This document shows, piece after piece, positions 1-64,000 of a stretch of DNA of 64,000 nt. Origin of the DNA: Chrysophaeum taylorii (taxonomy: Eukaryota > Sar > Pelagophyceae > Pelagomonadales > Pelagomonadaceae). Positions within the stretch are counted from its first letter, which is position 1. Each line of letters begins with the position of its first letter. Both the position numbers and the translations under genes were made by a program. The stretch covers positions 155,678-219,677 of the forward strand of contig JAQMWT010000348.1 in the NCBI GenBank assembly GCA_029834535.1, written 5' to 3'. Below the pieces are notes generated by a model. The model had not been told where the DNA came from and ran no database searches. It was given only the letters and a program-made list of their open reading frames with translations.

Positions 1-326
1 GACAGACAGACAAAGAGGGACCTCGAGCGACCGACCTATATCATCCATCCATCCATCCATCCTCCCCGCGTGATCTCTCGATGCCTGGGACAACGCACGC
101 TGGTGACCAACGGAAAGCAAAAACAAATCCCCGCGCGCGGTTAAATTATTATTATTATTACGTAATTATTTATTATTGGCAGGGCCTTTGGTTGAAAATA
201 ATAATTCAGAAACTATGTACTTGCATAACATATAGAAACTATATATAACAGAGCACCCCCCCGAGGGCTAGTTTTTCAACCAAAGGATACTGTAATCAAT
301 CAAAACCCTAGCAAACCATAATGCTG

Positions 327-373
<47 letters not shown>

Positions 374-390
374 AACGAGGAATTCTGGCG
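1..390. other. Upstream region with microsatellites
   Basis: No gene is visible. The stretch holds short GACA and CATC repeats (about 1-12 and 45-60), AT-rich TTA repeats near 147-160, an inverted repeat (185-286, listed separately), and an uninterrupted ACT trinucleotide tract at about 327-373 that stops 17 bp before the GH28 start codon. It is probably the promoter and 5' leader region of that gene. No TATA box can be assigned with confidence. Confidence 0.6.
185..286. repeat. Small inverted-repeat element (MITE-like)
   Basis: A perfect 14-bp inverted repeat, CCTTTGGTTGAAAA at 185-198 and its complement at 273-286, bounds about 100 bp of AT-rich sequence. The right end, with flanking bases (GAGGGCTAGTTTTTCAACC and the following AAAGGAT), recurs almost exactly at 17695-17720. 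This suggests a dispersed small DNA element rather than a chance hairpin. No target duplication was clear. Confidence 0.5.
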
Positions 391-1863
391 ATGACGTTGA
401 TTCTGATGATAGCGTTATTCTTCTACTACTACTCGACCGGCGGCGCCGCGCTGTCACCCTACGGGACGGAGAGGATCATCGCGCAGCCGGTACCGGGCGC
501 GGTCGAGTTCGAAGAGCCAAAAGTGTGCGCCGTCGATGATCCCAGGCTGAACAACTCGAACGCGACGAGCGAAATCAAGGCAGCCATCGACGCGTGCGGG
601 GACCTTCCCGGCGGCGGCGTGGTGGTGATCGCGTCGTCGCTCGTGGTCCACAGCGCGTCGCTGTGGCTGAGGTCGAACCTGACGCTGCGCGTCGAGGGCA
701 AGGTCGTCGGGACGGCCTCGGGTTACGGCAATAGGACGGATCCGTCGAACTCGAACGTGAGCGACGCGCCTCTCGTGTACACGCGGCGGGAAGGCGTCAT
801 GACGTGGGCGCCCGCGGGCCTCGTGAATGGCGGGCGGTGTATCCGGCTGAAGGATCCGCTCGTAGGCTGGGACGACTGCGCGGCGTGGCGAACGCTCGAG
901 AACGTAGTCGTCGAGGGACGCTTCGACGGTAACGCGCGCGGATGGCTCGCGTGGGACGACAAGACGCAGCGGCCGGCGTTGTTCGACTTGCTGTGGATCG
1001 ATGGCTTGACCTTGCGCGGGCTCTCGGTGCGCAACAGCGGCTACTGGACGCTGCACCCGACGTTTTGCGACAACGTCAGAGTTGCGAACGCGGACGTCGA
1101 AACGACCGGACGCAACACCGATGGGCTCGATGTGGATAGCTCGTGGAACGTGTACGTAGGTCGCTCGCGTTTCAGGACGGGCGACGACAACATCGCCTTG
1201 AAAGCGGGCCGCGACTGGTCTGGAAGGATGGTCAACGCGTCGACGAGGAACGTCCTAGTCGAGGCGACGAGATTTGGCTGGGGTAACGGCGTCGCCGTCG
1301 GTTCGGAGACGAGCGGCTGGATTCAGGATGTGGTCGTGCGCGACGTTGTCTTCGAGGGTACGGAACGGGCCGCGCACGTGAAATCAAAGCCGGGGAGAGG
1401 TGGCGGCGCGAGGAATATCACGTTCGAGAACGCGAGCGGCTTGGTGCAAAACGCCGTCGTCCTCACTTTGAACTACGGCGCATCTTCGAAGAATCCCGAC
1501 ACCCTCAACGCGTCGTCGACTCCGCACATCGACGACATCACCCTCAAAGATCTCGACCTCAGGGCGATTGGCTGGATCGCAAGGGACGAGAAGAAGGACC
1601 ACTACGCTTTTTTCGAGTGTTCTGGATTGGCGGCGGACGGACCGAGACCGACCACGTCTGCTTTGGTTCCCATAAAAGGGGTCGTCTTCGAGAACGTGAC
1701 CGTCCGCGTGCGAGGATTCGGAACCCCGTGGAGCCCCCCCCTCCAGCGGTGCGAGTTGTGCGAATTCCGGGCATCCCCCAATACGAGCCCCCCGCCGTGC
1801 AGCAGCAGCAGCTTTTTTTCCAGTCCAGCAGCACCCCAACCGCCGCGCACGACGATGACGTGA
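391..1863 (+). CDS. Glycoside hydrolase family 28 (polygalacturonase-like), secreted
   Basis: A 490-residue protein starting at ATG 391, with a hydrophobic N-terminus (about residues 2-20) that looks like a signal peptide or anchor. The body reads as a GH28 right-handed beta-helix enzyme, a family that hydrolyses pectin or related uronans by inversion. The signature block NTDGLD lies near residue 242 and GDDN (usually GDDC or GDDN) near residue 264, giving the three catalytic aspartates. The third motif, normally GHG, reads GNGVAVGSE near residue 298, and the RIK motif is replaced by HVKSK near 329, so catalysis or substrate may be atypical. The C-terminal 40 residues are Pro/Ser-rich and may be a linker or a frame-slipped tail. 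It converges on the AP-4 sigma gene with 20 bp between stop codons. The family call is firm; the exact substrate is unknown. Confidence 0.88.
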   Translation: MTLILMIALFFYYYSTGGAALSPYGTERIIAQPVPGAVEFEEPKVCAVDDPRLNNSNATSEIKAAIDACGDLPGGGVVVIASSLVVHSASLWLRSNLTLRVEGKVVGTASGYGNRTDPSNSNVSDAPLVYTRREGVMTWAPAGLVNGGRCIRLKDPLVGWDDCAAWRTLENVVVEGRFDGNARGWLAWDDKTQRPALFDLLWIDGLTLRGLSVRNSGYWTLHPTFCDNVRVANADVETTGRNTDGLDVDSSWNVYVGRSRFRTGDDNIALKAGRDWSGRMVNASTRNVLVEATRFGWGNGVAVGSETSGWIQDVVVRDVVFEGTERAAHVKSKPGRGGGARNITFENASGLVQNAVVLTLNYGASSKNPDTLNASSTPHIDDITLKDLDLRAIGWIARDEKKDHYAFFECSGLAADGPRPTTSALVPIKGVVFENVTVRVRGFGTPWSPPLQRCELCEFRASPNTSPPPCSSSSFFSSPAAPQPPRTTMT

Positions 1864-1883
1864 TGTAACGTAATGCGTAAATA

Positions 1884-2336
1884 TCATCGCTTAAATATAG
1901 TTTCTTCGGAGGTCTTTTCCATCAAGGAGATGGGCTTGAGGACGTTGGCTTTGTTTGTCTCGACAATACAGCCGTTCATGACCATCTCGTCGAGGATAAA
2001 GTGCGCCTTCTCGAGGTTGAACATGATGTCGAGTTCGCAGACGGACTCGAAGTACTTGTCGAGGGTCTCGACGAGGGCGTGGATAAACTCGAGGATTCCG
2101 AGTTCGTTTTCCGTGTCTTGTTCGGCTCCGACGATGAAGAATAAAGAGGCGTAGCGGCGATAAACGACCTTGTAGCCGCGGTACTCGACGAAGGAGCACT
2201 GAAACTCGCTCCGCGAGAGACACTTGCGGATGATCTCGGCCTCGAGGGCGACGCGCTCGGGCATGGGGAGCCACTCGTAATAGGTAGAAAGCCGCGTCTG
2301 GCCCTGCTTGTTCACCATGAGGATGAATCGAATCAT
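1884..2336 (-). CDS. AP4S1: AP-4 adaptor complex subunit sigma
   Basis: A 150-residue protein with ATG at 2336 and TGA stop, the normal length for clathrin-adaptor small chains. It opens [16 protein letters not shown] and carries [20 protein letters not shown], then [20 protein letters not shown] and [18 protein letters not shown]. This is the longin-like sigma-adaptin fold, and the wording NKQGQTRL plus [11 protein letters not shown] is typical of the AP-4 type rather than AP-1, -2 or -3. AP-4 is a heterotetrameric coat for cargo export from the trans-Golgi network; sigma stabilises the core with the epsilon and beta subunits. No intron is visible. The gene is divergent from ARP3 with only 56 bp between the two ATGs, so both promoters must be compact or shared. 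Confidence 0.95.
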
Positions 2337-2392
2337 CGCTCCCTGCAGGGTAAAGTTTGGTCGATCGCCCGCCTCTCTCTCGGAAGCGAGAC
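2337..2392. promoter_or_regulatory. 56-bp divergent intergenic region (AP4S1 / ARP3)
   Basis: These 56 bases are all that separates the start codons of AP4S1 (minus) and ARP3 (plus). They must hold both 5' leaders, or the core promoters overlap the neighbouring coding sequence. No TATA element is visible. The TTG at 2357 is in frame with ARP3, but the conserved N-terminus fits the ATG at 2393. Confidence 0.5.
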
Positions 2393-3643
2393 ATGCAGAG
2401 ACCGTCCGTGGTGATCGACAATGGGACGGGGTACACGAAGATGGGGTACGCGGGGAACTGCGAGCCCCAGTACATCGTGCCGACGGTGGTCGCGACGCGC
2501 GCTCTCAAGGGGGGGGCATCCACCGGGACGGACGGGGTCGAAGACCTGGACTTTTATATTGGAAACGAGGCACTCGCGCACTCGTCGAGCCACCAGATAA
2601 ATTATCCGATCCGGCACGGGTTGGTGGAGAATTGGAACGACATGGAGCGGCTCTGGCAGCGATGCATGTTCAAGTACCTGCGGTGCGAGCCCGAGGAGCA
2701 CTACTTTCTGCTCACGGAGCCGCCGCTCAACACTCCCGAGAACCGCGAAGCGACCGCAGAGATCATGTTCGAGACCTTCAACGTCCCGGGGCTCTACATT
2801 GCGGTCCAGGCCGTGCTGGCTCTTGCCGCCTCCTGGACCTCGAAGAGCGTTACCGAGAGAACCCTCACGGGCACCGTAATCGACTCTGGCGACGGCGTCA
2901 CCCACGTCATTCCCGTCGCCGAAGGATACGTCATCGGAAGCTGCATCAAGCACATTCCGTTGGCGGGCCGCGACATTACGAACTTCGTCCACAAGCTGTT
3001 GCGCGAGCGGGGAGAACCGATTCCCTCCGAAGACTCGCTCGAGGTGGCGAAGAGAATCAAGGAAATGCACTCGTACGTCTGCCCCGATCTCGCCAAGGAA
3101 TTCGCGAAATACGACCAGAGCCCCGACAAGTACTTTCGCAAATTCCAGGGGATGCACAAGAAGACCGGGGCGGCCTGGACCTGCGACGTCGGCTACGAGC
3201 GTTTCCTGGGTCCAGAAATTTTCTTCAACCCCGAGATATTCTCTTCCGACTTTATCACGCCCCTTCCCGACGTCGTCGACGAGGCCATCGTCAAATGCCC
3301 CATCGACACGCGCCGCGGCCTCTACAAAAACATCGTTTTGTCGGGTGGCTCTACCATGTTTAAAGACTTTGGCCGCCGCCTCCAGCGCGACATCAAGAAA
3401 CAAGTCGATAAGCGCCTCGAGGTCAACATAGCTCGTCTCGGCGCCCTAGGCACCGCCTCGGCACCCCAAAAAATCGACGTCAACGTCATTTCGCACCAAA
3501 TGCAGCGCTTCGCTGTCTGGTTCGGCGGATCCATGCTCGCGTCCACGGGCGAGTTCTTCCGCGTCTGCCACACCAAGCAGCAGTACGACGAAGAAGGGCC
3601 CCGCATCGCGCGCCACAACGCCGTCTTCTCCGCCCAGATGTGA
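2393..3643 (+). CDS. ARP3: Actin-related protein 3 (Arp2/3 complex)
   Basis: A 416-residue protein from ATG 2393, matching the family length of about 415-420. The actin-fold phosphate loop [17 protein letters not shown] is at the N-terminus. The Arp3-typical blocks follow in order: WPIRHG-like [94 protein letters not shown] and [12 protein letters not shown]-like [12 protein letters not shown]. Arp3 pairs with Arp2 to nucleate branched actin filaments. No intron or insertion is seen. The stop codon (TGA 3641-3643) is followed by a pyrimidine-rich 3' region with homopolymer A runs. ARP3 suggests an actin-branching machinery in this organism, used in endocytosis or motility. Confidence 0.97.
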
Positions 3644-3848
3644 TGGCTAAAGAAATCTCTCCACGACCGCGACGACGACCTGCGCTCCTTTCTCCCACCA
3701 CCAAGTTTCTTCTTTTCTTTCTTCTTTCTTTCTTTTCCTTCGTCAGTCAGTCCGACAGTCAAAAAAAAACCTCCCGCGCGTCGCAGCGTGCCCCCCCGAA
3801 AAAAAAAAAACAAACGCACAAGCAGTGGCGGGACTCCACCACCACTTC
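3644..3848. other. Convergent intergenic spacer
   Basis: About 200 bp between the ARP3 stop and the stop of the minus-strand hydrolase. It contains T/C-rich and A-rich runs (for example TTCTTTC repeats near 3700-3740 and poly-A near 3763 and 3800), typical 3' untranslated sequence. No gene is seen. Confidence 0.5.
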
Positions 3849-5819
3849 TTAGGTAGTGGTGTGGCCACAGGGACCGGGCGCCTTGAGGTAGGGACCGTAC
3901 GCGTCCCCGCGGACGATTTTCCCGTCGAGGACGTCGAACGCGTAGTCGACCCCGGAACCCTCCCACGCGCCGAGGTCGAAGGTGTCGGACGCGGCGAGGC
4001 GCTGGCACTTGACGTTTTTGAGGGTGAGCGGGGTCCCCCGCTCGCAGACCATCCCCTCGAGAGACGCGAGCTCGCAGGCGTACGCGGTGCCGTCGCCGAT
4101 AACTGCGAGATAATCGTCGTCGGTTTGGATAAGTATGGCCGTCGCCGCGTCGACGCCGAGGCCCCGCGGCCGGGAAATGCCTTCTTTCGCTAGGCGCGCG
4201 AGCTGCGCGACGAGAAGACCCGCGCGGTCCTTCGTCACGAAGCCGTCGTCGATGATCGCGTCGGCGTAACCAGCAGCAAAGGGGAGAGGCTCCACGATGG
4301 CGTACGGGTCCTCGAGGGGCTCGGTCCCGCCAGATGAGCTCGAGAAAAAAAAAATTCCCCCGATCGTCTTGTCCCGCGACAACAACTCGTCCAGCATCCC
4401 CCGGGACTCGTTCGTGGCGACAAATATCGCGTCGGCCAGGGCGACGACCTTGGTGTCCAGCAGCGCAACAAAGTCATCCGAGCACCGATCGAGATCTAGC
4501 GTCGCGACCGCCGAGAGACCGGGCGTCGTCGTCGTCGTCGGAAGCTTCGCTATCCTCTCGTCGGAGGAGGAGTCCCGCAGTACGAGGAGGTTTCCGCCGC
4601 GGGAGACGAGCCAATCCCAGGCTGCTGACCCCGCCGCCAAGACGACCGGTGCGGCGGGGCGCGTCGTCGGGGATTTCTTCAAGCGGCAGTAGTCGGCCGC
4701 CTGCGGCGCGCAGTCCCCCGAGAGTACAGCTAGAAATTCCGAACTCTGGAGCATGGCGCAGCCGTTGTGGCCGACGTAAGGGACGGAAACCAGGGTGTGG
4801 TTGTTCGGGTCCCGGTCCACAAAGGCGGCGAAGGCGTGGAGACGGAACATGCGACAAGGTCCCTGCGCGTACGCCTCGCAGCTCGTGTCGAGGCCGCCGT
4901 CCTCGGGAGTACAGAGCTCGCAGTCGGCGCGCGCGCGGTCGCAGACGTCGCTCTCGCCCGATAGGTAAACCACGCGGCGCGCCGCGTACGAGGCGATCCG
5001 CGACGTATCGCAATACGCAGGGAGCTCCCCGGCAAGGCCGTACCCGTAGACGTCGTACGAACAGTTCTCGCGAAAAACTTCAAAATCCCAAGAAGTCCTC
5101 GAAGCGATGCTCGCGTTGTCGCAACACGACGTCGACGGTCGCGGCCTCAGAGGACTCGTGTAGGTCACCGACGACGGATTCGCGACAACGTACCGCACGC
5201 GGGGGTCGGGATCCATTTTCGACCACAACGCGTACCGCTGCACGATCTGTCCGCCGGCGGAATGCCCCGCGACGACGACGACCTCCAAATTCGGATATCG
5301 GGCTCTATCTAGAAGCGCAGAAACCATCTCGTCCAAAATCTCGCACGTCGAGATCTGCGCGGCAAGGGTCGATGTGCTATCGCCGCACCAGTGCCAGTCC
5401 CCAACGCCTGAATCGTCGTCGAGCCCGTCGTCGTCGTTCGACGCCCACCATAGCTCCCTCGACGCGTCGAGACCCTCGTCCGAAAATTCGTATACTTGGG
5501 CCCCAAACACCAGCGCGTTCGTCGCGCCGTTCATCACGTACGTCGTGTACTCGTCGCCGTTCCGCAACGCGCCGTGGAACACGATCACGGCCGCTCTCGC
5601 ATCGTCGCCATCCCCGAGCAAGGACTGGCCCTGTGGCCGCCAATACGGAAATCCGCGACCCCCGACGCTCTCCGAGATGCTCGTCTTCAATATGGCCTTT
5701 TCCACTATCCCTCCTTCCTTGCAGCTTCCGCCCTCGCACCACGAGCAAACGACCTCATCGCCCGCAGCAGCAGCAGCAGCAGCACCACCACCACCTAGTA
5801 GAAAATGAAGAAGACGCAT
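3849..5819 (-). CDS. Secreted alpha/beta hydrolase fused to a cyanophycinase (S51)-like domain
   Basis: A 656-residue protein from ATG 5819. An upstream in-frame TTG would add 24 residues without a better start. The N-terminus MRLLHFLL, then Gly/Ala, is signal-peptide-like, and Cys-rich stretches imply secretion. The first half is an alpha/beta hydrolase: VIVFHGALRNGDEY supplies the strand and oxyanion region, and the nucleophile elbow GHSAGG is near residue 187. Cys pairs and an AHAFAAFVD-like segment follow, then VPYVGHNGC, which offers a candidate catalytic His. The last 220 residues resemble peptidase S51/cyanophycinase: an ADAIFVATNES strand, a Ser-rich SSSSGGT loop where the nucleophile loop GTSAGA is expected, DDGFVTKDRAGLLVAQLARL, then GLGVDAATAILI and a VIGDGTAY strand. 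The S51 nucleophile loop is not conserved, so this half may be inactive. No substrate can be assigned. Confidence 0.72.
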   Translation of the reverse strand: MRLLHFLLGGGGAAAAAAAGDEVVCSWCEGGSCKEGGIVEKAILKTSISESVGGRGFPYWRPQGQSLLGDGDDARAAVIVFHGALRNGDEYTTYVMNGATNALVFGAQVYEFSDEGLDASRELWWASNDDDGLDDDSGVGDWHWCGDSTSTLAAQISTCEILDEMVSALLDRARYPNLEVVVVAGHSAGGQIVQRYALWSKMDPDPRVRYVVANPSSVTYTSPLRPRPSTSCCDNASIASRTSWDFEVFRENCSYDVYGYGLAGELPAYCDTSRIASYAARRVVYLSGESDVCDRARADCELCTPEDGGLDTSCEAYAQGPCRMFRLHAFAAFVDRDPNNHTLVSVPYVGHNGCAMLQSSEFLAVLSGDCAPQAADYCRLKKSPTTRPAAPVVLAAGSAAWDWLVSRGGNLLVLRDSSSDERIAKLPTTTTTPGLSAVATLDLDRCSDDFVALLDTKVVALADAIFVATNESRGMLDELLSRDKTIGGIFFFSSSSGGTEPLEDPYAIVEPLPFAAGYADAIIDDGFVTKDRAGLLVAQLARLAKEGISRPRGLGVDAATAILIQTDDDYLAVIGDGTAYACELASLEGMVCERGTPLTLKNVKCQRLAASDTFDLGAWEGSGVDYAFDVLDGKIVRGDAYGPYLKAPGPCGHTTT

Positions 5820-5899
5820 AATTATTAATAGATCCGTTCTTGTTGTTGTTGTAATCTTGATGGAATGGAGTTCCGTTAGCAGCAGCCACAAAACGGGGA

Positions 5900-7168
5900 A
5901 TGATGGGAAGAAAGAGGAGCTGGAAAAAAAGAAGCCCCAAAGAAGAAATTTACGATCGGGGGCGACCGACCCCCCAGGAACTCGCGGACCAGCGACGCCG
6001 TGCTTCTCAGCAAAAGAAGCACCGCGACCTCGAAACGCACCAAAAACGCCAGCGTCGTGCTACCGCGCTGCCGCAACACAAGGAAAAGGAGCGCGACAAA
6101 GCGCGACAGCGTCGCGCGCACCACAAGGAAAAGGAACGCGAGCGGGCGCGACGGCGTCGCGCTACCGCGCAGCCGCAAGACAGGGAAGTGGAGCTCGAGG
6201 GGGGCGCAAGGCCGGCCGCAAAACCGTCGCGAGGCGCAAAGGGCGGAGCGACATGAAGAGCTTCAACTTGACCCCGCGGGCCTCGAGCATCTTTACGACT
6301 GCGATGCGAGTGCCGCACTTCGAGAAGTCGTGCGACTCCCGTACCTCGAGGCCGACGAGCTCGAGAAGGCCAACGACCACAAAGCCACGCGCATAATGCG
6401 TTCGCGAAACCGTCGTCGCGACCTCAGTTTCTGTCAGTCATTATTGGTCGAGCCGATCTAGCCTTGTTTGATCCAAGAAAGTATAAAATAAGGGCAAGTT
6501 TGATATTTGTTGGATCTTTCGATACAAATCTTCGCATATTAGGTTGGATTATCATCTTGACGCGACGCGTCTCCTGGTTGGTTCGGTTTGATCCCTTTCT
6601 TCGCCGACGTGCGCTTTTATGGTTGGTTTGGTTTGATCTGATTTATGCTCTTCGCCGACGCACGCCTATTTTCCTTTTTTTTGTTTTGGTCTCTTCGCCG
6701 ACGCATTCCTGAAAACCAGTGACGAGACAGCTCGAGCTGCGCGCCGGGCGGAGTTGAAGGATTTGAAGGGCCTGTTCGACGAGAAGTTAGTTGCTGGCCC
6801 AGGAGATGTACGACGCTCCCGCCGTCGAGGAAATCCTAAAGAAATACGCTGCAGAGCCTGCGCCGCCGCAAGCGCCAGCACCGGCAACGACACCAGCCCC
6901 GGCGCCAGCTCCGGCACCAGCGACGACAACGGCGGCGACGGCTCCGGCTGAAGCCGTTGCACCGTTTACAACGAAGCGACATGCAAAACCGCCGGTTGAA
7001 CCTTTCTTTCTTGGTCCCAGGGCGGGTGCTAGAGCGCCGGCCGTCGCCATGCCGCCGTACGAATGGGAGGAGAGCAACTCAGAGCGTGTTCGTCATCTTC
7101 ATACCAAGGTTTTTGGCGGCCACAATGATGCGCGTCGCTCTGAAGGAACGGCGCACGTGTCTTGAGGG
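5900..7168 (+). pseudogene. Decayed coding sequence, basic coiled-coil type
   Basis: Several overlapping frames read like protein but none is intact. From ATG 5900 a 118-codon frame is extremely Arg/Lys/Gln-rich with a repeated KEKERDKARQRR-like unit. From about 6210 another frame continues with ERHEELQLDPAGLEHLYDCD and then LPYLEADELEKANDH, ending at 6461. A third stretch (6720-7165) gives an ELKDLKGLFDEKL helix and, in a shifted frame, EMYDAPAVEEILKKY followed by a Pro/Ala linker. The simplest reading is one or two frameshifted genes. The sequence between 6463 and 6720 has tandem CTTCGCCGACG units spaced by GTTTGGTTTGATC-like DNA. No family was recognised; a transposon-derived origin is possible. 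Confidence 0.35.
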
Positions 7169-7482
7169 CCCCAGAAGACGACGCGACCGAGAACGCTGCA
7201 TGTTGGCTTTGGTTCGTTTGACGGTTGGTTTGGTTGGGTTAGATTTTCTAGGATCAAGAAATTTTGCCTGGTTGGTTGGACGTGATTTTCTGGGATCATT
7301 TTTTTTTCGGGACGCGAAACGGCCACCTAATTAATTAATTAATTGGAACGGCTCGGCCAATTTCGGTATGTTCGACACTAAACGGAAAGCCAACCATCAA
7401 CGTTAGCCCTTATTTGTTATGGGATCCGTTGTCAAAAAAGATTCAGAACCCTCATCGCATCCTTCAAAAGACCACAACATCT
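7169..7482. other. Spacer upstream of the U-box gene
   Basis: About 310 bp with GGTTGGTTTGGTT-type repeats, a short TTAA tandem (7328-7344) and no visible gene. It is probably the promoter of the U-box gene. Confidence 0.4.
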
Positions 7483-8001
7483 ATGTGGTGGTGCCTGTCG
7501 TCCTGCGATGCGCCGACCGACGAGGAGACGATCGTGAGCGTTGAGGACGAAGAAGTACCCAACGAGTTTTTGTGTTGTATCACCAAGGCCGTCATGAAAG
7601 ATCCCGTTCTCCTAATAACCTCCTCGTCATACAGCTACGAGAGATGGGCCATCGAGCGATGGCTCCAGCGCCACCCCAGGCGCGATCCGATGACGGGCCG
7701 CGAACACGCGGAGCCCCTCAAGTATTTGGCCAATCGCTCGCTCAAGGCGACCATCGATAGATGGCGGCGACACATGCGCGAAAAAGCCGTCAACCAACAG
7801 ACGCCTTCTCACAAGCCTGCCGACCGCAAGGACCAGCTCCGTACAATTCTCGAGACTCCCAGGCCCAAGACCAAGACCAAAAGAAAAAAGTCATCCTCCC
7901 AAGACCTCGTCGTTTCCGTTCCGCCACCACCGCTTGCCGGCTGCGCGTGTTACCTACCCACGGGCGGCAGCTCCTGCGTCACTTGCCACTTCTCCTGCTG
8001 A
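7483..8001 (+). CDS. U-box domain protein (putative E3 ubiquitin ligase)
   Basis: A 172-residue protein starting at ATG 7483. An in-frame TTG 69 bp upstream is less likely. Residues about 25-95 form a U-box: VPNEFLCCITKAVMKDPVLL begins the domain, followed by SYERWAIERWLQ and then RDPMTGREHAEPLKYLANRS and LKATIDRW. The U-box is a RING-like fold without zinc ligands that recruits ubiquitin-charged E2 enzymes. The C-terminal 70 residues are Lys/Pro/Ser-rich and end in a small Cys cluster (GCACYLPTGGSSCVTCHFSC). No armadillo, WD40 or TPR partner domain is present, so this is a short single-domain protein or a 3'-truncated one. Confidence 0.85.
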   Translation: MWWCLSSCDAPTDEETIVSVEDEEVPNEFLCCITKAVMKDPVLLITSSSYSYERWAIERWLQRHPRRDPMTGREHAEPLKYLANRSLKATIDRWRRHMREKAVNQQTPSHKPADRKDQLRTILETPRPKTKTKRKKSSSQDLVVSVPPPPLAGCACYLPTGGSSCVTCHFSC

Positions 8002-9497
8002 CCCTTCCGCAACGCGGTTGCCAACTCGCCGCGATCGGCAGTGTCCACACATTGCTTTTTTATTACTCCTCGTTCCAGCAGGAGGACTGTTTCTTCTCTC
8101 CCCGCGGGAAAGAAGCAAGGGGCAGTCCCGTATACCCTAGTGTCGTCGTCGTCGTCGTCGTCGTCACGCGTGTTTCTTTGTATGAACACGTCGGGTTCGC
8201 GTTCTTGGAGGTGAAGACCACATTTTCTTTTTATTTCCCAGGATTCTAAGCGGAGTGTCGTCGACCTGGAGGATCGAGTGAGTTTACCGGAACCGTGGTG
8301 ACCGAGAGTTTTTGTGGGACATACGCCGCCTCGCCATTGTATTTTTGCCAAAGGCGTCCTTTTTGATTCGGCTGCCCGTTCTGTACAGAGCAAAATTGGG
8401 GTAAATAATGAGATGCTTTTTTGTGGTACAAGTCCCGATTTGTGGTGGGCTTTCTTGCCTTTTTTTTTGCCAAGAAACGTTTTTGCCGAGTTCCCATTTT
8501 TTACGATGGTTGGCCAACCAGAAGAAAGGGGATGCGTTGGAATCCCGGCGGCGATGGGCGGCGAGGCGGATCTGTTTCCCCAACCGGTCCAAGATGGACG
8601 CCAGCTCGTGGGTGCCGAAAGATTCGAAGCCGCTGATCAAGCAGGACGAGATCACGTAGCGGTGCGCGGCGACGCCAGTCGTGCAAATGTCGCGGTGTAG
8701 GAACTGGAATTGGGAACGCTGTGTAGAGTGGCTCGATAAACACGACTACCCCCCTATCTATAACGATGGCGACGAGGTGCCGTCCTCTGGGGAGCATCCG
8801 ACGCGCTTCCCGACGGCCGTTCGACCCGAGCCGCCCGCGCGCTCTAAAGGCAAAAATGTCGCGACGACGCCGGATCGCCGCGGCAAGTACCTGTGCGTCA
8901 GTCTCAGAGACACTCGAAGTGCTCGAGTCGCTCGATGCGACGGGGAAGAGGGGGAACGACGGCTGTCGCAGCGACGCGATGTCCCAAGACTTAACGCGCG
9001 GCGGTGACGGGCCCGCGGACTCCGCCGACGAGGTCGACCAGATACCTCGACGATCGCCCTCGTGCACCACCCGGCTTTTAATCGCCCGCTGGACCTCCCT
9101 ACAAGGATCGCCGAGCGGACGCGGTTTCGAGTGGACGCTGGTCGACGACGGCTGTACGTCAACGTCGCCGAGACGAGCTCCGCCTCGGGAAGCGCTAGAA
9201 CCAAGGTCGCGCGTGCCCAGCAGCACGGCCCCACCCCGTCGCATGTACGTCCGGCGTTTGGATGCGTACGCCCTGCGGGCTCAGCTCCTCTTGTCTCGTC
9301 TCGTCGCCTATCCTCACCATGTCGGCGGCTCCGCCTGATCAATCACCGCGCGCGGCCGCGGGTACACCCTCGTGGTGCCCTCCTCTAAAACCCACTTCCC
9401 GACGCAACAAGAGTAGATTTTTGTGCGAAAGCCATGAACACTTAGCTTAGTCTTAAGGGGACGTACCTACGTCTTAAGGGGACGTACCTCATCCTAC
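8002..9497. other. Region with decayed coding fragments
   Basis: No intact gene is recognised. Near 8145-8165 there is a GTC trinucleotide run. Between about 8490 and 8660 the minus strand reads DVISSCLISGFESFGTHELA and then SILDRLGKQIRLAAHRRR, which looks like genuine protein but is isolated by stops. A 247-codon minus-strand frame (8501-9244) and plus-strand frames of similar length overlap it, and none has a recognisable family. Two near-identical 17-base units around TTAAGGGGACGTACCT lie at about 9452-9489. I interpret this as gene relics. Confidence 0.3.
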
Positions 9498-10045
9498 TTA
9501 GGTGGTTTGTGCCGGGGATGCAACAAGGGATTCGGGAAGAGGCGTGTTGGCACGTTGCCACGAGGCAGAAAAGTGCTTCCACGAAAGCTGGCTCTCGCGC
9601 TTGTATCGGTTGGTGACTCGGGCCAGAAACGCGCCCCGAACATCGTCGCCGAGCGTCTGGAAGTTCACCTCGGCGAAGCAATCTCGAACGCCATAACGAA
9701 GCCCTCGTCGGGCACCATCTCGGTATCCTCGCATTCTAGATCCTTCTTGAGAGCGGCTAAAGCGTCCGCGAATGCCGCGCCAACAACCACAGGCGACGGC
9801 GGCGGCGCTTCATCGCTCGAGCTGCCATCGACAAACACGCGAGAATTGTCTGGTGTCGCGTCGACAAGCCCCCCGACGAGCTTGGCCGTATAGTCTTAGG
9901 AGCCCGTCGCGAAGAGGTCGCCCAAGGGCGAGAAGACGACCGCGTGTACACTATCCAAATGCCCCTTGAACGTGTGGATGAGGCGCCACGATCTTACATC
10001 CTATACCTTGGCCGTGTAGTCGTCGGAGCCCGTCACGACGCTCCT
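9498..10045 (-). pseudogene. WD40-repeat protein pseudogene (3' part)
   Basis: Reading the minus strand from about 10045, one frame gives VVTGSDDYTAKV, a TAG stop exactly where the Trp of the WD dipeptide is expected, then DVRSWRLIHTFKGHLDSVHA and VVFSPLGDLFATGS. A second stop (TAA) follows, then DYTAKL. These are two WD40 blades, GH to SDD-type. The frame then runs through an acidic/Pro-rich linker and, after a frameshift near 9690, into FAEVNFQTLGDDVRGAFLAR, to a stop at 9498. WD40 proteins are beta-propeller scaffolds. With two nonsense codons and one frameshift and no 5' end (a SINE-like repeat lies immediately upstream), this is a dead fragment. Confidence 0.75.
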
Positions 10046-10133
10046 CGTTCTCTGTCTTTGCATTTTGGTACGGCTGTACACACAGAACGGGGCTTACTCT
10101 TACCCTTTTGCTTTTTTGATTTCAAAAAGTTTG

Positions 10134-10487
10134 TCTTACCCTCCCTGATTGCCGACCCCGGATGGAGGACGGTACCTCGTGAATCCTGAGCCTTGCCGAG
10201 GGCGGATGCCCCCCCGGCGTAGGTTGGTGCCCGTTCGCCTCCCGAGCGGGCCGGTTGGTAGCCGGGACGTTCGCAGTGGGACGGGGGGGCGCAGACGGAG
10301 CGTTTTCGACGAGTTGGTTGTCAGTCACATACATCGCGGTCTTTGCGTCGCATGGCGACAAGCCTGATGGTCAGTCTCCGACGACTCAGCTTTCGGCACC
10401 CCTCGTCTTGGTCTACAGACCCCGTGATTCTGGACCGGCTTGTGTCGGTCCAGCCTGGCTCCCATGCTTGGGAGAGGTCTGAATTAG
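10134..10487 (+). mobile_element. SINE-like repeat, copy 1 (diverged)
   Basis: About 350 bp homologous to three other copies (36072-36464, 42004-42372, 48940-49306, all on the minus strand). In sense orientation it begins near ACCCTCCCTGATTGCCGAC and ends GGGAGAGGTCTGAATTAG. The other copies end in a tandem AGTT tail at this point; here only a remnant is left. It is the most diverged copy, with small insertions such as an extra CATA. A possible 6-bp duplication AGTTTG flanks it. The element sits directly upstream of the WD40 pseudogene. Confidence 0.75.
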
Positions 10488-10489
10488 TT

Positions 10490-11769
10490 TGATTTCTCAG
10501 CGCTTTGGTCCATTTCGTGTTCTGCTCTCAACGCGAGAGAATTGGTGACAGACTCCGGCTGATCGATCTAACTCTCGAACGTCATGCTTTGCGATCACAC
10601 GCATCGCTCGCCGATATCTCTCGTCGACGCGAGGCGCACGCGGTCTGACGGCGATAAGTTGCGGTCGCGTATTGATCGCCAAAATACAGTCTCGACTCGC
10701 GTTCAGTAGTTGCCGCCAAAAAGCGGCTTTTGATGGAGTCAGCGACGAGGCCAATCACGGTTGTCGCGTGTGGTACGCACGAAACTTTTGTTACACCACA
10801 AAAAGTATCCACGCGGAGAGGCGAGTGCTTCGCGCCCTCTGGAGCAACACGAGACCTCGAGTGGCCGATGATAAATGGCACACGCACAAAAGCAAGCTAG
10901 TAAAGTCCGTCGTCCGCAAAGCGCGTGGAGTTGTACTTCACGAGAGTTGATAGTGACGTTCGAAGCGCTTGTAGAGCGTCGTCGAGTGGCCGAACATTGC
11001 ATACATATTTGCTGACGACTCTCGACAGACTGAAATGAAGATTGGGGGAGGCACTCGTCGATGCGTCCAAACGAAGTGATATGCCGTCGCCGGTGCTGAC
11101 GACGCTCGCGCTTTTCATCATCCACGCTGCGACGATCTAGTGGCTCGCTGTCGTCGTTGCTCGCGTCGGCCGTGGGGACAGAGCAGCCGGCGGACTGTGT
11201 CCGTCCTTGATTATGCGTGCTAGACCGTCGTCATAGAAGCGCAGTCGCTTGTCTTTGAAATGCATCTTCGCTCTTGCGGTGCTCCGACGTACCGTCGAAA
11301 AGCATAACCTCTGCGTGCTGACCAGCGTTTGAACTCTCTGCCGCGTCTCGACTCGACCGACACATCCCGCTCCCTTCCTGCACCATGATTTCGGACGCCA
11401 TGATCTCGGGCCCGTTAGAACTCGAAACAAAAAAAATCGTGGGGCGAATGGATGGTCGACGACGTCGAGCCACCCCTCAAGATCGGGGTGTTGTCGTCTG
11501 CGGACGGCCTGCGCCAGCTCGAAAAGAGCTGCCGAGACCGATGATCAGCGATGTCCTCGGCGACAGATTAATAACATAGCCAAGGCAGAAGGAACGACAG
11601 AAAAGCCCAACTTGCCCCATCAGAAGAAGAAGAAGAAGAAGAAGAAGAAGAAGGCGATCTGCTGCGCCAAAGAAAGAGCGCCGAAAAAAGCGTCGCGCTG
11701 AGATGCTACGAGGGAACAAACCCGGCCACGATCGAGAAGAATCTGGGGAGAATCCATCCCAGCGCGTGC
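10490..11769. other. Region with decayed fragments and a GAA microsatellite
   Basis: No intact gene is recognised. Minus-strand frames such as 10897-11121 (with PLDDALQALRTSLSTLVKYN) and 11231-11473 (with NAGQHAEVMLFDGTSEHRKS) look protein-like but have no family I recognise and are short. A GAA/AAG tract of about 30 bp lies at 11622-11653, just 3' of the AlkB-like gene on the minus strand. Confidence 0.3.
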
Positions 11770-12354
11770 CTACGCATCGTCGTCGTCCTCCTCTAGGAGG
11801 AACAAGTCGCCGACGCAGACGTCGGGATGCTCGTGCGAAGGAAGTTTCTCGGGAACTGGCCAGAACATCATGGAAAGGCGCGCTTCCCGGAGGCCTTTGA
11901 TGGTCGAGGTGGCGCGCTTGATGGCTTGGACGCCGTGGAGGACAGCTGCGGCGTCGAAGACGAGGGCGTCGCCGCACCGGACGTCGAGGAGTCTGGATCC
12001 CGCCCGGAAATCGCAGGCAGCACCAAACGAGAGAATCGCGAGAGGCTTTGGCCGGCGGCCGACCGAGGCGTCGAGGTGCGGGAACATTCGGCCGCGAGGG
12101 CCGTAGACGACGACCTGCGCCACGAGCGGCGCGTCGCAAGGGACGGTGGCGTTGGTCTTGGGCCCAGCGAGCGCGAAGGCGCGCCGCGCCGCTGCGACGG
12201 CGAGGTCTGGCGGGCGGACGTCGAGGCGCGCGCCGCCCTCGTCGTGGTCCGGCACGTCGATGCGACCGAGGGCGGCGACGATTGCCTCGCACGTCTCCTC
12301 ATCGAGCAAACCCGGCAAGACGACGACGTCGTCGACGACGTCATGCGACGTCAT
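11770..12354 (-). CDS. AlkB-like 2-oxoglutarate/Fe(II) dioxygenase
   Basis: A 194-residue protein with ATG at 12354. The second half is a 2OG-Fe(II) oxygenase double-stranded beta-helix: VYGPRGRMFPHLDASVGRRP gives the HxD iron ligands, AILSFGAACDFRAG follows, LRCGDAL-like VRCGDALVFDAAAVLHGV gives the distal His, and EARLSMMFW gives the Arg that binds 2-oxoglutarate. This arrangement is closest to AlkB-type enzymes, which oxidatively demethylate nucleic acids or proteins. The substrate cannot be told. The C-terminus is acidic (EEDDDDA) and encoded by a GTC/GAC microsatellite. The gene is short but the catalytic set is complete. It is divergent from the PDZ gene, with 46 bp between starts. Confidence 0.82.
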   Translation of the reverse strand: MTSHDVVDDVVVLPGLLDEETCEAIVAALGRIDVPDHDEGGARLDVRPPDLAVAAARRAFALAGPKTNATVPCDAPLVAQVVVYGPRGRMFPHLDASVGRRPKPLAILSFGAACDFRAGSRLLDVRCGDALVFDAAAVLHGVQAIKRATSTIKGLREARLSMMFWPVPEKLPSHEHPDVCVGDLFLLEEDDDDA

Positions 12355-12400
12355 TCATTGAATCATCGGCTTCAAATTCTGGATTCTTTCCTTCTTCGCG

Positions 12401-13268
12401 ATGGTCACGGTGGTCGCAAGGAACGCGTTCGTGACCGCCTACAGCGTGACGCTCCCACCGGGCACGGTCGGGACCGACCTGATATTCCGTAACGAATCCA
12501 AGGATCCGGCGAGTAGTTGTTGCTGACAGCCGAAAGTTGGGAGCACAGGCGCGTATCGAGGTCGCTGCGGTACGCGGGGAGGCCGCCGACCGCGGGATAT
12601 TGGTAGGCGACATATTGGTCGCGTTTGGCGGGTACGGGCTGCCGGGGCGCGCGTCGGCGGTGGAACTCGAGGAGCTCATGAGGAAGCAGGAGACGCTCGG
12701 GGAGACGCTCGCCGTGGACGTGCTGATGTGGCGTAACAGGTATCGGTTCGGGGAGATGGGGGACGACAAGTTGGCGGGCGTGGAGGTGTTGTTTGCCTTG
12801 TCGAAGCGCGAGCGCGCGAGCGACATCGTGTGGGCGGAAATCAAGTTTGACGAGCGGCGGGTTTTTGCGATGGCGCTCGCCCCCGTCTCGCGGCGTCGAC
12901 GGCAGCGTCCCTTCGAAGCAGGACTTATCATCGTCGGAATCAATCACGAGCCCGTCCCCGAGATCGCGAGCCTCGACGATCTCGAGCGTCGCATCGAGGC
13001 CCACGAGCAAGCGAGTCCGGTATTGCTCAATATGTGGCGGGTGAGGAGCAAGAAGACCAAGGCGCACATCCTGCGGCACTGCAAGGTCGTGGTCCCCGTC
13101 CGCGGCGAGGGCAACACCTGCTGCGCCTCGGACTCCCAGTGCCCCGACTCGGAAGATTGCACGGACTTCATCCTCATGCCGAGGACGCCCTGCAGCACCT
13201 GGTGCGTTGCGATCCCCGTCGACCCTGACGCCGACTCCACGCTGGGTGGTGGCAAAGAATACACATAA
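12401..13268 (+). CDS. Tandem PDZ-like domain protein, with an internal frame break
   Basis: The ATG at 12401 opens a frame that reads TAYSVTLPPGTVGTDLIF, the carboxylate-binding start of a PDZ domain, and then hits TGA at 12524-12526. The rest of the same domain continues in another frame from about 12544 (ARIEVAAVRGEAADRGILVG, then DILVAF). A second PDZ-like unit follows (FEAGLIIVGINHEPVPEIAS, then LDDLERRI), and then a Cys-rich tail (CCASDSQCPDSEDC). A GT-AG segment at 12513-12543 (31 nt) would restore the frame, but such a tiny intron is unusual; a frameshift mutation or sequence error is the alternative. PDZ domains bind C-terminal peptides in scaffolding. The stop is at 13266-13268. Confidence 0.6.
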
Positions 13269-13356
13269 GAAAGAAGTCTACGTATACGTCTCTAAAGGAA
13301 AGTGGCGGAATCCCACCACCACCACCACCACAACGCGATGAATCATCGCGACCGGT

Positions 13357-13395
<39 letters not shown>

Positions 13396-13580
13396 TCCTC
13401 CTTTTTCCTTGTGTCAGTCAGGAAAGGAGTGCGTGCGTGCCCATCATCAATCACCCCTCCGACCGTTGGGCGAAGATAATGTACTAGTAGTATTCATTCA
13501 AAAAACCGGGGTTATTATTATTATTATTATTATTCGAGAATTGTAAATACATACCCCTTTTGAAGAAGAAGCAGGAAGGG
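13269..13580. other. Spacer with microsatellites
   Basis: About 310 bp without a gene. It holds CCA repeats (about 13314-13330), a GGC tract (about 13363-13395), and a TTA tract (about 13511-13535) immediately upstream of the next gene. The AT-rich tract and following TGTAAATACATA may form the core promoter of the gene at 13581. Confidence 0.4.
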
Positions 13581-15725
13581 ATGGCGTTCCCGCTTGAGGG
13601 ACCCGAGGTGGCGTACGAGGCCCCGCCCGATGTGGCTTACGAGAAGCACCGCGAGCTGAAGAAGTACACGCGGGAGCTGCTCCGGGACCACGATGCCCTC
13701 GCGAAGTCGCTCGCGTCGGCCGAGGAGGTTGCAGAGTCTCGGCGCGAGGAGGTGGAGCGGCTGACGGCGCTCGCGGAGGCGTTGAGCGAGAAGCAGCCCC
13801 CCGTGGTGATGGAGGCGGGGGGAAACTCGTACCTGTTTGGCGAGCTGCTTCGGACGAGGGACCGCGCGCAGTTGGCCGAGGCGGAGTCGCAGCGACTCAA
13901 GGTGATGCTGGCGATGGCGCGGGACCTGCGCGGCGTGGACGTCGCGCGGCGGCGGGCGGCCGCGTCGCGGGCGCTGGTCGCGGCCCTCGAGAATTTGCGT
14001 CGGCGCGCCGCCGGCGTTCCGCGGGACGAGGAAGAGGCGAAGCGCAGGTCGTCGACGGCGTCGTCGGCAGCCGCTCGCGCGCGGTCTCGGCTGGTGTCGA
14101 GGCTGGAGACGGCGGCCGAGGCGGCGACGCGGTCGGGGCGGCGGCGGAGGCGGCTGAAGAACGGGGACGGGGTCGCGCGGCGGCTCGTGGAGGCCGTGGA
14201 AGCAGTGCTGATGCACCGGATCGCAGCGCGGGGCTACGACGGCTTCGTGATGGAGGCGGCGGCGGCGACGGCGGTGCGTCGTCTCGCGACGCGGCGGGCG
14301 CGCGAGCGCCTCGAGGAGGAGGTGCTGTTGTGCGTCGCGCGGGCCAAGGAGGCGCGGGTGGCGTCGTGGCTGTCGCGCGTCGGATGGAGCGTCGGGCGGC
14401 TCGCCGTCCTCGAGCTGTTGAACCGCGGCGCTCTGGGCTTCGCGCTCGACGCTCTCGCGCTCGAGGCTGGCAAGAGCGCGGGCCCGGCCGTCGGGCACTA
14501 CGCCCACGGCGCGACCCTCCTGGACGTGCGGGCCGCGACGCGCGTGGTCCAGGCGCTCCGGCGCCTCGAGGACGTGGCGACCTTCAGTCTGTCGCACGTC
14601 GCCGAGCGCGCGAGGTCCCTCGAGGCGACTCCGCCCAAGCTCTGGGCGGGCGTCTTGAAGCGCGCGGCTTCGGCCGGCTCTCTGCTGGCGCGCCACTCGT
14701 TCGCGGCCACCCACCTCCGCGTCTTTTCCGAGGACGACGACTCCTCGGACGAGGAAACCCCAGGTCACGAGAACGCGCCGTCGGCTGCCGTCCTCGCGGC
14801 TCTTCGGCGACGCGGAGCGACGAGCGCGGCGAACCTCGTCCTCGAGGCGTCGGCGTGGCGCAAGGCCCACCTCGACCGCTGTTTGTTCGGCGGCGGGACG
14901 AGTCTCGTCGAGCGCCGCGTCCGCCTCCGCGACGGCCCCGAGGACCACGTCGTCTGCTGGCAGTGGCAATCCAAGAGCGATCGGTTGAGGTGGTCTCTCG
15001 AGTACGATCACGGCGCCGTGACCGACCAGGACGACGACGCGCTCTTTACTCTCGTGCCTCCCGACGACGACGAGGACCGGGAGGATTCGTCGGACGACTG
15101 CGGGCCGGAGGACAAGCGCTGGGGCGGCGATCTCGCGCCCCCGGAGGACGACGACGACGACGAGACGATGTCTGTCGTTTCTCGCAGTCCCGACCGCTTG
15201 GCCGGTTTCCGCCTCGTTCGCGTGCCCGACCTCTTTCTCCCCGCCGAGCGCGTCGTCGGTGCCGAGCGCGACCTCGGCCCCGTCCGCGAGAGCTGGGCCG
15301 TCGTCCCGGCGACGGCACGAGTCTCGTTGCGGTGCGAGCTCGTGTCTTCGAGGCCGCTCGTCCGGAAACGCACCGCCAGATTCCGGGTCGCGGCCGTCCG
15401 CGCGACCGATTTTTTTGACACCTACATGAGACGCGCCGCGCGCTCGGTCGAGCTCGCCGCCTGGACGGTTGCCGAAGAGAAGAGCCCGCCGCCCGACGAC
15501 GCCGCCGACTTTGCCGCGCGATGCCAGCTGACGCCAAAGGCGAGGCCCCTCTTCCTTAGCCTCCAGCGGAACCTCCTCAAGCGCCTCGAGCCCCCGCGCA
15601 ACTCCTTCGACCTCGACGGCGCGGTCTCTGACGACGACGACGACGACGCGTCCTCGTCCATGGGTGGTGGTGGTGGTGGTGGTGGAAGCCACAACAAAAA
15701 ACTCTCCACTTTGTTCGTCTTCTGA
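13581..15725 (+). CDS. Large coiled-coil protein of unknown function
   Basis: A 714-residue protein from ATG 13581; an in-frame TTG 21 bp upstream is discounted. Residues about 20-170 are helical and charged (AYEKHRELKKYTRELLRDHD, EEVERLTALAEALSEK), typical of coiled coil. The middle is Ala/Arg/Leu-rich and helical. Residues about 400-560 carry acidic runs (SEDDDSSDEE, PPDDDEDREDSS, PPEDDDDDE) interrupted by a segment VCWQWQSKSDRLRWSLEYDH that looks like beta strands of a GOLD or lipid-binding type sandwich, though this is not secure. The tail is polyGly and Asp-rich, encoded by repeats. A 746-codon frame on the opposite strand is a composition shadow. No family is named. Confidence 0.6.
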   Translation: MAFPLEGPEVAYEAPPDVAYEKHRELKKYTRELLRDHDALAKSLASAEEVAESRREEVERLTALAEALSEKQPPVVMEAGGNSYLFGELLRTRDRAQLAEAESQRLKVMLAMARDLRGVDVARRRAAASRALVAALENLRRRAAGVPRDEEEAKRRSSTASSAAARARSRLVSRLETAAEAATRSGRRRRRLKNGDGVARRLVEAVEAVLMHRIAARGYDGFVMEAAAATAVRRLATRRARERLEEEVLLCVARAKEARVASWLSRVGWSVGRLAVLELLNRGALGFALDALALEAGKSAGPAVGHYAHGATLLDVRAATRVVQALRRLEDVATFSLSHVAERARSLEATPPKLWAGVLKRAASAGSLLARHSFAATHLRVFSEDDDSSDEETPGHENAPSAAVLAALRRRGATSAANLVLEASAWRKAHLDRCLFGGGTSLVERRVRLRDGPEDHVVCWQWQSKSDRLRWSLEYDHGAVTDQDDDALFTLVPPDDDEDREDSSDDCGPEDKRWGGDLAPPEDDDDDETMSVVSRSPDRLAGFRLVRVPDLFLPAERVVGAERDLGPVRESWAVVPATARVSLRCELVSSRPLVRKRTARFRVAAVRATDFFDTYMRRAARSVELAAWTVAEEKSPPPDDAADFAARCQLTPKARPLFLSLQRNLLKRLEPPRNSFDLDGAVSDDDDDDASSSMGGGGGGGGSHNKKLSTLFVF

Positions 15726-15829
15726 CGACGACGACGACGACGACGACACCACGTTTGTTGAAAAACACAATATTGCGCCCTCCGCCGCCGCCGCCGCCGC
15801 CGGCGGCTGTATAATAATAACAATAATAA

Positions 15830-17176
15830 CTAGACGAGGACGGCGGTGGCGTCGTCCTTGTTTTCGTGATGATCGGAGGGAGAGTGGGGGTCTTCTTCCT
15901 GTTGACGATGATGATCGGGGACGAAGGTGTCGAGCTCGAGGGCCCCCACGTGAAAGGCGGCCCGAGTGGCCCCGAAAAGGAAGGCGTGCTGGTGGTCCGA
16001 GGTGTCGAAGTACGCGGCCCGGAGCGTCGCGAAAGCCGTCACCGAGACCGCGAGCGCGAGCACGATTATCACGGCCAACACCACCTGCTTCGCCAGAACG
16101 ATATTTCCTTTCTTCACCACAAAATCATCATCATCATCATCATCCTCACGAGCACCAGACCGTCTCGCCTCGACGGCGGCGACGACGTCCATTTCGCAGT
16201 CGTCGATTTCGGGGAGCGACGCGTCCTCGTCGCAGGGTTCGAGACGATTTTCGACGAAAATTTCGTCCCTCGGACCTCGGACCTCGTTGGGGAGCCATCG
16301 CCAGGCCGCGACCGAATCGTTGTAGAATTCGATGGTCCCAAAACCGTACTTGGTACCGTTCCGGAAAGCCGACCACGGCTCGTCGTTGTGGTAGGGCCAC
16401 GCGTCGTAGAGGGCTTCCCTGTTTCCGCCGTCTCCTATCGTCACGTAGGTCGGTCCTTCGCCGACGCGATCCAAACAGACTGCGTGAGACCTTTCGTAGG
16501 CGTGCACGTGACCCGAAAGGACGAGGGAAACCCCCGCGGCCGAGAGCACGGGCTCGAGCGAGTTCCGATGTCGACTCGTCGCGAGTTCCGGTCTGTGTTT
16601 TTCGTTGGTCGAATACCACGGGGCGTGCATCCCGACGATAACCCACGGAGTCACGGACCGATCCACGCACGACAGCTCTCGCTCGAGCCACGCGCGCTGC
16701 CGGGATCCCTCGCCGGCCTCGGCGTACGTGTTGAGGGCCAAAAACTTGGCCCGTCCGACGCTAAACGAGTAAAAACTCGAACCGTAGTCGTACGTGAGAT
16801 TGTTGTCGTACGTGTCCTCCGCAAAAGTCCCCGGCCCCACGATTTCGGAGGCCACCTCGGGCGCCGGGTATCGCCGCCGATACCCCTCGAACGCCTCGCC
16901 CACCGCGTTCTCGATTTCGTGATTCCCCGGCAACGCCAGGAGGGGCATTTCCGAAAACGTCGGCTCGACGATGGACTCCCACGAGTCCCAACGCTCTCCT
17001 TGGCCGTCGGCGTACGAGAGGTCGCCCACCAAAAACGTCACTTGGGGCCGGGGCTGGTGCATCCCCAGGGCCTCGATCGTTTCTTCAGAGTACGGGGTTT
17101 GCCCATGGTCGCCCAGGACGGCCACGGTAAGCGGGTACGAATCGTCGGGGGTTCGCATCACGTACGAAGACAACTC

Positions 17177-17210
<34 letters not shown>

Positions 17211-17494
17211 ATTCGGTACTCGTAGCTCGTATTCGCCAAGAGGCCCCGCACGGTCGCGTGGTGAATAAACGGCGACATATAGGACGCTGTCGAATATTGC
17301 TTTACCGACCACGCCGGGAACCTCGTCCACTCCCCCGCGATCAGCACCTCGAGGGCATCCTCGGCGGGACTGGGGAGCGCCCACGTCACGATCATCTCAC
17401 CCGGACCCGACCCGAGCGTGATGTGCACCTGCTTCCTCTCGGCCCCGACGCCAACAACAACAACACTGAGAAGAACAACCAAAGCTACAACCAT
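15830..17494 (-). CDS. Purple acid phosphatase, membrane-anchored
   Basis: A 554-residue protein with ATG at 17494 and a clear signal peptide (VVALVVLLSVVVVGVGA). Residues about 20-115 form the N-terminal fibronectin-like domain of plant-type purple acid phosphatases (MIVTWALPSPAED). The metallophosphoesterase core follows with all metal-ligand blocks: GDHG near 127, GDLSYAD near 157, GNHE near 191, VGMHAPWYS and GHVHAYERS. The Fe/Zn or Fe/Mn centre hydrolyses phosphomonoesters at low pH, usually for extracellular phosphate scavenging. Unusual features are a run of Ser residues from a GAT microsatellite (17178-17210) between the two domains, and a C-terminal Asp-rich stretch followed by one transmembrane segment (VVLAVIIVLALAVSVTAFA), implying a surface-anchored ectoenzyme. 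Confidence 0.93.
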
Positions 17495-17589
17495 TATTAT
17501 TATTTGTCGTCACCCCCGAAGAATCAACGGCACGCACTATCCGGTCGGAGAGAGGCGCGAATTGTAGGAGTAGTATTTTGTGGCGCGTT

Positions 17590-17671
17590 TTTTAGGAAGC
17601 CAACCCAACCCTGCCCAGAGTATGTTTTGAGTACTTACTTAAAGTTGCGTGTTTGTTTTGGCTTCCTAAAA
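17590..17671. repeat. 82-bp inverted-repeat element
   Basis: TTTTAGGAAGCCAA at 17590-17603 and its exact complement TTGGCTTCCTAAAA at 17658-17671 bound a 54-bp centre. The size and perfect 14-bp arms suggest a tiny MITE or a stable hairpin at the 5' side of the phosphatase gene. Confidence 0.5.
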
Positions 17672-17694
17672 CCCTCAGCCACCTTCTTCTGTCG

Positions 17695-17720
17695 AGAGGG
17701 CTAGTTTTTCAACCAAAGGA
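17695..17720. repeat. Dispersed repeat end, matches 263-288
   Basis: The 26 bases GAGGGCTAGTTTTTCAACC plus AAAGGAT are the same as the right end of the inverted-repeat element at 185-286. The left arm is missing here, so this is probably a truncated copy. Confidence 0.45.
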
Positions 17721-18192
17721 TTTATTTATCGAGAGGGACGGGTAGGAAGAAAAGAATCTGGCGGCCGGAAATAAGCTCATTCATTCTAAGGGATCACGAA
17801 ATTTTATGGGCGGCGGTGGCGGCAAGGGGGAGAAAAAGAATCGTCGCGTCGGTGACAGCAAATCAAATCAAATCATAACCGGCGCGGAAGAAGAAGAAGT
17901 CTGGTGAGACGGCGGAAGAACGCTGGATTATACTTGCCCATAAATAATCGAATTGTTGCGCATCTTGAGGACGGACCTACGCGGGCATACCCAGAAGGAT
18001 CGGAAGACACCCTCAGGCAGCCAGCCAGCCAGCCAGCCTCTCAGCCAGCCAGCCTCCCAGCCTGCCATATTGTGGCTGCGTGAGCGAAGCCGTCGTGGAA
18101 TCATCGAAAAGACGCCACCTTCGGTCTTGCCTTTGAGAGCGAGAATGAAGAAGACGATGCGTGTGCGTAGAGATAGAAAAAGAGAGACGCGA

Positions 18193-18224
<32 letters not shown>

Positions 18225-18314
18225 ATGAGAGCGCTATCCCGGCTTTGGCCATGAAGCACAGACCCCCGGTCGGTCGGTCGAAAGGAAAGCAAGACACACG
18301 GCCCTAAAAAGTAG

Positions 18315-19901
18315 ATGGATGCCGTTTCGCTCGCGCGTCGGCAGGAGCTGCTGAGTCGCGCGCGGCGGCAGCGGCACGAGTGGCTCGAGGCGTGCCGCGG
18401 AGAGGATGGATTGTTGGAGAAGGGTAAACCGACGCGACTGCTGCGGCGCGAGTGCGAGCTGGAGGTGATCGAGGAGATGTCGAAGGAGTACTTTCCGAGC
18501 GGCGGGCGCGTGCTGCGATTTTTGTGCGAACAGAGTGGGGACGACCAGCGCGAACCTCTGGTGCCTTTGGCGGGGGATGACGAGGGGGTGCTGGACGCCG
18601 TGGACCGGAAAGTGGAGCTCCGGTGTAAGCAGTTGGCGGCGGAGACCAAGGAGGGGGAGACGGACGCTCTGATCGAACGGCTCAAACACCCCGACTACGT
18701 GGACGTGGTGCGGTCGCTCCAGCACTTTGTGGGGGAGTACATCGAGCAGACCGTCAAGGGTGACGTCGCGGTCGAAGATGATGTCGAGGATGACTACCTC
18801 GTAGATACGGTGGAAAATTTTTTGGGCGACGACTACGAAGAGTTTTACGCCGAAGCGCGAAGGCGGGTCGAAGCCTTCGCGTCGCAGTGCGCCCAGACCC
18901 TCCACAAGTCCGAGCCCTGGAAGTCGTCGGCATCCCCCGAGAAGACGACCGACGCGGTCGAGACGCTCTTGCACAGACGGTTGAGCGTGACGCTTTTCGG
19001 GGCCGGGTGCCCCGACGCTAAGGCCGCCGACCGCGCCTGCCGCCGCGACGCCAAGCTCGCCGCGCGACTCCAAACCTTATCGTTCGTCGACTTCGAGCAC
19101 CTCAACCAGCCCGAGCCCGACGCAGGAGAGTGGGAGGCGGCGATAACCGCGCTCAGGTACCTCGATCGCGCCAAGGCGCCCTCGGACAAGGTTGCCAAGC
19201 TCAAGCGCGCGACGCGGTCGATAGCGAGCGCCGTCGGCGAGGGTGCGCCGGGGGCCGACGAAATTTTGCCCGGCTTCATCGTGGCGATCGCCAAGGCGAA
19301 TCCCAAGTTCCTCGATAGTACGCTCCGGTACCTCAAGCGCTTTGGAAAGACAACGGGAGAGGACGCCTACGTCATCACTAACTTTATGAGCGCGGTCGAC
19401 TTCCTTCTCACGGCCAACGCCGAGAGCTTCGACATGTCCCAGGAAGATTTTCAGAACCGCATCGACGAGAATACGAGACGGCTCGAGGACAGGCTCCAAC
19501 CCGACCAAACTAAGGACCTCGTCATCGCGTCGGCTGACCTTCTCGAGAGGGAAAGACAAAAGCCCCTCCGGGAAGTCTCCGCCCGAGAGATCCGGGCCCT
19601 CCGTTTGGCCCGCCAGGCCGAGAGCGCCGTCATCCTCGCCAACTCATCCTACGCGCGCGGGGCTCCTCCTCCTCCTCCTCCTCCTCCTCATATTGATGGT
19701 GGAAACGCCTCCACCTTCCCGCCGCCGCCGCCGCCGCCGCCGCCGGGCACCTCGGAATCTTCTTCCGACGACGCGGCGCGGCGCTTCGTCGGAGCTGATC
19801 CCGACCACCTCTCCCCCGTCGCTGTCCGCCAACTCCTCGCGGACTACCACACCCTCGTCGCCCGCCTCGACACCCACCGCCGGCACGGCACCCCTCCCTG
19901 A
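18315..19901 (+). CDS. VPS9-domain Rab5-family GEF
   Basis: A 528-residue protein from ATG 18315. The N-terminal 130 residues are helical and charged. The core VPS9 domain lies at about residues 315-365: PGADEILPGFIVAIAKANPK, FLDSTLRYLKRFG, then DAYVITNFMSAVDFLL. This is the consensus of VPS9 guanine-nucleotide exchange factors, including the Asp and Tyr that act on Rab5-type GTPases. A helical bundle precedes it, as in Rabex-5. The C-terminus has two polyproline tracts encoded by CCT and CCG repeats, possibly ligands for SH3-, WW- or profilin-type partners. The likely role is activation of Rab5/Rab21-class GTPases at early endosomes; a candidate partner, a Rab5/21-like GTPase, is encoded at 41128-41769. 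Confidence 0.88.
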   Translation: MDAVSLARRQELLSRARRQRHEWLEACRGEDGLLEKGKPTRLLRRECELEVIEEMSKEYFPSGGRVLRFLCEQSGDDQREPLVPLAGDDEGVLDAVDRKVELRCKQLAAETKEGETDALIERLKHPDYVDVVRSLQHFVGEYIEQTVKGDVAVEDDVEDDYLVDTVENFLGDDYEEFYAEARRRVEAFASQCAQTLHKSEPWKSSASPEKTTDAVETLLHRRLSVTLFGAGCPDAKAADRACRRDAKLAARLQTLSFVDFEHLNQPEPDAGEWEAAITALRYLDRAKAPSDKVAKLKRATRSIASAVGEGAPGADEILPGFIVAIAKANPKFLDSTLRYLKRFGKTTGEDAYVITNFMSAVDFLLTANAESFDMSQEDFQNRIDENTRRLEDRLQPDQTKDLVIASADLLERERQKPLREVSAREIRALRLARQAESAVILANSSYARGAPPPPPPPPHIDGGNASTFPPPPPPPPPGTSESSSDDAARRFVGADPDHLSPVAVRQLLADYHTLVARLDTHRRHGTPP

Positions 19902-19974
19902 GGAGGAGTCCTTAAGTCCGAAACGACCAACGGACCTCTTGTTGTACCTGTCGTAAAAAAATCGCCACGCGACG

Positions 19975-20907
19975 ATGATGAAGATGATCATCATCTTTGT
20001 TGTCGGTGCCGTCGGAGACCGCCCCCAAATCTACGTCGTCGGGCTCCCCAAGACGGGGACAACGACGATGAGAGGAATGTTGAAGAGCTTGGGCTTGTCC
20101 GTCGGAAAAAACGAGCCCGAACTCAAACGAAACGACGGGAACTGGTCCTTCGACGTCTTTCGTCGCTACGACGCCGTCATCAACAGCAACGAGCACATCT
20201 ACCCCCAGCTCAAAAAACACTACCCCGATATGCGGTTTGTCGTGACGTTCCGGTCGAACCGAAGTCGCTGGCTCCAGAGCGCCGCCCGACACTTCTGCTT
20301 TCGAAGCTGGACCAAAGCCGACGACAAGTACACGACCTGGTGGCTCAGGCGCTTCGACGCCGACTACTTCGACTTCTTCTACCAGCGCTACTACCGGGAC
20401 GTGTTCGAGTTCTTCGACAAACCCATCGTCTTCGACGTCGACTCTCTCCGGAACGCGACCTACGTCCGTGCCTTTAAGACAGCCTTGCTCCAAGTCGTAC
20501 AATCCCGCCGCGACTTTGATATACCCCACGACAACAGCCGCCCCGAGTGCTGCTTCCAGGGCCTTTTGAGGCCTAATGCCTCGGGAAAACCGGTCCTGCC
20601 CTACGCGCCGGACGAGGACGAGATGTGTCTGCGCCTGGCCGCCGAATGCCGGATCCCGGTGGATAGAGCCTTGGACTTGAGGCACCAACCCGCGTGGTTC
20701 GAGGCTACCGGCACCAAGCTCGGCGGCTTCTCTGAGACCCTCGACCTCGACCACGACCAGGATGACGACTACGATCCTTCTTCCCCCTGGCGACGCGCCT
20801 ACTGCCACCTTCCCCCCGAACTCTCGAGACGCAAGTACAAACACCCCAGACCCGGCGGCGGCGGCGGACTTGCTCTTAATTCTCCTCCGGACAACAACAA
20901 TAATTAA
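19975..20907 (+). CDS. Sulfotransferase-like protein
   Basis: A 310-residue protein from ATG 19975, with a hydrophobic start (MIIIFVVGAVG) that could be a signal anchor, as in Golgi sulfotransferases. The PAPS 5'-phosphosulfate loop reads YVVGLPKTGTTTMRGMLKSL near residue 25. A 3'-phosphate-binding region may be FVVTFRSNRSRWLQSAARHF. The middle is aromatic-rich with a conserved-looking Cys pair (RPECCFQGLL). The C-terminus is low complexity (GGGGG, NNNN). The family transfers sulfate from PAPS to sugars, proteins or small molecules; the acceptor is unknown. The last codons and TAA stop (20905-20907) lie within the 9-bp target duplication of the Mutator-like element that follows. Confidence 0.78.
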   Translation: MMKMIIIFVVGAVGDRPQIYVVGLPKTGTTTMRGMLKSLGLSVGKNEPELKRNDGNWSFDVFRRYDAVINSNEHIYPQLKKHYPDMRFVVTFRSNRSRWLQSAARHFCFRSWTKADDKYTTWWLRRFDADYFDFFYQRYYRDVFEFFDKPIVFDVDSLRNATYVRAFKTALLQVVQSRRDFDIPHDNSRPECCFQGLLRPNASGKPVLPYAPDEDEMCLRLAAECRIPVDRALDLRHQPAWFEATGTKLGGFSETLDLDHDQDDDYDPSSPWRRAYCHLPPELSRRKYKHPRPGGGGGLALNSPPDNNNN

Positions 20908-20909
20908 TA

Positions 20910-20949
20910 GGGTAAATGTCGCATCACTGGTTCTTGAGGTCACATCACT
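20910..20949 (+). repeat. Left terminal inverted repeat of the MULE
   Basis: Forty bases ending CTTGAGGTCACATCACT. They pair with 24864-24903, with differences at two positions. The end starts at the base after the duplicated TAATTAATA. Confidence 0.85.
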
Positions 20950-21155
20950 GTTACACAAAAAAGTGAGGTCACATCACTCACGCCCTATGCAAATCACTGA
21001 TACCCCATTTATGCTTAGGTCACATCACCCGTACCCTAGGGACACATCACTCGTTCCCTGTCTCGCGGGCTCACAGGTACCAGTGATGTGTCCCGAACTG
21101 GTGTATAGTAACGAGTGATATGACCCATATTAGAAAAAATGTACAAGTGATGTGA
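20950..21155. repeat. Subterminal GTGATGTGACC motif array, left
   Basis: Repeated copies of the 8-12 bp motif GTGATGTGACC or its complement GGTCACATCAC occur about every 20-35 bp (for example near 20972, 21016, 21043, 21082, 21114 and 21151), first in one orientation and then in the other. Such subterminal arrays are typical transposase-binding sites. Confidence 0.75.
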
Positions 21156-21410
21156 GAAAGAAGGAACAGTTGATGGAACGTAGTTCAAATCAGACTTACG
21201 CCGGCAGTTTCGTATCAGGCACCGTTGCCAGCGGTCCTGCAGACGGGGGTGAGTGAGAGACGCGCGCTTTCTGCAGGTGCCGGTCCCGCCGGATCTTGGA
21301 CGGTCGGTAGACTTTCGTGAGGTGTCGGCGTCTCGGGAGAGCGTCGATAGCCTAATGAACATCTCGGACACATTCAGAGAATACGCAGAAGTTTTCGCGA
21401 CTCAAATTGA

Positions 21411-21767
21411 TTGATTGAAAGCCCAGCTTCCGACGACGACGAGGAGGATGGAGGGCCCGAGGATGCGCTGCGGGGCGGGGGCGCTGAAGGAGTCTCGGCG
21501 ACGGAGCGAAAGGCGGTGTGTCGAAAGGCGGTGTGTCGAAAGGCCAGGACCGAGGCCATCAAAGCCGAGAACGCCCGCCACGAGGGCTTGAACCAGCCGA
21601 TGCCGCGAAAACTGGCGCAAATCCCGCACGACGAGAAACTCGAAGTCGGCAAAGTGTACCCGAGTCGGGCCCGCGCAGAACTTCAAGCGACTGAATTGGC
21701 TGCGAGGAACAGCAAGGTCCTGCTCGCGAATGGCCCACCGGTTCAAAGGCTCGCCTATGGGCATTAA
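21411..21767 (+). pseudogene. MULE internal frame, DNA-binding-type N-terminal region
   Basis: An open frame of 118 codons without an ATG start. It begins acidic, has a short duplicated unit (KAVCRKAVCRKA, from a 16-bp tandem DNA repeat at about 21510-21541), and ends with GKVYPSRARAELQATELAAR followed by NSKVLLANGPP. This resembles the N-terminal DNA-binding part of FAR1/MULE-type proteins. It stops 65 bp before the transposase frame and is probably part of the same broken gene. Confidence 0.4.
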
Positions 21768-21832
21768 CATGAAGCCGACAAAGAACGGAAGTAGGCTTGC
21801 GCTGTGGTGGGCGCGATAGTTTTTTCGTTATC

Positions 21833-22891
21833 ATGACGCGCACGCACTGCGAGAGTTGGGTTCTCCAGTATGCCCAGGATCATGATATCAATTGCTCAAA
21901 TCAATGGTCGATGAGTGTCTCGTCACGCCAGCCGCCGAATGGCGCGCCTTCGAACGACCATCGAAAGCAGCGCGCCTACACCGCGCAGCAGCTGCTTCCA
22001 GTTATTCTATCCGCTTTGCTTCACGACCTCGAAAAGAAGAAGAAAGAAGAACGCAAAGCAACGCCGAGCGGATTGGTTTCCATTTTACGAGAGTTTGTTC
22101 CTCGGAAAGTAGACATCGAATTCGCGTACCGGCTGCTGAAACACACGCGGGCTGTGATATACGGGAAGCCAGAGGATGATGTTAAGGCCATAACTCATAT
22201 CGAGCAAGCATGTGCTGCAGGTGGCTGCTGCAGTGGCATCCATCTCAAATTTATCCACGTCAACGCAGCGAAGGCCAAGTCCATGCATCTCGAGGCCGAG
22301 AAGCTCCAATTCGGGCGGGAACAGGAGCGCCTGATGAAAGGGAAGCTGATCAAGGAGAAGGCCAAGTTTGATCCTACGACTGTTCCTCTAAAAATGTATG
22401 ACGATCTGGGCGAGGACATACGATTCGTCATCAGCAACTCGGTACGCTCCCAATTCGCATACGGGCTCCTTCCGGATTGCTCCAACGTGAGCTTCGGTGA
22501 TTTCACCCACACCAAGGCGGGTTGCTTGGGCGGGATTGTCAAGCTGGCATCCTGCAAAAAAGAGCACTACAATCTCTTTTTCTGGCCTTTGGCTGACGAG
22601 AGCACGACGGCGACGAAGATGACGACGGCGATGAATATGACAACGTCGACGTGTTCACTGACGACGAAGAAGGCGATCGCGACGCTCCTCGAGATGGCCC
22701 GCCTTCTGACACACCGGCCACTGCTGGAGACGAACCGTGGCTGGCTGCCCCATCCGTTGCTGGAGACCAACTGTGGCCATCTGTCGAGGACAAGGTGCTC
22801 GTGGCCGAGGAGCCGAGGAGAAGGCTGCGAAAGCCCAAGCCGCCATTTTGAAGGAACGCAAGCGAAGCTTCCGAGACGAAGAGATGTCTGA
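21833..22891 (+). pseudogene. MULE-type transposase relic
   Basis: From ATG 21833, about 350 codons. The opening MTRTHCESWVLQYAQDHDI and the helical block AYTAQQLLPVILSALLHDLE, then GLVSILREFVPRKVD, match the region before the MULE catalytic domain. The first catalytic Asp block is recognisable at about 22495-22560 (VSFGDFTHTKAGCLGGIVKL, then ASCKKEHYNLFFWPLADES), like the MULE pattern DGTH...G.L..A...N..FPLA...E. After it the frame dissolves into Thr/Arg-rich sequence and the later catalytic residues cannot be found. This copy cannot encode an active transposase. Confidence 0.7.
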
Positions 22892-23270
22892 TGAGGAAGC
22901 AGCGCCGAATTTGCAGCAACCCCACGCGTCACAGCAACCCGCCGCGGGTGTCTGTGAGCCGATCTTGAAAGGCATTCGAGGTGCGACTGCCAAGGCGATT
23001 GCTCGGGACTTTCAGGCTCGTCCATTCGCTCATGTGCAGGAAACCACCCAGTCGCGCTTAGAACCAGGCCAAAAGTGCGCAGTTGCTGGGTGCTTCGTGG
23101 GACTGCCATCGCAGCACACGTGTTCACGCTGCCAGCGGTTTATTCACCTACAGTGCGCTGCACGCGCTCAGGGAGTTGATGAAAACGACCGGCAAAACGA
23201 CTGCTGGGAACCCAAGTGCGAGCCAATTCGCAAGCCACAGCGCGAGGTGAAACGCCGCCGTGGCAAATAG
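22866..23270 (+). pseudogene. Zinc-binding C-terminal fragment in the MULE
   Basis: A separate frame gives an acidic start (RDEEMSDEEAAP) and then CAVAGCFVGLPSQHTCSRCQ, RFIHLQCAA and CWEPKC, ending in a basic tail at 23270. The Cys/His spacing (C-x4-C, then C-x2-C-x4-H-x2-C) is a PHD-like or other small zinc-binding module. It is probably the C-terminus of the transposase or an accessory protein, displaced by frameshifts. Confidence 0.5.
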
Positions 23271-23462
23271 CTCTTCAGAACAACCATGCTGCACCCGCCC
23301 GTGTCCTGCCGAGGGCAAGGCGCTGTTCATGGTAGTTTCCACTCAGACAAGCTGCGACGTGCGATTCTTGCGCATGCAGCCCTCTTTCTTGCTCATGCGA
23401 CGTGCGACGATCTTTCTTATGCTTGCGCATGCGACTTTCTTGCGCACGTCCACCCCATCGCT

Positions 23463-23850
23463 GTCCGTTGAGAACACAACTCTCCCGTACAACCCTTCTT
23501 CTTCCCTTCTCAATAACCCCTGGATTGACCTCCAAGCACCCACAAGCACCCCCCGCCTCTTTGCAGTCGACCTTTAAAACCCCCTCGAGTGCACCTCTCG
23601 GCAGACGACCTATGGATCGTGCTTACGCTCATCTTCATAGATTAGCGCGCCCCGTAGGCACGTAGTTTTACATGTTAAAGCCAGGTGCAGTTCTACGTAT
23701 CGTCTGTCGTGCGCCTAGGCTAGGGGAACTAACCAGCTCCCTGAATTCTAACCTACCAGATCCACATGTTGAGGCGGGATAGTTCTTCAGTTCTCTTCCC
23801 ACTGCATTTCAGAATCCTCTGGAGCGTGTGGCAATCCTAAAACCCCGTAT
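23463..23850 (+). mobile_element. LTR fragment related to the copia LTRs, nested in the MULE
   Basis: The stretch shares ordered blocks with the LTRs at 46031 and 57219: CCGTTGAGAAC, then CCCTTCTTCTTCC, GCTTACGCTCAT, TTAGCGCGCCCCGTAGG, GTCGTCTGTCGTG, GGGGAACTAACC and GAGGCGGGATAGTTCTTCAG. It is closest to the copy at 44150-45070. Coordinates are approximate. No internal retrotransposon region accompanies it, so it is a truncated or solo LTR inside the DNA transposon. Confidence 0.65.
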
Positions 23851-24384
23851 GTCTGCCATCACCTGCCTCAGTGCACTTGCATGCTCCCATTCACTCGCAT
23901 GCATGATTCCCTATGCTTACCCCCGGCGAGGCCCCAATTAGCCATTCAGCCGAAGAAGAGCCTTCACGCGGAAGTTCACCGACGAAAAGCACCGGGGGTG
24001 ACCAGCAGTGCCCCGCAGCACTGCCCCGGCCCTAACTTGGAGTATATGGAAGATGGGGTAGGAACCTACATTTCTGGTTCAGGCGATGGACCGAGCAGAG
24101 TCCCGGCGAGGGCCACGGGGCACCGGGGCAGGCCGAGGCTCCGCGTCTATTGTCACGGCGCGGCGCAATTGCCCCGAAGAGCAGTCGAGCCTCGCCGCGT
24201 GCCACAAAATGTAGTACACATCTGCTGGCACGAGCAACTCACCAGGCCCGGCGGCCGTTCGCAACATCCATTGCGTTGGTAACACAGGCGCGCACCGCCG
24301 GCCCGTCTGCGGGCATCTAGATACTAGAAGTATTCGAAACAACCCGTGACGGGACCATTACCCGTGAAAAATCCTGGTCAACCT

Positions 24385-24863
24385 TCGGGTCACATCACTG
24401 GTTCCGCCTTCGGCAAGCAGGGTCACATTACTGGTTTCTAAAAACCAGTGACGCGACCCGTTTTTTGTGTCGCTCCGGAGCTCCGTCCTGGAACGAGTGA
24501 TGTGACCCGAGAGGACGAGTGATGTGTCTTTAAATGTCGACTGCTAAGAGGGGTGTGTGTGTGTGGAGCATGAAGGATGTTTGTCTTTAAATGTCGATGC
24601 TAAGAGGGGGGTGTGTGTGGGGAGGATGTGGGTGGGTTTGTGGGGTAGGAGTGATGTGCCTGACGGGCGGAGATAAGTAAGCGGGGCCTAGTCGGGGTCA
24701 TCGTCGAGTGATGTGTCTTTGAATGTCGACTGCCAAGAGGGGGGTGTGTGTGGGGAACATGAAGAGTGATGTGTCCTATTTATAATTAGGGTAAGTGATG
24801 CGGGTGAGGAGTCAGTGATATGAGGCGAGAAATTAAAAAAACCAGTGATGTACCCTTGGTGCG
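24385..24863. repeat. Subterminal GTGATGTGACC motif array, right
   Basis: Mirror of the left array: GGTCACATCACTGG at 24389, then GAGTGATGTGACCC and GAGTGATGTG units at about 24495, 24518, 24649, 24708, 24765, 24844 and 24863. A unit of about 45 bp, starting AGTGATGTGTCTTTAAATGT and followed by CGACTGCTAAGAGG, is itself repeated about three times between 24516 and 24760. Confidence 0.75.
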
Positions 24864-24903
24864 AGTGATGTGACCTCAAGAACCAGCGATGTGACATTTA
24901 CCC
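24864..24903 (-). repeat. Right terminal inverted repeat of the MULE
   Basis: Forty bases ending GTGACATTTACCC at 24903, the complement of the left end with about two mismatches. Followed by the target duplication TAATAAATA. Confidence 0.85.
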
Positions 24904-24912
24904 TAATAAATA

Positions 24913-27159
24913 ACCACCTTTTCCTTTAATTCTTGGTACCCAACAACAAACAACAGACATGGACGGACGATCTTGTGGACGTCGACTTTTTTTTCAAGCA
25001 CCAAGGACGTCCGTCCGTCCACATTATTATTAACGATTCCCGAGCCAAAGGATGGAAGTGAAGTGCCCCAATATTCAAAGGCGTACCGCACGAGCAGCGC
25101 GCGCTCGATCCTAAGCAGCTAGCTCCACGTCGTTGTGGCAGCCGATGCGAGGGCAGCAGTGATATATCTCGACGTTCTCGCTGAGTCGAGTCGATGAGCT
25201 CCTGCGCAATTGAATCTTTTACGATTAAAGCCCGCACCGTCGCTGCCGTGAACACCGGCTCTTCTCGCTGCGGATCTCTTATCGGAGCGATTTCTCCGAC
25301 TCTATAGTTGCTTATGCAGAAAGAATATCGCGTTCGAGACGCTCGTTTCGGCGTCCGCTGACATTGACGACCCGCTGTGCCTTACCACGCTCGCATTTTT
25401 CTCCGAATGCGCGCGCTGAGCGACAATCGCGTTGGTCTAAGCGGGAAATTCGCGATCTCTGCGACGGACCACCCAGAGAGGCAGGGCGGACGTGTTCCCC
25501 GCGATCACGTCATCACTACGACGACGGAGTTGTCATTAAACGATATGCGCGGAGCGAGCACCCACCGACGCACTCGTCGTCGCGTTTTTTTTTTCTCGAG
25601 GCTGCGAAGCCTCTGACCATAACTGCGCTCTTCGTCGATACGACGAGAGCCCGTCCGTGGCGCTCCTTGCAAATGGAACAAGCGGACTGTGTCGAGCGCA
25701 GTTTGTCTGTCTTCTCGTGCCAGTATGCATTCCGCGAGTTCTACCACCACCACCGCGATGTTCTAGGCGCCGTCTGTGCGTGGGTCCCCTTGCACCACAC
25801 CGTCCGCGAGCGGCGCGGCGCGCATTTTCTGCGCGTTGGACGCTGCGCGACGCTCGCCTCCTCGGACGCAAGAATACTTTCGTCCCGATGGCGAGTTGTT
25901 GTTGTCTTCGCACGACGACTTACTACGTTGTGTACTCCGCGACATTTTTTTTTTCTCGGACTACACCTCGACACGCATCTCGGGTGGTGGTATCCGCCGG
26001 GCGTTGTTCGGCTGCTCAAATAAGAATGCGGACCGAGTGTGTTAAATGATGAGATGGAACGACCGAGCAGTAGTCACTCGAAGAGAAGCGATCGATTCAG
26101 TTACTGGGAAACCGATTGTGCTCGTGGGCGACTTGATGCAGCGTTGTCGCGCTTTCAGGTTCGCCACCCGAGGCCCCGAGCGAGCAGATTTACTTGGCGA
26201 GAGGCCGGTTGCGAAAATCTTTGCCACAACAACTGGAAACCGAGGAAGATATCGACGACAGACGAGCCGCGGCCCCCAGGGGCGCAACCAAGACGTGGGC
26301 TGCTGCTGAGGCACGACAACGCACAACGAGCTGTTGCTCGACCCCTTTTTTCGCGGGTCTTTAGGAAAGTGGATGGATCAAGGTCGCGGGATATCTTATC
26401 TGCGAGAGATCGCGAAATTCGGAAAACTCCAGGGCTTTGAGGTGAGCTGTGTGGCGAAGCCACCGGAGCATGGTGGTTCCTTGGACGAAGACGACGGAAT
26501 CGAGCGGCCGCGGAGAGGCTGCTTCTGGCCGGGCGTCGCGCGCGCTTCGCTAACCTAGTCGCGGGACCCTCCTCCTTGTCGACTCCGTGACGCGTCGTCG
26601 AGCGCGCGGAGCCGCTTGAATGTCCCTGCCGGCCGAACCATGGGGTACCAGCGGTTGCGACCGTCAGAATTCTTTCGGCGAGCGATATTCCGTCGATCGA
26701 CGGCAGAAACGCCAAAGCGCGAGCGCCTAGCGTTCTCCGAAACCCAGCGAGGTGGTTCGCGCGCAAATCGACGCGATGGTCCGGGTCTCGTCGAGGTTGC
26801 TGACTCAAAAAGGATAATAAAAACTCTTCGGCTTTGGAGGGATCTTCTGGTTGTCAAGCGTTTTCCCACAGATCGTCGTCCAGATGATCGTTGACGCGCG
26901 GTCGCGGACCCCGGCGACCTCGTTTCTCTTCTTCGGCGATGGCTCGATCGAGAAAAAATGGTGGTAGGTTCCTGATGCTCGGCAGCGGCGCCTCCTAACC
27001 GGACAAAGACGACCTCATCCGGCTCGTTGAATTTTTTTTTTGGTGGCGGCCGTCTTCTCTCCGTGGATTCAATTCTGAAGCGAAAGACGGCAATAATTTT
27101 CGGCGTAGCACGGTGGTTTGTCGACGACGGCGTACCGACGAGGGTCCCCGTTATTTTGC

Positions 27160-27197
<38 letters not shown>

Positions 27198-27365
27198 ACC
27201 AGGCTCTGGGTGACGACGCTGGTAGCTTCCGGGCGGCTTACTATTCTCAAACCCCGAGAGCACGAGAGTGAGGACGCGCGGCAGCGGAGAAGGAAGTATC
27301 CTCCCTCCGGTAAGACAAGTAGAGCCGCCCCTACGCCATCCGGGAGAGCCGGCGACTAGGCGTCA
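24913..27365. other. 2.4-kb region without a recognised gene
   Basis: Many short open frames on both strands but none with a family I recognise. The most protein-like are plus-strand pieces at about 26046-26309 (EAIDSVTGKPIVLVGDLMQR) and 26334-26558 (GISYLREIAKFGKLQGFEVS), separated by stops. A CAA microsatellite of about 40 bp lies at 27157-27197. The GC content is like the host blocks, so I take this as decayed host or transposon coding sequence. Confidence 0.35.
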
Positions 27366-28076
27366 TCATCGGCGGGTGAGGAGGAGGGGGGCGACGAGCG
27401 AAAGGAGGGCTGCGAGTTTGAGCCCCTCGCACGCCACGTAGAGAACGTGCAAGGCAGGTCGTGTGTTTTTGCTTCGCGACGACGACGACGACGACTCTGA
27501 CGACGACTCTGACGACTCCGACTCTGACGACTCCTCTGACGACTCCGACTCTGACGACTCCTCTGACGACTCCTTTGACGAGCGGAGAGAGAGCGTCTCC
27601 CGGTAGCGCGCCTGTTGCGTGGTTGCCAAGAGGTTGTCGACGACGTAGGGGTGATGTTTGAGGGTTTCGAAGATGACGTTCTCGCCCTGGCGCGCGAGGC
27701 GTGGGGTGAGGACGAAGGCCTGGATCACGGTCACGGAAGTCGCGACGAGGATCGGGGGAAGTGGTGGGCCGAGAGACCAGAGCGTCGCGCACAGGGCGAG
27801 CTCGACCGCGTTGAGGGCGGGGAAGACGGTGCGGCCGACGTCGAGGGCAAAGGCGCGGGGCAGGAAGGGCGAGCGGAATTTGACCCATGCCTCGAGAAAG
27901 GAAATGGCGAGGACGAATCCGGTCCAGGTGCTCGCGACGACCGCGGCCGCGGCGTTCGAGGGAGGCACGCGGAGACGAAAGCAGAGTCCCGCGGCCGCGT
28001 AGGTCGCGCCGAGTGTCCGCGCGGGGGGCGGTGCCAGCGCCCGCGCCGCAACGAAGAGGAAGAAGAAGAAGCGCAT
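27366..28076 (-). CDS. Multi-pass membrane protein of unknown function
   Basis: A 236-residue protein with ATG at 28076. It has an N-terminal hydrophobic segment, then predicted membrane helices around residues 20-60 (NAAAAVVASTWTGFVLAISF), 75-105 and 105-125 (PPILVATSVTVIQAFVLTPR), and a last one near the C-terminus (LYVACEGLKLAALLSLVAPL). The segment FLEAWVKFRSPFLPRAFALD and then VGRTVFPALNAVELAL looks like a conserved core of a small membrane family, but I cannot name it. A long Ser/Glu run (ESSEESSESESS type, 27480-27590) interrupts the protein before the last helix and is encoded by a near-perfect GACGACTCCGACTCT repeat. The starts of this gene and the divergent coiled-coil gene are 46 bp apart. 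Confidence 0.65.
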   Translation of the reverse strand: MRFFFFLFVAARALAPPPARTLGATYAAAGLCFRLRVPPSNAAAAVVASTWTGFVLAISFLEAWVKFRSPFLPRAFALDVGRTVFPALNAVELALCATLWSLGPPLPPILVATSVTVIQAFVLTPRLARQGENVIFETLKHHPYVVDNLLATTQQARYRETLSLRSSKESSEESSESESSEESSESESSESSSESSSSSSRSKNTRPALHVLYVACEGLKLAALLSLVAPLLLTRR

Positions 28077-28122
28077 TGAGGGTTCGGATCACAAGCAAGG
28101 TAACGCCAAAGGATACGAAAAA
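28077..28122. promoter_or_regulatory. 46-bp divergent intergenic region
   Basis: This is the only sequence between the start codons of the membrane protein (minus) and the coiled-coil protein (plus). It includes AAGCAAGGTAACGCCAAAGG and an A-rich stretch before the plus-strand ATG. Any bidirectional promoter must lie here or extend into coding sequence. Confidence 0.45.
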
Positions 28123-28767
28123 ATGCTCGGCGCCGCGCGAAGCGCTCGGGTGCGCGCCGAGGGCGAGCTCCAGGCGATCGCGAACCGCGTCGCGCACCTG
28201 CAGGCGGCGGAGGAGCGGGCGCTAAAAAAGGTGGAGGCGACGCAAAAACGGACCGAGGAGATTTTGGCGCTGAAAGCCCGGCGAGAAAGCCGGAGTCTGG
28301 AGCGGATTGGGGTGACGCGGGACGCCGAGGGTGCGAGGAAGGATGCCCGAAGCGCCGTGCGAGAACGACGGCGAGAGACGCGGCGGAATTTGAGCCTGGC
28401 CAAGGAGGCGGCGGCCGAGCGGCGGCAGCGCGCGGGAGCCGCGGGGCGCGAGGAGGCGCGAGAGGCGCGGGAAGCAGCGGAAAAAGGAAGACGAGCTCAG
28501 CGCGACGAGAAGAAGGCGCAGCACGCCGGCGTGCGTCGTGACCGGGAGGCGGCGGCGCAGCAGCGACGAGCGGCCGCGCAGCGAGACGCCGAGCGGAGGG
28601 AGGCCGAGACGGCCGCGGCTATCGCGCGCGAGGCGATTCGAAAGCAAGAAGCCAACGCGCTCCGCGACCGCATGACGGCGCAGGAGGCCGCGTTGCTCCA
28701 CAAACTCCGAGAGACCCACCAAGCCCAGCACGACGCCTACGCTGCCTTGGAGGCTTCCCTAAGATAA
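28123..28767 (+). CDS. Ala/Arg/Glu-rich coiled-coil protein
   Basis: A 214-residue protein from ATG 28123, almost entirely one charged helix rich in Ala, Arg and Glu (EELQAIANRV-like GELQAIANRVAHLQAAEERA, EAAAERRQRAGAAGREEARE). The C-terminal end, ALLHKLRETHQAQHDAYAAL, is the most sequence-specific part. Heptad-like spacing supports a long coiled coil, as seen in cytoskeletal or ciliary structural proteins, but no family is assigned. Its last 9 bases overlap the 3' end of the convergent Obg gene (stop at 28759-28761 on the minus strand). Confidence 0.65.
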   Translation: MLGAARSARVRAEGELQAIANRVAHLQAAEERALKKVEATQKRTEEILALKARRESRSLERIGVTRDAEGARKDARSAVRERRRETRRNLSLAKEAAAERRQRAGAAGREEAREAREAAEKGRRAQRDEKKAQHAGVRRDREAAAQQRRAAAQRDAERREAETAAAIAREAIRKQEANALRDRMTAQEAALLHKLRETHQAQHDAYAALEASLR

Positions 28768-30498
28768 TAATATTGGAAACTCGGAGGAGGAGGAGGAGGA
28801 GGACTCCTCGTCATCCGCGAGATGAAAATCGTCTCTCGCCTCCGCCTGGGCCTGGTGTATGTTGCGCGCGAGTTCGACGTGCTGGTCCCAGCCGAGGGGG
28901 TCGTAGGCGAGGTCGATGTCGTCGCCGATCATGACGACGTCCCTCGGCATCGCGCCGCGGGTTTTGAGGGCTTCCGAGACGCCAAGGGCGTCGAGCTGGC
29001 GCGCGAACCGCGCGATCGCGTCCGGCTGGTCGAAGTTCGTCATCGAAGCGATCTTCTCGATGCGGGGGGAAACGATGCGCCACGAGCCGGGGGCGCCGTG
29101 GTCGCGGCCGTCGAGAAGGTCCCAGGATCGATCCGGGTTGTCGCGCGAATTCGCGAAGGGTGGGTCAAAGTCGACCTCGACCGTCGCGAGCCGCGGGCGG
29201 GTTTTTTCGGCATCGCAGAAGCGGCGGAGCTTTCGCATAAGGTGGTCGACACCTTTGCGCGTCGTCGCGCTGACCGCGGCGACGCGTTCGTGGCCGACCT
29301 CCGCTCGGACGTCGCGCACCAAGCGGGCCGCGTCCTTCCTGTCGATGGCGTCGCACTTGTTCAAGGCGACGACGCGGGGCTTGGTGGCGAGGGATTCCGA
29401 ATAAGAACCGAGCTCGGCATCGATGGTCCGGAGGTCGGCGATAGGGTCTTCGGACGTCGCGTCGACGACGTGGAGGAGAACGCGACAGCGCTCGACGTGT
29501 CTGAGAAAGGCGTCGCCCATGCCCGCGCCCAGGTGGGCGTTTTCGATCAGCCCCGGAACGTCAGCCAAAACGAGGCCGCGGTCGTCCGCCGAAGTTACCT
29601 CCTGTTCTTCGGGTCGCTGCTCTCCGAGCGCGAGAGCGATCTGCGATCTCGCGTACGCGTCTTCCGACTCTGATCCCGACCGCTGGCGGCTCTGGCGCCG
29701 GCGACCCTTTTTCGTGAGGCCTCCTATGCTCGAGCGCCGCGCGCGCGTCGCGAGGGCCCCGCGGCCCGTCGGACTCTGCCGGCTCCGCGCGTAGCTTTCT
29801 GGTTCCCAGACGCCGAGGTTCGGCACTACGGTCGTGAACGCGTAGGCCGCGATCTTCGGACGCGCGGCCGTCGCCGCAGCGAGGAGCGTCGACTTCCCCG
29901 CGTTCGGCAACCCCACCAGCCCCACGTCCGCCGCGAGCCGTAGCTCGAGCCGCACCACGCGCCTCGCCCCCCGCTCCCCTCTCTCTGCCAGCTTGGGCGC
30001 GACCAGCCTATCGCTCTTGAACGCCGCGTTCCCCCTGCCGCCCCGCCCCCCGCGCGCCACCACCAGCCGCTCCCCGTCCTTCACGATCTCGCCCGCGACG
30101 CGCTGCGTCTCCCACTCGCGGACGATCGTTCCGGGGGGCACGCGCACCTCGACGTCCTCGGACCGCGACGCGTGCTTCTTCGACCCCTGGCCGTTCGCGC
30201 CCTTGGCCGCCTGGTACTTGCTTTTCCGCCGCGCGACGCCCAAAGTATTCAGCCGGCTGTCGCACACCAGCACCACCGACCCCCCTTGCCCGCCGTTCCC
30301 GCCGCTCGGGCCCCCGAGGGGGGTTCCCCACTCGCGCCGGAACGCGAGGCACCCGTCGCCACCGTCACCTCCATGCACCTCTAACCGCGCCTCGTCCCAG
30401 AACCCCAAATCCTTCGCGCGCGCCGCGTTATTATTGGGAGGCACCACGAGCGCGCTGCTGCTGCTGCTGGACGCGATCGCCACCAACAACCTGATCAT
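28759..30498 (-). CDS. Obg/CgtA-family GTPase, probably organellar
   Basis: A 579-residue protein with ATG at 30498; a GTG one codon upstream is less likely. Residues 1-30 (MIRLLVAIASSSSSSALVV) resemble an organelle or bipartite transit peptide. The Obg domain with its glycine-rich loops follows (EVHGGDGGDGCLAFRREW, GGPSGGNGGQGGSV). The G domain has GLPNAGKST (G1) near residue 195, DVPGLIENAHLGAGMG (G3), NKCD (G4) and SATTRKG (G5). About 70 extra residues, Arg/Ser-rich, are inserted between G1/G2 and G3. A C-terminal domain of about 150 residues resembles the Obg C-terminal region plus an acidic Ser-rich tail. Obg GTPases assist large ribosomal subunit assembly; the transit-like start suggests plastid or mitochondrion. 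Confidence 0.92.
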   Translation of the reverse strand: MIRLLVAIASSSSSSALVVPPNNNAARAKDLGFWDEARLEVHGGDGGDGCLAFRREWGTPLGGPSGGNGGQGGSVVLVCDSRLNTLGVARRKSKYQAAKGANGQGSKKHASRSEDVEVRVPPGTIVREWETQRVAGEIVKDGERLVVARGGRGGRGNAAFKSDRLVAPKLAERGERGARRVVRLELRLAADVGLVGLPNAGKSTLLAAATAARPKIAAYAFTTVVPNLGVWEPESYARSRQSPTGRGALATRARRSSIGGLTKKGRRRQSRQRSGSESEDAYARSQIALALGEQRPEEQEVTSADDRGLVLADVPGLIENAHLGAGMGDAFLRHVERCRVLLHVVDATSEDPIADLRTIDAELGSYSESLATKPRVVALNKCDAIDRKDAARLVRDVRAEVGHERVAAVSATTRKGVDHLMRKLRRFCDAEKTRPRLATVEVDFDPPFANSRDNPDRSWDLLDGRDHGAPGSWRIVSPRIEKIASMTNFDQPDAIARFARQLDALGVSEALKTRGAMPRDVVMIGDDIDLAYDPLGWDQHVELARNIHQAQAEARDDFHLADDEESSSSSSSEFPILLS

Positions 30499-30984
30499 CA
30501 CCCTCTAGTTGAACACCGAAACAGATCCGTTAGTTATTCTTCTTCTTCTTCTTCTTCTTCTGTCTCTCTACACGATTGATTATTAACAAGATACACGCCA
30601 GGACGAGGCTGCAGTCGATTGGGGAATCGCCGTGCTTGGTGGAGGCATGGGGGAAAGGACCTATTCTAATTTTCGGCTGAAGTCCGCCTGCCTGTTGCCA
30701 ACCAGCGACCGTAGTAGAATAGAAGTGGCGGGCAGACAGATTGGGCTTTCTTCTTCTTCTTCTTCTTCTTCTTCTTCTCTGCCGACGACTCTGATGATGC
30801 GCACAACTCGGCAGCAGCAAATGTCTATTTATTATTATTGAGAGAGAAGAGCCCCACCTTGGCGCCCCATCACGACGACGACGACGACGGCACCTGGTGC
30901 TGCTGCGTGGCGTGTTGTGCCGAAAAATGAACGAATGAATATATGATAGGTAAGAAGGGCGGGGTGTTGTGCCGAAAAAAGTTT

Positions 30985-31024
<40 letters not shown>

Positions 31025-31387
31025 CAGACAAAAGAGGTCGCTCACGAATCGTGACGTCAGTGGTGAACGCTTTTGTGGATACCTACATCAAGCAGATGTC
31101 TAAAATAAGCCACGTCATTGTAGGAGGGTTGCAGGAGATGAGTGACGCAAGAGGAAGTGCACCGGAACTGCAGCGCATTGCACAAAATGCCTCAAATTGG
31201 GTTCAACTGGGACCCTATCAATCTGTATTCTCGTGCTGAAGCCGGTTTGAAGTACTGTCCCGGTCCTAAACAATGTATCATCACGGAGCAGCACCTGCAG
31301 CATCTGCAGCAGCAGATGGTGCGAATTGACTGGTGTGTGGTAAAGGTCTTGGTGAAGTGCCTCATAGCGTACTACCGCGGCGGAGGA
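30499..31387. other. Microsatellite-rich intergenic region
   Basis: About 890 bp without a confident gene. It holds TTC tracts at about 30537-30560 and 30746-30778, a short ATT tract near 30825-30838, a GAC tract near 30871-30886, and a CT tract of about 30 bp at 30989-31020. An open frame extends upstream from the next gene to about 31142 without an ATG in good context, so part of this may be its 5' leader. Confidence 0.4.
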
Positions 31388-32467
31388 ATGACGATCGGGA
31401 TCGTAGAAATGGACGAAGACGAGTTTGTGAGCGGGTTCGAAGGCGGGAGCAAGTCAACATGCGACGGGTCGAGCTCCTTGTCGAGCAGTTGCTCTGATTA
31501 CGAGTACTTGAGCTGCGAGGAGTACGTGAGCCGGCGGCGGCGAGAAGTGTCGTGCGGCCTGTTTGACTGCCGGAGGGATGATATAGTCCGGCGGTCGGCG
31601 TCGAGCGACGACGAGGACGAGTCGTACATTCGACGCCGGGACGAGTGTCTGTCGCTCGACAGGCTACCCGTCAAGCTGGCCAAGCAGTCTCTGCTGGCTG
31701 CGTTGGATGCCTCGCGGGGCGAGCCGCGGGACCCGCGGGTTGCCGATGCCGTCCGAGTCCTGGCCGACGAGAACAGACTGTGGACTTCGGAATCCGACTC
31801 TCCGCTCAAGGAAGCGACCGGACGGTGGAAAGCGGTCACGCGCGCCGACTTTCCGGGCTCCGTGGGCCGGTCGGGCCGAGCCTATGCCTACACGCTGGGC
31901 CGCATGTCGTTTGGCCTCTTTTCGCCCGGAGACGTGTTGATGTCGGTCGAGGAGTGTCACGTCGTCGTACGGCCGTCCTACGGGAAACCCTCGATCGTCC
32001 CCGAGAGCGTCAAGCCCCATGCCGAAATCCGGACCTACAATATCGAAGTGCGTTTCACGGTGCTGGACGACCGCGCCAAAGGCCTGAGAGGCATGCTCAC
32101 GACCTACGGCTATTGCGCTCGGGCAGACTCGAGGGCGGGCGACGCCGCCCACCGCTTGGCAGTTTGGTTTGTCGGGGGCGACCTGCGCCCAGACGGCCAC
32201 GCCGACGATCGTTGGACCCGACTCTTTTCTCAGGAGGCCGAGTCTGCTCGGAAGACAAGATCCTTAGTCACGCGCGCGACGCTCTGGTTTGTCTCCAAGG
32301 CTCTCGGCATCGAGCTCGGTCCTGTCCAGCCCGACGGCGTCCAGTGCTACAAGGTCGCGAAGCCCGTCACGGGCTTTGTCGACGTCCTCTTCGCCGACGA
32401 CGATCTCCGCGTTACTCGCGGAAACCGCAACTCGACCGTCGTCATGAAGAAGATCAACAAGCACTAG
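31388..32467 (+). CDS. Fibrillin/PAP-like protein (tentative)
   Basis: A 359-residue protein taken from ATG 31388; the frame is open further upstream (ATGs at 31187 and 31316), so the start is uncertain. The N-terminus is acidic and Ser-rich (CDGSSSLSSSCSDYEYLS). The C-terminal half is beta-rich with YTLGRMSFGLFSPGDVLMSV near 180, EIRTYNIEVRFTVLD, and at the end VDVLFADDDLRVTRGNRNST. The last block matches the phrase VDVLY.DEDLRI.RG typical of plastid-lipid-associated (PAP/fibrillin) proteins, lipid-binding beta-barrels of plastids. The similarity is confined to the C-terminus and the barrel is not fully traced. No plastid-targeting signal is seen at the chosen start. Confidence 0.5.
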   Translation: MTIGIVEMDEDEFVSGFEGGSKSTCDGSSSLSSSCSDYEYLSCEEYVSRRRREVSCGLFDCRRDDIVRRSASSDDEDESYIRRRDECLSLDRLPVKLAKQSLLAALDASRGEPRDPRVADAVRVLADENRLWTSESDSPLKEATGRWKAVTRADFPGSVGRSGRAYAYTLGRMSFGLFSPGDVLMSVEECHVVVRPSYGKPSIVPESVKPHAEIRTYNIEVRFTVLDDRAKGLRGMLTTYGYCARADSRAGDAAHRLAVWFVGGDLRPDGHADDRWTRLFSQEAESARKTRSLVTRATLWFVSKALGIELGPVQPDGVQCYKVAKPVTGFVDVLFADDDLRVTRGNRNSTVVMKKINKH

Positions 32468-32669
32468 CCCTCGCTTTATACCTCTCGCCCGCCCTCGCTC
32501 GCCACCACCGAGGCGATCGATCGAGACTCTCTTTTTCCTCCTAGGATGGATGGATGGAAGGAAGGAAGGAAGGAAAGAAAGAAAGAACCAAGGCTCCGCT
32601 GGTTTTCACGCCGAATCTCCGAAATCCCCTCGGTCTCCTCTGTTTCCTGCCTCCTCTCCTCCCTCCCAA

Positions 32670-32715
<46 letters not shown>

Positions 32716-32937
32716 GTACGGCCACGCGTGCTCCTCGTATCGTATCTATTATTATTATAAAATGCGCGCTTCTTTCTATTGTTGTTGGCTCTGGCGCGAG
32801 CTCTAGAAATAATAATAATTCTATAGTTTTGGTGTGCAGAAAGACAGAAGAAGGAAGTTCGTCCTCGTCTTGACGCTGATGGGTCGAGCTCGCACCTCGC
32901 ACTCCCGCGCCCTATCCAGCTTGCGCACTATGTATCT
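32468..32937. other. Microsatellite-rich spacer
   Basis: Contains GGAA/GAAA repeats at about 32550-32587, a CT tract of about 40 bp at 32672-32714, and AAT repeats at about 32750-32820. No gene is seen. Confidence 0.5.
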
Positions 32938-33934
32938 TCAGTCAATGCGGCAAGCGCGAGCATTAGTACTAATAAGTGTCGCTCGTTGCGAGCGCATAAA
33001 TAACCAGGCTGCGGCTAGCCATCTATGTACTGTGATGGCAGCCTGCTCGAGTTCGACGCTTACACGGGATGTGTAGTGAACTCTGCCGTCGTGCTCAAAT
33101 ACCAGGTCATCCAGACTGGTGTGTCCAGCGTCTTCGAAGGTCCCATCAGCGTTGAATCTCTGAACAGCGATGTCCGTCCAAAAGCGAAGTCGACAAAACA
33201 TTGGCCTGGGACTAGACCTTCCATCGAGTCGGTGCCGCCGAACCAGTTTAGTGGCGGTCGCAGGGCTGAGTGCAGTCGACGGGTCCACGAAGATCCGATG
33301 GCCTCCTTGCAACAACGTGCTCCGCAAAGTTGGGGTCGAGCGACAGCTTCTTGACGATGGCGTCAGGGATGTCCTCCAATCCTCTTCCAACCACATCGCG
33401 CGACGTCTCGACGCGCGCGGCAGTGATTGAGTCGACGCACTTACCGCGCTTCAGGAGAACCTGCCGCACGCTACCGCGGTAACCACAGTGCCCGTCGCCC
33501 ACCTCGTTCTGCCGTCGGCGTGCGCATTCCGTCATTTGCTCGTCGTCGATAAGACTGCGCATCACGTCGTCGGCGAAATCTGCGTTGCGTACGATCCGAA
33601 ACCAAGGGGGCGGTTCCGAAGCCGCGACGCCAAGCCCATCCCCGTAGTGCGACGGGGCCAACAAGAGGTCGACTACCAAGTTGCCCATTCGCACCGAACG
33701 GAGCGTCGTGTCGGCTTCCGCAGGACGGAGGACAATTCCTTGGGGCCAAGAGCGACCGCCGTCAGCCGAACGAGACCATATAATTGTCCATCCGAGCAGG
33801 ACCTCGCTCGCCCGGGATGACGCCTTCGCGATCGAATGCTGTCGGTACAAACCCCGACGCTGGAGCTTTCTGTACTCTTGCAGGTCGAAGCCGCCGAGTC
33901 CACACAAAAAATTGCTTGGATTCTTAATATCGGT
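32938..33934 (-). pseudogene. Broken gene with an OTU-peptidase-like motif
   Basis: On the minus strand a frame of about 200 codons (33937 down to about 33290) contains CGLGGFDLQEYRKLQRRGLY, VLLGWTIIWSRSADGGRSWP, then NEVGDGHCGYRGSVRQVLLK. The string DGHCGYRG is like the catalytic Asp-Gly-x-Cys block of OTU cysteine peptidases. A second frame overlapping from 33396 continues protein-like sequence (RFWTDIAVQRFNADGTFEDA, then GHTSLDDLVFEHDGRVHYTS), implying a frameshift near 33280-33320. There is no ATG at the 5' end. Such OTU-like modules are common in large transposons, so this may be a mobile-element relic; the assignment rests on one motif. Confidence 0.35.
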
Positions 33935-34227
33935 CACGTCGCCGTGGAGTTCACTCGGGTCGGTACTTCTGACACGAGTTGGCTGGCCATACCGGTTCTG
34001 CTTCTGACATCACCTCATTGTGTACGTCGTCCTCGTCGTCTTCGTCGTCCTCGTTGTCACGCACTCCACCGTTGTCCCTGACGGACTTGGCTCGTTTCCT
34101 CGCGCTTGTCGCGTTCAATCTCTTCGTTGGTACGGCGCTTTTTTTTCGCGGCCCTCACTCACATCGTTTGGTCGGCGGTCGGTCGATGTTGCTCGCTCGT
34201 CAAAAAGTCTTGACCAACACGCCGCAA

Positions 34228-34325
34228 AATGCTGACGTGTGACGTGCTATTCTGACCTCTCATTGGCTAGTGTGCTGACGTGTGACTAGCTAAACGAACC
34301 AATCAGCGTTCAGATTAGCTCGTCG
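34228..34325. promoter_or_regulatory. Putative CRE/CCAAT-type promoter cluster
   Basis: Two copies of GCTGACGTGTGA (about 34231 and 34272), an inverted CCAAT box (CATTGGCTAG, about 34261) and a forward one (GAACCAATCAGCG, about 34297) lie within 100 bp. TGACGTG is the core bound by bZIP factors and CCAAT by NF-Y. The cluster could be a promoter for the minus-strand relic starting near 33934, or chance. There is no direct evidence of use. Confidence 0.3.
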
Positions 34326-34355
34326 TAGAGCGAGCTCGCAGCACAAAACCAGCCC

Positions 34356-35036
34356 CTATTGTTTTTCGACCGCGCGCGGCTCTTGATGGTATTTGAGGCG
34401 CGCCTGGAGCTTGGGCCGCGAGGCCCCGTACTTCCAGTCGGTGTTGAGGACCGAGTACAAGGCCGAGTCTCTATTCCTTTCGTTGACGATCATATGCTTG
34501 CGCAAAATACCCTCGAGCGAGAACCCGAGGCTTTCTACAAAAGCTCGTCGTTTCGAATCCCGAGCGTCCACAAGAACCTCGACGCGGCGGTAGTTATGCC
34601 GCCGAAAAAGATGGTCCAAGACACCGAACACCACGAGCACGCCGACGGACAGTTCGTTCTTCTTCGGTCGATCGACATCCATCTCCGGCCCAATCATCCT
34701 AACCGACAAATGCTCCGGCCTGAGGTCGACCAATCTCAGAGCGCCGACTTCCTCATCCTTTTCGATCACAACCACGCGCTCCTTCTCGCCGCGCAGCACG
34801 AACCGCCGCCCGAGACCCTCGACTACAACCTCCTCCTCGGAAAAGGGCTTGGCCCCCGAGACGGCGGCCTCGAGAATTTCGTCCGTTAGCTTTGGCACCG
34901 ACGGCGGCGAAGGTCTTGCATCTTCGCGGAGCCGCTCCAACGACCCACCGGCGACGAGCAGCACTCCCACGGTTGCGATGGTCGCGACAAACACGACGCA
35001 CCCAGCCACGATCCCATAAACCACCTGCGTTTCCAT
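34356..35036 (-). CDS. Membrane-anchored GNAT-type acetyltransferase-like protein
   Basis: A 226-residue protein with ATG at 35036. One N-terminal membrane segment (VVYGIVAGCVVFVATIATVG and VLLV) is followed by a soluble domain. The last 110 residues fit the GNAT fold: ELSVGVLVVFGVLDHLFRRH (strand 4 and helix 3 region), YRRVEVLVDARDSKRRAFVE, then SLGFSLEGILRKHM and DSALYSVLNTDWKYG. The block N/DxxSxxxxxxLGFxxEGxLRxH is characteristic of RimJ/RimL-like acetyltransferases. The acetyl-CoA loop Q/RxxGxG/A is not obvious, so cofactor binding may be weak. The substrate is unknown; the anchor places the domain on an organelle or cell membrane. Confidence 0.72.
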   Translation of the reverse strand: METQVVYGIVAGCVVFVATIATVGVLLVAGGSLERLREDARPSPPSVPKLTDEILEAAVSGAKPFSEEEVVVEGLGRRFVLRGEKERVVVIEKDEEVGALRLVDLRPEHLSVRMIGPEMDVDRPKKNELSVGVLVVFGVLDHLFRRHNYRRVEVLVDARDSKRRAFVESLGFSLEGILRKHMIVNERNRDSALYSVLNTDWKYGASRPKLQARLKYHQEPRAVEKQ

Positions 35037-35212
35037 AATGGTGGTGGCTCTCAACAAGAAGAAAGGCTAACCCTCGCTCAACGCTCAACTCTTCTTCGCT
35101 CGAAATTTTGTTGCTTTATAACCCCCGGCTAGCCACAGTACGTACTTGGAAGCGTGTGTCGAACACAAAGATTCAAAAAAAAGCAATTGATTGTAACGGA
35201 ACGCACACCAAC

Positions 35213-35578
35213 ATGAAAGCGTCGGCCTCGAGCCCCAAGAAGGAGGAGAAGACGGTGGTGACGACCCCGACGGCGAAACGAAAGAAGACGACCGAAGTGC
35301 TGTCGAGCTCGCCGAAGAAGCTGACGCCGACGAAGGAGGATGAGGCTTTGAAAACGATCCGGTCACCCAAGGGATTTAATTTATGAATATCCTGCTCGGT
35401 ATACCCCATATCGTCGAGGCGCATTCGTGGCTTGCGCGAGCGCCCGCTCACGACGGTTGTCCAAGCTGCACAGCTCAGGAATTTCATCGCTGCGAGCGAT
35501 GTGCTGGAAAACTGGGATCGCTTCGCGACCACCGGCGGACTGTTCTCGACGCACCCTCTGAAGACATCGCCGCTGTGA
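35213..35578 (+). CDS. Small Lys-rich protein with an in-frame TGA
   Basis: ATG 35213 opens a 57-codon frame (MKASASSPKKEEKTVVTTPT, then KRKKTTEVLSSSPKKLTPTK) that ends at TGA 35384-35386. The same frame then continues protein-like for another 63 codons to TGA 35576-35578, with RERPLTTVVQAAQLRNFIAA and SDVLENWDRFATTGGLFST. The continuation suggests one gene of about 120 residues with a nonsense mutation, a small intron spanning the stop, or readthrough. The SPKK-type motifs are like DNA-binding or phosphorylated nuclear tails. No family is recognised. The gene is divergent from the GNAT gene, with 176 bp between starts. Confidence 0.45.
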
Positions 35579-36069
35579 GCTAAGTCTGCCCGTCGACATC
35601 CGTCTAACTCACCATTTTTCCTCCGCCACCCTTTTGTGCGTGCCCATCGACGGCTTATGTTGTTGTAATGGCGCGTAGAAAAAAAAAGTGGTCGCGAGCG
35701 GGGGGAGGGCGCGCTTCATTAATAAGTCGCGCCTGGAGATCAAAGTAACCGCCCATGTCGATTTAATCGAGCGTGGCATGGCACCATCGACCTTTGCAAA
35801 AAGTCGAACCTACGATTCTGCGGCGACCGATTGATGATGCGGGCCTCCCGACGACGGCGGGAGAGACGTGCGCGAGGCGGCAGCGCGCATTTAAGGCACT
35901 TGTCGTCGTCGTAGCCTCGCGTTCTGCACCGTGGCCAAGTCTGGCGAGATAGTAGGAATACTCCCACTTGAGGACAATCCATCTTGGACAGAAAGAATCG
36001 CCACCAGCGTCGCTTCAGGCAGGGAAATAAAAAAAAAAAAACAAAACAAGCCCTGTTGTGGTTGGGAGT

Positions 36070-36071
<2 letters not shown>
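35579..36071. other. Intergenic region
   Basis: About 490 bp. No gene is recognised. A poly-A run near 36029-36041 precedes the SINE-like copy. A minus-strand frame of 80 codons (35740-35982) has no recognised features. Confidence 0.4.
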
Positions 36072-36116
<45 letters not shown>

Positions 36117-36464
36117 TCAGACCTCTCCCGAGCATGGGAGCCAGGCCGGACCGACAGGAGCCAGTCCGGAATCACGGGCCTGTAGACGAGGGGCGCCGAA
36201 AGGTGGGTCGGCGGAGAGTGATCATCAAGCTTGTCGCCATGCGACGAGGAGACCGCGATGTGACTGACAACCAACTCGTCGATAACCTTCCGTCTGCGCC
36301 CCCCGGCCATACCCCGTCCCACTGCGAACGTTCCGGCTGCCAACCGGCCCGCCCGGGAGGCGAATAGGTGCCAACCTACGCCGGGAGGGCGGATGCCCTC
36401 GCAAGGCTCAGGATTCATGAGGCACCGTCCTCCATCGCAACCATGCGGTCGGCGATCAGGGTAA
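36072..36464 (-). mobile_element. SINE-like repeat, copy 2 with long AGTT tail
   Basis: About 345 bp of unique element sequence plus a tail of about 11 AGTT units, seen on the plus strand as ACTA repeats from 36072 to about 36116. Sense strand is minus. It is nearly identical to the copies at 42004 and 48940. Direct repeats GGGAGTAC at 36064-36071 and 36465-36472 flank it, although part of this 8-bp match may be element end. An open frame of 103 codons runs through the element into the tail. Confidence 0.8.
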
Positions 36465-36472
36465 GGGAGTAC

Positions 36473-37084
36473 CCCAGGCCCTAAATAGGAGATTCGATTC
36501 TTGCGACACCTTATTAACGAACGGGCTTCGTGGTTTGGTGACCGTCGGAATCGCGCGATACCTAGGTATAATTAGCCTACACTCAATAAGACCGGGCTTG
36601 AAGAAACTTTCCGAAATCCGTTCCTAGAAGACACCTGCTGCGCACAGCCGGCCGGTTCTCAAAAGCACCGGTCCCCCGTCTAAAAAGGACCACCCACCAA
36701 AGGTGATGCGCACGGAGCCCCCCTTTTTTGGCCGCCCTGGAAAACCATGCCGGGACCATCCCAGTGGCTGAGGAACGCCACGTCAGCTTTTTTTCGCTAC
36801 GAACCAGCAGCAACAACCAGGATGTGTGCGCCCTAGTAATGCAGTATCATGCAGGCAACAAACACCCCAGAGGCCGGAGGCTCAATATTATCTAGAATTG
36901 TCCTAGAGGCATTTGAAAGGTCACACCGGCTTTTCTTTCTTTAACCACCCGAATAACGTACGTACGAAGTTCGGGGTTTTTCTACAAAAAGTACAATTCT
37001 GTGATTCTTTGAAGCGGAGGTCCGGTGCGTAACCGTCGGCGCTTCAAAATTAACGTCGTCGTCGTCGTCGTCGTCGTCGTCGCA
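36473..37084. other. Intergenic region upstream of the F-box gene
   Basis: About 610 bp. No gene is recognised. A GTC tract at about 37053-37082 ends two bases before the ATG of the next gene and would encode polyVal if translated from the upstream GTG; it is treated here as 5' leader. Confidence 0.4.
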
Positions 37085-38065
37085 ATGGGTTTGGGGTTGT
37101 TGGCCGACGGTCCATCGACTAGTGCCCTCGAGTACCTAAATGGGGTCAGTCTGTTTGCGGTGTCGGCGACGTGCGTATCGATGCGCGACCTGGCACACAA
37201 CGAGAGATTGTGGAAGCGCGCTTGCTGCACCGACGAGTTCGGGTTGGGGGCGACGGGGCTCGAGGGGGAAGAGGTCGAGACTCTCAGCAAGTTCGTGCCG
37301 AGCTTCCGGAAACTGTTCGCGCAGTGTCTGCCGCTACGTCGGCGGCTGGGGGCGAGACCGGCGACGGCGTGGTCGCGCGTCCCGGAACGCGAATTACCGC
37401 GAAGCCTCGTCCAGGACGGGTCGATCGATTTTGTCTTCGTCGAAATCTACTCGTACTGGTTTATGAGGGACGGGGGGATCCGTCGCAAGTGCCTCAGCGC
37501 CCCCCACGGCCGCGTCATCCGGCGACTGGACGCATCCGACGTCGGGGGGTTCCCGGCTTTGGTCAAGTTTCCGGCCAACGTCTCGGCGCCCGGACGATCG
37601 GCCGCGTTGGATCCCTGGTTCGAGGCTCGCGTCCTCCTCCACCTCGGTGGCTGCGTCGCCCCCGTCGCCGACACCTTCGCCGACGACGGCGATTCAACTT
37701 GTCGGTATCGCGAGTCCAGACTCCCCGAAGACAGCGCGACTGGAGTCGAGCTCGTCGTCCACCTCAACGAAGACCACGAGTACGTCACCGACGCCTTTGA
37801 GGGCACGGTCGATATTAGCTACCGCGGCTTCGACGCCCTCGATGTGCAGGAGAGCCGCCCCCAGCTCATCGCCGACATCTTTGGGGAGGGGTACGCCGGC
37901 ATCACGGCCTTCCTCGGCGCCGGCGGCCTTCGCCGCGCCCTTTCCTATTTTGGCACCTACCACGACAGGCACGTCCCCGCGCTCCACTTTGGTTCCCCCT
38001 TGGACGACGACGGCGGCGGCGAACACTGCTGGTTGTGCTCCGAGGGGGGTACTTTCCCCCCGTGA
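37085..38065 (+). CDS. F-box-like protein
   Basis: A 326-residue protein from ATG 37085. Residues about 8-50 read SALEYLNGVSLFAVSATCVS and then MRDLAHNERLWKRACC, the pattern of an F-box (leucine-rich helix, C..w..la.d..LW...c) that binds Skp1 in SCF ubiquitin ligases. Only the second half of the F-box consensus is strong. The rest is of unknown fold, with a middle block VFVEIYSYWFMRDGGIRRKC and a beta-rich part (VELVVHLNEDHEYVTDAFEG). No LRR, kelch or WD40 repeats follow, so the substrate-binding part is unassigned. It is followed on the same strand after 34 bp by the TPR gene. Confidence 0.6.
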   Translation: MGLGLLADGPSTSALEYLNGVSLFAVSATCVSMRDLAHNERLWKRACCTDEFGLGATGLEGEEVETLSKFVPSFRKLFAQCLPLRRRLGARPATAWSRVPERELPRSLVQDGSIDFVFVEIYSYWFMRDGGIRRKCLSAPHGRVIRRLDASDVGGFPALVKFPANVSAPGRSAALDPWFEARVLLHLGGCVAPVADTFADDGDSTCRYRESRLPEDSATGVELVVHLNEDHEYVTDAFEGTVDISYRGFDALDVQESRPQLIADIFGEGYAGITAFLGAGGLRRALSYFGTYHDRHVPALHFGSPLDDDGGGEHCWLCSEGGTFPP

Positions 38066-38099
38066 GAGGCAACGAACAAGCACTCTTGTTTGTGCTATT

Positions 38100-38813
38100 A
38101 TGGGGCGCGTGTGGCGCGAGGCCGGGGCTTGGGTTTTCGGCGGCGGTGCGTTGATCGGGGGTGCGTGGGGGCTGCAGTATGTGACGACGAAGAAGGCGTC
38201 GAGCGAGGTGGACGAGCTAATTCGGGTTGCCGCCGCTCACCGCGAGCGGGGCGAGGTCGCCGCAGCAGCGCATGCGTTGACCAAATGCACGACGCTTCTT
38301 CCGCGCGAAAAGCGTCGCGGCGTCGCGTTCGAGGCGGCGAGGCTCCACGAGGAGGCCGGGAACCTGTCGGGTGCGGAAGTTCTGTGGAAGTCGACTCTCG
38401 ACGACCCCGCGACGACCGTCGAAGCTCGACGTCGCCGAGCCGTGACTCTCGATCGGCTCGGAAGTCTCGCGCAGACCCAGGGACGCTTCGAAGCCGCGAC
38501 GGCCTACTATACCTCGGCGCTCTCGGTCCTCGCAGAACCGAGCGACGTGGCGGCGGCCGTCGAGTCCCGAGCTACGAAAGCCCAAGCGGAGAGGATCGCG
38601 CCGGTGGCCGTCGAGTTGGCGGGGGTCATGCACAACTTCGCCACCTGCCACTTGGAGCGCACGGGCGATGTCGAGCAGACCCAGGAGGTCGCACGACGGG
38701 CGGGGGCTTTGTGTGTTTACGCCGCCCGAGGCGCGCGTCGGGAAGAGTGTAAGGCTAAGGTCTCCGCTCTCCTCCGAAGCGTGCTGGACCACCACGCTTC
38801 TTCGAACACGTAG
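38100..38813 (+). CDS. TPR-repeat protein with N-terminal membrane segment
   Basis: A 237-residue protein from ATG 38100. The N-terminus (AGAWVFGGGALIGGAWGLQY) is a probable membrane anchor or mitochondrial signal anchor. Helix pairs with TPR spacing follow: AAHRERGEVAAAAHALTKCT, AARLHEEAGNLSGAEVLWKS, LDRLGSLAQTQGRFEAATAY and LAGVMHNFATCHLERTGDVE. These give three to four tetratricopeptide repeats, protein-interaction modules found for example in organelle assembly factors such as the TTC19 type. The specific family is not assigned. Its stop codon is six bases from the stop of the convergent PH-domain gene. Confidence 0.7.
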   Translation: MGRVWREAGAWVFGGGALIGGAWGLQYVTTKKASSEVDELIRVAAAHRERGEVAAAAHALTKCTTLLPREKRRGVAFEAARLHEEAGNLSGAEVLWKSTLDDPATTVEARRRRAVTLDRLGSLAQTQGRFEAATAYYTSALSVLAEPSDVAAAVESRATKAQAERIAPVAVELAGVMHNFATCHLERTGDVEQTQEVARRAGALCVYAARGARREECKAKVSALLRSVLDHHASSNT

Positions 38814-38819
38814 TTATAG

Positions 38820-40709
38820 TTAGAGCGACACTAGGTTCTTCGGATCCGCGTCGTCGGCCGCCGAACAACAACGTGGGGGAGGGTTCTTGTCCTCCTCGCC
38901 CGGCGCGGCGCCGCCGCCGCGACCACTTTTTGCGCCGTTCGTGACCGCACCTGCTGCTTTCTCCAAGGAGCTGGAGAAAGGATGCGGTGCGTCGTCGTCG
39001 TCGTCCGGAGTGCTGGATGATGCTGATGTTGCCGCTGCCGGCGGCGCGTTATTCTTTGCGTCGTCGTCGTCGTCGTCGTCAAGATTTCGGGCGTACGATG
39101 TCGCCGCATCACGGGCCACCCCGTTTTTTTTCCCTTCTTCTTCTTCTTCTTCTTCTTCTTCCTGAAGAATAAGAGGCGAGGCGCGGTGCTTGGACGAAGC
39201 GAAGAGGGCGGCTGATTTCGAGGCGAAGGTCTTCAGGTAGGCCGAAATTTGGGTGGCGGGCGGGGGGTCGGTGAGGAGGGGCTCGGCACAGGTGCACGTG
39301 GAGTTTCGCGGGCCCTCGAGCGTTCCATCGCAGCGCTTGCAGCGCAGGACGAAGGCCGGACGCGGTTCATCGTCGTCGGCGGTCAAGGCCGGTTTGGCGG
39401 CGGCGGCGGCGGCGGCGGTCCTTTTGGTGGTGGTGGCGTTGGAGGGCGAGTCGAAGGAGAAGGGGAGCTTGAAGGGGGGGGTCATCGCCATCGACACGGA
39501 CAACGATCTCGCGGGGGGCTCGGGAAGGGGTGCCGTCGGCGCCGCATCAAAGTCCTCCTCGTGCGGTGGCGGCGCCAAGGGCGGGGGCGAGGCCGCGTCG
39601 TCGTCGTCGTAATCGTCGTCGTCGGTTGGTTCTCTCAAGACAGCGCTGGCCTTTTTCTCGGCCAGCAGCTTGCGCGAAGCCTTGACCTCGCGAACGAGGA
39701 GCTTCTTTTGCTCGGTGAGCTCGGCCACGCGGTTCTCCGCCGACTGCTTGGTGCGTTCGATGATGCCGAGATTGACCTCGCCTTCCTCCAACTCTCGTCG
39801 AAAGGAGGCGACGTCCTCCATTTCGGTTTGCTTGCAGACCTGCTCTTTCTGGAGGGCGGCCGCCTCGGTCGCGAGCTCGGCGGTCAGCGCCGAGACTTCG
39901 TCCTGATACTCGCGGAGCTCCTCCTCGAGGCGTTCCGCGCCAGTTTTAGACTCGGAAAGCCGCGCTTCGAGGTCGGAGACGCGCTCGACGAGAGCGCGGC
40001 CGCTCCGGTCCAGAGCCGCGACCGCGTCGTCCTCGAGCCGTCCGTCGGCGCTCGGTCTTTGCTGTGGGTCAACGGATTCGAGGAGCTCGTGCAGCTGGTG
40101 CGCGACCTCGGCCTCCTCCCGCAACGTTCGACCCTCGAGCTCGAGAGCCCGCGCGCGCTCGGCCTGGGCGCGCTTCACCTCGTCGGCCTGCGCTTCGCTC
40201 TGCGCCTGAAAGTCGTATTGCAATTCTTGATACGCGTCTCGCTCGTCCCGCAACACAAAGTACCGCTCCCGCACGAGCGCCGACATCCACGAGTTCATCT
40301 CCTCCTCGCTGTCCGCCTGGAAGTAAAAGGTCCGGTGCGACGACTCTGGCGCGGACATCTTGACCACGTTGTTAGGCTGTGCGGTGATGTCCGTGTAGTA
40401 CTCCAAGTCGATGATGCCCCGCGGCGTGTCCGAGCCCTCGTCCTCGAAATAGTATAGCAGACTCTGCGGCACCAGGGCGCAGAACCGCCGCTGCCACGAG
40501 TGCTGCTCGTTCCGCTTGGTCAAAAACCCCGACACGATGCCCAGTCGCGCGGTCTCCTCGGCGCTCTTCGGCGGCGAACTCTTTATGGTCACCGTCGTGT
40601 TCAAGTTCGAGAACAGCAGATTGTTTGACAGACCTGCCGCGGCGAGGAGCCGCCGCCGGTACCGGTCGGCCCCGCTCTGCGCCGAACCGACGAGACCCCC
40701 CTTGCTCAT
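38820..40709 (-). CDS. PH-domain coiled-coil protein
   Basis: A 629-residue protein with ATG at 40709. A PH domain spans residues about 55-150: IVSGFLTKRNEQHSWQRRFC, ALVPQSLLYYFEDEGSDTPR, GIIDLEYYTDITA, and the closing SEEEMNSWMSALVRERY with the invariant Trp. PH domains bind phosphoinositides or small GTPases. Residues about 165-350 are a coiled coil (ALELEGRTLREEAEVAHQLH, GAERLEEELREYQDEVSALT). The remainder is low complexity: Asp, Ala and Glu runs from GTC, GCC and TTC microsatellites, with one small Cys cluster (CKRCDGTLEGPRNSTCTC) that could bind zinc. It resembles cytohesin- or myosin-associated adaptors in layout only; no ArfGEF or other catalytic domain is present. Confidence 0.85.
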   Translation of the reverse strand: MSKGGLVGSAQSGADRYRRRLLAAAGLSNNLLFSNLNTTVTIKSSPPKSAEETARLGIVSGFLTKRNEQHSWQRRFCALVPQSLLYYFEDEGSDTPRGIIDLEYYTDITAQPNNVVKMSAPESSHRTFYFQADSEEEMNSWMSALVRERYFVLRDERDAYQELQYDFQAQSEAQADEVKRAQAERARALELEGRTLREEAEVAHQLHELLESVDPQQRPSADGRLEDDAVAALDRSGRALVERVSDLEARLSESKTGAERLEEELREYQDEVSALTAELATEAAALQKEQVCKQTEMEDVASFRRELEEGEVNLGIIERTKQSAENRVAELTEQKKLLVREVKASRKLLAEKKASAVLREPTDDDDYDDDDAASPPPLAPPPHEEDFDAAPTAPLPEPPARSLSVSMAMTPPFKLPFSFDSPSNATTTKRTAAAAAAAKPALTADDDEPRPAFVLRCKRCDGTLEGPRNSTCTCAEPLLTDPPPATQISAYLKTFASKSAALFASSKHRASPLILQEEEEEEEEEGKKNGVARDAATSYARNLDDDDDDDAKNNAPPAAATSASSSTPDDDDDAPHPFSSSLEKAAGAVTNGAKSGRGGGAAPGEEDKNPPPRCCSAADDADPKNLVSL

Positions 40710-41127
40710 CACGCACCTCTTTTTTTCCTATTTTTTTTTGAGAGCGAGGTCGGAGGTTAGGCGAGGTTATGGGCGGGGCGGGGCGAGTCTTCTTCTAGCG
40801 TCGTCCTAACGTAACGGGGGGACGGGACAGGACATAAGCGAAATAATCTCAAGAGGAGAGAGAGAATACGTAAGTGTAAGCGCGTGCGTGTGAAAACGAC
40901 AACAACAACAACAGCACCGGCGGCGCAGGAAACAACAACAACAACAACATGGGATACGGAGGTCCATCCCAATTCGTCGTCGACGCGGTCTTTTTCTTCT
41001 TGTTGTTGACGAGCGAGCAGCGTCGTTGGTATCAGTATCATGCGCGTGGTGGCGGTGATGTGCGAGGAGCAGAGCGGCGGTCTGGCGTGTTTTGAAGCGA
41101 GGAGGGGGCTCGTCGCGATCGGTCGTA
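40710..41127. other. Intergenic region
   Basis: About 420 bp upstream of the PH gene and downstream of the Rab gene. It has T-rich and ACA-repeat stretches (about 40900-40950) and no gene. Confidence 0.5.
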
Positions 41128-41769
41128 CTAACAGGAGCAGGAATTGGTTGTGTCGGATCTGGGGGCTGGCCTGTGGCCGAGGTTGATGCCGCGGGCGTTG
41201 CGGTTGTTTGTCGAGGCAGCCGCGAGCTCGGGGCCGCGGAGTTGGATCACTTGCTCTGACACGGCCACGAACAACTCCGTGACGCCAAAGTTTTCCTTGG
41301 CCGACGTATCCAATATGATCGCGTCGATCGACCGCGCGAAGCTCTCGGCGCGCGCCCTCGAGACTTGACGCGTCTCCAAATCTGCCTTGTTGCAGGCGAT
41401 GGCGATGACGAGATTCTTGTCCACGACGTTCGTCTTTAGCTCCTCCACCCAGTCCTTCATCGTGTTGAACGTCGACTCGTCCGTCACGTCAAAGCACACG
41501 ATCGCTGCCGCGGCGTTGCGGTAGTACATCGGCGCCATCGCGCGGAACCTTTCCTGGCCCGCGGTGTCCCATATCTGGATCTTGCACGTGTCCCCCCTGG
41601 CAGTCACGATCTTCTTCGTCAGAAAGAACGCGCCGATCGTGCTCTGCTGCCGCGCGTTATACAGACCCTCGATAAACCGCAGCACCAAACACGTCTTTCC
41701 AACACCGCGGTCACCAAGCAACACGATCTTGAACTCGTAATTTTTTTGCTCTCCCGACCCCTCCATCAT
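41128..41769 (-). CDS. Rab GTPase, Rab5/Rab21-like
   Basis: A 213-residue small GTPase with ATG at 41769 (a second ATG is the next codon). Motifs: G1 GDRGVGKTC, switch I QQSTIGAFFLTKKI, G3 WDTAGQERFRAMAPMYYRNA, G4 CNKADLE and G5 TSAKENF. The switch I wording with GAxF and the sequence MAPMYYRNAAAAIV are typical of the Rab5/21/22 endosomal clade. The C-terminus ends SCSC, a double-Cys geranylgeranylation signal. It lacks introns and insertions. It would be a natural client of the VPS9 exchange factor at 18315-19901. Confidence 0.95.
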   Translation of the reverse strand: MMEGSGEQKNYEFKIVLLGDRGVGKTCLVLRFIEGLYNARQQSTIGAFFLTKKIVTARGDTCKIQIWDTAGQERFRAMAPMYYRNAAAAIVCFDVTDESTFNTMKDWVEELKTNVVDKNLVIAIACNKADLETRQVSRARAESFARSIDAIILDTSAKENFGVTELFVAVSEQVIQLRGPELAAASTNNRNARGINLGHRPAPRSDTTNSCSC

Positions 41770-42003
41770 CGCTCCATGATCTCAAAATGCCGGAACGGAC
41801 CACCGTTGTTCCACTTTCTTTTTCCGAGCCCCCCCACGACGACGACGACGACGACGACGAGGTAACTTGTATACGCGGTGCGCTCTCTATCTGGGGCCTC
41901 CCCACACCCCTGCATTCTACAAGCATTGACGCGCGTCGGACCTGCCTCCTCCCCCATGTTGTCGTCGTCGTCGTCGTCGCCTCCAACAGCCCGCCAATGA
42001 ATG
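41770..42003. other. Spacer with Rab-gene upstream region and first SINE target duplication
   Basis: About 230 bp. Holds a GAC tract (about 41836-41860), a GTC tract (about 41960-41979), and, at 41989-42003, the 15-bp sequence GCCCGCCAATGAATG that is repeated on the other side of SINE-like copy 3. Confidence 0.6.
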
Positions 42004-42372
42004 AATAACTAACTAACTAACTAACTAACTTCAGACCTCTCCCGAGCATGGGAGCCAGGCCGGACCGACAGGGGCCAGTCCGGAATCACGGGCCTGTAGA
42101 CGAGGGGCGCCGAAAGGTGGGTCGGCGGAGAGTGACCATCAAGCTTGTCGCCATGCGACGAGGAGACCGCGATGTGACTGACAACCAACTCGTCGATAAC
42201 CTTCCGTATTCGCCCCCCGGCCATACCCCGTCCCACTGCGAACGTTCCGGCTGCCAACCGGCCCGCCCGGGAGGCGAATAGGTGCCAACCTACGCCGGGA
42301 GGGCGGATGCCCTCGCAAGGCTCAGGATTCATGAGGCACCGTCCTCCATCGCAACCGCAGTCGGCGATCACT
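42004..42372 (-). mobile_element. SINE-like repeat, copy 3, with perfect 15-bp target duplication
   Basis: Sense strand is minus. The tail is about six AGTT units (AACT on plus, about 42006-42030). The body is nearly identical to copies 2 and 4. GCCCGCCAATGAATG occurs at 41989-42003 and again at 42373-42387, a perfect 15-bp duplication that proves insertion by a target-primed or similar retrotransposition-like process. This copy stops about 10 bp short of the 5' end seen in copies 2 and 4, so it is slightly 5'-truncated, as expected for reverse transcription from the tail. Confidence 0.9.
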
Positions 42373-42466
42373 GCCCGCCAATGAATGTCGCCCCCCAAAC
42401 AAACCTCGAGGCCAAAAAAACTTACCCTCTGTACTGGTGCTTCGTGACGTCACGCCTTATTTTGGA

Positions 42467-42811
42467 ATGCGTCGTCTGCTGCTGCTCTTACCGGTCGCCC
42501 TCGCCGGCTCGGGGGCGAACGAACCCATCGCACCGAATGAGCTCGGCCTGACGACGAACGACTGCGCGAGCCAGTACTGTACCTCGAAGGACAGCCTGAT
42601 GTTATGGCTGTCGCTCGAAAATACATGCTTCCCCGACAAGCAGCCCTATTTCCCCACCGATCTCTCCGTGACTCTCCCTGAGAAAGTCACCCTCTGGTCC
42701 CTCAACGCCCTCGGCGCTTCGGCCGGAGTCGCCATGGTCGCCGGATTGCTTTTGGGCTACTCAGCGGGCAAGGTCTACGGCACCCGTAGTCGACTACCAC
42801 CCATCGCCTGA
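42467..42811 (+). CDS. Small secreted or single-pass membrane protein
   Basis: A 114-residue protein from ATG 42467 with a clear signal peptide (MRRLLLLLPVALAGSGA). The middle (NDCASQYCTSKDSLMLWLSL, ENTCF) has three closely spaced Cys residues. A C-terminal membrane helix (LNALGASAGVAMVAGLLLGY) with glycine-zipper spacing is followed by a short basic tail. This would be a type I membrane protein with a small Cys-containing ectodomain. No family is recognised. SINE-like copy 3 is inserted about 95 bp upstream of its start codon, in its probable promoter. Confidence 0.6.
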   Translation: MRRLLLLLPVALAGSGANEPIAPNELGLTTNDCASQYCTSKDSLMLWLSLENTCFPDKQPYFPTDLSVTLPEKVTLWSLNALGASAGVAMVAGLLLGYSAGKVYGTRSRLPPIA

Positions 42812-44149
42812 CACCAACAAGCCTCCCTGTTAAAAAAACAAAAATGTGCCACTGCGAGCTCGACTCGATCCTAGTAAGTTAGTGCTTCTGAAACCATCGT
42901 CGAATTTTCCGGTGGGGAGGAGGATCTGGGCCGTGCCTCGCGCTGCGCTCTCCATTCATTTCGGCTCTTCTGCAGCCACAAAACCTTGGAAGGGTGCCGT
43001 CCGGGCAGGCAAATTTTGAGCGTCCTCTATCTGAGCGTCGTCGACTGTCGCCGATCACTCGGCCGGCACCTTTCGATTCGCGCAATACCCTGACGAGCTA
43101 GATTTGTCACCGACGAGCCACCATCGCATGCGCCAATTATCATCACCTGCCCCGTTTACTGATGGCACGAACAACTGAGCCCTACGACGCCCGCGAGCGC
43201 TTGCGCGCGCGCGCCGTTGAACTTGTTGAATCGCGACGCGGGATCCGAGAAGCGCCCCCCAAAGCGCGCGAGTGGTGACGACTATCGCGCCAGGGTTCTG
43301 AACACCTGCCACCAGGCTCACTCTTGTCGACGCCGCGTAATTTGCGAGTCTTAATTATTGGGTCATGGTAGTGGTGGATCTGCGGCTGCCTGGATGGTCT
43401 TCGCATCGATGTATGTTTCAGGACAAAGAAAGAAAAGGCTGCGCGCCGTTTTTGTCTTTGTTGGGCTCTATAGTGGCGATCTGCGACTCCATCGAGTCCT
43501 GCGTCGCGGGGTCACAAACACCATGTCCTGAGAGCGTCGCTTAGCCACCTTGCTTGCCTCGGCGTCGTCCTCGATACAGACGCGACAAGGCCCCCGATGC
43601 ATCTGCCATTGGGCCTCGTCATGTCGATGTGCTGGCTCGCGCTCTTCACCTCCCTTTGGGCTGCTGCAGCTACGCGCCATCAGCACCCACCACCGCCCCT
43701 CGCCGCGGGCTTTGTTGTCATGTGTACCGCGGGCGTCGTCATCGCCGTACGGGCCTTGCTCAAGCAAGGACTATAGTGGCGCTTCCCCCTCCTCCGGACA
43801 GTGAGGACCTGCTGCGGTCAAAAGGGGTTGGCTTCTCTGGATCATCCCATGCCATTTACGCAACTTAGGGACCTACTGTCACAGGACCAACGACGTGCCT
43901 TCCGGGTCGTTTTGGAACGGACCCGCTTTCTTCGCAACGACCGTCTTCGAGCCCGCTGGCTCGAGTGGGCGGGCCCGCGTTACAGGACGGTCTGCGGCAA
44001 AAACTGCCTGCCTCCTCAAAACTGCCTCCTCCATCGTCCATGCCACGTACCACAGACGCTTCATCGCGAAGCTAAAGAACGGTATTTCCGTGGATAGAAC
44101 ACCGGACCTACGCATATGGTCTAGGACTACGTCGCCGAAGAGAAAAAAA
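42812..44149. other. Region without a recognised gene
   Basis: About 1.3 kb with short overlapping frames on both strands and no family recognised. Minus-strand frames at 43055-43321 and 43468-43767 and a plus-strand frame at 43801-44097 are the longest. The sequence keeps the high GC of the host blocks and then grades into the AT-richer LTR relics. Confidence 0.35.
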
Positions 44150-45070
44150 CGCTCATCATCATGGTCTAGCGCGTCCCGTAGGTACGTAGACTTACATGGT
44201 AAACTAGATGTAGTTCTGCGTGTCGTCTGTCGTGTGCTGAGGCTAGGTCCAGAGAGTTGGCTCGTATCGTGTACGACTCTCTGGAGCTCTTGCGCACCAC
44301 ACTCCATACCTCTTTCTCATGTGAGGGTTTTCTCTTCGAATTAATAGGGCTTTCTCTCATCCTTGCCCTTCCTTCCCTTCCGCTTTCTAGATGACAATGA
44401 GATTCGTCGTCTAGTGCCTTCACACTAGGAGAAATCCGCCCTTGAGTGCCGTAAGGTCCAGAGTCTATTGATTATGTGGCAATAGCTCTGTTCCTCGTTG
44501 TCAGTGTGAAAGCTTCTCCGGGATCTATTATCCCTGGGAAGTGAGGAGCTTAATCCCTACCTTGTGTAGAAGCACGCGACATGCGGGATGGTCTAGTCAC
44601 ACGTTAGACCGCACGCGGTCTCTACCATACACCCGGAGAGGGTCAAATCTCTCCACTAGGGGAACTAACCTGCTCCCTGAACTAACCTGCCAGGATCACA
44701 CGGCGAGGCGGGATGGTTCTTCAGTGACTTTACAACACTGCTTTGCGGAATACTCTGCAGGTTATGGGCCCAGCGGGGTCCTGAAGAATCATGTGTTGCA
44801 TGCACGTAACTGCTGGGTATAAGACTATTACCGCGCCAGTCTAGCCTCGCCATGCAACACGCTTGTATATTTTCGCTTAACATGGGGGGTAGTACGATAC
44901 ACCATCATCTCTCTAAATATAGAGAGCACCACCTTACAACTGCCAGTCAGTGCTAACCTCACACTGATTGGGACCACAGTTTGTACAGTAGCAGGATATG
45001 CATCTTGCCCTCGTCTAGCCGATGGGTGTACATAGACTCCCGATAGACAGAGCCCATCCGAATGCATAGA
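44150..45070 (+). mobile_element. LTR relic related to the copia LTRs
   Basis: The blocks CGCTCATCATCATGGTCTAG, CGCGTCCCGTAGGTACGTAG, GGCGAGGCGGGATGGTTCTT, CTGCAGGTTATGGGCCCAGC, TATTACCGCGCCAGTCTAG and CATAGACTCCCGATAGACAG all have counterparts in the 5' LTR at 46031. The 5' end is missing and about 400 bp (44248-44651) are inserted in the middle. It is a 5'-truncated LTR of the same or a sister family. Downstream sequence to about 46000 may be remnants of its internal region. Confidence 0.65.
44248..44651. mobile_element. Possible small insertion inside the LTR relic
   Basis: Comparison with the related LTRs at 23463 and 46031 shows about 400 extra bases here. CTAGG occurs at both edges, suggesting a 5-bp duplication. 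The ends (TCCAGAGAG at left, TCTCTCCA at right) are weakly inverted. It could be a short non-autonomous DNA element; the assignment rests only on this comparison. Confidence 0.35.
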
Positions 45071-46030
45071 GGTAGTTAGTTAATTCTGTAGAGAACAGTA
45101 AAGATCACTGTGCCTCTGCCAGGCTCTGGTAGAGAATGGTGGCAGTGGTAGTGCTGCCTTTCGTCCTGTCCTCTAACGACACAAAGAGCAGCACGGTGTG
45201 CGACACAGCGATTTAGTTGTTGTAGGTGTGAAGTGTGGTGGTTAAGGGGGGGGGGGGATGAGCGAAATCTGGAACAAACAAAACAAATGTCTGGCCAAGG
45301 ACAAATGGATGTCGAGTCGTGAGGAGGCGCTGAAGGAAAGTGTGCGAAGTGCATAAAAGAGATTGAGGAAAACGAAACGCAGGTAATGTGTGAAGTGAGA
45401 AAGGAGAAAGAGCGGAAGATCAAAGAAAAGAAAAAGCATCGATCGTGAGTAAGAAGAAAAGTGGAGGAAGATGCTAAGTGGGCTAACGGTGAAGTATGGC
45501 GAATGTTGTGCGAGAGAGCAGATCGTCATCTTGCTCGGTGGCTAATGATATAGGGGACGGTGTGTGCCGGTGGATAAATCCGAAATGTCTGGGGAAGCAT
45601 TGGAGTAGAGCAGGTGATCGAACGAATAATGACTGGAGGGATCATGGGTCAGGCAATCGGGAAGTGTCCAGCAGACCAATGGTTGATCGGAAGGCGAATA
45701 ATGAGAGTGGCCGTAGGAATCTAAGTCTATTGTGGCTAATGTTGGGCTAGTAAAGATTTGACGATGTGACGGAGCGCTAGCGTGATCCCATGAAGAGATA
45801 TGACCTTTTAACCAAATCGGTTTCGACATGGTAGGGTAATCTTCGTAATGAGAGCGAGTAAGGCGGAGCTGTTTCTGGAAGATGAGAGAACCAGAATTGC
45901 CTGTCACATACGTGTCAAAGCTGTCGTCCTGAGTGTAGCGTGGGACAGCTGAAGCTAGGCTATGAGCGTCTAAAATGATGTGGGTGTAATCGTAGTGCGA
46001 TGGTGATATCTTTATAAAGTCGTCTGGGGT
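45071..46030. other. Region between LTR relic and copia element
   Basis: About 960 bp, AT-richer than the host. It begins with CTCTGGTAGAGAATGGTGG (about 45126), faintly like a primer-binding site plus leader, and has a poly-G run (45245-45256). Frames on both strands are short and broken. It is probably internal sequence of the older LTR element; nothing could be assigned. Confidence 0.35.
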
Positions 46031-46800
46031 TGCAGAAAAATCTGCTGCCTCTTACCCTTATCCGTCCGTTGAGAACGTGATCTTTTCCTTACCCTTCTTC
46101 TTCCTTTCTACACAACCAAATAGTCCTCTGATTTGTGCCTACGCTCATGATCATGGTCTAGCGCGTCCCGAGGTATGTAGCACTATACACTTAACCTTTC
46201 TCGTGTAGTTCTAGATGCCGCCTGTCGTGTTCTGAGGATATAGGGAACATAACCTTCATTCCCCGAATTAACCTTCCAGACGCTCACGATGAGACGGGGT
46301 GGTTTCCCAGGTGACTTACCACTGCTTGCTAAATGCTCTGTAGGTTATGGGCCCAGGCGGGTCCCTGAGAAACCATGTGTCAACATGCACGTAACCTATG
46401 GGTATTGGGCTGTTACCGCGCCAGCTCAGCCTCGACATGTGACACGCTTGTCAATATATCGCCATTACCATTGGGCTGTATATAATATCTTTTTAGCACA
46501 CGTGATCGTGTAACCTTGTGTGCACCTGTTCATAGCATCGTATTGTCATGTCAATGTTGATGTGTGTGTAATTGGCTAACCTGTACTCTTGCACACATGT
46601 TATGGAATATTTTGGGTACGTCCACTCGTACATTCCATGGCAATGCGTAACAAGCTCCTTGAGAGCACCAAAACTAACCAGCTGCCTGAGTGACTACGCT
46701 TAGCGACACTACTCTAGACTCACAGCTTGCACAGTCGTCATATAGACACATTTTCCATCGAAAAATCGATGAGCGTACATAGACACCGATAGACAGACCC
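46031..46800 (+). repeat. 5' LTR of the copia element
   Basis: Begins TGCAGAAAAATCTGCTGCC. The first 300 bp align with 57219-57521, with roughly 15-20 differences by eye including small indels. The 3' border is not defined because the downstream LTR is truncated; comparison with the relic at 44150-45070 extends the similarity to about 46800 (CATAGACACCGATAGACAG). The LTR is therefore long, about 770 bp. Confidence 0.7.
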
Positions 46801-46862
46801 CCTTAGAATGTCTAGACAGTGTCAACTGTGTGACTGAACCCACAGGTTCCCCGTCAACTGCT

Positions 46863-48215
46863 ATGGCAGAACACGCAACACGAGCCGCACCTAAGACGAT
46901 CACAGGTGCGGATATGTTGAAGCTCGAAGCTCCTGTAGCTGAGTTTCTTAACCTTTTTTTTGTTGGCATTTCACCAACGAAGCTTTCCCCCACTTACCTG
47001 ATGCAGAAGTAGCCCAGCTAACTACTGTCTGTTACGACTATGAAGTCAAGGCATTACGTCCTGAAATCAATGCTTGTTTCTTAGAAGAGGAACGAATCTT
47101 AAATCGCGCGCACCCGAAGGCACTAGCTTTCGACACTCGTGTTCCTGGCCCGCCATCAGTGAGATATACAACTAAAGCTATTTATCCAACAAGGCTCGCG
47201 CTATTATGCTCATCGCCTTTAGTCACTACGAGTCTGTTACGACTACTGATGCGTCTTATTTGAAACAGCAATTTAACTCTGTTGTTTATAATCCTAACTG
47301 GTATGTCCATGTATTTATCGAAGCTGTCCTAGCATTTAGGCAAATCTCTTACCAACTTAACCAGGAAGAGACTGACCTTCAATTCGACTTGGGCACTCTT
47401 TGCAGAAAAATCTATGAAGAGATACATCGGCATTATGCCGATAATACCAGCAACAACCGCTACGATCGTGGTTGGGTAGATTGGTGTTATATGTACGAAA
47501 CCCGATCTTCATCTCGACCTGTACCAGAAGCTGAACGATTGTGTCACCCTACCAACCCAAGCTACATTTTAGAATACGCATTAGACCTTTACAATGTCGT
47601 ATCAAATGGGTCGAACAAAAGACGCTTAGAACGCCCTGTTTCTTGGCAACCCTATGTCGAAGGTTTATCATCTCAACCAAAGCCAAAGTTACTCCTTACA
47701 CATACTTTGGACTCATCGGACAAAAGTCTGACTCAAACTGCTAACACACTCGCCTTCATCACTTCGTCCCAACCTGGTACATCTTCCACGTTTAATGCTA
47801 GACGCTTGCGTAACTCTAATGATGCTCGCCAGCCTTTCTCTCGCAGCGATTTATCGTATTATCGTCCTGGTGACTCTTACGTCACCAAGAAAACTGCCGG
47901 ACAGTCCCATGACCGTCCAATTTACCCCCGCACTTTTGACAGATCCTCTCGGTCTAACATTAAATTATTAGATCGAACAAACCACACCTTAAACACCCTG
48001 CGAGAACAGTGTAGCGAACTTACGAAGCAAGTGACAGATAATGATACCACGGCTCAGCTACAACATAATATCAACAAGTTATTTGAGACTTTGCTACAAT
48101 CAGCCGATATCCTGTCAACGACATCTACTGAGGACAACAGTAGTTTACTTCGTCTAAACGAACAGCTCTTGTTTGCAGAGGACATCATTTATGATGTAGA
48201 CGTTCATCTATCCTC
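46863..48215 (+). pseudogene. Copia gag region, frameshifted
   Basis: The ATG at 46863 begins MAEHATRAAPKTITGADMLK. After a frameshift in the T-run near 46955, another frame reads TNEAFPHLPDAEVAQLTTVC and DYEVKALRPEINACFLEEER. A second shift near 47195 leads into a long frame (47206 onward) with SYLKQQFNSVVYNPNWYVHV, then helical and Ser/Arg-rich sequence and a C-terminal coiled-coil-like part. This is the usual layout of a copia capsid protein with a basic tail, although no zinc knuckle is visible. The first SLNY-type site (48216-48236) lies at its end. Confidence 0.65.
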
Positions 48216-48236
48216 GACCGAAAAGTCGTTAAACTA
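48216..48236 (+). other. SLNY-type site 1 (gag/protease border)
   Basis: The bases GACCGAAAAGTCGTTAAAC and TA, in the gag frame, encode TEKSLNY followed by VEPQ. This is one of five copies of the same 21-mer in the copia element, proposed as a protease cleavage site. Confidence 0.65.
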
Positions 48237-48326
48237 CGTGGAGCCACAACACCATACTGTCGTTACTGCTCCCACCCCAACAACAATCCTCCTACTACAA
48301 ACACACAGGGTAATCCTTCCAATACT

Positions 48327-49644
48327 GTGTCTAACCTCTTTACCGCTTCCGCCATCTCGGCTCTACCACCAACATTATTGTCCTCGCTATCTTCACAGGT
48401 CCAATCTGCCCTCAACCTACCATCACAAGCCGAAACCAAAAGGGATGCCGATCACACTTCTCTATCGTCATTTGACGAAAAGCACGGCATGGCTGATGAG
48501 GCTGACGAACCGTCACCACCTGTTCAACCGATCATTATTCCAACGAATCTGGTATTGCTGAAGAATTTCTTTACAGCCAGCCTCTCCACTACTTGCCCAC
48601 ATTCGGAAAACGCCTTCCTCACCAACTACATGAAGGTAAACAGTGTCCCTCCACTTTGCTCTTTTCTATATCTTGACTCTTATGCTACCATCTCATTGAT
48701 GTCCACCTACGATTTCGCAATACCCAATCATATAATTCCATTGGACTCCACATACGCTCCGATTGTTATTCAGACGGCAACAGGACAACAACGGGCATCA
48801 CACATGATGTTAGCACGCAACATCATTATTCCCCTACTAGATCATCCACAAGTTGGCTACGTTAAGATCGACTTCGCTTTATATCTTCAACCAGTGCATG
48901 ACCGTCATCTCGCTATCCTGAGCATGCTCGAGTGGAACCTAACTAACTAACTAACTTCAGCCCTCTCCCGAGCATGGGAGCCAGGCCGGACCGACAGGAG
49001 CCAGTCCGGAATCACGGGCCTGTAGACGAGGAGTGCCGAAAGGTCGGTCGGCGGAGAGTGACCATCAAGCTTGTCGCCATGTGACGAGGAGACCGCGATG
49101 TGACTGACAACCAACTCGTCGATAACCTTCCGTCTTCGCCCCCCGGCTATACCCCGTCCCACTGCGAACGTTCCGGCTGCCAACCGGCCCGCCCGGGAGG
49201 CGAATAGGTGCCAACCTACGCCGGGAGGGCGGATGCCCTCGCAAGGCTCAGGATTCATGAGGCACCGTCCTCCATCGCCACCGCAGTCAGCGATCAGGGT
49301 AAGGGAGAGTGGAACCAGACTAATCTTACCACCGTGTTCAATGATCGAGCTGAGCCAAAGCTCAGCGCTGTCACGAGCCGCATAGACAAAGATGTACGTA
49401 TACCCATGCACTATGTAGCAGCTACCCGCTCTCCCTTGTATCACTTACAACATCGCGCGCGACAAGCGGTGGAACTTCGCTCCCTTGCATTTCTCTCAAG
49501 CGATATCATGAAAACAGGGAGCTACTGGCATACTACAATTGCCTACTCCAACGAGTTTTACCAGATCGGCCGTGGATTCGCCCTTTGGTTCTCAATCTTC
49601 GAAACAGAACAAATGTTCAGCAAAATACGCAGCCATTAAGTTAC
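48327..49644 (+). pseudogene. Copia protease region, split by a SINE-like insertion
   Basis: In the +1 frame relative to gag, sequence from about 48327 reads LPPTLLSSLSSQVQSALNLP and then SFLYLDSYATISLMSTYDFA, an aspartic protease active-site block in which the expected Asp-Ser-Gly-Ala is Asp-Ser-Tyr-Ala. It continues IVIQTATGQQRAS and IDFALYLQPVHDRHLAILSM (flap and C-terminal region). The frame is cut after codon LEWN by the SINE-like element at 48940 and resumes after it (QTNLTTVFNDRAEPKLSA). Removing the insertion keeps the frame, showing that the insertion came later. The Gly to Tyr change suggests that this protease copy is dead. Confidence 0.7.
48940..49306 (-). mobile_element. SINE-like repeat, copy 4, nested in the copia element
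   Basis: Sense strand is minus, with a short AGTT tail (about four units, 48940-48955 on plus as AACT). GAGTGGAACC at 48930-48939 and 49307-49316 is a perfect 10-bp target duplication. The copy is full length at the 5' end (GATCAGGGTAAGGGA on the plus strand at its right edge) and nearly identical to copies 2 and 3, so the family was active after the copia element had inserted. Confidence 0.9.
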
Positions 49645-49649
49645 TCTCG

Positions 49650-50918
49650 CCAGTTTTTCTCTCACAAGAGTCCAATCTCCGCAAACCCTCTGTCATGTTA
49701 CTTTGTTCTGGTTTGTCAACTCCGGCGTTCCTGTCTCAAGCCACTAATGACTTAGGCTTAAATATCAATGTAAAAGTTGTTGTTGAGTCTGATGATACGC
49801 TTGTTCGTATGTTACGCCACCGTTTTCCTACTGTAGTATTATTTGAATCTCTCCCCGCCTTTATTAACCATCTTCACCTAATCTCACCAGAGGAAAGGCG
49901 CACATTCTATTGTGATATAATTGAGATCACTCCTCCCTGCACAAACAGGAATTTACTAAAACAGCAAAAGTCAGAAGACTTACACAGCCTGCTGGACGAT
50001 TCTCTTTTCGACAGCATGCTGTCTGTCATCAAGCCACTCCAGCCCTTGGTTCTACTGGCTGAGATGACGCCTCCGCATAAGTACTGTCATCAAGACCACA
50101 TCACAGTGGCCAACCTTATCTATACTACCCTTGATTGCTGTGTCGATGTTGTTGATAGGCTCCCGACCTACCTATGTGGCGACTACCAATCTAGAGAAAG
50201 GTGGATATGCATCGCACGCAGATATTCCACTGGACCAATTAAACTATCATCGTGGCCCATCCTCCATCCACGCCCCTTCCTAAAGATCGTGGATGATCTA
50301 CAAGCTATTCCCAAGCGCCTTTGGCTACCTAACCACATATCCAAAGACTGGATCCGGGTGTTCCCCGATCCTCCATATATATCCGTTCCTAAAACGTTTG
50401 CACCTTACTCTCGCACAGGTTCTGCTCAGCTTACTATGGCTGATCTTGAATCCCTCAATATGTTACTACTTCGCCTTCACTCACAACAGGCTCACGAGCA
50501 ACGTACTCACTCTGTTCAATCCGAGTGTACTTACCATCAGTTGTGCTTTAAACGCTCCTCTATGGAGCCATTACTCAATGCAACACATCCTATACACGTC
50601 AAGATTTTTACAATCCTCTATAACGTGTTTGCAAGCTTACATACTAACTCACCCACTCCTGTGTCCTATTACATAACCGTTTTCGAAACTAACCAACCGT
50701 CACACAGGTTATTACTTACAACCTCATCAACATCACACAACTCCTACTTCTTAACTGGTGGCCACCATTCCGACGGCGACCTCACCATAGAGAACGCCAC
50801 CACAAAAAAACTCCACTCCCACGCCTTTGGGAGCACGTATACGTTCACTGCTTCCGACATCCCCGCGACCGGGACACGTCCATATATCTGGAGCCGTTTA
50901 TGGGTTACTTGTGGATAG
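49650..50918 (+). pseudogene. C5 cytosine-methyltransferase-like domain in the copia polyprotein
   Basis: A frame of about 420 codons with the ordered landmarks of a DNA cytosine-5 methyltransferase. Motif I: SVMLLCSGLSTPAFLSQ, corresponding to the FxGxGG loop. Acidic motif II: KVVVESDDTLVRMLRHRFP. Motif IV: CDIIEITPPCTNRN, with the catalytic Cys in PPC at 49938-49940 (usually PPCQ). Motif VI: LVLLAEMTPPH, keeping the Glu of ENV. Motif VIII: GDYQSRERWICIARR, a clear QxRxR block near 50190. Motif IX: AQLTMADLESLNMLLLR near 50430. Possible motif X helix: KIFTILYNVFASL. The frame is uninterrupted through all motifs. The motif I glycines are degenerate, so activity of this copy is doubtful. It lies between protease and integrase, an unusual place for any extra domain in copia elements. 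Confidence 0.75.
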
Positions 50919-51541
50919 TCCAGCCCTTCCCAAGTTGGCTCCGCTACCACCTATGGCACCGCCATACAAAACTCGTGTCCAGATGCGCTCGTGGTGCCTG
51001 GCTGCCTTACCTACAAGGCCACCGACAACTCTTTCGATTACAAGGATTCTCTTTTGCTCTGGAAGATCATCACCATCTCATAGTCGCTATATAGGGTACC
51101 TTCGTGGAAGTGACCGCAAACTCGGCTCTAAAATCCACTCCATGCATGCTCCATTGCCAACCGTCCGAGGGTACGCCAATATTATTTTACTCGACCCCGC
51201 AACGGGAAATTACGCTACCCCACTCGACCGGAGTTGATTCGTGCTAACAACCACACCAAACAACAGGAATCTTTTCTCTTGTCTCTACGCCATGACCTTT
51301 GCTGTGACATGCTCAGCAATGCTCTGCCTGCCGGTACATACAGCACTCTGTACAAGCACCTTCGCTCATCGTTGCCGATATTAAATCCCTTATGTTGGAC
51401 CCTACCTTCCAACATACTGCTGCTGTGACTAAGAAATCCAATGTATCCAATTTCATGACCTTTGACCAGGCCTTCACCACGTGCAGCACAGATACCTTGT
51501 CTTTGGCACATCTTTATGACGTCTATTTCCAGCAACTGCTT
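50919..51541 (+). other. Copia spacer between DNMT-like and integrase modules
   Basis: About 620 bp continuing the polyprotein in several broken frames. A frame reads LRYHLWHRHTKLVSRCARGA-type sequence and KQQESFLLSLRHDLCCDMLS, then ends at SLNY-type site 2. No catalytic motif is recognised. Confidence 0.4.
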
Positions 51542-51562
51542 GACCGAAATGTCGTTAAACTA
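51542..51562 (+). other. SLNY-type site 2 (before integrase)
   Basis: GACCGAAATGTCGTTAAAC and TA encode TEMSLNY followed by ISSSYEDTRY. An acidic linker (EDAPPSDPAVHQDDDAPPSP) and the integrase follow. Confidence 0.65.
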
Positions 51563-53642
51563 TATATCGTCGTCCTACGAAGATACTCGCTACTGTGATA
51601 ATGAGGATGCACCTCCAAGTGACCCTGCTGTGCACCAGGATGACGACGCACCGCCTTCCCCTGCCTTAGACACCGAACTCAAGTTCGATGTTCGGCGCAA
51701 ACGGCACATTCCCGCTCATCCAATCCTCGTAAGTCCTGGCACACGGATCCACCGAATATCTCAATGCCAAAGAACGTGCAATCGCTTTCACCGGTGCATC
51801 ACTGCCCCGACAACGTCGCTGCCAAGGCCCCAACGTACTTGCTCGCCCTGGATTCTCTGCTTCTGACATACCATATCGCGACTTATGCACCGACTGCATC
51901 GCACACAACAAGCGGCTCCCGCACAAGCATTTCAATGTGACCAAGCCCTCTTTCGAGCAAACTCACAAAGCCGGTGAAGTCTGGGCGACGGCGGGTTATG
52001 TGACCATCCCATCCGAATGGGGAGGCTTCACACATATCATCGTCTTCAAGGAACTCATTTCGAAATTTCTCTTGGTGTACTTTACACGCACCACCAACGC
52101 CACGGAGTTCACTCAAGCTCTGGATTTTGTGTATGACTTCTGTCGTACACAACTCAATGCACGTGCGCACCCTCTACTCCGATGCATTCAAGCCTTACTT
52201 TAGCCAGCACATTACCTCCCCGTACCGCGTCGATAAGGGCATTCAACTCATTGCCTTCCCGCCGTACATGCACCGCTTTGACTTTGAAGTTGAGTCTGCC
52301 ATCGGTTTCATCGCCTCCGCCTCCTCAACTCGCCTTCGTTCTCTCCTTAATGCTCACTATCGTGGCGCCAGGATCGTGGAACCCGCTATCATGTTCCCAT
52401 GGGCGGTGATACACACCGTTCAAAGCTATAACCTTCACCCGAACGCCACGCTCGAGCGCATTCATCATGCTATTCTGAGTCCGCGACAGCTACTCTACAA
52501 CCAACTCAGCACTCCCCAACACGATATGCTCAAGATTTTTGGCACTGAATGTTACCTATTGGAGCCCCATGAACACCACAAGTGGGGACCGTGCCGCAGC
52601 AAATATCTGTATCTCTGTTGCGCCAACGCACAAAACCCGCTCGTCTCCCCACGCGTCGACCATCTCGCTGACGTCGTCCTCAACCCTGAAAACGGACAGA
52701 TCGTGTTTCGTCCAAGCTGCAATCCTTCTACATGTTGCAGCATCCTACTCCTGATCCTGAACTAGCTCCTCCGCCACACGCTCCTTCCGCGCCTTTCGCT
52801 CACACCCCACACCACTATGCAAGACCATGTCATTCAGAGGGGGACAAGGACTCCTCATCCTCAGAGGGCACTCCGCACCTCCTTCAGCTCCTCCTTCTTC
52901 GTCCCCTACTCCGGCTTCTTCTCCATCTTCTGACGCTACCGCCGACGAATCTGGCTCTATGTCACCGCCGCCCTTGCTTCCTTCTTACAAAGATCTTTTG
53001 CACAAGATGACCTCATTCTTGTCCCAGGTTCCAAAAAGCCTGACACTCGCAAGGCCTCTTCTATGAAAACTATCCGAGACGGTTACAAGCGTCTACTATT
53101 GGTGCTTACAAAGCCGCTGGTGGCAAGCTCGCTGATTTCCGCTGGGATCTTCGCCACCACTTTCTTACGTTCAAGTCTCCCGCCCTCTCCGCCCTTCATC
53201 TCCGTGGTGGTATCCTCTGGTCTGCTATCTGCTCAGAGGGGGAACATGCGTTGTTAGCTCGTCTTCTTCTCCCGTTGCGCACTGCATTACTTGCCCGCTA
53301 CCCGCACGTCGATGGTAATTTGCCCACGCCAAGTGCGCATCCAGCATCCCAGCTGCAACCTTTAACTGCTGATGGTTCACCTGCGTGCCCTATTCCTTGG
53401 CACTTCTTCCTTACAATATGCACTTACGTACCTGGCGCCGACCAGCTTTATTGATCACAATTCATCCGAGTTTGGCGCTACCTCTGCATCTCTGGCTGAC
53501 TTGGAGGAATACCTTCTGGTCTCTACAGAGTTTATCACCCAGGTCTTACGTACCGACCCTACTATCCATATCAACTGGAATCTGCCCCTACTACTCCTAC
53601 TGACGCTGTTTCCGCTTATCCCGAAGTTGCGCACACTGCCTC
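51563..53642 (+). pseudogene. Copia integrase region
   Basis: After an acidic linker, the catalytic core is read in two overlapping frames from about 51940. The first block AGEVWATAGYVTIPSEWGGF has Ala where the first catalytic Asp is expected. FTHIIVFKELISKFLLVYFT and TNATEFTQALDFVYDFC follow. The second Asp is in VRTLYSDAFKPYFSQH and the Glu in YMHRFDFEVESAIGFI. The copia-type C-terminal continuation (LSTPQHDMLKIFGTECYLLE, PCRSKYLYLCC) is the usual GKAG-like region in which the transferred sequence is compared with the host. Stops and frameshifts are present and one of the DDE residues is lost, so it is inactive. Pro/Ser-rich sequence fills the distance to SLNY-type site 3. Confidence 0.8.
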
Positions 53643-53663
53643 GACCGCAACGTCGCTAAACTA
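53643..53663 (+). other. SLNY-type site 3 (integrase/RT border)
   Basis: GACCGCAACGTCGCTAAAC and TA encode TATSLNY followed by NSPAIVGPDEYK, directly upstream of the reverse transcriptase module and in its frame. Confidence 0.7.
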
Positions 53664-55468
53664 TAATTCACCAGCCATTGTTGGTCCTGACGAATATAAG
53701 GTCCAAGAAGCGGACGTTTCCATTGACGAATATAAACTTAAGTGCCTCCACGGTTTGTCGCCTGAAAACAGGCACGCCTACCTCAAGGCCATCGCCAAGA
53801 AACGTCCTATTGACAGCAAGATGGTGCTGAAGATAAAACAGACTCTGCAGGCAAATACGTTAAGCACAAGGCTCGCCTTGTACTACGTGGCTTCCTAGCA
53901 TCTCTTGGCGCCGATTTCTTTGGTACCTTCAGCCCATGGCCACCATGACCGCAATCCGGGTACTACTTGCTATTGCAGCATACAAGCAGTTGCCTGTTAT
54001 CATGCAGACGTCCCGAACGCCTTCGTTCAGTCTGACATCGATGCCAACGTCTATGTTCAGTTACCAGACGGCATCAAGCTTATCGACCCCGATGACGCTG
54101 AGTACAAGGGCCGACGTCTACCGAAATTGCTGAAGTCACTTTATGGACTTAGGCAATCACCAGTCCTTTGGAACAAAGAGATAGACGGCTTCTTCCGTAG
54201 CCTTTGTTACAAACGCCTGCATTCGGACTCTTGCCTATATGCTCGAGTATCCGCACATGCTAAGTTCGTCGTATGCAGTCTGTCTGTAGACGACATTGTT
54301 ATTGTGTCCAATGACGACCCTCTTCGTACTGAATTACAGGATGCCCTCCACAAACGGTGCTGTAGAGCAGTTTGAACCTGTCCATACCTCCTAGGCATGC
54401 GTGTGTGTCGCACATCTGACGGTCCATTTCTCTGGATGTGCAAGCCAAGCTGGATGAACTCTTCGCTGATCACCCAGTCTTGCAGCAACTGACCCTTAAA
54501 AGCCCGTCATCGTCCTTCAAGTATAAAGATGGCACTCCCAGCACTGAAACAGAGTTGTACATCAGCGCACTTTGCCACCCTCCTTGGCAAGCTGGTGTTC
54601 ATGCAAGTTGCCTGCAGACCTGACTTCTCGCAAGCCTTGGGCAGATGTTCGCGTGGTATGCATGCACCCACATATGTTCACGTCCGAATGCTAGAGCACT
54701 TCGCTACCTCAAGAAGCCGGAAAACCGCTCACTTCGCCTCTGGTTCCATCCTAAAGGTAATGCCATTGAAGCTCACCTTCGCACTGTCTCCGCTAATCGA
54801 ATTGATCTATCCACTGTGGTCGACTACCAACCGCGGAATGTATCTACTGGACAGTTTGACCCCTTAGTTGCCATGGTTGACGCTGACAATGCCCCTTCCT
54901 TAGCACAGGAAGATAGGAATCTACCACCGGGTTTGTCTTCTATCTTTTCAACTGCCTTATTGGTTGGAAAAGCAAACTTCAACCGATTGTCTCCTGCTCA
55001 ACTCACGAAGCTGAGTTGATTGCCCTCAGTATTTGTGCTGATGAAGCTGTTTGGCTACGCAAGCTGTTGTTGGACTCTCCTTTGTCGTCAACCCCACCTT
55101 CTACGTCAACAATGCTAATGGTGAGAACACCGCTGACCCTGTTGACTTCGATGACAATGACAACCCAATTGCTGAAGATATGCGCTTCATCAGAAGCCTA
55201 CCTCTTTGTCTGACAATGCTGCCGCTGTTCACACTCTAATAACCCAGATGGGTCCTCTCGATCCAAGGCACTGTCGACCAGATGGTTTAAGATCCGTGAG
55301 TACATCTCGCTACAGAAAATACGAGTCCATCATGTTCCCGGCAAGCTGAACGTGGCGGATGGTTTTACAAAACCACTTGCTGCTGAGTTCTCCACTTTTC
55401 GTTCTCTACTCGTTATGCATCATGCTTCTGACGACAAGCCTTACAGGATTGAAGATACTAACTCTAGT
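53664..55468 (+). pseudogene. Copia reverse transcriptase and RNase H
   Basis: Copia RT landmarks in order, over several frames: YVKHKARLVLRGFLASLGAD near 53850, FGTFSP, DVPNAFVQSDIDANVYVQLP (Asp of the active site) near 54010, LPKLLKSLYGLRQSPVLWNK near 54120, and CSLSVDDIVIVSND (the YVDD-type box, here SVDD) near 54285, then LGMRV. RNase H follows: VAMVDADNAPSLAQEDRN near 54870, LTKLSELIALSICADEAVW, WLRKLLL, and the closing IREYISLQKIRVHHVPGKLN and VADGFTKPLA near 55345. The family is unmistakable; frameshifts occur near 53900, 54375 and 54900, so this copy is dead. Confidence 0.9.
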
Positions 55469-55489
55469 GACCGCAACGTCGTTAAACTA
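55469..55489 (+). other. SLNY-type site 4 (after RNase H)
   Basis: GACCGCAACGTCGTTAAAC and TA encode TATSLNY followed by PWSLPSLAT. The Tyr-Pro junction closely resembles the established HIV-1 matrix/capsid site SQNY-PIV. Confidence 0.7.
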
Positions 55490-56471
55490 TCCCTGGTCCT
55501 TACCTTCTCTTGCCACATTTTTTTGTACGGGCAGTGTTGTTCATGTCTTCTTGACACTCCCGTGGCCGTGGCATCTCTCCTGTTGTTTCAAAAGCGACAA
55601 AAACCCATAACCACTGTCACTCCTACTACATCCAGGCTGCTACTGTGCCGACACCAGCGATGGCCTCAAATGGATTTTACCCTGATTGAACGAGGATTCT
55701 TCTTTCTGAGAGCGTACCGTAGCTACGCCCTTTCTCTCTTCTGTTATGCGAGCGGAAATCTGCGGCACTCAACTCGATATGAATCTGCTGACTCTTTTTG
55801 TTTGTGGAACTAACGACCTTCATATCATGCGCCTACCATTACTACAGGGAAGCTGCTCCTGCTATTAGGCTTGGCTTTTCTAGAGGCCCCAAACGTGAAC
55901 GTTTCATCCTGTCATCCTATTGTACGGTGTCTCAACGATTAGAACAGCCTGCATTTGGCTTCTACCATATTTCGAAGTCACAAGCACCAGTGAACTCCCC
56001 ACTGAAGTGCTGAGTCACCTTAACACAGATGACCACAAGGAATGGTCATATTCCCATCTCAACTATCACCGCTAACATTTGTTGTGCTTGTCACAACACC
56101 GATCAGGCGCCCATACAACTGGCTAGCGTGCGTATCATTTGCCAAGGATATATGCTTGACCAGAATCTAACGCAACATTCGTCACTTACTTAGTCTTATC
56201 AGTAACCGATGCAGCCACAGACCACTTATTACTCAGATGCACCTGGAGCATCTTAACCTTTGTAACGCTCGAGCAAACACAAGCTCGTAAAACTCAGGCT
56301 ATATGTTCAAGCCACCAAATCCACCATGGATTCGCTGTTATCTGATCGTGTACAACATCGCTGCACGCGTAATCCTCTGATGATACAGAACCGCTATATC
56401 ATCCTGATGTAATGTTCGGCCACACATGTCAGGCAGAACATTAGGCTCCTGCACCCCTTTCTTTTAACGTT
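55490..56471 (+). pseudogene. Copia extra module X1, unknown
   Basis: About 325 codons downstream of RNase H, where standard copia elements end. It is broken by several stops. Readable patches include VASLLLFQKRQKPITTVTPT, EICGTQLDMNLLTLFVCGTN, EVLSHLNTDDHKEWSYSHLN and FVTYLVLSVTDAATDHLLLR. No domain was recognised. It is bounded by SLNY-type sites 4 and 5, which suggests that it was a separate mature protein. Confidence 0.45.
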
Positions 56472-56491
56472 GACCGAGCGTCGTTAAACTA
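56472..56491 (+). other. SLNY-type site 5 (between extra modules)
   Basis: GACCGAGCGTCGTTAAACTA, one base shorter than the other four, encodes RASLNY followed by YTPR. It separates the two C-terminal modules X1 and X2. Confidence 0.6.
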
Positions 56492-56983
56492 CTACACTCC
56501 ACGCTAGACGCTCTGGAGATATCTTCGCCACCGTTACCTACGCCTTCTGCTTCGCTTGTTGATTCCGATTTCTTGTGCCAACAAGTCGATCAACTCAGGA
56601 AACTCCTGGAGCCGGCTCTTCCCTCCTACAGCCAACACCCAACTTATACGCGTACAAGATCACAGAGCTGCGTTGCTCTCGCAATACTCACCGCTCATTA
56701 TCAACATGCTACCAACTACTCTCCGGACGATCACCTCCTTCATCTACGTGACAAGTTGCTCTCATGCTTCAGAGCAGTCCGTCCTCTCATGTGAATCTGA
56801 AGACTCTTCTATCTTCGCTCTTCGTTCGCCAAGTCCAACCTTTTTTTGGAAAACCAACTGACACCTTTCAACTAGGTTATCGCCATCCATACTGGTGCTC
56901 TACTTGCACTCACCTTTCTCTTTCTTCACTTTCATTCAGCTATTGGCGTTCACCACCTTACAGCAGAAGCTGACGATGATTAG
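56492..56983 (+). pseudogene. Copia extra module X2 with C-terminal membrane-type segment
   Basis: About 160 codons with a frame reading CQQVDQLRKLLEPALPSYSQ and DDHLLHLRDKLLSCFRAVRP. After a frameshift it ends with VIAIHTGALLALTFLFLHFH, then SAIGVHHLTAEADDD and TAG at 56981-56983. The hydrophobic run and short polar tail look like a C-terminal membrane anchor. Some plant copia elements (sireviruses) carry an env-like gene at this place; this module may be a counterpart, but no sequence similarity is claimed. Confidence 0.4.
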
Positions 56984-57218
56984 ATAATCTAACTCACTGT
57001 CTGTGTATCTGTGTTTCTTAATGTTTGCGTTCAAATCAAATCGACTCTCAGCTCCACCAAGTCAAGTCAAGTCCTGACCGACCCTTCTACTCTTGATGCT
57101 TCGTATGTGACATCGTGATCATCAAGATGCATTCCACCTCTTTTCTTTTTCTCTTCATCATCATCATCTCTCAGGAGATGTACAGTCGCACCTTGCGCTT
57201 AAGACATCTCGAGGGGTG
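56984..57218 (+). other. Copia 3' non-coding region
   Basis: About 235 bp between the last coding module and the 3' LTR. It ends ACATCTCGAGGGG immediately before the LTR, a short purine run that may be the polypurine tract. TCATCATCATCATCTCTC repeats lie near 57150-57172. Confidence 0.5.
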
Positions 57219-57521
57219 CAGAGAAATCTGCTGCCTCTTACCCTTATCCGTCCGTTGAGAACGTGATCTTCCTTACCCTTCTTCTTCTTCTTTCTACACA
57301 ATCAAATAGTCCTATGATTTGTGCCTACGCTCATCATCATATGGTCTAGCGCGTCCGAGGTGTATGGCACTATACACTTAACCTTTTCGTGTAGTTCTAG
57401 ATGCCGCCTGTCGTGTTCTGAGGATATAGGGAACATAACCTTCATTCCCCGAATTAACCTTTCCAGCGTTACACGATGAGACAGGATGGTTTCCCAGGTG
57501 ACTTACCACTGCTTGCTAAAT
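57219..57521 (+). repeat. 3' LTR of the copia element, truncated by the gypsy insertion
   Basis: TGCAGAGAAATCTGCTGCC to GCTTGCTAAATG aligns with 46031-46337. At 57521 the similarity to the 5' LTR (which continues CTCTGTAGGTTATGGGC) stops abruptly and TGTGCCATAAAGCCTGAG begins, marking the left end of the gypsy-type element. The remaining part of this LTR should lie beyond the right end of that element, outside the window. Confidence 0.8.
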
Positions 57522-58607
57522 GTGCCATAAAGCCTGAGAGAGAGAGGGTAGCCTCAGCGATCAGGAGTTGCCTCCACCGGACTCCTGGTGTTGAGAACAG
57601 GCTGCCCTCAGCGAGTCGGCAGCACGAGCAGCAGGCTGAATGAGCGTCTCGGGAACAGATATTCGTGAACAACGACAGGTTCAGGAACAGTGCCACGCAA
57701 AGTGAACTTAGGATCAACACATCGATATGGCGGGGCGAAGTCGGTGACACAAGGGTTGTGGCAGTAACGCCCGTCTCCCCACTTGCCTGCCTGCCACCTG
57801 ACTTACCCTGATTGTTGCCCTGGTATTGACCTTGCATTGCGGGGGTGTCATCTCGACACTTCACCTGCGCTTCTACTGGACAATGTACCGGGCATTTGTA
57901 TTTGACTTGATGTCTTCTTGATATTGCCCTCATTTGATTGTCCGATTTCGTGATGGCGTGAGGTATTACGCTGAGATCGGGCGTGTGGTGGTTTCACCCG
58001 CGGTTCGGGTTGGGAGGAAGGGTTGTTGAGGCCCCCGGTCCGGCCAGGAGGGGCGGGTATCTGAGAACCACTTCAGTGGTCTCAGAAACGGGAATCGATA
58101 GTCCAACTCCCGGACTATCGATCTCCTTTTTTTCGGCGGCGAGTCGGTTCGTAACGGTCGAGTGAGCGCGAAGCCGACGCATTTGTGGGTGAAGATCCAG
58201 AGGATGCGGGTACCGCGCAGGGTTCATTTTACGTGATTCGGATCGAACGGGGAGAGGAGTCACTGACTGTTCACCATAAAAGCGCATATCGTAAGGCAAA
58301 GACAGAATAAGGATTCAGTGCAGGGACTCCATTTGCGTCTATTGGAAGAACACCGTTCGGTACGCCCTTTCAACGGCCGGAAGCCGAGGAAAGTGGCATC
58401 GGAAGAGAGGCAAGATCATCTGATAGCCTCGACAGCCCCCCAAGCGCGGTCATCCTTCCGGATCCACGCGGCGGCGAAGGGGGGGCTACGGTTGCGCCAG
58501 ACGCAACTTCAAGACCAGGTGAGCCGACGTTCCCGTACGCACGACCCTACGAAGGTGCGATGAATGCTACGGAGTCATCTCGAGCGTAACCCGGACCGTT
58601 TACGGCA
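57520..58607 (+). other. Gypsy LTR and leader, with hairpins
   Basis: About 1.1 kb without a gene. The LTR/leader boundary could not be set because the partner LTR is outside the window. Two strong inverted repeats lie at 58061-58085 and 58094-58122, followed by a T-run. The first may regulate transcription or RNA folding. Confidence 0.5.
58061..58122. repeat. Two adjacent hairpins in the gypsy leader
   Basis: CTGAGAACCACT (58061-58072) faces AGTGGTCTCAG (58075-58085) with a one-base bulge. ATCGATAGTCC (58094-58104) faces GGACTATCGAT (58112-58122) perfectly with a 7-base loop. A TTTTTTT run follows at about 58127-58133, so the second hairpin has the look of a terminator or of a packaging/dimerisation element. 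Confidence 0.6.
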
Positions 58608-59796
58608 ATGCGTGGACCAGAGGAGAGTGCACCTCCTAGGCCACCATCTGCGCATACGAGAGCGACAGATTTTCGCGTCGATGTCGACCCCGAGGTTCTG
58701 CAGACCATCGCCGAACGATTCGAGATGTACCAGTCGCAGATTGAGCAAGTCATACGTGAACTTGAGAACACCCGCCGCGACGCTCAACAACAACGCTCAG
58801 AAGTGGAGCGACAGCGGATCGACAACGATCGACTTCGGCGAATGGTGGAGGAACCCATGCGAGCGCATGCTCGGGAGGCACGGCCAATCTCTCCGAATGC
58901 TACGCGCATTACGCCCGACGATGATGACGCTGTATCGGCACTGACCGACGATCAGCCACCGCGAAGTCGACCGGAGCCTACCCCGCACCATCATACTGAC
59001 CCCGGTTCGGCGCGTCCTCGTGACGAAGAAGAGATACTTCGTGTCAAGAAGGGAGCTGCTGGTATGACACGCATCACGTTTTCGAATCTCACGGGGCAAA
59101 TTACCAAGGACCGTGATGAGGTGGACGCGTGGTGGATGCAATTGCGGCGTATGATGGAAGGCATGATTGATAAACCCTCAATAGCGATGAATGTGATCGG
59201 AGGCGAGTATCAACTCGCCCCTATGGAAGCTTATCGCAAGTGGGAAGTTGAACGGCCGCAGATGTGGAAACAATACAAGGGTGGGACCATCACAAAGAAG
59301 TTGCGCCAGCATGATGAGGACTGTGTGGATGCTATGCACGAGGCGACGAAGCTTCCTTGTCCACCTCGGGCTACGGTTGAGGCGAACGTGAATGGTTCAA
59401 TTTACGGCAAGGAATTTGTCATTGAATAAGTATATCGCGCGATGGGTGCGGAAATTCGGCAAGTGGAGTCAGGGTCGCTATACTGATCCGGCTGCGTTCC
59501 GTTCGCACTTCACTGCTGGTCTCGGAGCGCTTGCGGACGAGCGTCGAACTTGCTCAGGCCTCACCGCATATGAAAGCATAGCTCTCACCCTCAACGATGT
59601 CATTCAATTGACCATCCAGATTTCCAAGATTCTGGAAGCCAACCCTACTGCCAACATCGAAGAGGCGATTAAGAAGGAGAAAGGAAAGGAGCACGCACCA
59701 CGGATGGGAGAGAGCAGCAGCAGCAGAGGCAGGTTGCAGTCAGTCCAACGGTTTGGTTATGTTACTGACAGGGTTGGGTGGCTACCACAGGGATAG
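58608..59796 (+). pseudogene. Gypsy gag, frameshifted
   Basis: ATG 58608 begins a frame of 273 codons with a coiled-coil N-terminus (EVLQTIAERFEMYQSQIEQV), an acidic Pro-rich linker, and capsid-like sequence (ITKDRDEVDAWWMQLRRMME, APMEAYRKWEVERPQMWKQY). After a frameshift near 59395-59425 the capsid continues as KYIARWVRKFGKWSQGRYTD, FRSHFTAGLGALADERRTCS and LTLNDVIQLTIQISKILEAN. This is a typical gypsy Gag. The tail is Lys/Glu- and Ser-rich. Confidence 0.7.
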
Positions 59797-60150
59797 ATAA
59801 CCATACGCGTCAAGCAATTACGACGTGCCTCAGTTGCGGCCGGCATGGTATTTTACCACGACAACGGTGTGTCCTGTGCCGGACAATCCCTCGAGGAAGA
59901 GGCGTGCGCTCAGACGTTGACGGCTGCGGGTTTTCCAGCAACGCCGAGGGACAGGAGCAATACCGACGGACGCTTTTAGCTGCAGCAGGACAGGCTTCAG
60001 TAACTCAGCTAGCCCGCGCGTTGTGCAACAACCGCAGGTGGTCTACAGCAGCAGGCCAGGTGGAGGCCAACAGGGAGCTGGTTGCAGGCACTCAGCAGCG
60101 TTTGGTTGCAGGCTCTCAACAACAGGTGTGCGAAGGCAGCCAGCGGTAGC
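59797..60150 (+). pseudogene. Gypsy nucleocapsid-like region with a degenerate zinc knuckle
   Basis: CLSCGRHGILPRQRC at about 59825-59870 resembles a CCHC zinc knuckle (C-x2-C-x4-H-x4-C) with the spacing altered. Gln/Ala/Arg-rich sequence follows, rich in CAGCAG and GGT codons. This fits the nucleocapsid end of Gag. Confidence 0.45.
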
Positions 60151-61680
60151 GGTCAGACCTCGGTGCGCCTGGAGGATCTGACTACGGCTCTCAACACGAT
60201 GAACTTGATTCGTCAGGCAGCAGACGGCCGCCGGGTAGAGGGCGACAGTTTCAGAGAGCGAACTCTTGCCAGCACAATGATGGTCGCCGCTCAGTGGCAA
60301 GTGCTTGGCGAAGATCAGGATGACACTAAGCGAGCGGATTACTGCACTGGCAGTATTCTGAGCTCATGGAGGGCAACGTGTATGACGATGACGAGGTTGG
60401 GGGCGATGATGATAGCTTCCTGCAGAAGGCTATTCCCCTGGTGAACCTCCTTCCTTTTGGTCATCACTGAAGATGCATGGGTGGAGGAGCAGGAGCAGAA
60501 CCGAAGTGACTGGAGTTGCATCTAGAGTTTTCTCGGAAGACGAAGATAATCGTGACGAATTGGGGTATACGATTGTTCGTGTGGGACAAGATACCTTGGT
60601 TGCCATGGGATAGTGCCACACGAGGGACGACTGTGCCGAGCGTTGTGCTGCTCACCCTTCCATCTCTTCGGATTTCGAGAATTTTGCCCTCAGACTGCGT
60701 TGAATACCAGGGATCCCGACCATCGTGAAAATAAAGCCGTAAGGTACGATGGCACGAGATCCTTTCTTTTGACTCTTGGCTATCTCCTCGCTAGATGGTT
60801 CGAAATATTCCATCATCGCTGCTGGTTTGGATGGCAGGCTGTTCCCCTACATCGATCACCGCTTGCATCGCAAACTTGATCGTGACGGCAAAATCATCTC
60901 CGTCAGCCACTATTACGTACTCTAAATGGATCAGGAGGTTCGGGGAGCTGCATTCGAGAATGGGTCATTCTCCGGATCTTTGGTGCCGACGACATCCATG
61001 CTGCTCATGTTCTTCGTTGGTCAAACGAATGGGCAGTTACTATTAGGAGCACGAGAACGACTCGGGTACGATTTTGGATTATGCGACAGAGAGAGCTATT
61101 TTTCGGCGTTCTGAAGTGACCATTGGAGTTCTCAAGAATCGGACTTCCGCCTCGCCACAAGACCAGCATGGAATTGTCCTTTACAATGATGCATTCGATG
61201 CGACCGCAGGTAGTGCAGTTGTTCCTTCGACAGCAAGCTTGCTGTGCAATACGGAAAATCAAACTTGGACGCCAGTTGGTAAACCGTGGAGTTAACAGTC
61301 ATTGGAGCTCTATTCGTATCAGAGCGAATCACCATCACGCCTCCGGTGATCAGACTGCTGGAAAAGCTGAACCAACTTGAATGCCCTGCAGACGAGGAAG
61401 ATATCATCCTCATTTCGCGTACGTGACGAGTACTCGATTCTTCTTCAAACCAACCGTACTTCTTGGAGATGGGTGCGATGTGCCGCTGGAAAGGTCACGT
61501 ATTCCGACCTTATCGGTCACTCCTCAAAGATCTCCGCCTTGTACCTGGTTGAGTGACAGACCTCCTCCTCAGCCACCTCCAGATGAAGAAGTGAAAAAAA
61601 CACCAGAAATGGAGATGGAGGCGACTGTTAAGCTGCTATCTAAGCACGCATCCTTGGTTTGGATACCCATCAACTACACC
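60151..61680 (+). other. Gypsy region between gag and the DNMT-like domain
   Basis: About 1.5 kb in broken frames. Readable patches include FSEDEDNRDELGYTIVRVGQ (about 60530), LDGRLFPYIDHRLHRKLDRD (about 60830) and LRIFGADDIHAAHVLRWSNE (about 60970). A protease would be expected, but I could not identify an Asp-Ser/Thr-Gly site. A Pro/Glu-rich linker (PPPQPPPDEEVKKTPEMEME) near 61560-61620 precedes the methyltransferase-like domain. Confidence 0.4.
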
Positions 61681-62524
61681 TTCGTCGTCGTCTACTTTGC
61701 TGGCGCTGGAGGATCGACGTTGGGTATCCGACGATGCAATGAGCTATATGGCAGTTCATTTCGCATTGTCCTGGCTTTGGATGCTTGTCCTCAAGCCCGA
61801 GCCACCTTTGATTTCAATTTTCCGCATGTTTTGCATGAGTTGGGGAAATCTCATCGTCGTACATACGACTTGGTGTTGTCGTATTTACACTCAGATTTTG
61901 GAAGCACTCTTATTTTCACGCCAGTCCGCCGTGTATCTATGGATCGACTGCCAATTTGCACTAGACGCACGCAAGGGCGCTACTATTACTTCTTGGGTCC
62001 TGCGTCATTTCCGCAACGCACCTTGTGATTGGACGATGGACGCTCGAGCAGGAACCATCAGTGATCCCTTTGTGCATCACTTTTATGTGCCGCGTATTGT
62101 TGATTTTATAGTATCACGCCAGAGCTGCGTGCTCGCGCACGCGCATACTTGCTTGCAATGTTCGCTTGGAACTGCCGTTATTATCGCGTGTACCACCGAA
62201 TTTACGAGACCGTCTTGGCCCAGCGTTGGGATTTACTGGTGGTCACCCGCTCATTATAGTGAACAGTTTCTCATCTACGCGCCCGGGTATCGACCCTGCC
62301 TTCACGGTGACGCGCAATAAACTGGACTATAGGCTCATCTCGAACACCCGTCCACTCACGTTACAGATGCACCAGGAAATTATGACCGTTCCTGCTACGT
62401 GGCAATGGGGTGCGACAGTTTCGAGACAGTACTATGAAGATGCGGCAGTATGGTGCCACCCGCGACTATGACGCGGATTGCGCTAGCAGTGCACAATTCG
62501 TTTGAACCCCTCGAAATTGGGTAA
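61681..62524 (+). pseudogene. C5 cytosine-methyltransferase-like domain in the gypsy polyprotein
   Basis: Motif I is textbook: FVVVYFAGAGGSTLGIRRCN (61681 on), followed by motif II IVLALDACPQARATFDFNFP. After frameshifts: motif IV-like DCQFALDARKGAT with the catalytic Cys-Gln at 61949-61954 (Asp in place of the usual Pro), an aromatic helix block MFAWNCRYYRVYHRIYETVL, motif VIII AQRWDLLVVTRS at 62218, motif IX PAFTVTRNKLD with NTRPLTLQMHQEIMTVPATW at 62300-62393, and motif X MVPPATMTRIALAVHNSFE from 62450, ending at TAA 62522-62524. The order and spacing fit a complete DNA (cytosine-5)-methyltransferase of about 280 residues. The broken frames mean that this copy is inactive. Motifs VIII to X are stronger than in the copia version. 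Confidence 0.82.
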
Positions 62525-63214
62525 GTTGCGGAATATTGCGACGACTACGCTAGCCCAACCTGATCACCATATTCTACGGTTTTCACCTTGCTGTAGAGTC
62601 GCGCATTCCAACGCTCGACCCTGCCACTCGAAGTGTGGTTGCGCCCGATGAACTTATTCTCCTGCGCGTCCTGCACCATCAGCTGCTGCCCCACCACCCC
62701 ACCACCACTCGGTTACATCGCCTGGGACGGCATCTTTTGCAGGGGCACCGTCGCCACTGCTGTTATGCAGAGCAACCAAGTTCATGACCAGCCCTCCGCA
62801 ACTGCTGAAGAAGAAGGCACCGCGAAAGAGCGACCAGCGTATTTCAATACACGCGCGTTCCGTGGGCGGACGCGCCCCACGACGAACATGGTCAAACCTG
62901 CCGGTGATGCCTCCTCATTTAGCGGATCAGGAGAGCATGCAGGTCATCCCTCCGACCGTCGCGGAGTCGAAGGTGATGACTGAATGGGTATTACAGAGCA
63001 TCCTGCTTTAGATGATGACGAAAAATGATGATGAAGCATTTAATCTCGTATTCGTGGGCATTTTTCGATGATGTGATGAGACCTGTTATTCACCTGAAGT
63101 GACGCTCCGGTTCAAAGAAGAGACCCGACTCCCGTCAAACTCTCGCCATATCGGTTGTCGAAAGAAAAAGTTTGGTTTCGGATGCAGATTGAAGCATGGA
63201 CCCGAGACGGGTTA
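62525..63214 (+). other. Gypsy linker between DNMT-like domain and RT
   Basis: About 690 bp. A frame from 62633 reads VWLRPMNLFSCASCTISCCP-type sequence and another (62784 on) is Lys/Arg-rich. No domain is recognised; it probably corresponds to a linker and the N-terminal part of the RT polyprotein. Confidence 0.4.
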
Positions 63215-64000
63215 TAGTCCCGCAATTCTCCATGGGGTTTCCTATTTTGATGTTGCCTAAGAAGGTGCTGAGCCTGGCACTTCCAATGGCGCAGAGCAGC
63301 TGCGACCTACGGCGCCTCATTGCTCAAGGATGATAGCTGGCCGAGTGTGAGCATGGCTGACGCGTTGATGTTTCTCATTGACAAGTTTTGTCGCTTGGAT
63401 ATTCGGGGGCTATCACAATTTACGATTGTCGCTAGATGCACAAGATGGTCACCTTCACTAGTGGGAGCGTACGGCGCGTGGTGCGTCTACCTTTGGGAGT
63501 CAAACCAGCCGGAAGTTTGTTTAAAGCAGTTGAACTGACTTGTCGCAATGAAGCATCGTGATCTCGTGGCATATATCGACGATATGGCATCGCCGGTCAC
63601 GCAGATACAAGAATCTTTGCAGTGCCTTGTGCAAGTTATTTATCTCCTTGAAAGGACAGCGCAAGATCAAGAAGATTCATTTGTAGCAGGAAGTCATTGA
63701 GTTTTTGGGTCATTTATCTACCCCGAACGGACTTCTTCCATCACCAAGATCTTTAGAACCATCAGACACATGCCAATTCATGGCACGTCGGATGCTGACC
63801 CTAAACAAGTGCGATCTTTCCATGAATGGGAGTTTGCCGGCGTTATGTAAGGAATTTTGCGAAAGTTGCAGAGCCGTAAGACAACTGACGTTGCTGGACG
63901 TGAAATTCAAGTGGACGAAAGAATTGTCAGGAGCTTTGGGATGCCATAATCGAGGCGTCACGTCGAAGAATACTATCATCCTGATTACTCATTTACTGTT
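63215..64000 (+). pseudogene. Gypsy reverse transcriptase (partial, runs off the window)
   Basis: Read over several frames: SPWGFPILMLPKK near 63225 (the first RT block), sequence corresponding to DxRxGYHQ-type block near 63395, LPLGVKPAGSLFKAVE near 63490 (the PFGLxNAPxxFQ counterpart), YIDDMASP near 63570 (the catalytic YxDD box), QSLQCLVQVIYLLER, and FCESCRAVRQLTLLDVKFKW with TKELSGALGC near 63855-63945 (the thumb/tether region before RNase H). The arrangement is Ty3/gypsy-type rather than copia. The sequence continues beyond position 64000. Confidence 0.8.

Follow-up and report, generated by a model that had tools for sequence, protein, structure and literature searches.

A predicted C5-cytosine methyltransferase domain in the Pol region of Ty3/gypsy retrotransposons of Chrysophaeum taylorii

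Ty3/gypsy LTR retrotransposons of Chrysophaeum taylorii contain an additional Pol domain between the protease-like region and the reverse transcriptase (RT). Motif residues and scores of unbroken copies against the Pfam profile PF00145 predict it to be a C5-cytosine methyltransferase (DNMT). The domain occupies this place in the copies of all three gypsy subfamilies that were read, is abundant in the genome, retains the catalytic residues and has evolved under selection; it is thus a real part of Pol. Sequence comparison indicates that it was most likely present before three gypsy subfamilies split.

The element at the contig end and its motifs

The analysed window, a stretch of 64,000 nucleotides, is the final 64 kb of contig C348 (219,677 bases); the genome assembly comprises 70.8 Mb in 697 contigs. 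A single, frame-broken Ty3/gypsy LTR element extends from position 57757 to the contig end (Table 1). Its RT is truncated there, and RNase H, integrase and the 3' LTR are missing. The window LTR matches two other copies at both of their ends: one on contig C421, where the matching parts start at 161277 (5' end) and cover 170602-170933 (3' end), and one on contig C345. These two copies have long terminal repeats, the 5' and 3' repeats agreeing at 93.1% over 333 columns in C421 and at 91.1% over 291 columns in C345. The TG and CA ends were read for the window copy only, and the aligned 5' end in C421 shows no TG. The gag part gives weak Retrotrans_gag matches, below the cut-off, in the unbroken copies L032 and L030. 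No Pfam match was obtained for the protease-like region.

Table 1. Features of the gypsy and copia elements in the window (positions are those of the window)
Feature	Position	Strand	Basis
DNMT-like domain of the copia element (copia-B), unbroken frame	49674..50504	+	C, E and R-x-R invariant in six rows of alignment A4
5' LTR of the gypsy copy, about 319 bp	57757..58075	+	TG start, CA end; matches C421 and C345 copies
gag frame, N-terminal part	58590..59429	+	collinear with gag part of L032 and L030
Protease-like region, limits approximate; GLDG at 60824-60835	60760..61390	+	comparison with unbroken copies; D-G motif by eye
C5-cytosine methyltransferase-like (DNMT) domain, frames 1, 3 and 2	61630..62534	+	tblastn of L032 domain; PF00145 in unbroken copies; last bases by eye
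Motif I, FAGAGGSTL (SAM site), frame 1	61696..61724	+	F, G, G, G invariant in alignment A5
Motif II, LALDACPQA, frame 1	61771-61797	+	window reading
Motif IV, ASPPCIYG with catalytic Cys, frame 3	61920..61942	+	PPC invariant in alignment A5
Motif VI, LEQEPS in place of ENV, frame 3	62043..62060	+	EQE invariant in alignment A5
Motif VIII, SRTR, frame 3	62133..62144	+	R-x-R invariant in alignment A5
Motif IX, RPLT, frame 3	62349-62360	+	window reading
Motif X, MVPPATMTRIALAV, frame 2	62450..62491	+	PP invariant in alignment A5
Reverse transcriptase, frame-broken, limits approximate; LPLGVKPA 63487-63512, YIDD 63572-63583	63130..64000	+	RVT_1 in other copies

The hallmarks of C5-cytosine methyltransferases are G-x-G of the SAM site, the catalytic Cys in PC (motif IV), Glu in motif VI and R-x-R in motif VIII. 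In the canonical DNMT forms, motif VI is ENV and motif X contains Asn. In the window copy the frame of the domain is broken at least twice, with motifs I and II in frame 1, motifs IV, VI, VIII and IX in frame 3, and motif X in frame 2. Alignment of the domain of an unbroken copy by tblastn gave segments 61630-61899 in frame 1, 61896-62423 in frame 3 (two stops) and, overlapping the latter, 61964-62509 in frame 2 (three stops).

A preliminary description of the window had placed such a domain between gag and RT; this holds, the more exact position being between the protease-like region and RT. The same is true of its motifs I, IX and X, and of motif II, given there as ALD. However, two of its assignments have to be replaced. 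The Cys-Gln pair taken for motif IV belongs to DCQF (61946-61959), which is out of frame (frame 2), and AQRW (62218-62229), taken for motif VIII, is likewise out of frame (frame 1); the true motifs are ASPPCIYG and SRTR. Motif VI had been overlooked. The comparison with PF00145 that it had suggested succeeded in part: the domains of the unbroken relatives L032 and L031 pass the cut-off of 22 bits, whereas the window frame alone scores 15.4 bits (E 0.013). Thus the assignment of the window copy rests on its relatives.

Between 58560 and 64000 the window copy has lost up to 10 bases at each of 97 places and 220 bases at one more; it also has 7 insertions and 219 substitutions. The small deletions begin only after 59000, from where on each 500 bases contain 4-13 of them; faulty assembly near the contig end may thus account for some of the breaks. 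Outside homopolymers lie 25 of the 38 single-base deletions. The excess of deletions over insertions points to a contig end left without polishing or to an unusual mutation process; given the lack of small deletions before 59000, pure decay was rejected as the cause of the breaks. Among 18 other copies, those that align cleanly have fewer deletions per substitution (for instance 4 to 36 in L013, 4 to 22 in L011, 1 to 28 in L019, 0 to 56 in L017), with L047 as a counter-example (13 to 38 in 1.4 kb). Copies L014, L016, L024, L025, L026 and L046, which show hundreds of differences and are probably of mixed subfamily outside the domain, were left out of this comparison.

Two further peculiarities of the contig were observed. 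The junction between a copia end and a gypsy element occurs twice (window 55651-61395 and locus L054, 1-6271), the two occurrences being approximately 105 kb apart and 89-92% alike; either a nested insertion was duplicated or the assembly contains one stretch twice. A short repeat, read as GRCLMNPEPCEGIRPPG, is common to the minus-strand frames 36107-36571, 42021-42449 and 48947-49444. The third of these frames lies within the copia element, near a 377-base insertion specific to the window copia copy.

Unbroken copies, subfamilies and selection

A search of the genome with the window frame (215 aa) produced at least 152 matches, many of them 85-94% identical; 150 rows of this search, after joining of double pieces, correspond to 142 distinct places. 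Copies L030, L031 and L032 have unbroken frames of 1812, 2129 and 1815 aa, respectively, running from gag through DNMT. Gag, protease and DNMT are encoded in one frame and are followed by RT, RNase H and integrase, the integrase domains being present downstream in L030 and L032. In L030 and L031 RVT_1 exceeds the cut-off within the long frame itself; in L032, where the long frame stops before the RT core, it does so in the frame that follows. RNase H exceeds the cut-off in L030 and L032 (28.3 against 29.8 in L031). In L030, RVT_1 (49.1 bits), RT_RNaseH (87.2 bits) and Integrase_H2C2 (60.3 bits) follow each other in three successive frames, the protease having been identified by eye. With this order of Pol domains (PR-RT-RH-IN) and the terminal repeats of its relatives, the element is a Ty3/gypsy LTR retrotransposon.

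The long frames score 30.7 (L030), 30.8 (L031) and 33.0 (L032) bits against PF00145. The domain alone scores 38.7 bits in L032 and 38.3 in L031; in L041 and L051, which represent another subfamily, gypsy-2, the scores are 26.6 and 26.3, the long frame of L051 remaining under the cut-off with 19.9 bits. The domain of L052, from a third subfamily, has no match to PF00145, and in PHROGs it gives only weak matches to DNA methyltransferases (best 14.0 bits). The PHROGs family named DNA methyltransferase matches L032 with 44.1 and L031 with 45.9 bits. The NCBIfam dcm scores, 22.8 (L032) and 22.3 (L031), are far under the cut-off of that family.

The additional subfamilies were represented in the tail of an RT search (150 rows) at 61-64% RT identity. 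In both L051, where the domain is part of a frame of 3067 aa, and L052 it is situated between the protease-like region and RT; L041/L053 is one further copy of the L051 kind. In alignment A5, with six rows from three subfamilies that are 38-45% identical between each other, the invariant positions are FxGxGG, Asp of motif II, PPC, EQE, R-x-R and PP of motif X. All six rows have EQE instead of ENV and a replaced Asn in motif X, whereas motif IV varies (PPCIYG, PPCVHS or PPCVDS). In alignment A1, one of the eight copies of the window subfamily, gypsy-1, has EHE at motif VI (L025). The RT identities are 89%, 61-67% (gypsy-1 against the others), 82-83% and 96%; the DNMT identities are 84%, 38-41% (against L032), 44-45% and 91%. 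The two regions group the copies alike, and on this ground the domain most likely predates the subfamily split.

A DNMT match lies 0.2-4 kb upstream in at least 112 of the 150 RT rows. This number is a floor, as the other 38 rows include L052, whose domain was found by reading, and those on contigs C53 and C66, which have an upstream motif IV site. Several strong RVT_1 matches were observed on contig C696, which is perhaps an organelle sequence with group II introns.

Exact degenerate patterns of motif IV match the 70.8 Mb at 116 (gypsy-1 form) and 302 (gypsy-2 form) sites, and the reversed patterns at none; these are matches to the pattern alone and do not imply the rest of the domain at each site. 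Among 1024 first-look candidates, the gypsy-2 domain was scored in at least 129 rows, 105 of them without a stop (counted by eye). Counts from protein searches are lower bounds, since only the best candidates were scored. On the other hand, duplicated contigs are possible (C25 and C521 look alike) and would inflate the counts.

For the pair L032/L031 the dN/dS ratio of the DNMT domain is 0.072 at dS 1.37, the lowest among the segments computed for this pair: it is 0.12 for the protease, 0.12 for a part of RT and 0.32 for the computable part of gag. The N-terminal part of gag and the linkers give 0.31-0.54, and the gag core is saturated. Other values are 0.034 for RT (L030/L031), 0.23 for the gypsy-2 pair L051/L041, and 0 to 0.60, at low dS, for close gypsy-1 pairs. 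A low ratio over nearly saturated synonymous change means that the encoded protein has been needed.

The preliminary description had named two findings that would speak against it, a recent insertion of a host pseudogene and absence of the domain from other copies. The hundreds of motif IV sites and the scored gypsy-2 copies dispose of the latter. As for the former, the window copy is indeed broken and under the Pfam cut-off. However, few copies and neutral evolution would be expected of such an insertion, and both are contradicted by the copy number and by purifying selection (dN/dS 0.07). Together with the absence of reversed patterns, the occurrence in three subfamilies and PF00145 scores of up to 38.7 bits, this makes a recent host DNMT pseudogene, or a chance resemblance, scarcely credible.

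Copia domains and relatives of the methyltransferases

The copia element of the window (copia-B) carries a different DNMT-like domain. Thus both LTR superfamilies have such domains, as the preliminary description had stated. The motifs of the copia-B domain are PPC, AEM and SRER. It scores 11.3 bits against PF00145, under the cut-off, and related copies score 12.5 bits or have no match; nothing was found in NCBIfam. It is called DNMT-like because of the motif order and because its matches in Pfam and PHROGs, at the limits used, were all to DNA methyltransferases. Genome-wide there are 93 rows with this domain, two copies being counted twice, and hence at least 91 copies. Downstream are a weak rve match (15.6 bits, in L039) and RVT_2 (window 53899-54375). 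Locus L037 contains two domains of the copia-B type (1672-2499 and 3451-4260), 52% identical, 1 kb apart and on one strand; in the second, PPC is replaced by SRC.

The domain of a second family, copia-A (L033), passes PF00145 with 36.5 bits and has the motifs LPCQ, ENV and SKTR; it is followed by a weak rve match (17.4 bits) and then by RVT_2. PF00145 gave 57 rows in the genome, and the best eight are two host genes and six copia-A copies. In both copia families the domain stands between the protease-like region (identified by eye) and the integrase; its gypsy counterpart stands between the protease-like region and RT. The dN/dS ratios are 0.11-0.15 for copia-A and 0.16-0.54 for close copia-B pairs. 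A frame of the LINE type with endonuclease-like and RT regions (L058, 1362-4601, by eye) was seen to have no DNMT; thus not every retroelement needs one. This suggests that retroelements without a DNMT coexist with the others in this genome.

Among PDB sequences the profile of alignment A5 has five matches at E up to 10, of which four are C5 methyltransferases: the top two, 8yf3 (E 0.01) and 3g7u (E 0.27), named cytosine-specific methyltransferases, and two Dnmt2 proteins (E 1.4 and 1.5). Dnmt3 is absent from these five, and the narrower alignment A1 had no PDB matches. Copia-A matches three cytosine methyltransferases (E 0.038-0.056).

Of the two host genes, L001 is Dnmt2-like: it matches 1g55 (E 4e-39) and contains PPCQPHTRQ, Dnmt2 proteins having PPCQPxTRQ in motif IV. 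The other, L002, matches 7r76 (E 3e-143), a record whose molecule name is DNA repair protein Rad8 and which we take to be Cryptococcus Dnmt5; for this reason L002 is called DNMT5-like. In hhalign comparisons against 40 column-shuffled controls, the gypsy profile gave z 7.6 with the host Dnmt2 (146 columns) and z 0.3 with the host Dnmt5. The z values were -1.1 for gypsy and copia-A, 2.2 for gypsy and copia-B, and 2.4 for copia-A and copia-B. However, the two host proteins, both matching PF00145, gave z 0.1. As the procedure misses the kinship of Dnmt2 and Dnmt5, its null result for gypsy and copia is compatible with one source or two; separate origins of the gypsy and copia domains are plausible. 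Assignment of the gypsy domain to Dnmt2 was rejected, as its motif IV is of a different form and the similarity is only a distant one between profiles.

Other searches were less informative. A collection of 5.8 billion proteins, queried with the gypsy domain in its long frame, copia-A and alignment A2, yielded nothing at E<=0.01, and no relative was found in scans of viral contigs; both procedures depend on short words, and this evidence is weak. In phages, tblastn matched 2 of 50,697 records, the better of which (E 4e-3) is annotated as a C-5 cytosine methyltransferase. AlphaFold2 models had low confidence (pLDDT 38.7 for gypsy A2, 38.1 for copia-B A4) and were not used; a Foldseek search with the A2 model gave nothing at E<=0.001, and its 50 listed rows did not include a DNMT.

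Possible function and known systems

For window positions 1-42000, which are rich in genes, the CpG observed/expected ratio is 1.32. The elements give 1.00-1.03 (copia-A), 1.05-1.09 (gypsy-1), 1.17 (L052) and 1.30 (L051). Among changes carried by one copy (12 gypsy-1 and 6 copia-B copies), C-to-T at CpG is not above that in other contexts. Genes have less TpG plus CpA than gypsy-1 and copia do, a difference that could be explained by a slight footprint of C-to-T change or by base composition. The CpG data argue against strong CpG decay but leave room for methylation itself. In the window gypsy copy (58560-64000), 1.1-2.0% of CpG sites are changed relative to two copies, against 3.8-4.9% of other C/G sites; this difference was not seen among other copies. 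In Symbiodinium, according to the available part of an earlier report, the CG content of DIRS elements with and without a DNMT does not differ significantly, although de novo methylation of CG in yeast was reported for the DNMTs of SymbioDIRS (PMC5890265).

On balance, we find it somewhat probable that a Ty3/gypsy lineage gained a C5 methyltransferase in Pol before the three subfamilies split, and that the enzyme, kept under strong purifying selection, acts on the element's own nucleic acid. The DNMT, taken in between protease and RT, would be translated within Gag-Pol, freed by the element's protease and carried inside the virus-like particle. There, with SAM as the methyl donor, it would methylate cytosines of the element's nucleic acid, the freshly made cDNA being the likeliest target. 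The outcome could be a self mark presented to the host, protection of the copy, or a chromatin state of the new insertion. Against methyl transfer speak EQE in place of ENV, the replaced Asn of motif X, the missing Pfam match of L052 and the lack of a C-to-T excess at CpG. Indeed, the two replacements, present in six of the six A5 rows, could mean that catalysis was lost and the domain became a nucleic-acid-binding or structural part of Pol. This seems improbable, since PPC, Glu of motif VI, R-x-R and FxGxGG are invariant at 38-45% identity, which is more than the upkeep of a fold seems to require.

The substrate could instead be RNA, the enzyme methylating the genomic RNA of the element or the primer tRNA, which would help in packaging, in priming or in evading RNA surveillance. 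This is rather unlikely, but it would agree with the absence of C-to-T excess at CpG, the profile similarity to the host Dnmt2-like protein, which is of the tRNA type, and the two Dnmt2 sequences among the five PDB matches. RNA methylation was also raised for SymbioLINE by the authors of PMC5890265, in the part of it considered here. However, those Dnmt2 matches are weak and rank below two cytosine-specific methyltransferases, the PHROGs matches are DNA methyltransferases, and the motif PPCQPHTRQ of the host protein is missing from the gypsy domain. Still less probable is an enzyme directed not at its own element, but at the host genome or competing elements, whose silencing it would alter. 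The high abundance of the domain and a host DNMT5-like gene that could maintain the marks would fit, whereas host genes show no CpG decay and a Pol domain is expected to be inside particles. Returning to methylation of the element's own nucleic acid, a broader form of it is proposed tentatively: gypsy and copia may each have independently taken a C5 methyltransferase from non-Dnmt3 sources, directly after the protease, and kept it as a standard Pol domain modifying the nucleic acid of the particle. If so, the post-protease slot would be a predictable place for replication-linked modification enzymes.

DNMT-bearing retroelements, namely KnitGypsy-Dnmt3, SymbioDIRS and SymbioLINE, were published in 2018 (PMC5890265), and the following comparisons are with the available part of that report. 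KnitGypsy-Dnmt3 of Klebsormidium nitens is likewise of the gypsy type, with its DNMT encoded in the frame of Pol, conserved key residues, several copies and purifying selection (Ka/Ks below 0.2). However, it is Dnmt3-related and has DIRS-like repeats, whereas the elements considered here have terminal direct repeats, EQE, and PDB matches to bacterial-type enzymes and Dnmt2 without Dnmt3. Its copy number is lower than that in Symbiodinium, and it showed no activity in yeast, a result called inconclusive by the authors. SymbioDIRS-Dnmt3 and SymbioLINE-Dnmt resemble the present case in having hundreds of DNMT retroelements, purifying selection and congruent histories of RT and DNMT. The carriers there are DIRS and LINE elements, the abundant Copia being without a DNMT; here they are Gypsy and Copia, in a 70.8 Mb genome.

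The consulted part of another study (PMC12344493) describes LTR Copia and DIRS elements that carry DNMT3, together with orphan DNMTs outside the main families. Copia is a carrier here as well; the word gypsy is absent from the main text of that study, whereas here gypsy carries the domain, which may be one more orphan clade. A Ty3/Gypsy element of orchids has likewise gained a nucleic-acid modification enzyme; in the part of that report seen, it is an AlkB m6A demethylase in an additional ORF (PMC9289625), unlike the C5 methyltransferase predicted here in Pol. No report of the present gypsy DNMT family was found in searches of the open-licence literature. As far as these searches show, the new features are a DNMT of gypsy that was not recognised as Dnmt3, the conserved EQE of motif VI, the abundance, and the occurrence in both Gypsy and Copia of one genome.

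Why retrotransposons carry an enzyme of the type used by hosts for silencing has been a question since 2018. The compact genome of C. taylorii, with hundreds of domains in three gypsy subfamilies and two copia families, offers several lineages in one host. These lineages allow one to ask whether the target of the enzyme is cDNA, RNA or host DNA, and whether its capture recurs at one place in Pol.
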